From an uncultured Lachnospiraceae bacterium (GTDB lineage: Bacteria > Bacillota > Clostridia > Lachnospirales > Lachnospiraceae), in the NCBI GenBank assembly GCA_946626215.1, contig CAMOUD010000003.1, forward strand, positions 1-51,628: 51,628 bases of DNA, in the 5' to 3' direction. Of this stretch, positions 1-51,628 are shown piece by piece. Position 1 is the stretch's first letter, and each line of letters starts with the position of its first letter. The notes below the pieces were generated by a model. It had not been told where the DNA came from. It saw only the letters and a program-made list of their open reading frames with translations, and made no database searches. The position numbers were made by a program, and so were the translations under genes.

Positions 1-1
1 G

Positions 2-328
2 CTCCAGATCTGGATCCGCGGAGACCGGACCGAAGCGGTCATGGAGATCCGGGAGGGCAGCTATACCCTGACCTATGAGGACGGGAACGGAGAAAGCAGG
101 CAGCAGAGCGGGGGCGGCGTCGCCATCGGGCCGGACGGCACGGAGCGTCCCGTTACGGAAGAAGAGATCCTGGAGCATCTGGACGCGCCGGATGTGGAAT
201 ACCCGGAGGACGGGGTCTGCTATGTAAAGCTGGCGGAGCCCGGCAGGACCCTCTACGTGACCGTCAGGTACGGAAACGGCTGCGCCTACGGCACAGACGC
301 CTATGCCCAGCCCTGGACCTTCAACTGA
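2..328 (+). CDS. Hypothetical protein, 3' part only (reading frame stays open to the window edge)
   Basis: Frame +2 open from base 2 (LQIWIRGDRTEAVMEIREGS...), stop at 326-328, followed by a strong hairpin. Confidence 0.5.
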   Translation, partial: LQIWIRGDRTEAVMEIREGSYTLTYEDGNGESRQQSGGGVAIGPDGTERPVTEEEILEHLDAPDVEYPEDGVCYVKLAEPGRTLYVTVRYGNGCAYGTDAYAQPWTFN

Positions 329-358
329 GGCCCTGCTGAAAAAAAGAGGATCAGACAG

Positions 359-410
359 GAGCCGGCCGGCCGCAGGACAAAGCTGCGGCCGGCCGGCTCT
401 TCCTTTTCCG
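359..410. terminator. Intrinsic terminator between convergent genes
   Basis: 16-17 bp perfect stem AGCCGGCCGGCCGCAG/CTGCGGCCGGCCGGCT, 7-nt loop, then TCTTCCTTTTC. Confidence 0.8.
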
Positions 411-437
411 GATCCTGTCCGGACTGTCTTTTCCCTG

Positions 438-2249
438 TCAGTCTCTGGTGATGGGGGCTGCCGCCTTCATCAGCCAGGCCCTTTCCTTCTCCGACAGGAG
501 ATGGGACACGTTCCCGATGACCTGGCGGTGGTAGTCGTTGAGGGCGGAGAGCTCCTCATCCGTCAGGAGCTCGGGCAGGATGGCCCTGCGGTCATAGGGG
601 ACCATGGTGATCATCTCAAAGCGGAGGAAGTCTCCCATCGGGCCGGTAAAGGCCTCCCGGCAGAGCATGAGGTTCTCGATCCGGATCCCGAACTCTCCTG
701 TCAGGTAGACGCCGGGCTCATCGCTGGTCAGCATGCCGGGCTCGAAGGCCACGTCGTTGGGGGCGGAGGAGATCCTCTGGGGGCCCTCATGGACGTTCAT
801 CAGGAAGCCGACCCCGTGGCCGGTCCCGTGGTTGAAGTCCAGGCCCAGCTTCCAGAGGGGCATCCGGGCCAGGAGGTCCAGCCGGTAGCCGTTGGTGCCT
901 CTTTTGAAGACGGCGGATCCCAGGTCCAGGTGGCCCCTGAGGACGGCCGTATAGTATTCCTGCATCTTTCTTGTGGGGGTCCCCATGACCACGGTCCTGG
1001 TGATGTCCGTGGTGCCCTGAAGATAATGGCCGCCCGTATCCATGAGGAGGAAGGTATTGTCCTGGATGGGGATGTCCGTCTCCTTGGTGGGCTCATAGTG
1101 GACGATGGCCCCGTGGGGACCGGAGGCGATGATGGGGGCAAAGGACTCCCCGACAAAGTCCGGTCTGGCCTTCCGGAGGGCAAGGAGCTTTTCGGCCACG
1201 GTCAGCTCAGTGATCCTTCCAGCCTTAAAGTCCTCACTGTCCCGGACCTCGTCCAGCCAGGCCAGGATCCCGATGACGGCCGCCGCGTCCTGGATGTGGG
1301 CGGTCCGTTCTCCCTGCATTTCCGTCTCGTTCTTGATCCCCTTCTGTTTCTGGATGAAGCGGCCGGCGGACAGGACCTGCACGTCTCCGGGCAGGGCGCC
1401 CCTGAGGGCCATGCTGCAGGTCTCCCTGTCCAGCATGAGCCGGGTCCCCGCCTCCAGGGCCTTCAGGTCCCCGAAGATCTCCAGGTAGGGCCGGATGGTG
1501 ATCCCCAGGCCCTCATAGAAGGCCCTGTCTTCGGCCTTCAGGGCCCCCGGGGCCATGTAGAGGACGGCCCTGTCCATAAAGACCAGGGCATAGGCCAGGG
1601 GCACAGGGTTAAAGTCTATGTCGTCTCCCCGGAGGTTGAAGAGCCAGCCCGTCTCATCCAGGGCGGCGGCCAGGCAGGCGTCCGCCCCGCCCTTTTCCAT
1701 GTGGGCCCGGAGGGCGGCCAGCTTGCCGGAGACAGAGCAGCCCGCGTATTTCTCGTCCAGGATCCAGGCGGGCCGCTCCGGCAGGGGAGGCCTGTCCTCC
1801 CAGATCCTGCCCACCAGGTCCAGGTCTCCCTTCAGGACGATCCCTTTGGAAGAGAGCGCCTTTTCCAGATTTTCTCCATAGGCGCAGCCCACGGTCCTGC
1901 CGTCAAAGCCAAGGACATCTCCCTCCTTCAGGGAAGAAGCCAGCCAGGCGGACACAGAGGGGACTCCCTTCTCTCCCATCTTCATGAGGGCGATCCCGGT
2001 CCCCTCCAGCTGGTCCGCCGCCTGGAGGAAGTAGCGGCCGTCGGTCCAGAGGAGGGCCTCCTTAAGGGTGACCAGGAGGGTCCCGGCGGACCCGTCGAAG
2101 CCGCTCAGATATTCTCTGCACTTGAAAAAGTCTCCCACATACTCGGAGGCGTGGAAATCGTCGGTCAGGATCAGGTAGGCGTCCATGCCCTCCGCCCGCA
2201 TCTGGTCCCGGAGGCTTTGGATCCTCTTCTGATATACATTGGCGCTCAT
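438..2249 (-). CDS. M24 family aminopeptidase P / Xaa-Pro aminopeptidase
   Basis: Creatinase N-domain plus M24 motifs (MDTGGHYLQGTTDITRT, HGTGHGVGFLMNVHEGPQ, TSDEPGVY). Start placed at MSANVYQKRIQ rather than the ORF maximum at 2315. Confidence 0.92.
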   Translation of the reverse strand: MSANVYQKRIQSLRDQMRAEGMDAYLILTDDFHASEYVGDFFKCREYLSGFDGSAGTLLVTLKEALLWTDGRYFLQAADQLEGTGIALMKMGEKGVPSVSAWLASSLKEGDVLGFDGRTVGCAYGENLEKALSSKGIVLKGDLDLVGRIWEDRPPLPERPAWILDEKYAGCSVSGKLAALRAHMEKGGADACLAAALDETGWLFNLRGDDIDFNPVPLAYALVFMDRAVLYMAPGALKAEDRAFYEGLGITIRPYLEIFGDLKALEAGTRLMLDRETCSMALRGALPGDVQVLSAGRFIQKQKGIKNETEMQGERTAHIQDAAAVIGILAWLDEVRDSEDFKAGRITELTVAEKLLALRKARPDFVGESFAPIIASGPHGAIVHYEPTKETDIPIQDNTFLLMDTGGHYLQGTTDITRTVVMGTPTRKMQEYYTAVLRGHLDLGSAVFKRGTNGYRLDLLARMPLWKLGLDFNHGTGHGVGFLMNVHEGPQRISSAPNDVAFEPGMLTSDEPGVYLTGEFGIRIENLMLCREAFTGPMGDFLRFEMITMVPYDRRAILPELLTDEELSALNDYHRQVIGNVSHLLSEKERAWLMKAAAPITRD

Positions 2250-2286
2250 AGTCTTCTTGTACCCTTTCTGTTGCCTTTTCTGTGAT

Positions 2287-2316
2287 AATGGGCAGGCCCA
2301 CCGGGGCCTGCCCATT
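2287..2316 (-). terminator. Hairpin downstream of the DUF3810-like gene
   Basis: 13-bp perfect stem AATGGGCAGGCCC/GGGCCTGCCCATT with 4-nt loop; no clear U-tract. Confidence 0.5.
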
Positions 2317-2349
2317 CAGCATACATCCATTGGTTTTATCCGTCAAACC

Positions 2350-3459
2350 TCACTGGAGAAGGAGCTTGCCCCCCGTCTCATAAGCCACGATCAGGTCCGT
2401 GACAAGGTCGTAGGAGGCCGTGCCGGTCTGAAGGCCCTCCGCCTTGAGGTAGGTGTCGTTGATCCTGTCGGCCGTTTCCGAGACCTTCCCCTCGCGGGCC
2501 TTCCAGAAGTCCGAATTGAAGGCCAGGTCCAGGGCGGCCTCGGGGCAGATGGTCCCCGAGATGGCCTTCCAGGCCTCCCGGTCCCTCTTATAGAGCTCGT
2601 TCCCGCAGTAGATCCAGCCCAGCATGGCCCCGCTGTAGCGGAGATCGGCCTGGTCGGACCGGATGCAGGCCAGGTAGCCGATATAGTTGGCCTCCTTCTC
2701 CGACATGATCCCCTTGAGATGGGACAGCTCATGGGCCATGGTGAAGGGAAGGTTGTAGCCCGGCATCTCCCGGTTGTAGTTGGCCTCCACGGTAAAGATG
2801 CTGTAGATCCCCGTGAAGTCCATGGCCGAGAGGACAAAGGAGCAGAGGACCCCCTTGGGCCTGGGCATATATCCCCTGAAGTCCGGATACCAGGTCCCCA
2901 GGTCTGAAACGGCCCCCCGGATCCTGTCCTCCAGGTTGGCCCCGGGGGCCATGATCCCGTCGGGGTCCCGGTGCTGGAGAGGGGCCGTCCGGTTGATCTC
3001 TCCCGCCAGATAGCGGCAGGCGGCCTCCAGCTGTCCGTTGGTATAGTCTCCCTCCGCCAGGTCATAGGTCTCCGCGAAGGAGGGCTTTTTGAAATAGATG
3101 TCCTCATTGAGGACAAACAGCAGGCCCATGAGGCCTGTCAGAAAGACCAGGAAGGCGGCCGCCCCCTTCAGGAGCCCCGTCCGCCTCTCTCCTGCCAGCA
3201 GAAAGGCCGGCCAGAAGGCAAGCAGGAGGAAAAGGCCCGCGGCCACAAGGACCTCTGCCAGGGAAAAGGGGAAAAGGCCGGACAGCCTCCCCAGGGTCCC
3301 CGTCAGGATGGGATTGGCCCTGGCGGACCAGGCGGCGGCAAAGCCGGGCCTAAGGGCCAGGAAGTGGAGGCCCAGGGCGGCAAGGCCCATGAGGATCCCG
3401 GCGGACCAGGCGGCCGGATGGCCGGGCGGGAAGGCCGGGAGCGCGTGTTTTCTGTTCAA
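2350..3459 (-). CDS. DUF3810-like membrane protein with zinc-metallopeptidase HExxH motif
   Basis: N-terminal TM helices, then MAHELSHLKG; likely TTG start at 3459 preceded by GGGAGGGAG. Confidence 0.75.
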   Translation of the reverse strand: MNRKHALPAFPPGHPAAWSAGILMGLAALGLHFLALRPGFAAAWSARANPILTGTLGRLSGLFPFSLAEVLVAAGLFLLLAFWPAFLLAGERRTGLLKGAAAFLVFLTGLMGLLFVLNEDIYFKKPSFAETYDLAEGDYTNGQLEAACRYLAGEINRTAPLQHRDPDGIMAPGANLEDRIRGAVSDLGTWYPDFRGYMPRPKGVLCSFVLSAMDFTGIYSIFTVEANYNREMPGYNLPFTMAHELSHLKGIMSEKEANYIGYLACIRSDQADLRYSGAMLGWIYCGNELYKRDREAWKAISGTICPEAALDLAFNSDFWKAREGKVSETADRINDTYLKAEGLQTGTASYDLVTDLIVAYETGGKLLLQ

Positions 3460-3475
3460 GAAGCTCCCTCCCGTA

Positions 3476-3775
3476 TCAGCAGCCTTCCTGCCGGGCCCGC
3501 ATCTCTTCGATCCAGGCGGCCGCCAGGGAAAGGCCCTCCTCCGTAAAGGGGAAGTCCCGGCTGGTGATCTCCTCTTCCGGGGTCCTGGCATAGGCCAGGG
3601 GCCCCCTCCAGACGCTGGCCCTCAGGCAGGCCTCTCCCCGCTTGTCCGGGGGCGTGTAATGGACGTTCTCCAGAGGCTCCCTGGCCAGGCGGAACCGCAT
3701 GCCGTCCGCGCTCCCCAGATAGGCTTCTCCGTATTCATAGAACAGCAGGCTGTAGAAATCCTTTTCTTCGATCAT
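3476..3775 (-). CDS. Hypothetical 99-aa protein
   Basis: ORF between and co-directional with DUF3810-like and kinase genes, tight spacing. Confidence 0.55.
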   Translation of the reverse strand: MIEEKDFYSLLFYEYGEAYLGSADGMRFRLAREPLENVHYTPPDKRGEACLRASVWRGPLAYARTPEEEITSRDFPFTEEGLSLAAAWIEEMRARQEGC

Positions 3776-3780
3776 CTTGT

Positions 3781-5085
3781 TTATCTTTCCTTTTTCTCCG
3801 CCCCGAGCAGGCCCAGGAACCGGTTCAGGGTCCTGCGGCCCCGGCTGCGGCGGATGGCGGCCGAAAGGGCCCGGACATCGGCAAGGTCGCTCCTCATGGC
3901 CCGGCAGGTCTGGTAGCGCTTTTCCGGATCCCTTTCCATGGCCTTTTCAATGATGTGGCGCATGCCGGGGCTCAGCATGGTCAGGTAATCGCCGGGATGG
4001 GGCTCGTCGGCGGGGTTGGCGTGGCCCGTGACCAGGGAAAAGAGGGTGGCCCCGATCCCGTATACGTCGGTCCTTTCGTCCGTCTGCCCGAAGCCTCCGT
4101 ACTGTTCGGGGGCGGCGAAGCCCTCGGTCATGAAGAGGAGCTCGTCCCCTCCGGCCCCCTCCGTATAGAGCCGCATGGCCTCGGGATCGATCAGGCAGAT
4201 CTGCCTGCCTCCCCTGAGGATGACGTTGTCAGGCTTGATGTCCCGGAAGATGACCGGCTTTTCCATCTCATGGAGGGCCGCCGCGATATCGCAGAGCTGG
4301 ACCATCCACTGGGCCGCCTGCCTCTCCGGCCTGGACCCGGAGCTGTTGAGGATCTGCTGGAGGCTCTGGCCCTCGAAAAAGTTCTCGGACACAAAGACCA
4401 GGCCGTCCTGCTCCATGATCTTGAGGACCCGCTGGACCGGGATCTCCTCCTCCCGGATCTCCCTGGTAATGGACAGGACCGTATAGAACTGCCTGTGGAA
4501 GGAATCCCTGTCCACTGCCTTGATGATCCTGGGCTTGCCGGATTTCAGGCTCCTTCCGGTAAAGACCCGGACGCCCCGGGAGACCTGGATGGGCCTGTCC
4601 AGCTCATAGCGGTCCCCGACCACGTAGCCCTTCTGCAGGGCCATGAGGGCCTTGCTGGTCTCTCCGCCCATGGGCTTTTCCCTGGTCCCGGACCGGATGA
4701 CGCCGGTCCGGGTCAGGATCCAGTCCGCCAGCTGGGCCTGGTCCCGGTAGACCCGGCAGCGGGCCAGCCTCCCCTGCAGGGCTTCCTGCTCCATGCTGGA
4801 GCACAGGAGGACGGCCATGGCCGCCTTTTTCCGGTCCTTTTTCCCGGACAGCCAGTCCTGGTAAAAGCCCTCGGAAAGGCCCAGGACCGCCTCGTCGGCC
4901 GCCTGCTCCGGAGCGGAAAGGCAGACGACCAGGACCCGGGAGTCCGGGGCCTTCTCAAAGTCGTCGGCCTCGCCCTGCAGGCAGGCCGCGCCCCTTTCCC
5001 GGCAGGTCTCAAGAAGGAGCACAGCTTCCCCGGGCTCTTCTCCCTTCCATACGACGCAGATATCTGCTGTTCTTCCTGTATCCAT
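3781..5085 (-). CDS. Ser/Thr protein kinase-like protein with N-terminal domain of unknown identity
   Basis: FRDIKPDNV catalytic loop, GFAAPEQYG, DERTDVYGIGATLFSLVTG; DFG replaced by DPE. Confidence 0.85.
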   Translation of the reverse strand: MDTGRTADICVVWKGEEPGEAVLLLETCRERGAACLQGEADDFEKAPDSRVLVVCLSAPEQAADEAVLGLSEGFYQDWLSGKKDRKKAAMAVLLCSSMEQEALQGRLARCRVYRDQAQLADWILTRTGVIRSGTREKPMGGETSKALMALQKGYVVGDRYELDRPIQVSRGVRVFTGRSLKSGKPRIIKAVDRDSFHRQFYTVLSITREIREEEIPVQRVLKIMEQDGLVFVSENFFEGQSLQQILNSSGSRPERQAAQWMVQLCDIAAALHEMEKPVIFRDIKPDNVILRGGRQICLIDPEAMRLYTEGAGGDELLFMTEGFAAPEQYGGFGQTDERTDVYGIGATLFSLVTGHANPADEPHPGDYLTMLSPGMRHIIEKAMERDPEKRYQTCRAMRSDLADVRALSAAIRRSRGRRTLNRFLGLLGAEKKER

Positions 5086-5187
5086 GATCCATCCTTTCCG
5101 GCGCCCTGGTGTCCGGCGCCGCCGGCGGGCATATCTGTCTGGTCCTGGTTCCAGTATACCACGGCGGGGCCCTTTCCGGGCAGAGAA

Positions 5188-5233
5188 AGAGCCCCTGCCG
5201 GACCTGATCTCCCAGGAGGCCGGCAGGGGCTCT
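5188..5233 (-). terminator. Terminator downstream of RND permease gene
   Basis: 14-bp stem AGAGCCCCTGCCGG/CCGGCAGGGGCTCT; minus strand continues TTTCTCT. Confidence 0.65.
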
Positions 5234-5244
5234 CATATGCCTGT

Positions 5245-8200
5245 TCAGGCGGGGCCGGCGCCTTCTCCGCGGGCGCGCAGCTCTTCCATGAACTGGGCGG
5301 CGTCGTCGGGCGCCTCGTCCAGGTCGTCGCCCACATCCACGTTGAGGGGCGGACGCCTGTAAAAGATGTCGTACATGACGGGAATGATGACCAGGGTCAT
5401 CAGGGTCCCGTAGATCAGGCCGGCCGCGATGACGATGGCCATGCCGCTTCCCATCTGGGAGCCCATGCCGCTGCCGAAGATCAGGCCGGACATGGCCAGG
5501 ATGGTGGTCAGGGCCGTCATCAGGATGGGCCGCATGCGGGTCCGGCCCGTATAGACCAGGGCGTCTTCCCGTTCCATGCCGCCCTGCCTGAGCTGGTTGG
5601 CGTAGTCCACGAAGACGATGCCGTTGTTGACGACGGTGCCCATGAGGATCAGGAAGCCCATCAGGGACATCATGGACAGCTGCTGCCCGGCCAGGATCAG
5701 TCCCAGCATGCCCCCGGTGAAGGCCAGGGGAATGGTGAAGAGGACGATGAAGGGGGACAGGAGGCTCTGGAACTGGGCCACCATGACCAGGTAGATGAAG
5801 AGCAGGGCCAGGGCCATCAGCTCGCCCATCTGGCGGACCATGTCATTGACCTGGCTGGTCTCGCCCTCGATCTCCACGGTATAGCCCATGGGGGCCTGGT
5901 ATTCGTCCAGCCTCCTCTGGAGGTCCCTGGACAGGAGGGCGGTGTTGTAGCCCTCCAGGGTCTCGGCCGTCAGGGTCAGGTAGCCGGTCAGGTTCCTGCG
6001 GTTGATGGAGGAAAGGGAATCCGTCACCTCCAGGACGGCGAACTCGCTGAGGGTATGGACGGTGTCCTCCTTGTCCTCCTCTTTATCATCCTCCGCGTCA
6101 GAGCCCAGCATGGCGGCCATGGAGGCCATATCGCCGGAGGAGGCGGCGCCTCCCTGGGCGGCGCCTCCCTGGGCGGCGGCGGTCATAGAGGCGGAATCGA
6201 ATTCCATGTCCATGAGGTTCTCCACCGTCAGGGGATCGGTCTCATCCAGGATGACCACCTCCAGCTGGACGTCCCCGCTGGTGATGGTGGTGGAGGTGAC
6301 CCTGGTGGAGATCCTGCCCGCGATCTGGCCGTAGATCTGGGCCACGGTCAGGCCGCAGGACATGGCCTTGTCCTTGTCGATATAGAGATGGAGGGCCTGC
6401 TCCTTCTCATCCTCGCCGGTGTCCACCTCCCCGAAGCCCTCCACCTGGGAGACGATGGCGGCCACGTCGGACCGGATCTCCTCCAGTCTTTCGGTGCTGG
6501 CCCCGTAGATGTTGATGGTCAGGCCCTGGCCCACCAGGGCGCTCATGTCGGACATGCCGCCCGTGGAGGCTGAGACCTCGGCGCCCAGCCCCTCCGTGGC
6601 GGCCATGATCTCATCGCACATTTCCGCCATCCGGGAGGAAAAGTCCACGCCTTCCTCCGGCGTCACGTAGCAGAGGTAGCTGCCGTAGGCGTCCGAATCC
6701 CCTCCCAGGCTGGTCAGAAGGCCCAGGGTCGCCCCGGAGCTCATGGTGCCCACGTCCCGGACGCCCTCCACGGAGGCCACGGCTTCCGTGACCTGGTCGA
6801 CGATGGCATAGGACTCCTCCCGGGTGCATTCCTCGGGAGTCGTGATGGTGACCTGGATATCGTCACCGTTCATTTCGGGCAGGATGACGATGCCCATGGT
6901 CACCAGCCGGATGATGGAGATGACCAGGAGGACGATGGCCGCCGCCAGGGTCGCCAGCTTGTGGCGGAGGCACCAGCGGAGGAAGGGGTCATAGCGTTCC
7001 TGGACCCGCTCCATGAACCGGTTCCGTTTTGGCTCCGTATTCCTGAGGATGGTGGAGCCGGCGGCCGGGATGACCGTCATGGCCACCAGCAGGGAAGCCA
7101 GCAGACAGAAGGAAATGGACAGGGCCATGGGGACCAGGAGCTCCCGGACCGTGCCGCTGGTAAAGACCATGGGCAGGAAGACGCAGACCGTAGTCAGGGT
7201 CGAGGCGATGATGGCGCCCGCCACCTGCTTCGCGCCCTGGACCGCGGCCCTGGGGGCCGGGAGGCCCCGTCCGCGCAGACGGAAGATGTTCTCCATGACG
7301 ACGATGGAGTTGTCCACCAGCATGCCGATGCCCAGGGACAGGCCCGACAGGGTCATCATGTTGAGGGACAGGTCCGAGAAATACATCAGGACCAGGGCCA
7401 GGAGGACGGAAAGGGGGATGCCCAGGCCTACCAGGACCGTAGGCTTCCAGTCCTTGAGGAAAAGGGCCAGGATCAGGATGGCCAGGAGGGCGCCCAGGAT
7501 CATGCTGCGGAAGATATCGCTGACGATCATGGTGATGTATTCGCCCTGGTCCATCAGGGTGACCACATGGAGGCCCTCGTCCCGCTCCTCCAGCTCGGCG
7601 ATGGCGGCGGCCGCGTCTCTGGAAACGGCGTTGGTGCCGGCGGCCGAGGACTTGTAGATGGACAGGAGGATGGCGTCGTGGCCGTTGAGCTTCGCGTACA
7701 TGTCCCCGGCGTTGTCAATGACCGTCACATCGGCCACGTCCATGAGCCGGACCGTCCCGATGGGATCCACGTCGCACAGGAGGGCCCCCGCGATATCCTC
7801 GGAATCGTCATAGGCGTCGCCCACCTTCAGGAGCCAGGACTGGTCGTTCTTATCGTCGATATAGCCGGCCGGCATGGCAAAGTTCTGGGCGTAGATCATG
7901 CCGGAAAGGGTATTCAGGTTCAGGAGGGCGTCCAGGTTGGCGGTCTTCAGGACCTGTTCCCTGGAGGCCTCCAGCTGGGTCTGGGCGTTCTTGAGCTGGT
8001 TCTGGGCGTCCATGAGCTGGCCCGCGGCCGTGGAAAAGCCCACCGCGGCGGACAGCTGGGCCTGGGTCAGGCCCCCGTAGAGCTTCTCCATGCCGTTCAC
8101 GATGTCCGGGACCCGGTCCATGGAGGCGGATACGCCCTCCATGGCTCCGATGACGGCGTCCACGGAGGGGCCCGTCTGTCCGGAGGTATCCATGGCGGAG

Positions 8201-9501
8201 ACCGTATTCATCAGGGCCTGGATCTGGGGCATGTACTGGCTGAGCTTCGTAACGGCCTGGAGCAGGGATGTCAGAGAGCTGGTATTCAGGGTCGAAAGAG
8301 TCTGGTTCAGGCCTGTGACGATGTCGTTCAGCCGGGTCCGGATGTCGGCCGAATCGATGGCGGCGGAAGCCCGGCCCGCGGCGTCGGACAGGGCCTGGGC
8401 CGCCTTCTGCAGGTCTTCGCTGGCCTTGTCCAGGTCGGTGCTGGCGTCGTTCAGGGCCTGTTCCGCCAGGTCCAGGGCTTCCTGGAGGCCGGCCAGGACC
8501 TCCTCGGTCGCGTCCTCTCCCGCGTCCGCCAGGGCCTGCACGGCGGCGTTGTAGTCCGCCTGGGCCTTCGTCAGGGCCGCCTGGGCGGTCTCCACGTTGC
8601 TTTTGGCCTCGTCATAGGCCGCCTGGGCCGTGTCCAGGGCATTCCTGGCCTCCTGGGCGGCCTGGTCCACCTTGTCCAGGGTGGACTGGACCCCCTTGAT
8701 CCTGTCGATCAGAGAGGAGATCTGTCCCTTCATGGCGCTCGTGGCGTCCGCCACCGGCTTGTCCAGCTGGCTGAAGATGCCGGAGGCCATAGTGGCCCCG
8801 AAGGAGGACTGGCGGTCCTGGAGCTGGTCCTGTCCGCTCTCCACCTGGGCCAGGGCGTCGTCCAGCTTCCTCTGGGCGTCGTCCAGCTGCTGGCGGGCCT
8901 CTCTCTGTACCCGGCCGTTGAGGCTGTCGATCTTGTCCTTGTTGAGCTCCACCTGGACGGTCCGGTCCACGATGCCGATGTCCGTCACCGAAGCGATCCC
9001 GTTCACGCGCTCGATATAGGGAATGACGTCCCGTTCCACGTAGTCGGAGAGCTGGTAGATGTCATAGCCCTCCCGCTCGATGCCCACATACATGGTGGCG
9101 ATCATGTCCATGGAGATCTCCAGGATGCTGGGGGTCCCGACGGAATCGGGCAGGGACCCGGAGGTCTGGTCCACGGCGCTGGAGATCTTGACCATGGCGG
9201 AATCCATGTTGGTGCCGTCGGCAAATTCCAGCTGGACCATGGAATAGTTCTCGGAGGAGACGGAATTGACGTTCTCCACGTTGGCAATGGTGCCCAGGGC
9301 CCTTTCCATGGGCTCCGTGACCTCCTTCTCCACCTTCTCGGGGCTGGCGCCCGGATAGGGAGTGAGCACCATGAGGAAGGGAAGGGAAATATCGGGCAGA
9401 AGATCTGTCTGCATCCGGGTGACCGAAACGAAGCCGAGGACGATGACGGCGATGACGGCGACCAGGATGGTAAAGGGTTTTCTGACGCTGAATCTGACCA
9501 T
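5245..9501 (-). CDS. Efflux RND transporter permease (HAE1/AcrB-like) with long coiled-coil insertion
   Basis: 1418 aa; MxxVRKPF N-terminus, GLSLGIGMLVDNSIVVMENIFR, LMGFLILMGTVVNNGIVFVDYANQLR, TALTTILAMSGLIFG. Confidence 0.95.
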   Translation of the reverse strand: MVRFSVRKPFTILVAVIAVIVLGFVSVTRMQTDLLPDISLPFLMVLTPYPGASPEKVEKEVTEPMERALGTIANVENVNSVSSENYSMVQLEFADGTNMDSAMVKISSAVDQTSGSLPDSVGTPSILEISMDMIATMYVGIEREGYDIYQLSDYVERDVIPYIERVNGIASVTDIGIVDRTVQVELNKDKIDSLNGRVQREARQQLDDAQRKLDDALAQVESGQDQLQDRQSSFGATMASGIFSQLDKPVADATSAMKGQISSLIDRIKGVQSTLDKVDQAAQEARNALDTAQAAYDEAKSNVETAQAALTKAQADYNAAVQALADAGEDATEEVLAGLQEALDLAEQALNDASTDLDKASEDLQKAAQALSDAAGRASAAIDSADIRTRLNDIVTGLNQTLSTLNTSSLTSLLQAVTKLSQYMPQIQALMNTVSAMDTSGQTGPSVDAVIGAMEGVSASMDRVPDIVNGMEKLYGGLTQAQLSAAVGFSTAAGQLMDAQNQLKNAQTQLEASREQVLKTANLDALLNLNTLSGMIYAQNFAMPAGYIDDKNDQSWLLKVGDAYDDSEDIAGALLCDVDPIGTVRLMDVADVTVIDNAGDMYAKLNGHDAILLSIYKSSAAGTNAVSRDAAAAIAELEERDEGLHVVTLMDQGEYITMIVSDIFRSMILGALLAILILALFLKDWKPTVLVGLGIPLSVLLALVLMYFSDLSLNMMTLSGLSLGIGMLVDNSIVVMENIFRLRGRGLPAPRAAVQGAKQVAGAIIASTLTTVCVFLPMVFTSGTVRELLVPMALSISFCLLASLLVAMTVIPAAGSTILRNTEPKRNRFMERVQERYDPFLRWCLRHKLATLAAAIVLLVISIIRLVTMGIVILPEMNGDDIQVTITTPEECTREESYAIVDQVTEAVASVEGVRDVGTMSSGATLGLLTSLGGDSDAYGSYLCYVTPEEGVDFSSRMAEMCDEIMAATEGLGAEVSASTGGMSDMSALVGQGLTINIYGASTERLEEIRSDVAAIVSQVEGFGEVDTGEDEKEQALHLYIDKDKAMSCGLTVAQIYGQIAGRISTRVTSTTITSGDVQLEVVILDETDPLTVENLMDMEFDSASMTAAAQGGAAQGGAASSGDMASMAAMLGSDAEDDKEEDKEDTVHTLSEFAVLEVTDSLSSINRRNLTGYLTLTAETLEGYNTALLSRDLQRRLDEYQAPMGYTVEIEGETSQVNDMVRQMGELMALALLFIYLVMVAQFQSLLSPFIVLFTIPLAFTGGMLGLILAGQQLSMMSLMGFLILMGTVVNNGIVFVDYANQLRQGGMEREDALVYTGRTRMRPILMTALTTILAMSGLIFGSGMGSQMGSGMAIVIAAGLIYGTLMTLVIIPVMYDIFYRRPPLNVDVGDDLDEAPDDAAQFMEELRARGEGAGPA
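6142..6179. repeat. 15-bp tandem repeat (about 2.5 units) inside the RND gene
   Basis: ggcggcgcctccctg x2 plus partial; encodes AAQGGAAQGGA linker. Confidence 0.8.
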
Positions 9502-9547
9502 AGGGGAATCCTGTATCCTTACATCTTAATGACGAATGGAAAAAACA

Positions 9548-9565
9548 CATGTAGCATGCTACATG
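9548..9565. promoter_or_regulatory. Perfect 18-bp palindrome, candidate operator upstream of RND gene
   Basis: CATGTAGCATGCTACATG; contains ATGT-N8-ACAT. Confidence 0.6.
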
Positions 9566-9794
9566 ATAAAGGCAACGGGCATGAAAAGCAACAATTCAGG
9601 ACCAGAAAAAAGGAAAAACAGGCCCTGTGACAGGCGATCCTGAGTCCGGGAGGGCCGGTCTTCAGAGAGGGCCGGCATGGACGCGCAGAAGGCCCATCCA
9701 GCCCTTTTTGGACCCATTCCCGATATCTTGATAGTCCGGAAACAAAATCCTCTTATTTTGGCAAATACAGGCCAATTCAGAAGAAACAAAACTT

Positions 9795-9813
9795 TGACCG
9801 ACTCAGTCAGTCA
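9795..9813. promoter_or_regulatory. Imperfect inverted repeat, TetR-operator-like
   Basis: TGACCGACT-C-AGTCAGTCA, 9-bp arms with one mismatch. Confidence 0.4.
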
Positions 9814-10044
9814 ATATATCAGTCTTATATCATATCGTTTCAGTTCCGACATGTTCATGCGCAATTCGATTTCTTAGTTTTCTTCCGGTTTTCCAGCCCT
9901 GCAGGACCAGCTTTTTTGTCCCGGTTCCCCTCTCCTTCCCTCCCTTGCCGGGCCGGAAGCCTTCTCTTCCGGGGTCCCCGGTCACAGGGAAGGCTCCCTC
10001 CAGCCTCGGAATTCCCGCTGACCGAATCCCTGACCGCCACGAAA

Positions 10045-10080
10045 AAAAGGTCCTCTGCCGGGATCAGCAGAGGACCTTTT
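10045..10080 (-). terminator. Terminator downstream of ftsZ
   Basis: AAAAGGTCCTCTGC/GCAGAGGACCTTTT stem with T-rich minus-strand tail. Confidence 0.85.
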
Positions 10081-10119
10081 CAAAGTATCATCTCATTTTT
10101 AAGGATGGATCCGATCAGA

Positions 10120-11256
10120 TTATCTTCTTCCGTCCTTTCTCAGGAAGGAGGGAACATCCAGGCTCTGGGGCCTGACACCGGAGGAACCGGTCCTGGGAGC
10201 GCTGGCGCCGCCCTTGGACATCTGGGAACGGAAGCCTTCCTTGAGGGTGCTGCCGTAAGGGGAGCTGCCGCCGCCGTAGATGGGAGCCGCGGGTTCGGAA
10301 GCTGCCTTGGACCCGATGCCGGTGGCGATCACGGTCACATTGCAGGCATCCTGGTTGGACTCATCATACATGGCGCCGAAGATGATGTTGATATCTTCGC
10401 CGACCTGGTCCTGGACATAGCCGACCGCCTCGGAAGCGTCGGTCAGGGAGATGTCGCCGGAGATGTTGATGATGACATCGGTAGCGCCGGTGACGGAGGT
10501 CTCCAGCAGAGGGCTCTCGACTGCCATCTTGACCGCGTCGATCGCCTTGGTCTCGCCGCTGCCGTAGCCGATGCCGATGTGGGCTACGCCCTTGTCGCGC
10601 ATAACGGTCTGGACATCCGCGAAGTCCAGGTTGATGATGGCGGGCTGGTTGATCAGGTCTGTAATACCCTGGACTGCCTGCTGCAGGACTTCGTCAGCCT
10701 TCTTCAGAGCTTCGGGGAAGGTGGTCCTTCTGTCCATGATCTGCAGGAGCTTGTCATTGGGGATCACGATCAGGGTATCTACGTTTTCCTTAATGTTCTC
10801 AATGCCGGCCAGAGCGTTCTTCATACGCTTGCCGCCTTCAAAAGTGAAAGGCTTGGTCACAACGCCCACGGTCAGGATGCCCATTTCCTTGGCGATCCTG
10901 GAAACAATGGGAGCCGCGCCGGTCCCGGTACCGCCGCCCATGCCGCAGGTAACGAAGACCATGTCCGCGCCCTTGAGGGCTTCGGAGATTTCATCCGCGC
11001 TCTCTTCGGCTGCCTTCATGCCGACCTCAGGCTGCGCGCCGGCGCCCAGTCCCTTGGTCAGCTTCTCACCGATCTGCAGAAGCTTGGGAGCTCTGCAATA
11101 GGTAAGTGCCTGTACATCGGTGTTCACACCGATGAATTCTACATCTGTAACATCTACGTCCACCATACGGTTGACCGCATTGTTGCCGGCCCCGCCTACG
11201 CCTACAACCTTGATCTTGCAAGCGGGTTCTGCATCGTTGGTCTTGATCTCAAGCAC
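10120..11256 (-). CDS. ftsZ: Cell division protein FtsZ
   Basis: [24 protein letters not shown]-terminal LDVPSFLR. Confidence 0.98.
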
Positions 11257-11379
11257 GATAAGTTCCCTCCTTAAAATGATATTATTCTGAATTTCGAATT
11301 CCGGCGCGATCCGGAACCGTCAAAGATATTGAACGGTTTTAATATTACAATCGAATATCCAAATAATCAATTGCTTTTT

Positions 11380-12228
11380 TCAGAATTTTTTCTGAAGAAA
11401 GACCTCTTTTGTATCTGACGTGAGTGTCGTTAAGTTGATAATTCCGCTCCTTCCGTCCAATTCATTCATCAGATTGCGGATTTTAACGACTTTGAGGTCG
11501 TAGCCGGAATTGGTCCCCAGGATGATCTGGACATCACCGTAATCCGCGGTGACACTGCCGTTTTCATTGATGGAAACCTTGCTGACACTGACGTCATATT
11601 TGCGGAGGGTGTTGAGAGCGTGCAGGATGGTCCGGAAACCTGCCTCTGACCGGGTCTCCAGCCTCTCTCCCGCGGAAGCGTCGGCGAATTCAACGCCGCT
11701 GACACAGGGCACGCCGTAGATGGTCTTGGCGGATCGTTCCATAACGACCCCTTCACTGTTGATGTAGATATTATCATCCTGAAAAGGAATGTAGCCGACC
11801 AGTTCCTTTTCATGCACGATGACATTGATCTCGGTGGGGCTCAGCATGGTCACCTGGACCGATTCCACGAAGGGAAGGTCCCTGACCCTGCGGTCATGAT
11901 AGGCCAGGGAAAGGAGGAAGGTATTGTCTCCGATCCGGCCGGATTCCACATAGGATTCCATCTCGTCGTTGGTATAGATGGTATTGCCGATCACGTGGAC
12001 CTCTTGCGCCCGGAAGAAGGTCAGGATCAGGGCTGCCGTCACCACAAGGGCGAGGAGAAGGGCCAGGACAAGGTTTCTGGTGGTCAGAAGGGGAACCTGC
12101 TCCTCCTGAGCCTCCGTGTCCGCGTATCCTCCGAAGGCCCGGCGGCCTGCCGCCCGGGGGGCGGATACAGGTTCAGGTCCCAGAGAATCCAGAAAGATGA
12201 AGTCCTTTAATTCGTTGTCTCTTGTCAT
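11380..12228 (-). CDS. ftsQ: Cell division protein FtsQ/DivIB
   Basis: Single TM followed by POTRA-like region (HVIGNTIYTNDEM...), position before ftsZ. Confidence 0.85.
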   Translation of the reverse strand: MTRDNELKDFIFLDSLGPEPVSAPRAAGRRAFGGYADTEAQEEQVPLLTTRNLVLALLLALVVTAALILTFFRAQEVHVIGNTIYTNDEMESYVESGRIGDNTFLLSLAYHDRRVRDLPFVESVQVTMLSPTEINVIVHEKELVGYIPFQDDNIYINSEGVVMERSAKTIYGVPCVSGVEFADASAGERLETRSEAGFRTILHALNTLRKYDVSVSKVSINENGSVTADYGDVQIILGTNSGYDLKVVKIRNLMNELDGRSGIINLTTLTSDTKEVFLQKKF

Positions 12229-12289
12229 GGCTGCCTCTCTCTACGCCGGCCCCCGCAGGGCGCCGATGCGGTTTGGAGTCTGTGAATGG

Positions 12290-13477
12290 TTACTGTTTTT
12301 TACGGGGCAGGCCCCGGGCTACACTTAGTACGATCCCGATCTCCGCCAGCAGGATCACGACGGAGGAACCGCCGTAGCTGATGAAGGGAAGGGAAACGCC
12401 CGTATTGGGGATGCTGTTGGTCACAACAGCGATGTTCAGGATGACCTGGACGGAAATCTGGGTCATGACGCCCACCACCAGGAGGGCTCCGTAAAGATCA
12501 TCCGCGTTGGAAGCGATGACCACGCATCTCCAGATCAGGAGCAGGTACATGAGCATGACGGCGATGGCGCCGAAGAAGCCCAGCTCCTCGCAGATGATGG
12601 AAAAGATCATGTCGTTCTGCAGCTCCGGGACGTGTCCCAGCTTCTGCAGGCTCTGGCCCAGTCCCTTGCCGAAGAGGCCGCCCGAGCCGATGGCGTAGAG
12701 GGCCTGCAGGGTCTGATAGCCTCTGCCGGAGGCGTATGCCTGCGGATCCAGCCAGGCCAGGATCCTCTCTCCCCGGAAGCCCATACCGGTGCTGCCGGTA
12801 TTCGCCGCGTTCCTGACTATGAGCCAGACCACGCCGGCCGCGCCGGCCACGCCCGCTACGGCGAGAGCGATAAAGCGCTTGTAATCCGGACAGGCCACAA
12901 AGAGGATCCCGAAAACGATGGCCATGACGATGATGGCCGAGCTCAGGTTGTCCGTGATCTTCCAGAGAAGGCCGGCGGCCAGGGCTGCCGGAAACAGGGG
13001 GCCGATAAAGCCCGGAAGGGTCCGGATGGACCGGCCGATCCGTTCAACAATATAGGCTCCGAACATGATCAGGCCCAGCTTGGCGATCTCGGAGGGCTGG
13101 ATGGAGATCCCATGAAAGTAGAGCCACCTGGTGGCGCCGTTGGCGGTCGAGCCGAAGGGGATGGTCAGGAAGACCAGCATCAGGGACAATACGTAAATAT
13201 AGGGCCCGAAATAGCGCCAGATGGAATAGGGGATCAGGGCTGCCACCAGCATGGCAAAGAGCCCCAGGACCGTGAACAGGAACTGCTTTCTCAGATAGAA
13301 GGCGGGATCTCCCTGCTTGACGGTGGCGGTGTAGGAGGTAGTGGAATACAGGACGATCAGGCCAAAGGCCAGGAGGGTCAGGATGATCAGGATCAGAAGA
13401 TAATCCACGTACCGCTCCGGTCTCTTCTTTTTGGCCCCGTCCGCGGCCTTTTCCGGCCGCCTGAAAATCGCCGGCAT
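12290..13477 (-). CDS. ftsW: FtsW/RodA/SpoVE family lipid II polymerase
   Basis: Polytopic; GFRGERILAWLDPQ, IGSGGLFGKGLGQS, PFISYGGSS. Confidence 0.95.
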   Translation of the reverse strand: MPAIFRRPEKAADGAKKKRPERYVDYLLILIILTLLAFGLIVLYSTTSYTATVKQGDPAFYLRKQFLFTVLGLFAMLVAALIPYSIWRYFGPYIYVLSLMLVFLTIPFGSTANGATRWLYFHGISIQPSEIAKLGLIMFGAYIVERIGRSIRTLPGFIGPLFPAALAAGLLWKITDNLSSAIIVMAIVFGILFVACPDYKRFIALAVAGVAGAAGVVWLIVRNAANTGSTGMGFRGERILAWLDPQAYASGRGYQTLQALYAIGSGGLFGKGLGQSLQKLGHVPELQNDMIFSIICEELGFFGAIAVMLMYLLLIWRCVVIASNADDLYGALLVVGVMTQISVQVILNIAVVTNSIPNTGVSLPFISYGGSSVVILLAEIGIVLSVARGLPRKKQ

Positions 13478-13489
13478 AGTCGTCCTTCC

Positions 13490-14872
13490 TTACTGGCCGT
13501 CAGCCAGGCCGAGGACATAGCTTCGGAAGACATCGCCCCGCTGCTCAAAGTTGTCGAACATGCCCCAGCTGGCGCAGGCAGGTGAAAGGAGGACGCTGTC
13601 CCCGGGCTCCGCCAGGGAGGTGCACAGGCGCATGCATTCTTCAAAGGTCCCGCAGAAGTGGATCCTGTCAAAGCCGTGGGCTCTGGCGCAGTCCGCGATG
13701 GCCTGGGCCGTCTCTCCTACCAGGACCAGAGCCTTGACCTTGCCGTCAAAGGCCTCGATCCATTCGTCAAAGGTATTCTTCTTATCGTAGCCGCCTCCGA
13801 TCAGGACCGTAGGTCTCTCCATGGCACGGATGCCCTGGATGGCCGCGTCCGGATTGGTGGCCTTGGAGTCGTTGTAATAGGAAACGCCGTTCTTTTCGGC
13901 GATGAACTCGATCCTGTGGGGGACGGGAGGGAAGTCCCTGACCACCTTCAGGATGGTCTCAAAGGACAGGCCCGCCGCGTGGGCCATGGCGATGGCAGCC
14001 ATGACATTCTCCACGTTGCACCTGCCCACCAGGCGCATGTCGTGGATATTCATAAGGCGAATGGGATCCTGTCCCTTTTCCAGCCTGCATAAGATCTCCT
14101 CTCCGGCCTGGAAGTAGCCGGTCTCCGGCTCCTCCTCGGAGGAGAACCAGATGACCCTGGCCGGGCAGGCGCCCTGGCCGAAGCGGCGGAGCCGCTCGTC
14201 CATGTAGTTGAGGACGCAGAAGTCATCTGCCGTCTGGTTCTTTGTGATCATCTCCTTGGCCGCCTCATAGTTGTCCATGGTGTAATGGCGGTAGAGGTGG
14301 TCAGGCGTGATGTTCAGGATGGCCGATACATGGGGGTGGAGAGAATCGATGCTTTCCAGCTGGAAGCTGGAGATCTCGGCGACGCTGACCGAATCCGGCC
14401 GGGTCTCCATGGCCTCTCTCGCGTAGGAGTAGCCGATATTGCCCACCACATGGACCGCGTCATAGGCGGCCTTCATGATCTCGCCCAGAAGGGTGGTCGT
14501 GGTGGTCTTGCCGTTGGTGCCGGTAATGCCCAGGAGAAGGCCCTGTTCACACTGATAGCCCAGCTCCAGCTCGGACCAGATGGGGATCTGTCTTTCCCGC
14601 AGGGCGCTGACCAGGGGAGAGTCCGTAGGGACGGCCGGGGACAGGACCACGTATTCGGGGTCTCCCACATTGTCGGCCGTGATCTCGCCCACGATGACCT
14701 GGCCGTATTCTCTGTCCTCTTCCAGGAAGCTGTCCCGGATCCCCCGGACACTGGCCTTGGGGGACTGGTCTGCCAGGAGGGCAATGGCTCCCTGCTGGTG
14801 GAGCAGGTGCATGGCGCCGATGCCGCTCCTTCCGGAGCCAACGACCAGGAATTTCTTATCTGTAAATTTCAT
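13490..14872 (-). CDS. murD: UDP-N-acetylmuramoylalanine--D-glutamate ligase
   Basis: GITGTNGKTTTTTLLGEI, NITPDHLYRH, YNDSKATNPDA. Confidence 0.97.
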   Translation of the reverse strand: MKFTDKKFLVVGSGRSGIGAMHLLHQQGAIALLADQSPKASVRGIRDSFLEEDREYGQVIVGEITADNVGDPEYVVLSPAVPTDSPLVSALRERQIPIWSELELGYQCEQGLLLGITGTNGKTTTTTLLGEIMKAAYDAVHVVGNIGYSYAREAMETRPDSVSVAEISSFQLESIDSLHPHVSAILNITPDHLYRHYTMDNYEAAKEMITKNQTADDFCVLNYMDERLRRFGQGACPARVIWFSSEEEPETGYFQAGEEILCRLEKGQDPIRLMNIHDMRLVGRCNVENVMAAIAMAHAAGLSFETILKVVRDFPPVPHRIEFIAEKNGVSYYNDSKATNPDAAIQGIRAMERPTVLIGGGYDKKNTFDEWIEAFDGKVKALVLVGETAQAIADCARAHGFDRIHFCGTFEECMRLCTSLAEPGDSVLLSPACASWGMFDNFEQRGDVFRSYVLGLADGQ

Positions 14873-14885
14873 ATTCTGACTTTCC

Positions 14886-15872
14886 TTACCAGACGCCCAG
14901 AAGCGCTGCCGCGCATAAGAGGACGGTCACGATCGTAAATACTGCGACTACCCGGACCTCGGACCAGCCGCCCATCTCGAAATGATGGTGGATGGGAGCC
15001 ATCCGGAAGATCCGTTTGCCCTTGGAGGCCTTGAAATACACGACCTGGATCATGACGGAGATGACCTCGATCATGTAGATGAATCCCACGATGGGAATAA
15101 AGAGGGGCAGCTGCATCATGTAGGCCATGCCGGCCACGAAGCCGCCCAGGGCCAGGGACCCAGTGTCTCCCATGAAGATCCTGGCCGGATAGGCGTTGTA
15201 GACCAGGAAGGCCAGAAGGCCGCCGATCATGGCCGCCCCGGCAGGGGCTGAAGCCGAACCGGTCAGGCAGGCCGCCAGGACCAGGAAGAGGGAAACGGCC
15301 ACGGTAACGGAGGAGGAAAGACCATCCACTCCGTCCGTGAAGTTGGTTCCGTTGACGGTGGCCACGGCGATGAAGACCAGGGCCGCCATATTACCGTAGA
15401 AGCCAAAATCCAGGAAGGTGCCCGGCATAAAGGGGATCTTCATGGAAAGGGGGATCTTGTTGATCTCCATGACATACCAGGCAAAGCCGAGGCTGACCAG
15501 GATCTGGAGGATCATCTTCTGCCAGGCCCGGAGTCCCATGGACCTTTTCAGGACGACCTTGATGTAGTCGTCGATGAAGCCGACCAGGCCGAAGCCAGCG
15601 GTCAGGATCAGGACCGGGATCACCTCCCGGTTGTCCGCCTGAATGGCGCAGTAGGCGGCTGCTGCCGCCAGGCCCAGAAGGAACATAAGGCCGCCCATAT
15701 TGGGGGTGCCGGTCTTGGCCAGGTGAGACTGGGGACCGTCGGTCCTTTCAGTCTGGCCCGCCTTGAGCCGCCTCAGGAAGGGGATCAGGAACCTGCCCGA
15801 TACCAGGGTGACGGCGAAGGCGATCATAAAGGGAATTACCAGGGCGGACAGGTCCGCTTCTCTGTAAATCAT
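14886..15872 (-). CDS. mraY: Phospho-N-acetylmuramoyl-pentapeptide-transferase
   Basis: KTGTPNMGG, NFTDGVDGL, FMGDTGSLALGG, APIHHHFE. Confidence 0.98.
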   Translation of the reverse strand: MIYREADLSALVIPFMIAFAVTLVSGRFLIPFLRRLKAGQTERTDGPQSHLAKTGTPNMGGLMFLLGLAAAAAYCAIQADNREVIPVLILTAGFGLVGFIDDYIKVVLKRSMGLRAWQKMILQILVSLGFAWYVMEINKIPLSMKIPFMPGTFLDFGFYGNMAALVFIAVATVNGTNFTDGVDGLSSSVTVAVSLFLVLAACLTGSASAPAGAAMIGGLLAFLVYNAYPARIFMGDTGSLALGGFVAGMAYMMQLPLFIPIVGFIYMIEVISVMIQVVYFKASKGKRIFRMAPIHHHFEMGGWSEVRVVAVFTIVTVLLCAAALLGVW

Positions 15873-15909
15873 ATTGTCTGTTTCCTCGAATTCTTATAGT
15901 TGGGAAGGC

Positions 15910-17928
15910 TTACTTGTCCCGGCTGTAGGAGGTCGTATCCTTCAGTCCCAGGGCCTGCAGTTCCTTTTTCTCAGCATCGGAAAGGGGCTGGGTCATATAG
16001 ATGTTCATGTAGGGAAGGACCTCGGTCAGGATGCTGCGGACGATGCCGGTGGCGAACTTGGCGTCCGCCTGCCTTTCTCCCTTTTCCACATTGGGCCGGT
16101 CCACCACCACATAGATGGCGATCTGGGGATCCTCCGCAGGAGCAAATCCCATGAAGGAGACGACATATTCGCCGTTGCCGCGGGGAAGGGTCTCCGCCGT
16201 GCCGGTCTTGCCGCCGATCCGGTAGCCGGCCGGCCTTGCCGTCTTACCGGTGCCGTTGTCTCCCTCCACGACCTGGATCAGGTACTCCCTGAGCTTCTTG
16301 CTGGTCTCCTCGGAAACGGTCTTTTTCAGGACCCTGGGCTCCGTGGTGGAGATCACGGCTCCGCCGGAGCTGGTGATCCTGGAGACTACATGGGGCTCAT
16401 AGTAAATGCCGCCGTTCACGACAGAGCTGAAGGCCGTGATCATCTGGATCATGGTGACCTCAAAGTTCTGGCCGAAGGAGTTGGTGGCCAGGTCCGCCTC
16501 GCCCATGGAGGCCGCGGAATAGAGGTATTCGCTGGTCCTGGCCTCGTCCGCCAGGTCGATGCCGGTCCTGAGGCCGAAGTTGAATACGTTCTGATACTTG
16601 GTGAACTCATCGTTCCCCAGCTGCTCCGCCATCTTCATGAGGGCCACGTTGCAGGACCTTTCCACCGCTTCGCCCACGGTCAGGGTCCCGTCGCCGTAGA
16701 CGTTGTGGCAGCGGATCCTGGATCCGCCCACGGTCAGGGAGCCTTCACAGAGGAAGGTGTCGTCCTCCTTGACCCTGCCGCTCTCCAGGCCGGCCGCGAC
16801 GGTGAAGGTCTTGGCAGTGGAGCCCGGCTCGTAATGGCTGGAAATGCAGTAGTTTCGCCAGAGGCTGTTGAAATAGCGGATCTGATCGTTGTCGGACAGG
16901 GCCTCGACATCCTTCTTTGTCAGATATTTGTCCGTGGCCTCGTCTTTGTCGGATAGGACCGGCATGCCGATCAGGGCTTCCTTGTCATAGGGATCGGACA
17001 GGTCAAAGCCCGGATAGGATCCCATGGCCAGGATCTCGCCGGTATGGACGTTCTGGATGATGCAGCCGATGTTGTTGGCCCCGTTCCCCTTGTGGTCCTT
17101 GTTCTTGTATTTCTCCCCGAACTTGTTCAGGTGCTTCATGACGATGTTCTGGATGTTGGAATCCACCGTCAGGGTCAGGTTGCTGCCGTTCTGGGCGTCT
17201 ATGGTGGTCTGCTCCAGGTTGAGGTTGTCATCCAGGTAGCCGTAGGTCCGTCCCTCGGTCCCGTTCAGGATATCGTTGTAATATTCCTCTATGCCGAAGG
17301 ATCCCACATTGGCTGTATTGGCAAAGCCGATCAGGTCCGCGAAGGCGGCGCCGGAAGGATAGGTCCGGATGTAGCCGGGCTCGAACCAGATGCCTACCAC
17401 ATTGCGGAAAACGGCGTTCTCGTCCTTCAGGCCCAGGCTGTTCTCCTGCTCGATGCCCTCTGCCAGCCACGCTTCATAGTCTTTCTTTTCCTGGTAGGCC
17501 ACGTTCTTTTTGGCGATGTAGTACTGGGAGGATTCATTCTCCTGAATGAATTTCCGAAGCTGTGCCTTGTTGAGGCCCAGGGTCTCAGCCGCGTCCAGGG
17601 AGGGCTCCAGGTACCGGTCCTCCGACAGGATCTGCTTGGCGTCTATGATCACGTTGTAGACCAGGGTCGAGTCCGCCAGAACGGTCCCCTTGCAGTCCAT
17701 GATCTTGCCCCTCCTGTAGGGGATGGTCCGGTTGGTATAGGACTGCTGGGACAGGACCTGCATGGTATATTCGGTCCCGTTGTCCCGGTTGATCAGGAAG
17801 ATCCGGACGGACAGGAACAGGAAGGCGGCTACGATCAGCCCGAACATGACCATGAGCTTGCGCTGCATGCTCAGGGTAAAGCGCCTGGTCCCCGGCCTGG
17901 TACTTCTCTTTCTTTTCTTTTTGCTCAT
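15910..17928 (-). CDS. ftsI: Penicillin-binding protein 2 / FtsI-type transpeptidase
   Basis: SxxK motif EPGSTAKTFTVA, SCNVAL, GGKTGTAET. Confidence 0.93.
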   Translation of the reverse strand: MSKKKRKRSTRPGTRRFTLSMQRKLMVMFGLIVAAFLFLSVRIFLINRDNGTEYTMQVLSQQSYTNRTIPYRRGKIMDCKGTVLADSTLVYNVIIDAKQILSEDRYLEPSLDAAETLGLNKAQLRKFIQENESSQYYIAKKNVAYQEKKDYEAWLAEGIEQENSLGLKDENAVFRNVVGIWFEPGYIRTYPSGAAFADLIGFANTANVGSFGIEEYYNDILNGTEGRTYGYLDDNLNLEQTTIDAQNGSNLTLTVDSNIQNIVMKHLNKFGEKYKNKDHKGNGANNIGCIIQNVHTGEILAMGSYPGFDLSDPYDKEALIGMPVLSDKDEATDKYLTKKDVEALSDNDQIRYFNSLWRNYCISSHYEPGSTAKTFTVAAGLESGRVKEDDTFLCEGSLTVGGSRIRCHNVYGDGTLTVGEAVERSCNVALMKMAEQLGNDEFTKYQNVFNFGLRTGIDLADEARTSEYLYSAASMGEADLATNSFGQNFEVTMIQMITAFSSVVNGGIYYEPHVVSRITSSGGAVISTTEPRVLKKTVSEETSKKLREYLIQVVEGDNGTGKTARPAGYRIGGKTGTAETLPRGNGEYVVSFMGFAPAEDPQIAIYVVVDRPNVEKGERQADAKFATGIVRSILTEVLPYMNIYMTQPLSDAEKKELQALGLKDTTSYSRDK

Positions 17929-17948
17929 TCTCTGCTTTCTCCGGTCTG

Positions 17949-18464
17949 TCAGGGTTCTACTTCCGAAACCTGATGCACATAGTCATTGGTGCTTCCGGAA
18001 TAGGTAACGATCTGGTCCTCATCGGCGTACTGCATGCCAAGCTCATTGATGGCGTATTCCCGGATGGCCTCCAGATCGATGCTGCCGTTGATCTCATTGT
18101 AGGTCTCGTCGTTGGCCGACCGGAGCTCCTCCAGTTCAGATTCCAGGGCAGAGATCCTGGTAGAGGTGGAGGTGATCTCCGCCTGCAGGTTCAGATAACC
18201 GATCAGAGCGGTAGCAATGACCGCCACAAAGATCAGGGCGATCAGCATATAGCCGGCGCCCATATGGCCGTCCCGGCTCCTGGCCTTCCTGGCCTGCTTC
18301 CTTTCCTCCACGTCCTTGGAGGAAAGAGGCGTGTTGGACTCTCTCCAGAACTGGACTGTCTGGTCAGGCCCCGCCGAACGCACGGACCTTGTCTTCCGGA
18401 TCTGACTGCGGCCACCGGCCGGGCGTCCCCCGGTCTTCTTTTTTCTGCTGCTGTTTCCGCTCAT
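17949..18464 (-). CDS. FtsL-like / septum formation initiator-type protein
   Basis: Short, basic N-terminus, one TM, coiled coil; sits between rsmH and ftsI. Confidence 0.75.
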
Positions 18465-19414
18465 TGCCCGCTCCCTTCGACTGCCTTTTCAAAGATCCGG
18501 AGCTTGGCGCTGGCAGACCGTTTGTTGCTCGAAAGCTCCTCCGGGGAAGGAAGTATGGCCTTGCGGGTCAGGACCCTTCCTTTGGGCCTGCGTCCGCAGG
18601 TACAGACCGGAAACTCCGGCGGGCAGATACAAGGGTTCTCGCATCTGCGGAAGGCGTTCTTGACGATCCTGTCCTCCAGGGAATGGAAGGTGATGACGCA
18701 GAACCTTCCGCCCGGTTCCAGCAGGTCTATGATGCCGTCGATGGAGTCCCGGAGGACGTCCAGCTCCCGGTTGCAGGCGATCCGGATCGCCTGGAAGGTC
18801 CTCTTGCAGGGATTGCCTCCCCGGACCTGCATCTTCTTCGGTATGGACGCCCGGACGATCTCGGCCAGCTGGCCGGTGGTCTCCAGGGGGGTCCTGAGCC
18901 TGGCCTTTTCAATATTGCCGGCTATGGCGGAGGCGAAGCGCTCCTCGCCGTAGTCCTTCAGGATCCTGGTCAGGTCCGCCCGGCTCCAGGTATTGACGAT
19001 CTCCCTGGCCGTCAGGGCGTTGTCCCTGTCCATCCGCATATCCAGAGGCGCGTCCGTATTATAGGAAAAGCCCCTTTCCGGATTGTCCAGCTGGTAGGAG
19101 GATACCCCCAGGTCCAGGAGCATCCCGTTGATGCCGGTGATGCCAAGATCCGCCAGGACCTCTCTCGTATGTTCATAATTGCTGTGGACCAGGGTGACTC
19201 TGTCCCCGAAGGGAGCCAGTCTCTCTCCTGCCGCCTTCAGGGCGTCCCTGTCCTGGTCGATGCCGATCAGCCGGCCTCCCTCAGTAAGGGCCGCCGCGAT
19301 ATGGCTGGAATGGCCGCCCCCGCCCAGGGTCCCGTCCACATAGATCCCGTCCGGGATGATCTTAAGGCCTTCGATGCATTCCTTAAGCAGGACCGGTTCA
19401 TGTCTGAATTCCAT
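18461..19414 (-). CDS. rsmH: 16S rRNA (cytosine1402-N4)-methyltransferase
   Basis: [44 protein letters not shown]. Confidence 0.97.
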
Positions 19415-19440
19415 CCGTCTCTCCTTATGGAAGGAGGCGG

Positions 19441-19875
19441 TCAGAAAACCAGTCCCTCCTTCTGCATTCTGATTGCAATGGCGTTGAGCTCTTCGCCTGT
19501 AATCGTGCTGCTGTAATACTCTTCGCTGCTCCAGAGCTCGATGCGGCTGCCGACGCCTGCCAGCACCACTTCCTTCTGGATGCCGAAGCTCTCGCGAAGC
19601 TTCGCGGGGATCAGAATACGGCCCTGTTTGTCTACCTCAAGTTCAAAGGCTCCGCCCATCAGATAGCGGACGAGCCTGCGCTCTTCCGGATCGTTTACGG
19701 GCAAGGCTGAAAGCCTGGAACTGAAATCTTCCCAGGCTGCGGTGTCGTAAATGCACAGACAATGATCCAGGCTGCGCGTGATATAAACTTTTTCACCTAA
19801 CGCCTCCCGGAATCTGGAGGGGATGATCAGACGCCCCTTCGAATCGAGCGTATGATCGGATTCACCCAGATACAT
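19441..19875 (-). CDS. mraZ: Transcriptional regulator MraZ
   Basis: [24 protein letters not shown] and second SpoVT/AbrB-like half [15 protein letters not shown]; start at 19875 rather than 19929. Confidence 0.96.
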
Positions 19876-19907
19876 GTCTGCGGCCTCCACTTGACTGCTA
19901 AAATAGT

Positions 19908-19934
19908 GCACTTTGCAACCACTTCGCAACCACT
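19908..19934 (-). promoter_or_regulatory. Candidate MraZ-box: three AGTGG/C repeats at 11-bp period
   Basis: minus strand AGTGG-TTGCGA-AGTGG-TTGCAA-AGTGC, 33 bp upstream of mraZ start. Confidence 0.6.
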
Positions 19935-20114
19935 ATCTTACGCCTGCGGGACCGTTTTTTCAATACCCCTGTATAAAGTTGTCTGATAGATCGGCCTGTT
20001 TCCTTCCCGAACAGGCAAAAACTCTTCCTTCTTCCTCCACTTTGCTCCACCGGGGCGCTCCCGGCTTCCCTTTTCCTCCACCGGAGGAGGTCCTCTCCTC
20101 CCTTTTTCCTGTCC

Positions 20115-20969
20115 TCAGGCCGCCTTCTTCTTCCTCTTCGAAAGGATCAGGAGGTGGACCAGAGTGGAGCCCGCGAACAGGGAAAGGCCCAGGACCATGT
20201 TGACGGGGACATGGGTCCCCGGGATATAGAGCTGGTCCGTCCGGATCATCTCGATCATGGCCCTGCCCAGGCCGTAGCCCGCCAGGTAGATCAGAAAGAG
20301 CTGGCCGTCGAACTTCTTATGCTTCCTGAAAAGAAGGAGGAAGACCAGAAGGCAGGCGTTCCACATTCCTTCGTAAAGGAAGGTGGGATGGACCTGGATG
20401 CAGCCGTCGGTCATATGGACCGCCAGTTCTTCCGTGATGTCGGACTCCCGGACCATGGCCGCGGGAATCCGCATGGCAAAGAGACCCTCGGTATAGCCGC
20501 CGAAGACCTCCCGGTTGAAAAAGTTCCCCCACCGGCCGATGATCTGGCCCAGAGTCAGGCCCGGCACGCAGGCGTCCAGGACCCTGACAGACGGGATCTT
20601 TCTCCTCCTGCAGAAAACGATGACGGTCAGGACGCCGGCGATGACGCCGCCGTAGATGGCCAGCCCGCCTCCCCGGAGGTTGAAGACCTGAAGAAGGTCG
20701 TTCTTATACATGTCCCACATGAAGATCACGTAATAGATCCGGGCTCCCAGGATGGAAAAGACCATGAGCCAGATGGACAGGTCCCAGATCAGTTCCGGAT
20801 CCATGCCTGACCGCTTCGCCTGGTCTGCCGCCAGGGTCAGGCCGCAGAGCATGGCAACGGCAATCATGATTCCGTAGAGGGCGATGGAAAAGCCTCCGAT
20901 GGAAAAGGATTTGGGAACATTTTCCAGATAGATGCCCAGATTAGGGAACTCGATGTCCATGAGATTCAT
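20115..20969 (-). CDS. lgt: Prolipoprotein diacylglyceryl transferase
   Basis: RGGGLAIYGGVIAGV, GRWGNFFNREVFGG, HPTFLYEGMWN. Confidence 0.97.
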   Translation of the reverse strand: MNLMDIEFPNLGIYLENVPKSFSIGGFSIALYGIMIAVAMLCGLTLAADQAKRSGMDPELIWDLSIWLMVFSILGARIYYVIFMWDMYKNDLLQVFNLRGGGLAIYGGVIAGVLTVIVFCRRRKIPSVRVLDACVPGLTLGQIIGRWGNFFNREVFGGYTEGLFAMRIPAAMVRESDITEELAVHMTDGCIQVHPTFLYEGMWNACLLVFLLLFRKHKKFDGQLFLIYLAGYGLGRAMIEMIRTDQLYIPGTHVPVNMVLGLSLFAGSTLVHLLILSKRKKKAA

Positions 20970-21102
20970 AGTACCTTACCTCCGTCTCCGGCCCCGAAAG
21001 ACCGCTGTTTTCCGTCATTCCGGCGATACCCCGCAGGAATGCTACACTATCATAGCACAGGAATTTTCAGACAAAACTAAAACTTTCCTAAAGGGCAGAG
21101 AA

Positions 21103-21129
21103 AAAGAGCTGTGAAACCCACAGCTCTTT
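21103..21129 (-). terminator. Terminator downstream of ychF
   Basis: AAAGAGCTGTG/CACAGCTCTTT stem followed on minus strand by TTTCTCTG. Confidence 0.75.
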
Positions 21130-21154
21130 GTTCATTCTTGCCATGTCTGCAGGC

Positions 21155-22252
21155 TCAGACATTGAAGCGGAAAAGAATGACGTCTCCGTCTCTGACCACA
21201 TAGTCCTTGCCCTCGATGCCGACCAGGCCTTTTTCTCTGGCAGCGGCCAGGGACCCTTCCTCCAGAAGGACCTTGTAATTGACGACCTCTGCCTTGATGA
21301 AGCCCCGCTCGAAATCCGAGTGGATCTTGCCGGCCGCCTGGGGCGCCTTGGTCCCGATCTTAATGGTCCAGGCCCGGCACTCATCCTCGCCGGCTGTTAA
21401 AAAGCTCATCAGGCCCAGGGTCCTGTAGCTGGCCCGGATCAGCTTTTCCAGGCCGGATTCGGAAAGGCCCAGGTCTTCCAGGAACATGGCCTTCTCGTCC
21501 TCGTCCAGTTCGGAGATCTCCGCCTCGATCTTGGCGCAGATCACAAAGACCTCGCTCCCGTTCTCCGCCGCGTAGGCCCGGACCCTCTGCACGCCTTCGT
21601 TGCCGGCGGCGTCATCGGCCAGGTCGTCCTCGGTCACGTTGGCGGCGTAGATGACAGGTTTATCGGTCAGGAGGTTATACTCCTTCATATATTCCCTGTC
21701 TGTATCAGACAGGTCCTCCAGGGAGGAAGCCATATTCCCCTCCTCCAGGTGGGCCTTCAGCCGCTTCAGAAGATCCAGCTCCTTAGCGGCTCCCTTATCC
21801 ATCTTGGCGGTCCGGGTCACCTTGGAGATCCTTCTCTCCAGGACCTCCAGGTCCGCGAAGATCAGCTCCAGGTTGATGGTCTCGATATCCCGGAGGGGAT
21901 CGACGGACCCGTCCACATGGACCACGTTCTCATCCTCAAAGCAGCGGACCACATGGACAATGGCGTCCACTTCCCGGATGTTGGCCAGGAACTGGTTGCC
22001 CAGGCCCTCTCCTTTGGAGGCGCCCTTGACCAGGCCCGCGATGTCCACGAACTCGATGACGGCCGGGGTCACCTTCTTTGTATGATACATCTCTCCCAGG
22101 AGACGGATCCTCTCATCCGGAACGGGCACGATGCCCACGTTGGGATCAATGGTGCAGAAGGGATAGTTGGCCGCGTCCGCGCCGGCCTTGGTCAGGGAAT
22201 TGAAAAGGGTGCTCTTTCCTACATTGGGGAGTCCTACGATACCAAGCTTCAT
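21155..22252 (-). CDS. ychF: Redox-regulated P-loop ATPase/GTPase YchF
   Basis: [19 protein letters not shown]-terminal TGS-type [23 protein letters not shown]. Confidence 0.97.
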
Positions 22253-22361
22253 TTATGTGTTGTCTCCTTTATGATCCAGTGTTTATGCCGGCTTCAGCGA
22301 TTTCAGTTTTATCGTTTGTGTCCTTTCGTGCCCCTCTAAAAGGGGTCCGGCGCAATAGAGA

Positions 22362-22390
22362 ATTATACCATGCCGGCCCTTTCTTCTCAA
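22362..22390 (-). promoter_or_regulatory. Promoter upstream of ychF
   Basis: TTGAGA-17 bp-TATAAT on minus strand. Confidence 0.6.
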
Positions 22391-22648
22391 CTCGTTTGGG
22401 GAGAAATCGCCGGCGCTTTTGAGTGTTTTTGATATTTTTCTTTGATTCTCCTCTTTTATGGCGGGCATTCCCCGATATCGGCTCTTTGCTTCAAGAGAAT
22501 CTGAATCATTTTCTGAGAACGGTTCCCCGCCTGAAGATGCTCTAAGAAAAAACTCATGAAAATCCGTAAGCGCTGTATAATGCGGTCCTATGCGGAACCG
22601 GCCGTTTTCATCAATCTCTGTTCAGGCAGTTTCGAATTGTATACCGTG

Positions 22649-22662
22649 ATGATTCGAATCAT
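22649..22662. promoter_or_regulatory. Perfect 14-bp palindrome upstream of HTH/DUF3990 operon
   Basis: ATGATTCGAATCAT, 17 bp upstream of the -35 box. Confidence 0.45.
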
Positions 22663-22679
22663 ATGACGAATGAAACGGT

Positions 22680-22709
22680 TTGACATAGTTCGCAATCAAG
22701 AATTATAAT
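22680..22709 (+). promoter_or_regulatory. Consensus promoter of HTH/DUF3990 operon
   Basis: TTGACA-18 bp-TATAAT. Confidence 0.75.
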
Positions 22710-22776
22710 TGAATATATGCTTTATAGGCAGCTGATGACAACGGATATGTTTTTGTCGGAGAGAAGGACTTGCCAT

Positions 22777-23001
22777 ATGATTGGAGGATTCGTAAGCATC
22801 AGGGAGAAAGCGGAAGAATGGGGCGTAACTCCTCGAAGGGTGCAGGCAATGTGCGCTGCAGGAAGAATTGAGGGAGCCGGTAAAATCGGAAACATGTGGC
22901 TGATTCCTGTTCATGCAGAACGTCCGATCGATAAGCGTGTGACCACAGGCAAGTACAGAAACTGGAGAAAAAACAGTTTGATAACAGAGGTGGGAAAATG
23001 A
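22777..23001 (+). CDS. Small HTH DNA-binding protein (MerR/excisionase-type winged helix)
   Basis: FVSIREKAEEWGVTPRRVQAMCAAGRIEGAGKIGNMWLIP; in-frame ATG at 22777 with GGAGAGAAGG upstream (22717 ATG would be at the predicted TSS). Confidence 0.8.
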   Translation: MIGGFVSIREKAEEWGVTPRRVQAMCAAGRIEGAGKIGNMWLIPVHAERPIDKRVTTGKYRNWRKNSLITEVGK

Positions 23002-23213
23002 ATCAGGAGTCTTTTTCATTTGTTATATATATGATTCATGCCTGCGCGAACAAATGGCAGAGGATGCCTTCGGAGGTTTATCGCCTATTGCAGAGTACAG
23101 GCTGCATTGACCGGTATCTTGTGCCGCATTATGATATTCTGCATACTCAGAGCACGGATTTTGTTATTGAGGATATAATGGAATATCTCAGAGTCAGAGG
23201 TGCGAGCATATGA
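22998..23213 (+). CDS. DUF3791-like small protein
   Basis: 71 aa; FVIYMIHACANKW...VYRLLQSTGCIDRYLVPHYDILHTQSTDFVIEDIMEYLRVRG; ATGA overlap with upstream gene. Confidence 0.75.
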   Translation: MNQESFSFVIYMIHACANKWQRMPSEVYRLLQSTGCIDRYLVPHYDILHTQSTDFVIEDIMEYLRVRGASI

Positions 23214-23689
23214 TTGTCTATCATGGTTCTTTGGATATCATCACGCAGCCGGATGTCCTTCATTCGTTCAGACCACTGGACTTTGGAAGGGGATTTTATG
23301 TGACTACAGTCCTGGAGCAGGCACAGCGCTGGGCTAGGCGAAAAGCGGACCTGTTCAGAAAAGAAACCGCTGTTGTCAACAAATATGATATGTCGGAAAA
23401 TTACCGCGGTCTATCTGTAAAGACCTTTAACGATGATCTGATGGAATGGATCGATTTTGTCTGTGCCTGCCGTGACGGGAGTATGGCTTATAAAGAATAT
23501 GATCTGATCATCGGCAAGGTCGCCGACGATAAAGTGTTCCGGGTCGTCGATATGTACCACATGGGAATCTGGGATAAGAAACGGGCCCTGAAGGAAATCC
23601 GGGTCTATCAGACCTATGATCAGCTGGCTTTTATTTCACAGAAAGCGATCGACCAACTGCTTGTGTTCCAGTCTGCTAAGGAGGTGTGA
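23210..23689 (+). CDS. DUF3990-like protein, candidate ADP-ribosyltransferase-fold effector
   Basis: MIVYHGSLD...PLDFGRGFYVTTVLEQAQRWA...YDQLAFISQKAID; ATGA overlap with upstream gene. Confidence 0.75.
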   Translation: MIVYHGSLDIITQPDVLHSFRPLDFGRGFYVTTVLEQAQRWARRKADLFRKETAVVNKYDMSENYRGLSVKTFNDDLMEWIDFVCACRDGSMAYKEYDLIIGKVADDKVFRVVDMYHMGIWDKKRALKEIRVYQTYDQLAFISQKAIDQLLVFQSAKEV

Positions 23690-23692
23690 TCC

Positions 23693-23932
23693 ATGAGTGA
23701 TGATAATCTGGAACGGATCTATCAGGAGAATCTGGAGGAGCGGATCATTTCCTGCCTTGCGCGCACAAAAGGAATATCTCTGGAGCTGGCTATGAAAATC
23801 TATTACAGCAGCAGGCTGGCTGATAAGATTCACCGCGGCGACTACGGAGTACAATATCTGGATCATAAAGTCCTGGTGGAGATTCTGTGTGAGACAGAGC
23901 CGGAATTGGTGAATTCCATCATAAACAGCTGA
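23693..23932 (+). CDS. Small helical protein (79 aa), fourth gene of DUF3990 module
   Basis: Starts 3 bp after DUF3990 stop; EERIISCLARTKGISLELAMKIYYSSRLADKIHRGDYGVQYLDHKVLVEIL. Confidence 0.7.
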   Translation: MSDDNLERIYQENLEERIISCLARTKGISLELAMKIYYSSRLADKIHRGDYGVQYLDHKVLVEILCETEPELVNSIINS

Positions 23933-24100
23933 GACAGGATCCAGCTGTTCTGCAGGCGCTTCGGAGCAATCGATTCCGCGTCGGACATATCCCGGCTTTC
24001 TTCAGGCGCGCCAATTTGGCAGTAAGCAGTAAAAGATCGATATTTAAGATTCACAGGATCCTCTTTCCCGGAAAGCACGGTTCCATGTGATAGTATGACG

Positions 24101-24139
24101 GACCGGCCGGTTTCACAGGTATGTGAAATCCGGCCGGTC
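24101..24139. terminator. Strong hairpin closing the DUF3990 island
   Basis: GACCGGCCGG-TTTCACA / TGTGAAA-T-CCGGCCGGTC, single-base bulge, 4-nt loop, no U-tract. Confidence 0.5.
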
Positions 24140-24299
24140 TATTGTGCTGCCCTGCTTCTTATAAAGAAGGCTCCTTTATCACAGTTTCATCCCTTCCATT
24201 CGCCTCCCTCAAAAGACAAAAGGCCGGAGCAGTAAGTATTGACCGCACGGCGGACTGCGGCCGGACAGGGATCATCCAGGGGATGCAGGACCTGTTCTG

Positions 24300-24869
24300 T
24301 CAGTCTCCGCTTTTCTCTCCGTCCCGGAACCCCGCCGGATCCAGCGTCTTCACCACCTTCGCGGGATTTCCGACCACGACCGCATAGTCGGGCACATCCT
24401 TTGTCACCACAGAAGCCGCACCGACAATGGCATGCGCGCCGACCCGGATTCCCGGCAGGATCGTGGCCCCGGCCCCGATCCATGCGTTCCGTCCGATCAG
24501 GATGGGCCTGCAGGTCAGGACCAGCCTCTCATAGGGATCGTGGTTGTTGGTCAGAAGCTGAACATTGGCCGCGATCTGCACATCATCCTCTATGGTGATC
24601 CCGCCTCTGGCCATAGCAAGGAGATTGGCGTTGATCACAACGTTCCTTCCTATTTTGATCCTGTTCAGGCAGGTCCCCTGGATGGGTGCTGCCACGCAGG
24701 ACCCTTCTCCCAGGTTCTCCCCGAAGAGGTCGTCCAGCGCCTGCTGGTAGGCCTCCGTCCCCGGCATGGTATGGTTCAGCCTGAATATCAGCTCAGCCAG
24801 TCTCCTGTTCTCCTCCGCTCTCCCGGGATCCGGAACGCGCAGGTCAACTCTGGTCTCTTCATAGTTCAT
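24300..24869 (-). CDS. Sugar O-acetyltransferase (maltose/galactoside acetyltransferase, LbH hexapeptide family)
   Basis: IGRNVVINANLLAMARGGITIEDDVQIAANVQLLTNNHD, IGRNAWIGAGATILPGIRVGAHAIVGAASVVTKDVP. Confidence 0.93.
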   Translation of the reverse strand: MNYEETRVDLRVPDPGRAEENRRLAELIFRLNHTMPGTEAYQQALDDLFGENLGEGSCVAAPIQGTCLNRIKIGRNVVINANLLAMARGGITIEDDVQIAANVQLLTNNHDPYERLVLTCRPILIGRNAWIGAGATILPGIRVGAHAIVGAASVVTKDVPDYAVVVGNPAKVVKTLDPAGFRDGEKSGD

Positions 24870-25177
24870 GTGACGCCTCCTGTGATGGACCTTAATCTGC
24901 AGCCGGCCGCCCCTGCTCCGGAGCAGCCTTTATAATCATACCCCATCAAAGCCCGCTGCCGCAATCGAACCGGCCTTTCTTTTATTCCCGAAGCTAAACC
25001 GGAGACCCGCCTCCATGGACCTGAGGATAAGACTATGCTGCCTTTTGTCCGTCCTTTATACTAAAAACAGGACCGGCCGGACCGCCGCTCCGGACCATCC
25101 GGGCTTCAACTCCGGGGCGGCAGAATCTGAACTATACATGCACCTGATAAAGCAGTGTGAAAGAGTGACCGAAAGCC

Positions 25178-26428
25178 ATGAAAAAAAGCCTCGTACATTC
25201 CCTGTATATGCTTCTTCTCCTCTCCTTCCTCTGCCTGCCGGCGGGGTGTGGTCTGACAGGGGGGCAGGACAGGCCAGGAGAAGAACAGGAAGCTTTCCTG
25301 AAGGAGGAAGCGGAACAGCCTCTGTCAGAGGGCCCTCTCTGGTCAGATCCAGGCAGCCTGAAGGCAGTGATCATTTCCGACCTGCATTTCACGAAGGACC
25401 AGTCCCTCTACCACCTGCTGATCCCCGGCCTGGCGGAAGCGGAACGGATCACGGACGCGCTGACGGAGGAGGTGATCGGCCTCCATCCGGACGTCCTGAT
25501 CATGACCGGCGACAACACCAACAGCGGGGACCCGGCTGACGCGGAGGCCCTGGCAGGCAAACTGCAAAAGGTCAGAGAAGCCGGGGTTTCCATCATCCTG
25601 ATTCCCGGAAACCATGATTATGATCAGATGGACGCCGCGGCCTTCGAGAAGACCTATTTCGATCTCCTGGATCCGGTCGACAGGGACCCGTCCTCCTTAA
25701 GCTACACCGCCGTCATTAAGGACGTGGTCTTCCTGGCCATGGACGACAGCGCTATGCGTCCCGGGGGCCAGGGGGAATTCTCTCCGGAGTCCATGCAGTG
25801 GCTGGAAGACCAGCTGGAGGCTTATCAGGGGCATACGGTCATCTTCCTCTCCCATCACAACGTTCTGTACGGCTTTGGAGAAAAGAACAGCGCCTCCCAT
25901 CTGATCCGGAATCCTGACCCGGCCTCTCTTCTGACAGAAAAAGGCGTCCGGCTGGCCCTGACCGGCCATATGCATTTCCAGTACATTACGGAGAGGGACG
26001 GCCTGTGGGAGATCCTGAGCGGGATGCCCTTTTCCGGGAACCATCTGATGGGGCATCTGGCCGCGGGCAGGAGCGGACTGGTCTACTACGCCTCCCCCAT
26101 GGACCTCCATACCTATGACAGGTCTCTGGAAGAAGACCTGGCCCGCCTGGACCAGGAAAGCGCGGACAGCATGGAGCTGGTCTTTTCCGGGATCCTGGAT
26201 GAGGAGGGACTGAAGGGAACGAGAAAGCTGGAGGTCATGGCCCTCCTCCGCAGGTTCCTTTCCTATAATAAGGAAGGCACCCTGGCAGACCATATCGAAG
26301 AACTGAGATCCGATCCCGCCTATGACCGGATGCTGGATGCCCTCAGGGACTACAACTACGGCCCCTGGATCCAGGCCATGATCGAGGCCACCAGGTACCC
26401 AGCGGCCAGGCTCAGGCTCACCTGGTGA
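25178..26428 (+). CDS. Metallophosphoesterase lipoprotein (calcineurin-like)
   Basis: Lipobox LPAGC; SDLHF, GDNTNSGD, GNHDYD, SHHN, TGHMHFQ. Confidence 0.92.
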   Translation: MKKSLVHSLYMLLLLSFLCLPAGCGLTGGQDRPGEEQEAFLKEEAEQPLSEGPLWSDPGSLKAVIISDLHFTKDQSLYHLLIPGLAEAERITDALTEEVIGLHPDVLIMTGDNTNSGDPADAEALAGKLQKVREAGVSIILIPGNHDYDQMDAAAFEKTYFDLLDPVDRDPSSLSYTAVIKDVVFLAMDDSAMRPGGQGEFSPESMQWLEDQLEAYQGHTVIFLSHHNVLYGFGEKNSASHLIRNPDPASLLTEKGVRLALTGHMHFQYITERDGLWEILSGMPFSGNHLMGHLAAGRSGLVYYASPMDLHTYDRSLEEDLARLDQESADSMELVFSGILDEEGLKGTRKLEVMALLRRFLSYNKEGTLADHIEELRSDPAYDRMLDALRDYNYGPWIQAMIEATRYPAARLRLTW

Positions 26429-26525
26429 GCGACAGACTGAAGGGGGCTCTTCCCTTCCTTATGAAAAAGGAACGCAAAAGAAAATCCGATCCTGCCTGTT
26501 TCTGACGGGCTCCGGAGGATATGAA

Positions 26526-26568
26526 AGACCGGGCGGCTGCTCCACTATCATGGACAGCCGCCCGGTCT
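26526..26568. terminator. Bidirectional-looking terminator between convergent genes
   Basis: 14-bp perfect stem AGACCGGGCGGCTG/CAGCCGCCCGGTCT. Confidence 0.65.
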
Positions 26569-26631
26569 GTATGCTTCTCTTTTTCCGGAAGGAACCGGTC
26601 TCCTGAGCCCCTTCCTCTTTCCCTATCCGGA

Positions 26632-27963
26632 CTACCTCCTGTTCGACCTCCTCCAGATGTTCTGCCGCTCGGCTCCCTGGATCAGGTCCTCCCGGAAGTC
26701 CGGATGGGCAATGGAGATCAGAAGCTCCGCCCGTTCCCAGCTGGTCTTGCCCACCAGGTTGACGATCCCGTACTCCGTGGCCAGGTAGTAGGCCTGGCTT
26801 CTGGGATCCGTGACGATGTCTCCCTGGAAGCTGGGCACGATCCGGCTCTTCAGCTGTCCGGACCTGTCCCGGAAGGTGGAGGTCATGCAGATGAAGGCCT
26901 TGCCGCCCCTGGACATGGCGGCCCCTGTCAGATAGTCCAGCTGGCCCCCAGTCCCGCTGATCTGCCTAAAGCCCACGCTTTCGGCGCTGATCTGGCCGTA
27001 AAGGTCCGCCGCGATGCAGTTGTTGATGGAGATCATATTGTCGAGCCGGCCGATGACGTCCGGTGAATTGACATGCTCCAGGGGAGCGAAGATGACCCCC
27101 GGGTTCTCATCGATCCAGTCATAGAGGGCCCGGGACCCGATGGCCAGGCCGGTCATCCCCTTGCCCCTGTAATAGTTGGTCCGGTTAGTCAGCTTGCCGG
27201 CCTCATAGAGGTCCACATAGGCGTCCGAGCAGAGCTCGGTATGCATGCCCAGGTCCCTGAGGTCCGATCCGGCCAGGAGCCGGCCCAGGGTATTGGGCAT
27301 GCCGCCGATCCCCAGCTGGAGAATGGCCCCCGAGGGGATCAGGGGAATGATATAGTCGGCAATGTCCAGGTCCTCCTTTGTGGGAGCCGGGACCGGGATG
27401 GAGGGCAGGGGCCCGTGGTCTCCCTCCACGATATAGTCCGCTTCGGAGATATGGACGCACTCATCGAAGCCTCCGTTGACCCTGGGCAGGTTCTCATTGA
27501 CCTCCAGGATCACGATGTCGGCTGTTTCCAGGATCCCTTTGCCGATGCCCGTGGCGCAGGACAGGTTGAAATAGCCGTGCCGGTCCATGGGAGTCACGCA
27601 GGCCATGGCCACATTGACCTTCAGGAAGTGCTTGTAGTACTGGACCAGGTTCCGGAAGATCATGGGTATGAAATCGCAGAGGCCCCTGTCCCAGAGCCTT
27701 CTCTCATAAGCGCTGCAGTGCCAGGAGCTGTAGGTGAAATGCTCCCGCCCGGGATCGGATTCCACCGTCTTCAGGGGCCCGAAGACCAGGTTGGACCGGA
27801 GCTTGACATCCGTCAGCTCGTCCTTTCTTTCTGCCAGGGCTTCCTCCAGAAGGACAGGGAAGCAGACGTTGGGCATGAAGTCCACAAAGTCCCCGCTTTT
27901 GACGCATTGGACCGCCTCCCGGGGCGTCCTCAGCTTTGACCTGTATTCCATCTGATAATCCAT
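26632..27963 (-). CDS. Acetyl-CoA hydrolase/transferase family CoA-transferase (butyryl-CoA:acetate / 4-hydroxybutyrate type)
   Basis: HTELCSDAYVDL, QISGTGGQLDYLTGA, GIGGMPNTLG, ATEYGIVNLVGKT. Confidence 0.88.
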   Translation of the reverse strand: MDYQMEYRSKLRTPREAVQCVKSGDFVDFMPNVCFPVLLEEALAERKDELTDVKLRSNLVFGPLKTVESDPGREHFTYSSWHCSAYERRLWDRGLCDFIPMIFRNLVQYYKHFLKVNVAMACVTPMDRHGYFNLSCATGIGKGILETADIVILEVNENLPRVNGGFDECVHISEADYIVEGDHGPLPSIPVPAPTKEDLDIADYIIPLIPSGAILQLGIGGMPNTLGRLLAGSDLRDLGMHTELCSDAYVDLYEAGKLTNRTNYYRGKGMTGLAIGSRALYDWIDENPGVIFAPLEHVNSPDVIGRLDNMISINNCIAADLYGQISAESVGFRQISGTGGQLDYLTGAAMSRGGKAFICMTSTFRDRSGQLKSRIVPSFQGDIVTDPRSQAYYLATEYGIVNLVGKTSWERAELLISIAHPDFREDLIQGAERQNIWRRSNRR

Positions 27964-28074
27964 AGTAACCTCTCCTGAAGCTTCTCTTTTATCTCCGTTT
28001 TCCCATCTTCCTTGTCTTTTCCTGTCCCTTATACTTCATTGTACCATCGTTTTCTTCCGGCTCCAACACATACA

Positions 28075-28098
28075 AAAGAGGCCCCGAAAGGCCTCTTT
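28075..28098 (-). terminator. Terminator downstream of TIR operon
   Basis: AAAGAGGCC/GGCCTCTTT stem; minus strand ends TTTTGTATG. Confidence 0.85.
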
Positions 28099-28172
28099 GA
28101 AAACGTAAGCAAATGGATCCTTGCCTTGAAATCCATCCGCTTCCCGGAAGTCCCGCGAAGCGGAGCCGGTCC

Positions 28173-30308
28173 TTATATTCCTCTTCTCTCCAGCCTTTCG
28201 TCCAGGGCCTTCGCGTAGGGCAGAAGGTCCGGGAAGCCGCTGGAGGACAGGAGCTTGAAATTCAGGGGCAGGACGGTGACGCCGTGCCCGAAGAGGGTGA
28301 TATCTCCATCCAGACTGAAATCCGAAAAGAAATAGATCCGGAGGGCCTGGATGGCGCTGATGCCCCGGAGGCACCTGTTCACGTAGGTCCTGGACTGGTC
28401 CAGGTCTCCCATCTGCTCATAGAGATAGGCCGCCGCATATTCATAGCGGTGGATCTCCAGATAGAGCATGTAGTCGGACAAAAGGGACCCGTAGAGGGCA
28501 GCGATGATCTTGTCGCAGTATTCGACCCCCAGATAGGCCTCCCCCATCATGACAGCCAGCTCCAGGGTCTCCCGCATCATCCGGTAGGCCTTCTGGGGCG
28601 GCAGCTGGTCCAGGGCCCGGTCTCCGTATTCCAGGAACCGGCGGAGCCGCTGCACATCCTCCGGCCGGAAGCTCCGATAGATGCCGAACCGCTTATCCAC
28701 CACCGGATCGTTGTCGGCCCCCTGCCGGATCAGCCTGGCGGTCAGCGTCCTCCTGGCCATGTTCATTTCCTGATAGACCCGGTCCGATTCCCGAAGAAGG
28801 GCCTTGTCCGGAGCCGCGGCAGGACTCCCGAACAGCGCTGTGGGAGACTTGGCCTCCCCGCCGGCGATGGCCCTGAGGATCAGGGTCTTCAAGGCGTCGA
28901 AGGAATACCAGATCACCCGGACAAAAAAGTCGGGCTCGCTGCTGCAGAGCATGGTATCCCGGAAGACCGGCAGGTATTCCCGGGAGACCTCCCAGGAGAA
29001 ATCCGGGGGGACGAACACGATGGGCTCCGGAGCCCCTGAGATCGCCCGGAGGCCCAGGGCCATTTCCAGCTCCGCCGCGGGCCACTGCTTCCGGACGCTG
29101 GTCTCATCGGCAAAGGCAATGAAATAATCCGCCACCAGCAGGCCCATGAAGATGGACCGCCGCCAGGAGCTGCCCCGGGGAATCCCTTCCTTATCCACAA
29201 AGCATTCGATCCCTGCCTCCCGGCAGAGGGCAAAGAGCTCATCGACCCTCTGGCAGGCCCAGGGAGAGGAATGGGTATAGGAAACAAAGATCCGGATCCT
29301 CTTCCCTCCTGTCCAGGCTTTCCTGAGGGCGTTGGTGATGGGCCTTCGGCCTGAATCCCTGAGCATCCTGGCCAGAGCGGACTTGTCCGCTCCCGTGCTC
29401 ATGGTCTTGTCCAGGGCCCGGAAGCGCCTGAACCGGCTTCCCACCACCCGTCTTCTGCGGAGGATATCCAGGACCAGGTCCAGGATAAAGCCCGGAAAGA
29501 CCAGGAACCAGATGGGGCCCGGCTCCTCCAGAAAGGCCGCCAGTCCTCCCGGGGCCGCCATGGCCAGAAGGAGGAACAGAAAGACATCCGGCGGATAGGA
29601 CACCAGCCGGTCGTATTCGTTGACCGCCCCGGACAGGCCCTTCTGAAAGACGCCTGCCAGCACGGAAAAAAGCATGATCCATCCCAGCCAGACCGTGAAG
29701 GGAAGAATAAAGACCTGCCAGCTCCTGACAAGAGCCAGAGGCCCCGGCAGGACGGGCAGCCATTTCCCGAATACCATCAGGCCAAAGAGGAAAAGACTGT
29801 ATCCCAAAGAAAAGACTGTCAGGACCGTCGCCCCCCAGCCCAGATAAAAGTCTGCCTGCCGGTGAAGAGAGGTCCTTTTCCTTTCCCGGGCCTGCTGCTC
29901 CCAGGTCTCCAGATAGAGGCGGATCTGGCCCGCCAGCTCATGAAGATCGGTCCCGGCCGTGATCTGGACCACGTCTCCCAGGAGTGCAAGGGCGGAATCC
30001 TCTCCTCTCCCCAGAATCTCCAGGAATTCTTCCCCTGAAAGGTCGGCCGGGAACACATAGGCCCTGAGGTCCTGGGCGTCCTCCCGGCTGAACCTGTCCG
30101 TGATCCTCCGGCTCAGCGCCTGAAAGCTCTCCCCGGTCCCATAGCTTTTCCGGTAGGGCAGGATCAGGGCCCGGGGAAGGTCTGACCGGCAGGCCTCCTC
30201 CAAAGTCACGCTCCTGAGAGAGCAGGAGGAAGGAAGGAGCCTCTCCAGGCTCCGCCGGATCCCTTCCAGGTCAGGGGACCTGTCCGTGATGAACCATAAG
30301 GTTTCCAT
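28173..30308 (-). CDS. Membrane-anchored TIR-domain protein (711 aa)
   Basis: Central TIR domain KRIRIFVSYTHSSPWACQRVDELFALCREAGIECFVDKEGIPRGSSWRRSIFMGLLVADYFIAFADETSVRKQWPAAELEMAL (about aa 337-440); hydrophobic helices at aa ~155-283; helical C-terminus. Confidence 0.85.
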   Translation of the reverse strand: METLWFITDRSPDLEGIRRSLERLLPSSCSLRSVTLEEACRSDLPRALILPYRKSYGTGESFQALSRRITDRFSREDAQDLRAYVFPADLSGEEFLEILGRGEDSALALLGDVVQITAGTDLHELAGQIRLYLETWEQQARERKRTSLHRQADFYLGWGATVLTVFSLGYSLFLFGLMVFGKWLPVLPGPLALVRSWQVFILPFTVWLGWIMLFSVLAGVFQKGLSGAVNEYDRLVSYPPDVFLFLLLAMAAPGGLAAFLEEPGPIWFLVFPGFILDLVLDILRRRRVVGSRFRRFRALDKTMSTGADKSALARMLRDSGRRPITNALRKAWTGGKRIRIFVSYTHSSPWACQRVDELFALCREAGIECFVDKEGIPRGSSWRRSIFMGLLVADYFIAFADETSVRKQWPAAELEMALGLRAISGAPEPIVFVPPDFSWEVSREYLPVFRDTMLCSSEPDFFVRVIWYSFDALKTLILRAIAGGEAKSPTALFGSPAAAPDKALLRESDRVYQEMNMARRTLTARLIRQGADNDPVVDKRFGIYRSFRPEDVQRLRRFLEYGDRALDQLPPQKAYRMMRETLELAVMMGEAYLGVEYCDKIIAALYGSLLSDYMLYLEIHRYEYAAAYLYEQMGDLDQSRTYVNRCLRGISAIQALRIYFFSDFSLDGDITLFGHGVTVLPLNFKLLSSSGFPDLLPYAKALDERLERRGI

Positions 30309-30323
30309 ACTCTCCTCCTTTCC

Positions 30324-30797
30324 TCATCGGCCGGGCAGAAAGCTGATGGCCGTCGCCAGGCCGTCCGGAAAGATCCGGGAAAAGACCAGAAAATAGATCA
30401 GGGCGTACAGGACCTCCACCAGAAGGCTCATAAGAACGGGCCTGCGGACAAAGCGCATGTCCCGGTCTGACAGAATGAAGGAGAACTCGACCAGGAGGAG
30501 GAAGCAGAAGAGGGCGAACAGGACAAAAAAGAGGGCCCGGACCAGGGGAGGCTGCATGAAGACAGCGACTCCGGCCAGGATCAGGGAAAGTCCCCTGCAG
30601 AGGGTCCCCCATCTGCGGATCCGAAGGATGGCGTTCCCCTGGGCGGCCAGCTCCGCGCTTCCGTCAAAGGCTTCCCTGAGCTCATAGATCAGGGGCGTAA
30701 GCCTGGCCCAGGTAAAAATGACCTGAAGGGCGAAATGGCAGACAGAAAGTCCGAAGGCGGCAAGAAGCGGAACAAATCGAGACAGGTTGACCAGCAT
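30324..30797 (-). CDS. Small 4-TM membrane protein, partner of TIR protein
   Basis: Start at MLVNLSRFVPLL (GGGAGG upstream) rather than 30866; four hydrophobic stretches; 15-bp gap to TIR gene. Confidence 0.8.
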   Translation of the reverse strand: MLVNLSRFVPLLAAFGLSVCHFALQVIFTWARLTPLIYELREAFDGSAELAAQGNAILRIRRWGTLCRGLSLILAGVAVFMQPPLVRALFFVLFALFCFLLLVEFSFILSDRDMRFVRRPVLMSLLVEVLYALIYFLVFSRIFPDGLATAISFLPGR

Positions 30798-30864
30798 ATG
30801 GATACCTCCCGGCCGGACAGGCCTTTTTCCAGAACATGAAACACAGCATGATCGATATACCGTC

Positions 30865-30873
30865 ATTATAGCA
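30865..30873 (-). promoter_or_regulatory. Extended -10 promoter of TIR operon
   Basis: minus strand TGCTATAAT; weak -35. Confidence 0.5.
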
Positions 30874-30933
30874 TTGTATATAGGACATTTGAGGAAAGGG
30901 GCCCTTTTTTTTGAATTCCGGTCAGAAAGAAAA

Positions 30934-30959
30934 AGGACCCGCCCCGAAGGACGGATCCT
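30934..30959 (-). terminator. Terminator downstream of rsgA
   Basis: minus strand AGGATCCGTCC-TTCG-GGGCGGGTCCT (G.U wobbles) followed by TTTTTCTTTCT. Confidence 0.85.
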
Positions 30960-30998
30960 GCGTCTTCATGGATCCTGACAGTCCGGCTTTCCTTCCCG

Positions 30999-31913
30999 TC
31001 ACCGCTGGGAAGGCCTGCCGTCCTTTTTCCTGTAGACGGGCCGCTGGCCCTTAAGCTCCTTGAAGAGCTCGGTATAGTTCCGGTAGCGGATGCCGGAGAT
31101 CTCTCCTGCCTTCAGGGCTTCCTTGACCGCGCAGCCGGGCTCGGATATATGGTTGCAGCCCTGGAAGCGGCACTGATCCTGGCGGGATACGAATTCCGGA
31201 TAGTAGGCCTTGAGGTCCTCCGCCTCCAGGTCCTGGAGATAGAGGGAGGTAAAGCCGGGCGTATCCACCAGGAAGGTATCCTCACCTGCGGACAGAAGCT
31301 CCACATGCCGGGTCGTATTCTTCCCCCGGCCGATCTTGCGGGAAAGCTCTCCCGTTTCCATGTTGGCCCGGGGACAGAGCCGGTTGATCAGGGTCGATTT
31401 GCCGGCCCCGGAGGGCCCGGTAATGACCGTGGTCCTGCCGGAAAGAGCCTCCTCCAGGTCCTCCAGGGAATCCTGCTCCATGGCGGAAATGAAGAAGACA
31501 CGGCATCCGCAGGCCTCATAGGTCTCCCTGAGCTCCCGGATCTCCTCTTCCCTGGCCAGATCCTTCTTATTAAAACAGAGGATGGCGTCCAGGTCCTTCC
31601 GGCCCAGGATCAGGAGGAAGCGGTCCACCATGTTGTAGGAGGGGACCGGATAGTTGATGGCAAAGACCAGCAGGGCCTGGTCGACGTTGGCCACATTGGG
31701 CCGGATCAGGTCATTGGTCCTGGGCAGGAGCTGGCGGATATGGCCCTCCATGGGGTCGCTGACCGTATCCGTGATGTCGAATTCCACATCGTCCCCCACC
31801 AGAGGCTTCTGCTTCAGGGCCCGGAACAGGCCCTTGGCCCTGCACCTGTATAGGCCGCCTTCCGTATAGACATCATAGAAGCCGGCAACGCTTTTGATGA
31901 TCTTTCCTTTCAA
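30999..31913 (-). CDS. rsgA: Ribosome small subunit-dependent GTPase A
   Basis: Circularly permuted GTPase: ITGPSGAGKSTLINRL, DTPGFTSL, zinc-binding C/H cluster. Confidence 0.97.
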   Translation of the reverse strand: MKGKIIKSVAGFYDVYTEGGLYRCRAKGLFRALKQKPLVGDDVEFDITDTVSDPMEGHIRQLLPRTNDLIRPNVANVDQALLVFAINYPVPSYNMVDRFLLILGRKDLDAILCFNKKDLAREEEIRELRETYEACGCRVFFISAMEQDSLEDLEEALSGRTTVITGPSGAGKSTLINRLCPRANMETGELSRKIGRGKNTTRHVELLSAGEDTFLVDTPGFTSLYLQDLEAEDLKAYYPEFVSRQDQCRFQGCNHISEPGCAVKEALKAGEISGIRYRNYTELFKELKGQRPVYRKKDGRPSQR

Positions 31914-31929
31914 TCTTTCACCTTAGAAA

Positions 31930-34155
31930 TCAATATTCCGCTGTAAAGCTGATCTCGCGGGTAATGGTCCTGGGCTCCGTGATCCGGACAGTCCGGGTCG
32001 TGGTCCTGGGCTCCGGTTCGGGCTGGGGCTCGGCGGGCTGTTCTTCCGCGTCGCCGCCCTCCTCGATCACGGTCTCATCAATGACATCCTCTCCATTGTC
32101 CCCTGCCTGGTCATCGTCCGTCTCTTCCAGAACGACGGTCTCCTCTTTTTCGTAGGTGTAGTCCCAGGTCATGGTCACAATGCCGGAGGAATCAGTGATG
32201 CCCGTATACTGGGATCCCTGATAGGGGAAGGAGGATGTGGTCGTGTCCAGAAGGACCTGACCGGAATTGGTCCTGACCACGATGTGGACCGCTGTCCCGT
32301 CCTCATAGTCGCCGCCCTGGCTGCCGTCGGCCGTCGAAGGCTTGTCGATGCGGGCTGTATAGGAGTAGGTCATCTGACCGCCGATGGTCAGGTCGACCGC
32401 CGTGCCCTCATCCACATAGGTGGACTTGAGGACAGACTGCCCGATGACCTTGCCGATCTCGGAATTGTTCATGGTAATGACGGTGCGGACCGTACCGACG
32501 GTCAGCCCCATCTGGCTCAGCATGCTCCTGGCCGCCTCTTCGGAAAGGCCGGTCAGGTCGATCATCTGGACCTTGCCCTCCAGGTCGGGGCCTGTGGAGA
32601 CGGTGATGGCCACCGTTGAGCCGTGCTCTGCCAGAACGGCAGGCTCCGGCGTCTGGGAAATGACGCATCCTTCTTCGATCTTTTCAGAAGCGGCCTCCGT
32701 GACCGTCACTTCAAAGCCGGCCTCCGTCAGGATCTCCTCCGCTTCTTCCCGGGTCTTTCCAAGGACGTCCGGCACCTCCACGCCTTCATCGGCGGAGACG
32801 GTCAGGATGACCGTGGTCCCTACCTCGACCTCCGATCCCTCTTCCACGCTGGAGCCTATGACCAGGCCGGGATCGAATTCATCGGTGATCTGCAGCTCCA
32901 CCCGGGGCACCAGGCTCCGGCTGGTCACCAGTTCTCTGGCCACTTCCTCGGTCTTTCCGATGACCTCGGGCATGACCGTCATGGCGGCCTGCTCCTGGGT
33001 CTGTCCCATCAGATGGATCCAGCCCAGCCGGTCCGCCGCGATGACGATGATGATGATGCCAACGATAATGGCGGCCGCGATGGAGATGATGGAGGTCATC
33101 CGCTCCGTGCGGCTGTCCTTCTCCTCTTCCTCCTCATCGTAGTCGTCGTCATCCGGGACAAAGCTCCCGCCGCCATGGCCGCCCCGGACAGTCTCCGCGC
33201 CGGAAACGGGCGTTTCCGCAACGGCCTCCGCCGTCTCGGCAGCCGCCGCGGCAGCGATGGTCTTCCTTTCTTCCTCCGTCATGGGCCTGGTGGCTCCCAG
33301 GTCCTCGGGATTGACCCGTTTGACAAAGCTGCCGTCCGGGTCCTTGATGCTCCGCCGGAGGTCGCTCATCAGCTCCGCTGTGTTCTGGTAGCGCCTCTCG
33401 GGGCTCTTTTCACAGCACTTCAGGATGATCTGCTCCACGCTGTAGGGCAGGTCGGGCACGAAATCCCTGGGAGAAGGCATGGGGTCCTGGATATGCTTGA
33501 TGGCGATGGCCACCGTAGTATCTCCGGTATAGGGGACCTGGCCGGTCACCATCTCAAAGAGGGTGATGCCCAGGGAATAGATATCGGATTTCTCATCCGA
33601 GTAGCCGCCTCTGGCCTGCTCGGGAGAGGTATAGTGGACGGATCCCATGACATTGGCTGTAATGGTGTTGGAGGTCGCGATCTTGGCGATGCCGAAATCC
33701 GTGACCTTGACCTTGCCGTCCTTGGAAATAATGATGTTCTGGGGCTTGATGTCCCTGTGGATAATGTGATTCCGATGGGCAGCCTCAAGGCCCATGGTGA
33801 CCTGGATCGCGATGCTCAGGGCCTCGTTGGCAGGGAGCCGGGTCCTGGATTCAATGTATTTCTTGAGGGTAATGCCGTCCACCAGTTCCATGATGATGAA
33901 GTAGACGCCCTTTTCCTCGCCCACATCGTAGACATTGACGATGTTGGGATGGGTCAGGCCGGCCGCGGCCTGGGCCTCCACCCGGAACTTGGAGACAAAG
34001 TTGGCGTTCTCCGAAAATTCCTGTTTCAGGACCTTGACCGCGACGAACCGGTTCAGCTTGTGGTCCTTGGCTTTATATACATCTGACATGCCGCCGTTGC
34101 CGACCTTTTCAATGATCTCGTAACGGTCCGCGATCAGCATTCCTAGTTTAACCAT
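31930..34155 (-). CDS. prkC: Stk1/PrkC-type Ser/Thr kinase with PASTA domains
   Basis: DRYEIIEKVGNGGMSDVYKA, HRDIKPQNII, DFGIAK, TM, about three PASTA repeats. Confidence 0.96.
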   Translation of the reverse strand: MVKLGMLIADRYEIIEKVGNGGMSDVYKAKDHKLNRFVAVKVLKQEFSENANFVSKFRVEAQAAAGLTHPNIVNVYDVGEEKGVYFIIMELVDGITLKKYIESRTRLPANEALSIAIQVTMGLEAAHRNHIIHRDIKPQNIIISKDGKVKVTDFGIAKIATSNTITANVMGSVHYTSPEQARGGYSDEKSDIYSLGITLFEMVTGQVPYTGDTTVAIAIKHIQDPMPSPRDFVPDLPYSVEQIILKCCEKSPERRYQNTAELMSDLRRSIKDPDGSFVKRVNPEDLGATRPMTEEERKTIAAAAAAETAEAVAETPVSGAETVRGGHGGGSFVPDDDDYDEEEEEKDSRTERMTSIISIAAAIIVGIIIIVIAADRLGWIHLMGQTQEQAAMTVMPEVIGKTEEVARELVTSRSLVPRVELQITDEFDPGLVIGSSVEEGSEVEVGTTVILTVSADEGVEVPDVLGKTREEAEEILTEAGFEVTVTEAASEKIEEGCVISQTPEPAVLAEHGSTVAITVSTGPDLEGKVQMIDLTGLSEEAARSMLSQMGLTVGTVRTVITMNNSEIGKVIGQSVLKSTYVDEGTAVDLTIGGQMTYSYTARIDKPSTADGSQGGDYEDGTAVHIVVRTNSGQVLLDTTTSSFPYQGSQYTGITDSSGIVTMTWDYTYEKEETVVLEETDDDQAGDNGEDVIDETVIEEGGDAEEQPAEPQPEPEPRTTTRTVRITEPRTITREISFTAEY

Positions 34156-34227
34156 ATCAACCTCACACACATTCAGACAGTCTGCAGGTTCCTCCCGTCC
34201 CGGCGGGGCAGGTCCGGTCCCCCGGAC

Positions 34228-34977
34228 TCAGCTTTCCCTGCCGAAGCAGACGAGAATGACGGAAATGTTGTCAAGGCCTCCCTTTTCATTGGCCCTGTCC
34301 AGGAGGAGTCCTGCCGCCTCGGCCGGATCCTCATGGGTCCTGACGATCGATTCGATCTCGGCCTCTTCCACCATGTTGGTAAGGCCGTCGCTGCAAAGGA
34401 GGAACCAGTCCCCTTCCTGCAGGATTTCTGTGAAGCTGTCTACCCGGAGCCTCTCTTCACTGCCGATGGCCCGGGTGATCACGTTCTTTCTGGGGTGGTG
34501 GACTGCCTGTTCCCTGGTGATGGAACCGGCCCTGACCATTTCCTCCACCAGGGAATGGTCCGTGGTGACCTGGCGCAGGCCGCCTTCCCGGGGAAGGATA
34601 TAGAGCCTGCTGTCTCCCACGTTGTAGACATGGAGCCGGTCTTCCACGACAACGGCGCAGACCGCGGTGGTCCCCATGCCGCTGTAGCGGAAGTCGCTGG
34701 CGGCAATGGCCCTGAGGCCTGCGTTGATCATACTGAAGGCGTACGGAATGACAGCGTCCGGATCCGGATCCGAGGCCCCCCTGCAGATCTCGATCAGTCT
34801 GTCTCTGGTATAGGAGGAGGCGTATTCGCCGCCCTTATGGCCGCCCATGCCGTCCGCGACCAGATAGAGGTCGGGCAGAAGGCCGACGGGGCCGTCGCTG
34901 GCGAATACACTGTCCTGATTCATTCTTCTGTGTCTTCCGACATCAGAAACCGCAAAAGACTTGCTCATAGCTTTCAA
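34228..34977 (-). CDS. PP2C-type Stp1/PrpC phosphatase
   Basis: VGRHRRMNQDSV, VADGMGGHKGGE, LLCSDGLTNMV, GLDNISVILV. Confidence 0.96.
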   Translation of the reverse strand: MKAMSKSFAVSDVGRHRRMNQDSVFASDGPVGLLPDLYLVADGMGGHKGGEYASSYTRDRLIEICRGASDPDPDAVIPYAFSMINAGLRAIAASDFRYSGMGTTAVCAVVVEDRLHVYNVGDSRLYILPREGGLRQVTTDHSLVEEMVRAGSITREQAVHHPRKNVITRAIGSEERLRVDSFTEILQEGDWFLLCSDGLTNMVEEAEIESIVRTHEDPAEAAGLLLDRANEKGGLDNISVILVCFGRES

Positions 34978-36033
34978 TTACCCCTGCTCACTGGGTGCGG
35001 AGACCTCCGCGTCCTTCAGACGGCGGTGGCGGAGCTGGCCGCAGGCGCCGTCGATATCTCTCCCCAATACTCTCCTAATACTAACATTAATGCCCATATT
35101 TTCAAGTTTCTTTTTGAATTCTCTGACAGCCCTGTCATCGGGATGGCGGTAGTTCCGCTCCCGGACCGGATTGACCGGGATCAGATTGATATGGGCCTTC
35201 AGAGGGCCGGCCAGGGCGGCCAGGCCCCGGGCGTCCTCCTCCGAATCATTGACGTCCGCGATCAGGCTGTATTCGAAGGTGACCTGACGGCCCGTCTTTT
35301 TAAAATAGTAGGAACAGGCGTCCATGAGCTCCGCGATCGAATAGGTGTTGGCGATGGGCATGATGGTCCTTCTCTTCTCGTCCGTCACGGCGTGAAGGGA
35401 AAGGGCCAGGGATACGGACAGGCCCAGGTCCGCGAAATCCCGCATCCGGGGCACCAGCCCGCAGGTGGATACGGTGATGGACCGCCGGCTCAGGTTCATC
35501 CCCTTCTCATCCGTCAGAAGAGTGAGAAAGCGGACCAGGCTGTCAAAGTTGTCCAGGGGCTCTCCGGTCCCCATGACCACCACATGAGAGATCTTCTCCC
35601 CGGTGATCCTGGCGATCTCATAGATCTGCTCCAGCATCTCCGAGGGAGCCAGGTTCCGGACCAGGCCGTCCAGGGTGGAGGCGCAGAAGCGGCAGCCCAT
35701 CCGGCAGCCCACCTGGGAGGAGATGCAGACCGAATTGCCGAACTTATAGCGCATGAAGACGCTTTCCACCAGGGCGTCGTCCGGCATGGCGAAAAGGAAC
35801 TTCTGGGTCCCGTCCAGGCGGGAGATCTGCCGGTCTATGACCCGGACCCTTGTATAAGGAAAGGACTCCTCCAGCCGGCTCCGCAGGGAGCCCGGCAGGT
35901 TGGTCATGGACGCGTAGTCCGGAGCCAGCTTCCTGTGCATCCAGTCAAAGACCTGGCCGGCCCGGAAGGCGGGCTGGCCCATCTGTTTCATTGTATCCTG
36001 CAGCTCAGGCAGGGTCATGGATTTGATATCCAA
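34978..36033 (-). CDS. rlmN: 23S rRNA (adenine2503-C2)-methyltransferase
   Basis: Radical SAM CxxxCxxC (CRMGCRFCAS), MGTGEPLDNFD. Confidence 0.97.
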   Translation of the reverse strand: MDIKSMTLPELQDTMKQMGQPAFRAGQVFDWMHRKLAPDYASMTNLPGSLRSRLEESFPYTRVRVIDRQISRLDGTQKFLFAMPDDALVESVFMRYKFGNSVCISSQVGCRMGCRFCASTLDGLVRNLAPSEMLEQIYEIARITGEKISHVVVMGTGEPLDNFDSLVRFLTLLTDEKGMNLSRRSITVSTCGLVPRMRDFADLGLSVSLALSLHAVTDEKRRTIMPIANTYSIAELMDACSYYFKKTGRQVTFEYSLIADVNDSEEDARGLAALAGPLKAHINLIPVNPVRERNYRHPDDRAVREFKKKLENMGINVSIRRVLGRDIDGACGQLRHRRLKDAEVSAPSEQG

Positions 36034-37388
36034 GGATCATCCTCCAAAGGCCTGCGGAAGCGGGCCAGGAAAAAGCCGTCCGTCCCATGGATATGGGGCA
36101 GGAGCTGGAGCCGGTTCCCCTCGATACCGGGTATGCCCTCCGGCAGGAAGGGGGCCAGGTCCTCCGGCGCAAGGCCCAGGGTCTCTTCTATATAGGCGGC
36201 GTTCTCCTCATTTTCCAGCCGGTCAATGGTGCAGGTGGAATAAATGAGCACGCCTCCGGGCTTCAGATAGGCGCTGACGTTGGCCAGGATCCTTTTCTGC
36301 AGGTCAGAAAGGGCCGCCAGGTCCTCCTTCCGGACCCTGTGGCGGATATCGGACTTGCGGCTCAGGATCCCAAGGCCCGAGCAGGGCAGGTCGCAGAGCA
36401 GGACGTCGGCCCTTGCCTCCAGGTCCCGGCTCCTGACCAGGGCGTCACGGCTCTCCGCCTCCAGGTTGGAAAGGCCCATCCTGGCAGCGTTCTCCCGGAT
36501 CCTCCTGATCTTGGAATCCCCGATATCAAAGGCCAGGACACGGCCTTCGGGCACCAGGGCCGCCGCGTGCAGGGCCTTGCCGCCGGGGGCGGCGCAGACA
36601 TCGATGACGGTCTCAGCGCCGGACAGGCCGGCAGCCAGGGCAGGGAACATGGAGCTTTCATCCTGGACCGTCCAGAGGCCTTCCTGAAAGCCCGGAAGGT
36701 CCGTGACCTTTCCGGCCCCGGTCAGGCAGAGACAGTCCGGGACCCACCGGCCCCTTTCCACTGTCACGCCCCTTTTCCTGAGCCTCTCCGCCAGGTCCTG
36801 TCTCTCCCTGTCTGTCAGGGAGGGAGCCAGGCGTACGCAGAGGGGCCGGATCCGGTCCATGGCAGCCAGGAGCTTTTCTGTCTCCTCCCGGCCCAGCTGG
36901 TCCTCCCAGAGGGAGACGATCCAGGCCGGCATGGAGTAGCGGACCGACAGGTCCTCTCCCTCCAGGCCAGGCACCAGGCCCGCCGCGTGGTCCCTGGCGG
37001 CATGCCGCAGGACCCCGTTCACGAAGCCGGACAGGTTTCCCATGCCCCGCTTCCGGACCAGGCGGACAGCCTCATCGCAGGCGGCGGCGTCCGGGACAGA
37101 ATCCATATAGAGGATCTGGTAGAGACCGGTCCTGAGGACCTGGCGGATCAGGGGCCTCTGGGAGGCCATGGGCCTTCCGGAATAGCCCTCCAGGACCCGG
37201 TCCAGGCCGATCTGCTTTTCCAGGGTCCCCTGGCAGAGCCTCTTGATGAAGGCCTTACGGATCTCCTCCCGGCCGTCCAGGCTGTCCAGGACTTCCTTCA
37301 GGACAGCGCCGGGATAGGTGCCCTCCTTCTCCGCCCGCATCAGGACATCCGCCGCGATCTCTCTTTCGGAAGGGGCCTTCCGGCTCAT
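36015..37388 (-). CDS. rsmB: 16S rRNA (cytosine967-C5)-methyltransferase
   Basis: NusB-like N-domain, VCAAPGGKALH, DLPCSGLGILSRKSDIR, YSTCTI. Confidence 0.96.
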   Translation of the reverse strand: MSRKAPSEREIAADVLMRAEKEGTYPGAVLKEVLDSLDGREEIRKAFIKRLCQGTLEKQIGLDRVLEGYSGRPMASQRPLIRQVLRTGLYQILYMDSVPDAAACDEAVRLVRKRGMGNLSGFVNGVLRHAARDHAAGLVPGLEGEDLSVRYSMPAWIVSLWEDQLGREETEKLLAAMDRIRPLCVRLAPSLTDRERQDLAERLRKRGVTVERGRWVPDCLCLTGAGKVTDLPGFQEGLWTVQDESSMFPALAAGLSGAETVIDVCAAPGGKALHAAALVPEGRVLAFDIGDSKIRRIRENAARMGLSNLEAESRDALVRSRDLEARADVLLCDLPCSGLGILSRKSDIRHRVRKEDLAALSDLQKRILANVSAYLKPGGVLIYSTCTIDRLENEENAAYIEETLGLAPEDLAPFLPEGIPGIEGNRLQLLPHIHGTDGFFLARFRRPLEDDPWISNP

Positions 37389-38317
37389 GAGAGCACCTCG
37401 CCCGCTTCCACATGGACGCCCCTGAGGAAGGCGTCGCAGGGCATCCGCTTCTTGCCCTCATACTGGACGTCCGTCAGCAGGAGGGACCCGGATCCGCAGG
37501 CGACCCGCATGCCCTTCTTGGTCACTTCCGTCACGGTCCCGGGCGCTGCCCCGGTCTCCTCTTCCCCGACCCGGGCGCCCCAGATCTTAAAGACCTTGCC
37601 CTTCAGGGTACAGTAGCAGGAGGGCCAGGGATTCATGCCCCGGATCCGGCGCTCAATGACAGCGGCGGGCTGGGTCCAGTCGATCTTTCCCATTTCCCGG
37701 GTCAGCATGGAGGCGTAGGTGGACGCCTCATGGTCCTGGGGGGTCCTGGTCAGAGTCCCGGCCTCCAGGCCGGCGGCGGCTCTGACTGCCATCTGTCCGC
37801 CCAGGAGGGAAAGCCTGTCATAGAGACTGGCAGCGGTTTCATCGGGCGCCAAAAGGACCTCCTCCTGCAGGAGGATATCGCCCGTATCCAGGCCGGCGTC
37901 CATCTGCATGACGGTCACGCCCGTCTTCTCTTCCCCGTTGATCACGGCCCACTGGATGGGGGCCGCGCCCCGGTAGCGGGGCAGGAGGGAGGTATGGATG
38001 TTGATGCAGCCCAGACGGGGAATGTCCAGCAGGGACTGGGGCAGGATCTGCCCGAAGGCAGCCACCACGATCAGGTCGGGGGCTTCCTGCCGGATCCTTT
38101 CCACGGCCCCGGCCTCCCGGACCCTGACCGGCTGAAAGACGGGGATCCCCCACTTGTCCGCGCAGGCGTGGACCGGGGTGGGCTGGCTTTTGCGGCCCCG
38201 GCCCCTGACCCGGTCAGGCTGGGATACGGCCAGGCTGACCGAAAGGCCCGCCTCCATCATGGTATCCAGAACGGTGGCAGCCAGCTCCGGCGTGCCCATA
38301 AATACGATCTTAAGCAC
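37385..38317 (-). CDS. fmt: Methionyl-tRNA formyltransferase
   Basis: MLKIVFMGTPELAATVL, NIHTSLLPRYRGAAPIQWA. Confidence 0.97.
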   Translation of the reverse strand: MLKIVFMGTPELAATVLDTMMEAGLSVSLAVSQPDRVRGRGRKSQPTPVHACADKWGIPVFQPVRVREAGAVERIRQEAPDLIVVAAFGQILPQSLLDIPRLGCINIHTSLLPRYRGAAPIQWAVINGEEKTGVTVMQMDAGLDTGDILLQEEVLLAPDETAASLYDRLSLLGGQMAVRAAAGLEAGTLTRTPQDHEASTYASMLTREMGKIDWTQPAAVIERRIRGMNPWPSCYCTLKGKVFKIWGARVGEEETGAAPGTVTEVTKKGMRVACGSGSLLLTDVQYEGKKRMPCDAFLRGVHVEAGEVLS

Positions 38318-38319
38318 TC

Positions 38320-38856
38320 TTATTCCTCTCCGTTGACGGCCGCGTCCATCTCTTCCAGGGCAGCCTCTTCCTCAGCTTCCGTGATCTCAGAGTTGGCGTC
38401 CACCAGGCCGTCCTCTGCCAGGTCCACATACATATGGCCATCCAGATGGTCCAGCTCATGGCAGATGGCCCTGGCCAGGAGCTCTTCTCCCTCCAGGCGG
38501 ACCGGCTCCATGTTCTCATCAAAAGCCTCGGCGACCACATGACTGGGTCTGGTGACCTTGCCCAGCTTGCCGGGGACGGACAGGCAGCCTTCGTAGCCGC
38601 ACTGTTCCCCGTCCGATTCCACGATGACCGGATTGACCAGGACATGGGGCTCGGACTGGTCCTCCGAAACATCAATGACGACGATCCGTTTGAGGACGCC
38701 CACCTGGGGGGCCGCCAGGCCTACGCCTCCGGCTTCATACATGGTCTCCAGCATGTCGCGGACCAGGGTCTTCATTCTCTCGTTCATTTCCCTGACCGGC
38801 TTGGCCTTCTTTTCAAGGACGGGGTCCGGGTATTCACGAATGGTTCTGATTGCCAT
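38320..38856 (-). CDS. def: Peptide deformylase
   Basis: GVGLAAPQVG, EGCLSVP, ICHELDHLDG; start at MAIRTIREYPDPVL. Confidence 0.97.
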   Translation of the reverse strand: MAIRTIREYPDPVLEKKAKPVREMNERMKTLVRDMLETMYEAGGVGLAAPQVGVLKRIVVIDVSEDQSEPHVLVNPVIVESDGEQCGYEGCLSVPGKLGKVTRPSHVVAEAFDENMEPVRLEGEELLARAICHELDHLDGHMYVDLAEDGLVDANSEITEAEEEAALEEMDAAVNGEE

Positions 38857-38898
38857 CTCTTTCCTTTCCGGCGCGGGAGCGCCTGTCACAGATCCCGG

Positions 38899-41160
38899 TC
38901 AGTAGGGATTTACCGGGTCAAAATCAAACTGGACCAGGACTGTATCCCGGCCGGCCCCTCCTGAGGGGGAGGGCCCGGTCAGGGCCTCGATCCTGTCTTT
39001 ATACTCGATCAGCCTGTCATAGGCAGGACTTTTCACATACAGGGCGAACCGGTAGATGTCCCGGATCCTTGCCGTCCGGGCCGCGGCGGGCCCGATGATC
39101 TGGCAGTCCTTCTGCCCGGCCCCGTCCAGAAGGGTCCGGATCCGGCCCGCCGTCCGGAGGGCCAGGTCCTCCTCCCGGGACTGGACCTGGACGGCCAGCA
39201 TGTGGGAGGCGGGAGGATAGGACATGAGCCTCCGGTAGGCCATTTCCTCCTCATAAAAGCCCTCATAGTCCTGGGCCGCCGCGTGGACCAGGGCGTAGTG
39301 GTCCGGCTGGTAGGTCTGGATCACCACCTGACCGGGATCCCTTCCCCGGCCGGCCCGGCCGGCTGCCTGGGTCAGGAGCTGGAAGGTCCGCTCCGCGGCC
39401 CGGTAGTCTCCCGCGTAGAGAGACAGGTCCGCCATCAGGATCCCCACCAGGGTCACTCCCGGGAAGTCATGGCCCTTGACGATCATCTGGGTCCCCAGAA
39501 GGATCTGGGCCTTTCCTTCGCCGAAGGCGGTCAGGATCCTTTCATACTCCCCTTTTCTGGCGGTGGTATCCGCGTCCATCCGGAGGATCCCCGTATCCGG
39601 GTAGAGCTTTTTCAGGCTTCTTTCGATCTGCTCGGTCCCGGCCCGGAGCACCGACAGGTAGGCGGATCCGCAGGAAGGGCACCTGGCAGGGAGCCTTCCC
39701 TCATATCCGCAGTAATGGCAGACCAGCCTGTCCTTCCCATGAAGGGAAAGGGATACGTCGCAGTGGGGACAGCGAAGGGCGGTCCCGCAGCTGCGGCAGG
39801 AGACGCAGCCCGCGTAGCCCCGGCGGTTCAGGAAAAGAATGGCCTGCCTGCCGGAGGCCAGGCATTCGTCCAGGCTTTCCTTCAGGTCCCTGGACAGGAT
39901 GGACCGGTTGCCGGCCATGAGCTCAGACCGCATGTCCGCGATCCTGGTACGGGGCAGGCACCCGCCCGTCAGCCGCCTGGTCAGGCGAAAGAGCCTGTAG
40001 CTGCCCTGCAGGGCCCTGGTATAGGAGTCCAGGGAGGGGGTCGCCGATCCCAGGACCACCTCCGCCCCCTTCAGGGAGGCGATCTCTATAGCCGTTTCCC
40101 TGGCGTGGTAGCGGGGCATGGACTCGTTCTTGTAGGAATTCTCATGCTCCTCGTCAATGACGATGATGCCGGTCCGGGCAAAGGGGACAAAGAGGGCGGA
40201 CCGGGGCCCTATGATCACATCGATCTCTCCCCTTCTGGCCCTTTCCCACTGGTCCATCTTTTCCGAATCGTTCATGGAGGAGTTGATGACCGAGACCCTG
40301 TCGCCGAAGTCCCGGTAGAACCGGACCAGGGTCTGCCAGGTCAGGGCGATCTCCGGGATCAGGACGATGGCCTGGCGTCCCAGGGAGACGGCCTCCCGGA
40401 TGACGGCCAGATAGACCTCGGTCTTGCCGCTTCCCGTGATGCCGTGGAGCAGGGTCACTCCCCCGCCTCCCGCCTTGAGGGAACCGATGACGGTCCGGGC
40501 CGCGGTCTCCTGTTCCGGACTTAAGGGATGGCGGGCGGTCTCCCCCCGGATCCCCCGGGTCGGGACCCGGAATTCGGTATGCTCGCTGACCTCCAGGATG
40601 CCGGCCCTTTCCATGGCCCGGATCGTCTGGCCCGCCACATGGAGCTTGCCGGTCACCATCTCCCAGGGCTGGACCGGCATTTCCAGGAGGCCCTCCAGAA
40701 GCCTGGCCCGGGCGGTCTGGTGCTTTTTTTCATAAAAGGCCAGCCTGTCCAGGGCCTCCTCCCTGCCGAGCAGGAGCCGGACCTGCTTCTTCAGACGGGG
40801 CCTGGCGTTCCTCCTGGCGGGCAGGACCGTCTTCAGGGCCGCCTGAAGGGTAGACCCGTAATGATCCTTCATCCAGAGGGCCAGCCGGATATAGAACTCT
40901 CCCTCTCTATCGCTCCCGGAGGGCTGGGCCGGGCCCAGGATGTCCCGGATCCTGGAAGGATCGATGGAGGGAGACTCCCGGAAGCCCACCACATAGGCGG
41001 ACCGGGGGGCCTTCCCGTTTCCGAAGGGCACCAGAACAAGGCCTCCCAGCCGGACCTCCTCCTGCATGGCAGGAGGGATCCGGTAGGTGAAAGGCCTGTC
41101 CAGCTTTTCATGGGAGATGTCTATGATGACATCCGCGTATTTATGCCTGGGACTCCCTAT
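38899..41160 (-). CDS. priA: Primosomal replication helicase PriA; start uncertain (ATG at 41067 truncates conserved N-terminus)
   Basis: GITGSGKTEVYL, DEEHENSYK, Cys-rich zinc motifs, GRAGRGRDPG; upstream frame reads YADVIIDISHEKLDRPFTYRIPPAM. Confidence 0.9.
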   Translation of the reverse strand: MGSPRHKYADVIIDISHEKLDRPFTYRIPPAMQEEVRLGGLVLVPFGNGKAPRSAYVVGFRESPSIDPSRIRDILGPAQPSGSDREGEFYIRLALWMKDHYGSTLQAALKTVLPARRNARPRLKKQVRLLLGREEALDRLAFYEKKHQTARARLLEGLLEMPVQPWEMVTGKLHVAGQTIRAMERAGILEVSEHTEFRVPTRGIRGETARHPLSPEQETAARTVIGSLKAGGGGVTLLHGITGSGKTEVYLAVIREAVSLGRQAIVLIPEIALTWQTLVRFYRDFGDRVSVINSSMNDSEKMDQWERARRGEIDVIIGPRSALFVPFARTGIIVIDEEHENSYKNESMPRYHARETAIEIASLKGAEVVLGSATPSLDSYTRALQGSYRLFRLTRRLTGGCLPRTRIADMRSELMAGNRSILSRDLKESLDECLASGRQAILFLNRRGYAGCVSCRSCGTALRCPHCDVSLSLHGKDRLVCHYCGYEGRLPARCPSCGSAYLSVLRAGTEQIERSLKKLYPDTGILRMDADTTARKGEYERILTAFGEGKAQILLGTQMIVKGHDFPGVTLVGILMADLSLYAGDYRAAERTFQLLTQAAGRAGRGRDPGQVVIQTYQPDHYALVHAAAQDYEGFYEEEMAYRRLMSYPPASHMLAVQVQSREEDLALRTAGRIRTLLDGAGQKDCQIIGPAAARTARIRDIYRFALYVKSPAYDRLIEYKDRIEALTGPSPSGGAGRDTVLVQFDFDPVNPY

Positions 41161-42670
41161 TTCTGTCTTCCTCCAGAATCTCCTGAATCAGGACGCGCTC
41201 GTCCATGGGATATTTGACGCCCTTGATGATCTGATAATCCTCGTGGCCCTTGCCTGCCAGGACAATGATGTCGCCGGGCTGTCCGTTGTGGATCACATAG
41301 GCAATGGCTTCCTTCCGGTCCGGGATCTCCACATAGGCCCCGTCCGTCCTTTCCATGCCGGTCCGGATGTCGGCGATGATGGCCATGGGCTCTTCATCCC
41401 GGGGATTGTCGGAGGTGATGACCGTCAGGTCGGCCATGCGGCCGCTGACCTCGCCCATCTGGAACCGCCGCTCCCTGTCCCTGTTGCCGCCGCAGCCGAA
41501 AAGGCAGACCAGGCGGCCGGGCTCATACTCCCTGAGGGACCCCAGAAGGCTCTTCAGGGCCATGGCGTTGTGGGCATAGTCGATCATAAGGGTAAAGTCA
41601 TCGCTCACCTTCACCATTTCGATCCTGCCCCGGACAGAGACATCCCTGAGGGCCCTGACGATGACGGCGGGTTCCGCGCCGAATACGGTGCAGACGGAAA
41701 TGGCGCAGAGGGAGTTGTATACGGTAAAGGCGCCGGGCATGGGGACCTCGGCGTGGAGGCTGATCCTGCCGGAAACGTCGAAGATGACGCCCAGCTCACC
41801 GGGCACCCGGACCAGCTGCCGGTTCGAAGCGTAGAAGTCCGCCCCGGGATGGAGACCGTAGGTCAGGACCTGGCAGGTAGAATCCTCCAGGATCCTCCCG
41901 CAGTAAGGGTCGTCCATGTTGACGATGCCGGTCCGGCACTGGCGGAAAAGAAGGCTCTTGCAGCGCAGATAGTCCTCGAAGTCCGTATGCTCGCCGGGCC
42001 CGATGTGGTCCTCGGACAGGTTGGTAAAGATGCCGATGTCAAAGACAAAGCCCTGGGTCCTGTGGAGCATCAGGGCCTGGGAGGAGACCTCCATGACCAC
42101 GATCTCCACGCCGGCGTCCGCCATATCCCGGAAGGTCTTCTGGAGAAGGAGGGATTCGGGCGTCGTATTGTTCGCGGGGATCTTCACATCGTTGTAGAGG
42201 ACCTCAATGGTCCCGATCAGGCCGGTGTTGAAGCCCGCGTTCTGCAGGATGGACCGGATCATGTAGGTGGTGGTGGTCTTGCCCTTGGTCCCGGTCACGC
42301 CGATGATCTTCATTTCGGAAGCCGGGTCTCCGAACCAGGCGGCGGAGATAAAGGCCATGGCATAGCGGGTATCATGGACCCGGATGATGACCGGGTCTTC
42401 TCCCTCCCAGGCGGACAGGTCCAGGTCCTCCTGGACCACCAGGGCAGCCGCCCCCTCCCGGAGGGCCTGCAGGGCAAAGGTATGGCCGTTGAAGCGGTTT
42501 CCCTTGATGCAGAAAAACAGGCAGCCCTCGCTGATGTGGTCCGTATTGTTGACAATGTCCCTGACCTCCCGTCCGAGAAAGCTCCGGATCTGGTCAGGGT
42601 CTGTCACGGCCTGTCCCTTCCGGTCCAGGAAATGGTAATCCAGTCTGGCTGTCAGTTTGGAAATCTTCAT
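41141..42670 (-). CDS. murE: UDP-N-acetylmuramoyl-tripeptide synthetase
   Basis: GVTGTKGKTTTTYMI, NLSEDHIG, NPRDEEPMAI. Confidence 0.95.
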   Translation of the reverse strand: MKISKLTARLDYHFLDRKGQAVTDPDQIRSFLGREVRDIVNNTDHISEGCLFFCIKGNRFNGHTFALQALREGAAALVVQEDLDLSAWEGEDPVIIRVHDTRYAMAFISAAWFGDPASEMKIIGVTGTKGKTTTTYMIRSILQNAGFNTGLIGTIEVLYNDVKIPANNTTPESLLLQKTFRDMADAGVEIVVMEVSSQALMLHRTQGFVFDIGIFTNLSEDHIGPGEHTDFEDYLRCKSLLFRQCRTGIVNMDDPYCGRILEDSTCQVLTYGLHPGADFYASNRQLVRVPGELGVIFDVSGRISLHAEVPMPGAFTVYNSLCAISVCTVFGAEPAVIVRALRDVSVRGRIEMVKVSDDFTLMIDYAHNAMALKSLLGSLREYEPGRLVCLFGCGGNRDRERRFQMGEVSGRMADLTVITSDNPRDEEPMAIIADIRTGMERTDGAYVEIPDRKEAIAYVIHNGQPGDIIVLAGKGHEDYQIIKGVKYPMDERVLIQEILEEDRNRESQA

Positions 42671-42886
42671 TTTGATCGTCCTTCCGCAGGACTCAGGTCC
42701 TGCCCAGAAATTGAATGGCTCCGCGCCGGAGGCGCAAAGATATACAGATATTATATTTTACCATGATTTGAGAGGAATTGCTCTGCTCCAGGGGGAGGCA
42801 TTGTTTTTTTCCGTCTCCTTCATTTTTTCATAATACTTTTTAGAGATTTCTTATGGGACCGTCACAAAGTGCTCATATTTAGAGGG

Positions 42887-42970
42887 TATCCTTATTAACA
42901 GATAGCTGATCGACAATACTATCTCCCCCTCATATGAATGCAAAGCACCCGCTTCCGGCGGGTGTTTTTG
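42887..42970 (+). ncRNA. Candidate small RNA (~70 nt) with promoter -10, 5' hairpin, C-rich single strand and intrinsic terminator
   Basis: -10 TATCCT 42887-42892; hairpin AGATAG/CTATCT; CTCCCCCT; terminator CACCCGC/GCGGGTG + TTTTT. Confidence 0.45.
42946..42969 (+). terminator. Plus-oriented intrinsic terminator
   Basis: CACCCGC-TTCCG-GCGGGTG-TTTTT. Confidence 0.75.
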
Positions 42971-42988
42971 CATGTCCGGAAAAGATCC

Positions 42989-44767
42989 TTACGGAGCCGG
43001 CTTCCGGTCCCGGATGATCAGCTGCAGGCTCTCTCTTCCCTGCCAGACGTTGATCTCGGGATAATAGACGATGGTCACCCGGCTGTTGCCCCTTCCCTGC
43101 AGAAGGGCGGTCCAGGCAGGATCCGCCGTCCCCCCCGCGTAGATCTCAGCGAAGGAGGCAGGCTCTCCGAACCACATAAGGGTATAAAGGCTGCCGGTCT
43201 CGTCCATGCCCTCAAAGCGGATCACGTTCTGGTTCCTGCCCAGGACCCGGGCCGCGTAGAGGATCATGTTCCTGGCGGCAAAGAGGGGCCGGGCGTTGCC
43301 GAGACCGCAGGGCTCCAGGGCCTTGAAGCTCCGGACCATGGCCAGGTCCAGGAATCGGGGCGGCAGCTCCATGTCGATCCGGACCACGTCCTGGAGGTCG
43401 TCCTCTGTCAGGGCGCAGGCCTCGTTGACCCTTCTCCTGAATGCCCCGATCTTATCCTTCTCTATGGTCAGGCCCGCCGCCATCCGGTGGCCGCCGAACT
43501 TGATGAAGAGATCCCGGCAGGCAGAGAAGCTCTCGAACATGTCGTAGGCTTCCACTGACCGGCCCGACCCCTTTGCCAGGCCTCCTTCCACGCCGGTCAG
43601 GACCACGGCCGGCCTGGAAAACCTCTCCCGGACCCTGCCGGCGATGATGCCGGCCAGGGATTCATGGCAGTCCTCCAGATACAGGACCAGGATCCGGTCC
43701 CGGATCAGGCCTTCCTCCTCGACCTTTCTGACCGCCTCCATGGTCCCCTTCCGGGTCATATCCTTGCGGCTGTCATTGAGCTGCTTGAGCTCCTGGGCCA
43801 TAGCCAGGGCCCTGTCCTGATCCGTTTCCATAAAGAGGGCCAGGCCCCTTTCGGCGCAGTCCAGGCGGCCCGTGGCGTTCAGGCAGGGGCCCAGGATAAA
43901 GCCGGCATGGTAGCAGGTCAGGGGCGCGCCGGCCAGGCCGGATACCGTGATCAGGGCCTTCAGGCCGGGATTGTCCGAGGAAGCGGCCGCTTCCAGGCCT
44001 TCCCGGACCAGGATCCGGTTCTCATCCTGCAGGGGCATGACGTCGCAGACCGTGGCGATGCCGGCAAAGGGGAGCAGGTCCTTCAGGATCCTGTCCCTTT
44101 CCGGATGGCCCGTCCTCTCCAGAAGAAGGCCGGCCAGCTTCCAGGCCACCACCGCCCCGCAGATATCGGGAAAGGGGTAGGCTGAGCCGGGGACCTTGGG
44201 GTCCACCACGGCGTCTGCCTCCGGAAGGATATAGGTCTTCTCTCCCTTTTCATCCATCTCAAAGGGGACCTCATGGTGGTCGGTGACCAGGGTGGTCATT
44301 CCCAGGTCCCGGGCCAGGGCCAGAGGGCCGGAAGCGGCGATCCCGTTGTCGCAGGTCATGATCATGTCCGCTCCGTCCGCGGCCGCCTCCCGGACCAGCC
44401 TTTCGTTGATGCCGTAGCCGTCTCCGACCCGGTCGGGAAGCCTGGCGTCCGCCTGTCCCCCCATCTCCCGGATCAGGGTGACCAGGATATAGGAGGCGCA
44501 GATCCCGTCCACGTCATAGTCTCCGATCACCCGGATCCGATGTCCCAGGGCCAGTTCCCTCTCCAGGAGCCGGGCCGCCTTGTCCGCGTCCGGCAGAAGG
44601 GCGGGGTCGTGAAGGTCCCCCAGTCCCCCGGACAGGTAGCGGCGGATATTGTCATCCCCCACCACGTCCCTGTTGCGGATCAGACGGGCCAGGACCGGAG
44701 AGATCCCGAAGGTCTCCGCTATGTGCGTAAAGTCTGCCCTTTTGGCAGTTAACATCCACTTTGCCAT
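42989..44767 (-). CDS. recJ: Single-stranded-DNA-specific exonuclease RecJ
   Basis: VIGDYDVDGICASYI, VTDHHE, GGHRMAAGLTI. Confidence 0.96.
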   Translation of the reverse strand: MAKWMLTAKRADFTHIAETFGISPVLARLIRNRDVVGDDNIRRYLSGGLGDLHDPALLPDADKAARLLERELALGHRIRVIGDYDVDGICASYILVTLIREMGGQADARLPDRVGDGYGINERLVREAAADGADMIMTCDNGIAASGPLALARDLGMTTLVTDHHEVPFEMDEKGEKTYILPEADAVVDPKVPGSAYPFPDICGAVVAWKLAGLLLERTGHPERDRILKDLLPFAGIATVCDVMPLQDENRILVREGLEAAASSDNPGLKALITVSGLAGAPLTCYHAGFILGPCLNATGRLDCAERGLALFMETDQDRALAMAQELKQLNDSRKDMTRKGTMEAVRKVEEEGLIRDRILVLYLEDCHESLAGIIAGRVRERFSRPAVVLTGVEGGLAKGSGRSVEAYDMFESFSACRDLFIKFGGHRMAAGLTIEKDKIGAFRRRVNEACALTEDDLQDVVRIDMELPPRFLDLAMVRSFKALEPCGLGNARPLFAARNMILYAARVLGRNQNVIRFEGMDETGSLYTLMWFGEPASFAEIYAGGTADPAWTALLQGRGNSRVTIVYYPEINVWQGRESLQLIIRDRKPAP

Positions 44768-44791
44768 ATCATTTGCCTGAAGTCGTGTAAG

Positions 44792-44826
44792 AAGGGGGAT
44801 ACCAGTCCGGCATCCCCCTTGTTTTT
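44792..44826. terminator. Terminator hairpin between secDF and recJ
   Basis: AAGGGGGAT/ATCCCCCTT stem followed by GTTTTTG on plus. Confidence 0.6.
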
Positions 44827-44834
44827 GCTGTTTT

Positions 44835-47225
44835 TCAGATCACAGTTTTGGAATTGTTGCGTTCTTCGATCTCTTTTTTCCTCTGGGCCCGTCTTTCCTT
44901 CTTGGAAAGATTGTCACGCTTCTGCTTTGAGGAGGCGGGGACCACCACAGGATGATCTCCGTCAGATCCCGCCTTCTGAGGCTTGAACCTGGTCCGGAGG
45001 ATGCACCAGAAGGTACCGGCGATGCAGATGGATGACCACGCGCCGGACACGATGCCGATCATGATGGGGAGCGCGAACTCCCGGACCGAGGATACACCGA
45101 AGATGTAGAGGGTCAGGACCATGAAGAAGGTGGTCAGGGAGGTGAACAGGCTTCGGGACAGGGTCTGGGTCACGCTTCTGTCGACCACGCCCTCCAGGGA
45201 ATCGCCCTTGCGGAAGGCCGCCAGGTTCTCACGGATCCGGTCGAATACAACGATGGTCGCGTTGATGGAATAACCGACGATGGTCAGCATGCAGGCGATA
45301 AAGGTAGAGCCCACAGAGACGCGGAGCCAGGCGTAGCCGGCCAGCACCACCAGGACGTCATGGGCCAGGCAGAAGACCGCGGAGGCGCCGAAGCGGATAT
45401 CCCGGAACCGGAACCAGATATAGGCCAGCATCAGGATCATGGCGACCACGACCGCGATCAGGGCATCCCTCTTCATCTCGGAGGAGATGGTGGAGGAAAT
45501 GGTCTCGGATGTGATCTCATCCTTGTCTACGCCGAAGTCGCCGACCAGGCGCTCTGCCAGCTCGGTGGACTGGTCCGTGGAAAGGACCTTGGTCTTGAAG
45601 ATGACTTCGTTGGTCCCGGTGACCTTCTGGATCTGGACATTGGCGTCGCCCACGACCTCTTCGAAGACCGGAACGACCTGGGCGTCGATCTCATCCAGGG
45701 ACATTTCCTGGGCAAAGTTCACGTTGGTGGAGGTACCGCCTACGAAATCCAGGCTGTAATTGAGGGCGCCGTCGCCGGTGGCGGCATGGAGGCCCATGGC
45801 GCCGAAGCCGGAAAGGACGACAATGGCGGAGATCAGGAAGATCAGCTTTGCCTTTCCGGTGAAGGAAATGGTCCTGATCTCTCTGCCCACTCCGTAGAGT
45901 TTGGGATTGTGGAAGCCAAGGGCATAAAAGATGTTCATGAGGAGCCTTGTCACGACCAGGGCCGTAAACATGGACAGAACAATACCGATGGCCAGGGTCT
46001 GGGCAAAGCCCTTGACGGTGCCGGAGCCCAGCAGATAGAGGACCGCCGCCGCGATCAGGGTGGTCACGTTGCCGTCGATGATGGCGGAGAAGGCCTTGTC
46101 AAAGCCGCTGCGGATGGCGGACCGGACACTGGAGCCCGCGGTCAGCTCTTCCCGGATACGGGCAAAGATGATGACGTTGGCGTCGACTGCCATACCGATG
46201 GAGAGCAGGATGCCGGCGATGCCGGGCAGGGTCAGGGTCACGTCAAAGCCGTTCAGGACCAGGGCGATCATCAGGACATAGATGATCAGGGCCAGGCTGG
46301 ACAGGAGACCGGGCAGCAGATAGACAGCGGTCATGAAGACCACGACCAGAAGGAAGCCGATCATGCCGGCGACCTTGGAGGTCTGGATGGCGTTCTGGCC
46401 CAGCTGGGCGCCTACGATCTCGGAACGGAGCCTTTCCAGTTCCACCTTGAGGCCGCCGATGCGGATGGTGGAAGCCAGGATCTGGGCTTCTTCAATGGTA
46501 TTCTCGCCGGTGATGACGGCGCGGCCGTCGGTGATGGCTGCCTGGACCTTGGGAACGGAAACGAATTCACCGTCATAATAGATGCCGATGGTCTCGCCTG
46601 CCGCGAAGGCCTTGGTGGTGGCGTCGGCGAACTTCTGCTTGCCTTCGTCCGTAAAGGTCAGCTCGACCACGATCTCCTGGTTCTGCATGGAGTCGGACTG
46701 ATAACCGGCCTGGGCGTCCGCCACGTCGGTACCGGACAGGATCGCGTCGCCGTCAGCGATGCAGTCCTCCAGGGACTTGTTCAGGATATAGCCGTAGGAC
46801 CCGTCCTCCAGGGTGCCGAGCTGATAGTTCTCCTTGCCGTCATCATCCTTCTGACGGATGAAATACAGGGAACCGGGACGGCCCAGCTCCTCCAGGATGG
46901 CGTTGGTCTCAGCGACGCCGCTGATGCCGGGGATCTCGATGTTGATCCGGTCCGCGCCTTCCTGATATACCTGTGCCTCGGTGGAATACTCCTCTACACG
47001 CTTCTGGAGCTTGTAGATGGTATCCTGCATGTCCTCCGCGGAAGGCGTCTCTTCTCCTACCGCCTGGTAGGTGATGCTGGCGCCGCCCGCCAGGTCAAGA
47101 CCGAGCTTGATGTTGTGATAAGAACCCCTGCGTCCGCCGCCGAAGCCCACGAGAGCCGTGAAGGCCATGACTGCCGTCAGGACCGCGATCAGCGCCAGGG
47201 TTATACCTGCTCTTGATTTCTTCAT
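44835..47225 (-). CDS. secDF: Protein translocase SecD/SecF fusion
   Basis: LGLDLAGGASITYQ, SecD-type GMAVDANVIIFARIREE, SecF-type DFVGGTSTNV, GYSINATIVVFDRIRE. Confidence 0.97.
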   Translation of the reverse strand: MKKSRAGITLALIAVLTAVMAFTALVGFGGGRRGSYHNIKLGLDLAGGASITYQAVGEETPSAEDMQDTIYKLQKRVEEYSTEAQVYQEGADRINIEIPGISGVAETNAILEELGRPGSLYFIRQKDDDGKENYQLGTLEDGSYGYILNKSLEDCIADGDAILSGTDVADAQAGYQSDSMQNQEIVVELTFTDEGKQKFADATTKAFAAGETIGIYYDGEFVSVPKVQAAITDGRAVITGENTIEEAQILASTIRIGGLKVELERLRSEIVGAQLGQNAIQTSKVAGMIGFLLVVVFMTAVYLLPGLLSSLALIIYVLMIALVLNGFDVTLTLPGIAGILLSIGMAVDANVIIFARIREELTAGSSVRSAIRSGFDKAFSAIIDGNVTTLIAAAVLYLLGSGTVKGFAQTLAIGIVLSMFTALVVTRLLMNIFYALGFHNPKLYGVGREIRTISFTGKAKLIFLISAIVVLSGFGAMGLHAATGDGALNYSLDFVGGTSTNVNFAQEMSLDEIDAQVVPVFEEVVGDANVQIQKVTGTNEVIFKTKVLSTDQSTELAERLVGDFGVDKDEITSETISSTISSEMKRDALIAVVVAMILMLAYIWFRFRDIRFGASAVFCLAHDVLVVLAGYAWLRVSVGSTFIACMLTIVGYSINATIVVFDRIRENLAAFRKGDSLEGVVDRSVTQTLSRSLFTSLTTFFMVLTLYIFGVSSVREFALPIMIGIVSGAWSSICIAGTFWCILRTRFKPQKAGSDGDHPVVVPASSKQKRDNLSKKERRAQRKKEIEERNNSKTVI

Positions 47226-47360
47226 TTACGCACATCTCCTTCTTCTGTTATGGCAACAGCCTTTGAAATTATAGCACAATTTAATTTCAAGGGGAACTAA
47301 TATATTGACGAGGAGAAAAAAATATCGCAAGGTAAAACCAGACCAGTCCGGTCACTTTCC

Positions 47361-47951
47361 ATGCAGGAGGATACCATGCTGACCATCCGCTTCTTCCAGA
47401 ATCCGCCGGGAGACCGGTCCATACCCGCCAGGGACCTGGCGGCCGCCCTCCTGGGCCGGGACCCGGGCCCCCTGGCCCTGTCAGCCTTCGGGAAGCCGGC
47501 CCTTCCCTTCCCCGGCCTCCACTTCTCCAAGAGCGACTCCGGGCCCCTGACACTTTTTGTCCTTTCCGACAGGCCCTGCGGGGCGGACCTCCAGAGGATC
47601 GTCCCCCTGAAGGAGGAGGGCCTTTCCCTGGCCAGGAGGTTCTTCAGGCCTGAAGAGGCCGCCGCCCTGGAGGCCATGGGAGAAGGAGAAGCCCGGGAAG
47701 CCTTCTTCAGGCTCTGGGTCCGCAAGGAGGCCTATCTCAAATATACGGGAAGGGGGCTCTCCGCCGGCCTCTCCGCCTTTGCCCTTGAGGAAAGGGCGCC
47801 GGGCGTCTTTTCCGTCCTGCCCGGGCCCGGCCTTCCGCCCGCCCTGGTCCTGGACCTGCCGGCCCCGGAGGGGTATCTGGCGGCCCTCTGCCTGCCTCCG
47901 GAAGGAGACCCTTCCCCCATCTCCATGGATCCCTGTTCCCCCTCCGCCTGA
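47361..47951 (+). CDS. 4'-phosphopantetheinyl transferase superfamily protein
   Basis: LHFSKSDSG, FFRLWVRKEAYLKYTGRGL. Confidence 0.85.
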   Translation: MQEDTMLTIRFFQNPPGDRSIPARDLAAALLGRDPGPLALSAFGKPALPFPGLHFSKSDSGPLTLFVLSDRPCGADLQRIVPLKEEGLSLARRFFRPEEAAALEAMGEGEAREAFFRLWVRKEAYLKYTGRGLSAGLSAFALEERAPGVFSVLPGPGLPPALVLDLPAPEGYLAALCLPPEGDPSPISMDPCSPSA

Positions 47952-48019
47952 TCCTCAGGGGGCTGCCCTCTTTCCTTCCGCACGGAACACAGGATCCCAT
48001 TCAGGATCAGTCATACAGA

Positions 48020-48068
48020 AAAAGGGATACGGAAAAGCAGATCCTCCCTGCTTCTCCGTATCCCTTTT
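48020..48068. terminator. Bidirectional terminator between PPTase and aspS
   Basis: AAAAGGGATACGG/CCGTATCCCTTTT plus inner AAGCAG/CTGCTT. Confidence 0.8.
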
Positions 48069-48095
48069 ATCTTTCCGGTCCGGATCCGGGACCCT

Positions 48096-49892
48096 TTATT
48101 CTTCCTTATCTCCTTCCACAGCCAGAGAAAGCTCATCCAGCTGGACGGGATCGACAAAGTCCGGGGCTCCGCTCATCAGGTCGGCCGCGTCCTTGTTCTT
48201 GGGGAAGGCGATGACGTCGCGGATGCTCTCAGCCTTTGTCAGGAGCATGACCAGGCGGTCCAGGCCGTAGGCCAGGCCGGCATGGGGCGGGACGCCGTAT
48301 TTGAAGGCTGTCAGAAGGAAGCCGAACTTCTCTGCCGCGTCCTCCTTCTCCAGGCCGATGACCTCGAACATCTTCTCCTGGATGTCGTTCTGGTGGATCC
48401 TGACGGACCCGCCGCCCAGCTCGACGCCGTTAAGGACGATGTCATAGGCCTTGGCCCTGACGCTGCCGGGATCGGAATCGATCTGGTCCCAGTCCTCCTC
48501 CATGGGCATGGTGAAGGGATGGTGCATGGCGACAAAGCGCTCTTCCTCCTCGGACCACTCCAGCAGGGGGAATTCCACGACCCAGAGGAAGTCGAACCGG
48601 TCGTGGTCGATGAGGCCCAGTTCCTCGCCCAGACGAAGGCGGAGGGCTCCCAGGACGTTCCAGACGATGGCGTTCTTATCCGCCGCGAAGAAGATCAGGT
48701 CGCCCTTTTCGGCGCCGGTCCTGTCGATCAGGGCCATGAGTTCCTCTTCCTGCATGAACTTGCCGAAGGAGCACTTGACGGAGCCGTCCTCCTTATAGGC
48801 CAGGTAGGGAAGGCCCTTGGCGCCGGATCCCCTGGCCGCCTCGACCTGCTTGTCGATCTTCTTGCGGGCCATGCCGGCCTGTCCCTTCACGACGACGGCT
48901 CGGACCGAGCAGCCCTTCTTTTCAGCGGCGTCCGCGAAGGGAGGGAAGGCGCAGCCGGCCACCAGGTCGGTCACATCCTTCAGCTTCATGCCGAACCGGG
49001 TATCGGGCTTGTCTGAGCCGTAATCGTTCATGGCGTCGATCCAGCGCATCCTGGGAAGGGGCAGCTGGACGTCCAGGCCGATGGCTTTTTTGCATACATA
49101 CTGGATCAGGCGCTCGTTGACGTCCATGACGTCATCGGCGTCCACAAAGGACAGTTCCATGTCCAGCTGGGTGAATTCCGGCTGGCGGTCCGCCCTCAGG
49201 TCCTCGTCGCGGAAGCATTTGGCCACCTGGAAGTAGCGGTCATAGCCGGAGACCATGAGGAGCTGCTTGAAGAGCTGGGGAGACTGGGGCAGGGCGTAGA
49301 AGGCGCCCTTCTTCACGCGGCTGGGGACCAGGTAGTCCCTGGCGCCCTCGGGCGTGGACTTGCACAGGATGGGGGTCTCGATCTCTAAAAATCCCTCTCC
49401 CGCCATGAACTCACGGACATACTGGGTGATCCTGCTGCGGAGGATCAGGCGTCTCTGCATATCGGGACGACGCAGGTCCAGGCAGCGGTAGCGGAGCCTC
49501 AGCTCCTCCTTGGTCCGGCTGTTCTCCTCCACAGCAAAGGGAGGGGTCTCCGCCTCGGCCAGGATCCGGGTGTCCTTCACGCGGATCTCGATGGTGCCGG
49601 TGGAAAGACCGGGATTGACGGCGCCGGACCTTTCTGTCACCGTGCCTGTGGCGGCAACGACGAACTCAGCCCGCATCCTGGCCGCCTTTTCGAAGCTTTC
49701 CGTTCCGCAGTCCGCCTCTTCATAGATCAGCTGGATGATGCCGGACCGGTCCCGGAGGTCGACAAAGATGATTCCTCCCTTGTTGCGCTGTTTCTGTACC
49801 CAGCCCATGACGGTCACGGTCTGGCCGATATGGGATTCGCCAAGCTCCGCGCACCGGCAGGTGCGTCTGAGCCCTTGCATGGATTCTGCCAT
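48096..49892 (-). CDS. aspS: Aspartyl-tRNA synthetase
   Basis: GWVQKQRNKGGIIFVDLRDRSG, FRDEDLRADRQPEFTQLD, GLAYGLDRLVML. Confidence 0.98.
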   Translation of the reverse strand: MAESMQGLRRTCRCAELGESHIGQTVTVMGWVQKQRNKGGIIFVDLRDRSGIIQLIYEEADCGTESFEKAARMRAEFVVAATGTVTERSGAVNPGLSTGTIEIRVKDTRILAEAETPPFAVEENSRTKEELRLRYRCLDLRRPDMQRRLILRSRITQYVREFMAGEGFLEIETPILCKSTPEGARDYLVPSRVKKGAFYALPQSPQLFKQLLMVSGYDRYFQVAKCFRDEDLRADRQPEFTQLDMELSFVDADDVMDVNERLIQYVCKKAIGLDVQLPLPRMRWIDAMNDYGSDKPDTRFGMKLKDVTDLVAGCAFPPFADAAEKKGCSVRAVVVKGQAGMARKKIDKQVEAARGSGAKGLPYLAYKEDGSVKCSFGKFMQEEELMALIDRTGAEKGDLIFFAADKNAIVWNVLGALRLRLGEELGLIDHDRFDFLWVVEFPLLEWSEEEERFVAMHHPFTMPMEEDWDQIDSDPGSVRAKAYDIVLNGVELGGGSVRIHQNDIQEKMFEVIGLEKEDAAEKFGFLLTAFKYGVPPHAGLAYGLDRLVMLLTKAESIRDVIAFPKNKDAADLMSGAPDFVDPVQLDELSLAVEGDKEE

Positions 49893-49916
49893 TGTTCTAT
49901 TACCTCTTCTTACTGC

Positions 49917-51179
49917 TTATTTCTGAATGGGATTCCTGTAGAATTCCACAAATTCCTCAAAGCCCTTTTCCTGGAGCTGCTGCTTCTGGAACTTCTTGTT
50001 CTTGTTCATCTTCGCGATCAGGACCACGCTGCCCTTTTCCCTTTCGGCCTGGGCCTGCCGGATCACGTCCCTGAGCCTGTCGGCGGGCATGTTCTTCTCG
50101 ATCAGGAAGGCCTTCTTGGCAGGGCTGCCCGGGATCCTGAAGCCGGATTCCATGAGCAGGAGGATGATCCTCTCAAAACCGATGGAGAAGCCGCAGGCAG
50201 GCACGTCCCTGCCGGTAAAGCGGCCGACCATCTTGTCATAGCGGCCGCCGCCTCCGCAGCTGATGCCCAGGGCCGGCATCTTGATCTCAAAGATGGTGCC
50301 GGTGTAGTAGGACATGCCCCGGACGATGGTGGGGTCAAAGATGATCTGGAAGTCCGCTGTCTTCGTCTCCTCCACGCTCTCCATGATCTCCATGAGGCCG
50401 GGAATGACGCCGGGAGCGATGGAGTCTCCCAGGGTCTCGGCCAGCCAGGAAAGGGAATAGCCCTTTTCCTCCAGGTCCCTGAAGAGGCCCGTGTAGCGGC
50501 GGGCGGCTTCTTCGGAGAAGCCGGACTCCGTCAGTTCCTTTTCCACGCCCTCCAGGCCGATCTTGTCCATCTTGTCGAGGATGATGAAGACCTCGTCGAA
50601 CTGGTCCTCGGAAAAGCCCGACCAGGCGGCCATGGCGGACAGGATCTTCCGGTCGTTGATCCGGATCTGGAAATCCTTAAAACCGATCCTTCCCAGGGTC
50701 GTGGTGGTGGCCAGGATCAGTTCGATCTCGGCCAGGTTGCCGGCTTCGCCGATGATATCGATATCGCACTGCATGAACTGGCGGTAGCGTCCCTTCTGGG
50801 GCCTGTCCGCTCTCCAGACATTTCCCATCTGCAGGGCCTTGAAGGGGGCCGGCAGCTCATTGGCATGGTTGGCGTAATAGCGGACCAGGGGGACCGTCAG
50901 GTCATAGCGGAGGCCTCCGTCCACCAGGTCGGCCTCTTCCTTTGCCTCTGCCAGGCGGAGCTTTTCTCCCCTCTTGAGGATCTTGAAGATGAGCTTCTCA
51001 TTGTCGCCGCCCTGTTTGCTGGTCAGGTTCCGGATATCCTCCACGCAGGGGGTCTCGATCGACTGGAACCCGAATTCCGCGTAGGTCTTTTTAATGATGG
51101 AGATCGCGTAGTCCCGGATCTCCATTTCCTCCGGCATGATGTCCTTCATGCCGGTCACAGGCTTCTTGATCAGTGCCAT
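49917..51179 (-). CDS. hisS: Histidyl-tRNA synthetase
   Basis: GMKDIMPEE, RPQKGRYRQFMQCDIDIIG, GGGGRYDKM, GFSIGFERI. Confidence 0.97.
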   Translation of the reverse strand: MALIKKPVTGMKDIMPEEMEIRDYAISIIKKTYAEFGFQSIETPCVEDIRNLTSKQGGDNEKLIFKILKRGEKLRLAEAKEEADLVDGGLRYDLTVPLVRYYANHANELPAPFKALQMGNVWRADRPQKGRYRQFMQCDIDIIGEAGNLAEIELILATTTTLGRIGFKDFQIRINDRKILSAMAAWSGFSEDQFDEVFIILDKMDKIGLEGVEKELTESGFSEEAARRYTGLFRDLEEKGYSLSWLAETLGDSIAPGVIPGLMEIMESVEETKTADFQIIFDPTIVRGMSYYTGTIFEIKMPALGISCGGGGRYDKMVGRFTGRDVPACGFSIGFERIILLLMESGFRIPGSPAKKAFLIEKNMPADRLRDVIRQAQAEREKGSVVLIAKMNKNKKFQKQQLQEKGFEEFVEFYRNPIQK

Positions 51180-51263
51180 AGATCTGTTCCTTTCTCTGAA
51201 TCTGCCGGTGTCCCGGCCGGGCCGGGGCTTCCTTCAGATGGTCCCTTTTCCCGAACAGTTACG

Positions 51264-51292
51264 ATTTTACCTTCTTTGAAATACCTTGTAAA
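51264..51292 (-). promoter_or_regulatory. Promoter of hisS-aspS operon
   Basis: minus strand TTTACA-17 bp-TAAAAT. Confidence 0.6.
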
Positions 51293-51360
51293 GCCACCTG
51301 CAGGCCAATTGGCCGCGGATCCTCCATTTTTGCCGGCGGAAACCGCGCTGAAAGCTTCCT

Positions 51361-51400
51361 CCTGCCGGGCCCTGTCCGGGCCCTCCGGCAGGGTTTTTTT
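51361..51400 (+). terminator. Plus-oriented terminator-like hairpin with T7
   Basis: CCTGCCGG...CCGGCAGG stem followed by GTTTTTTTG. Confidence 0.7.
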
Positions 51401-51501
51401 GTCTCTTTTCTGCCCGGACAGGGTCTCCGGCCTCCTTTGGGCCTTGTCTTTCGGAAGTTTCGCGTCCAAACTGGCCCAAACAGTTCCGGAAAGGAGGTCC
51501 T

Positions 51502-51628
51502 ATGTTTTCCGATATCCTCACCGCTCTTCCCGCCGGGCCCTCCGGCAGGCTGGTCCATGTCCAGACAGAGGCCCTGGAGGGTCCCCGCTGCTTTCTGATC
51601 CCCGGCCAGGAGAAGGCCTCCGCCGGGG
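51502..51628 (+). CDS. 5' end of an unidentified CDS running off the window
   Basis: GGAAAGGAGGTCCT-ATG; MFSDILTALPAGPSGRLVHVQTEALEGPRCFLIPGQEKASAG open to edge. Confidence 0.55.
   Translation, partial: MFSDILTALPAGPSGRLVHVQTEALEGPRCFLIPGQEKASAG

Follow-up and report, generated by a model that had tools for sequence, protein, structure and literature searches.

A membrane-anchored TIR protein and its four-helix partner form a candidate immune module in a Lachnospiraceae bacterium

The window analyzed here (the whole stretch of 51,628 nucleotides from an uncultured Lachnospiraceae bacterium) contains a two-gene unit in which a small membrane protein, P0002, precedes a larger protein, P0001, that holds a TIR domain in the membrane. 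The TIR domain is genuine by both Pfam and fold and has the catalytic motif, and the distribution of the two genes supports an accessory rather than a housekeeping status. The effector domain is of a known kind; its architecture and its pairing look new. We consider the chances about even that the pair is an accessory, membrane-gated immune module of the abortive-infection type, with a putative NADase as its effector and a presumed role in defence. The features of the unit are as follows.

28075-28098, minus strand: intrinsic terminator of the P0002-P0001 pair (terminator prediction)
28173-30308, minus strand: TIR gene P0001, 711 aa (soluble N-domain, four TM helices, TIR, helical C-terminus)
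28176-28841, minus strand: C-terminal helical domain of P0001, aa 490-711, weakly TPR-like (sub-threshold TPR_8; low-confidence model helices)
28863-29300, minus strand: TIR domain of P0001, aa 337-482 (Pfam TIR_2 and fold)
29070-29072, minus strand: codon of E413 of P0001, the presumed catalytic Glu of W-x3-E (W409) (alignments; PMC11374754)
29460-29846, minus strand: four TM helices of P0001, aa about 155-283 (hydropathy)
29859-30308, minus strand: N-terminal soluble domain of P0001, aa 1-150 (family searches without a match)
30324-30797, minus strand: P0002, four-TM-helix protein of 157 aa without a family (ORF call, hydropathy, family searches)
30865-30873, minus strand: extended -10 promoter TGCTATAAT (motif scan)
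30934-30959, minus strand: intrinsic terminator after rsgA, parting the pair from the upstream genes (terminator prediction)

Both genes lie on the minus strand, and P0002 ends 15 bp upstream of P0001. The ORF lengths and spacing given by the first-pass annotation were confirmed, and direct reading showed a strong Shine-Dalgarno sequence for each gene (GGGAGGTATCCAT-ATG for P0002 and GGAAAGGAGGAGAGT-ATG for the TIR gene). The separate promoter, the separate terminator and the fencing by the rsgA terminator, all claimed in that annotation, were likewise recovered. The window contains three copies of the extended -10 motif, where 0.22 would be expected. P0002 and P0001 are predicted to be co-transcribed.

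Pfam TIR_2 covers aa 339-432 of P0001 (E=1.5e-10; 42 bits, above the gathering threshold of 28), and fold comparison likewise gives a TIR domain, naming AbTir, TcpB/BtpA and PdTIR. The AlphaFold model of P0001, which was built with three TIR relatives, had low overall confidence (pLDDT 50), although the greater part of aa 341-430 reached a pLDDT of about 70-84, with a dip at the BB loop (aa ~374-380). In this model, strands and helices alternate over aa ~337-482 as in the flavodoxin-like TIR fold. Its top matches in the PDB were TIR domains, with TM-scores on the target of 0.64-0.68 for AbTir, BtTir, TcpB and PdTIR; the NAD-consuming AbTir reached 0.68, and the NAD-consuming SARM1 and Cat1 were also matched. 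A search of solved structures with P0001 found TcpB/BtpA (E=1.3e-5) and aligned KQWPAAELE with KQWPARELD, so that W409 and E413 line up with the WPAxE motif and W-x3-E is kept, as had been predicted for E413. Both residues are also conserved in P0003, a distant relative with ~29% identity. The glutamate of W-x3-E is required by most bacterial TIR NADases (PMC11374754), and a TIR protein can either deplete NAD itself, as the effector, or produce an ADP-ribose-type signal for an effector encoded in the same operon (PMC12847820). These observations suggest that the TIR domain of P0001 is a putative NADase.

The layout first read from the sequence (a soluble N-terminus, hydrophobic helices, TIR and a helical region) was borne out by hydropathy, Pfam and the model. 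Hydropathy placed the TM segments of P0001 at aa 162-180, 199-217, 242-260 and 265-283, and this block is flanked by arginine-rich, positive-inside stretches (RERKRTSLHR before and RRRRVVGSRFRRFR after). The N-domain and the TIR domain are both most likely cytoplasmic, because the arginine-rich flanks at the two ends of the block lie on their side. Family and profile comparisons of the N-domain (aa 1-150) gave no match; the idea that it is a second, degenerate TIR was unsupported in a profile comparison, for which a single sequence gives little power. For the C-domain (aa 490-711), the best match was TPR_8 (E=0.005), under the gathering score and the only match to either terminal domain; a PDB match to RelA (E=0.039) was taken as chance. 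The model shows the C-terminal ~220 aa as helical, at low confidence, and is unreliable over both terminal domains.

P0002 has four TM segments by hydropathy (aa 9-27, 63-81, 85-103 and 121-139), in line with the four hydrophobic helices described earlier, and its structure model consists of four helices at moderate confidence. Almost the whole protein is membrane helix, and the loops are short. No family match was found in Pfam, NCBIfam, PADLOC or PHROGs, a fold search returned no match, and family searches detected no macro, SLOG or other soluble ligand-binding domain. A comparison with the TM part of P0001 gave no support for P0002 being a copy of it. No recognisable sensor domain was found in either protein.

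The nature of P0002 bears on how the pair might work. In type II Thoeris, the partner of the TIR protein is a TM-macro effector, which perturbs membranes (PMC12847820). A comparable division of labour, with the TIR domain making an ADP-ribose-type signal and P0002 acting as a membrane-perforating effector, would fit this two-gene precedent and the membrane-helix content of P0002, but we consider it quite improbable. P0002 has short loops, matches no family and lacks both a ligand-binding domain and the SIR2-SLOG, macro-TM or caspase-like domain of the effectors (ThsA, TM-macro or caspase) that accompany the Thoeris TIR protein ThsB. P0001 is itself anchored in the membrane and has two extra domains, whereas the TIR proteins of known Thoeris systems are, to our knowledge, soluble. 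Matches to ThsB and ThcB4 were weak and confined to the TIR domain (ThcB4, 11.4 bits against a cut-off of 220). Because P0002 lacks any ligand-binding domain, it is simpler to suppose that a membrane partner directly regulates a membrane-tethered NADase, and we rate this reading at about one chance in two.

Other known systems share parts of this design. The fold and the aligned W-x3-E motif are common to P0001 and the TcpB/BtpA, AbTir and PdTIR class, but those chains were matched over the TIR domain only, whereas in P0001 it is preceded by four TM helices and followed by a helical C-domain, with a membrane partner gene alongside. CBASS TIR-STING, Pycsar TIR and retron/RT-TIR effectors also use TIR as an NAD-depleting output; the operon here, two genes between terminators, has no CD-NTase, pyrimidine cyclase, STING or reverse transcriptase, and the RT-TIR/retron-TIR match was limited to the TIR domain (38.7 bits against 600). 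SpbK of B. subtilis, a single-gene TIR NADase, is a direct abortive-infection effector of the mode proposed for P0001, but its trigger is the phage protein YonE, and no membrane pair is described (PMC12847820). Dictyostelium TirC, a TIR NADase, carries a membrane segment at its N-terminus and becomes toxic to the amoeba when this segment is removed; it differs in having one predicted TM helix, no partner and a eukaryotic host (PMC13142454). No defence-family model spans the whole of P0001 or of P0002, and the combination fits no catalogued system, which agrees with the first-pass annotation, in which the arrangement was not recognised as a named defence system.

The pair does not behave as vertically conserved housekeeping genes. 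P0002 was found in 1 of 62 genus genomes, the window's own, whereas its neighbour rsgA was found in all 26 good-quality genus genomes. Searches of 36 genus relatives with P0001 (E<=0.001) gave nothing beyond one short TIR-only match, and 396 other sampled genomes of the family gave none at E<=1e-8 (1/397). Samples of the order, class and phylum yielded one true relative, the distant TM-TIR protein P0003, which comes from another family of the same order and is encoded at one end of a 5.6-kb contig. The match between P0003 and P0001 (29% identity) extends from the last TM segment through the linker and over the TIR domain, and by eye the two share an ALFxxP stretch after the TIR; because P0003 stops there, P0001 has its C-terminal domain in addition. 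P0003 starts at the contig edge, so that the contig does not reach the upstream gene of this sole relative for pair co-occurrence. Several further matches were rejected. Those in Pseudomonas (L004; a YLETWEQQ peptide shared with an unrelated ORF) and in an ethanolamine-ammonia-lyase-like gene (L056, genome G832) were chance matches, and a small TIR protein that lacks TM helices (L063, genome G515) and the TIR and TIR-NTPase proteins of L057 have the TIR alone in common with P0001. The L057 locus (G687:C58, 515-4561, plus strand), from a relative in the family, is a tandem TIR arrangement in which a 349-aa TIR protein is directly followed by a 992-aa TIR-NTPase with a repeat-rich C-terminus. 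The window's own genome encodes a second TIR protein (L002/L060, G000:C121, ~5096-5401), in which an NTPase-like domain comes after the TIR within a 1241-codon open frame.

The pair lies in a genome-specific insert, in which the following features were identified.

22253-30998, no strand: insert between rsgA and ychF that holds the pair (rsgA and ychF adjacent in the nearest relatives; junction sequences)
22717-23932, plus strand: HTH/DUF3791/DUF3990/79-aa cassette, candidate defence system PDC-M13, low GC (PADLOC match, domain searches)

The distance from rsgA to ychF is 8.7 kb in the window, whereas ychF begins 13-14 bp past the rsgA stop codon in the two genomes with the most similar rsgA (L036 and L037; 76% and 75%). 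Over five compared loci (L036, L037, L041, L046 and L049), this junction varies in length between 13-14 bp and 4.5 kb. In genome G020 it carries 4.5 kb of other cargo, a two-component regulator/ABC transporter, and the junction therefore behaves as a variable insertion site. No tRNA or integrase gene was found at the window's junction, no RNA family within the insert and no tRNA in the whole window. The assembly, in 243 contigs, is fragmented (completeness 90%, contamination 3.3%); contamination as the source of the contig was ruled out, because rsgA identity and gene order fit the genus. The pair has a genome-like GC content (0.59-0.62), and codon usage of the TIR gene is near that of core genes. 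The pair is accessory, yet, as its GC and TIR-gene codon usage look native, it was not acquired recently from a donor of different GC. Upstream of the pair, a PASTA serine/threonine kinase (31930-34170, minus strand) received very high PADLOC PD-T4-6 scores, which are likely a false call because the kinase is a conserved housekeeping gene beside rsgA.

Besides the pair, the insert contains the PDC-M13 cassette and genes for a CoA-transferase, a phosphoesterase and a hexapeptide transferase; rsgA and the CoA-transferase flank the pair. The cassette has a GC content of 0.42-0.47, against 0.60 for the window. Proximity to known defence genes, which the first-pass annotation had suggested examining, was thus found in part: the patchily distributed pair shares its insert with PDC-M13, but the cassette is ~4.2 kb away, not adjacent, and listed by PADLOC as a candidate that is itself unproven.

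Two readings without an immune role were weighed against this setting. TIR domains can serve as scaffolds too, and P0001 might be an ordinary membrane protein that serves signalling or assembly and has a non-catalytic TIR and a TPR-like C-terminus, as its metabolic neighbours and native codon usage would allow. We regard this as unlikely, since W-x3-E is retained across ~29% identity and sporadic occurrence is atypical of a housekeeping signal protein. Alternatively, the two genes might form a toxin-antitoxin-like pair with no role against phage, a selfish or stress-response module in which P0002 is the membrane inhibitor of a toxic TIR enzyme. The small gene does come first, the spacing is tight and the insert is shared with another toxin-antitoxin-like cassette (DUF3791/DUF3990); the toxin would be much larger and more complex than usual, and plasmid, phage and viral-contig searches found no relatives of the pair, while one E. 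coli plasmid matched P0003 in the TIR region only. We think it improbable, more so than a scaffold.

For the NADase module, we propose that P0001 and P0002 would assemble into a complex within the cell membrane, in which the TIR domains are kept apart or inactive, with P0002 as a membrane regulator or sensor. The TIR domains may cluster upon a disturbance caused by phage, or when the N-domain, the TPR-like C-domain or the membrane partner senses a phage protein; NAD+ cleavage by the clustered domains would then halt the infected cell. Every step past a TIR with its catalytic motif in the membrane is inferred. In its favour, we count the TIR match and fold, W409 and E413 in P0003, the separate promoter and terminator, the patchy distribution, the variable-site insert and PDC-M13. 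Native GC and TIR-gene codon usage count against it, as do the metabolic nature of the other insert genes, the distance of PDC-M13, the lack of a recognisable sensor domain and a rarity of the pair that precludes a co-inheritance test and limits proof from sequence alone. Of the immune, NAD-depleting system first proposed, the TIR with its motif, the self-contained unit, the accessory status and the nearby candidate cassette stand as observed, and NADase activity and defence stay putative. A more specific version, a distinct, unnamed two-component immune system in which P0002 detects a phage membrane protein or damage to the membrane and then releases the tethered NADase directly, with no need for a nucleotide messenger, is a tentative possibility that we consider rather unlikely. 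Most of the bacterial TIR defence proteins characterized so far are soluble, with messengers or soluble phage proteins as their triggers. If the proposal is true, bacteria would have a simple counterpart of membrane TIR receptors, in which four helices hold the TIR domain in the membrane beside a dedicated membrane partner, and NAD-depleting immunity could be triggered by membrane events.
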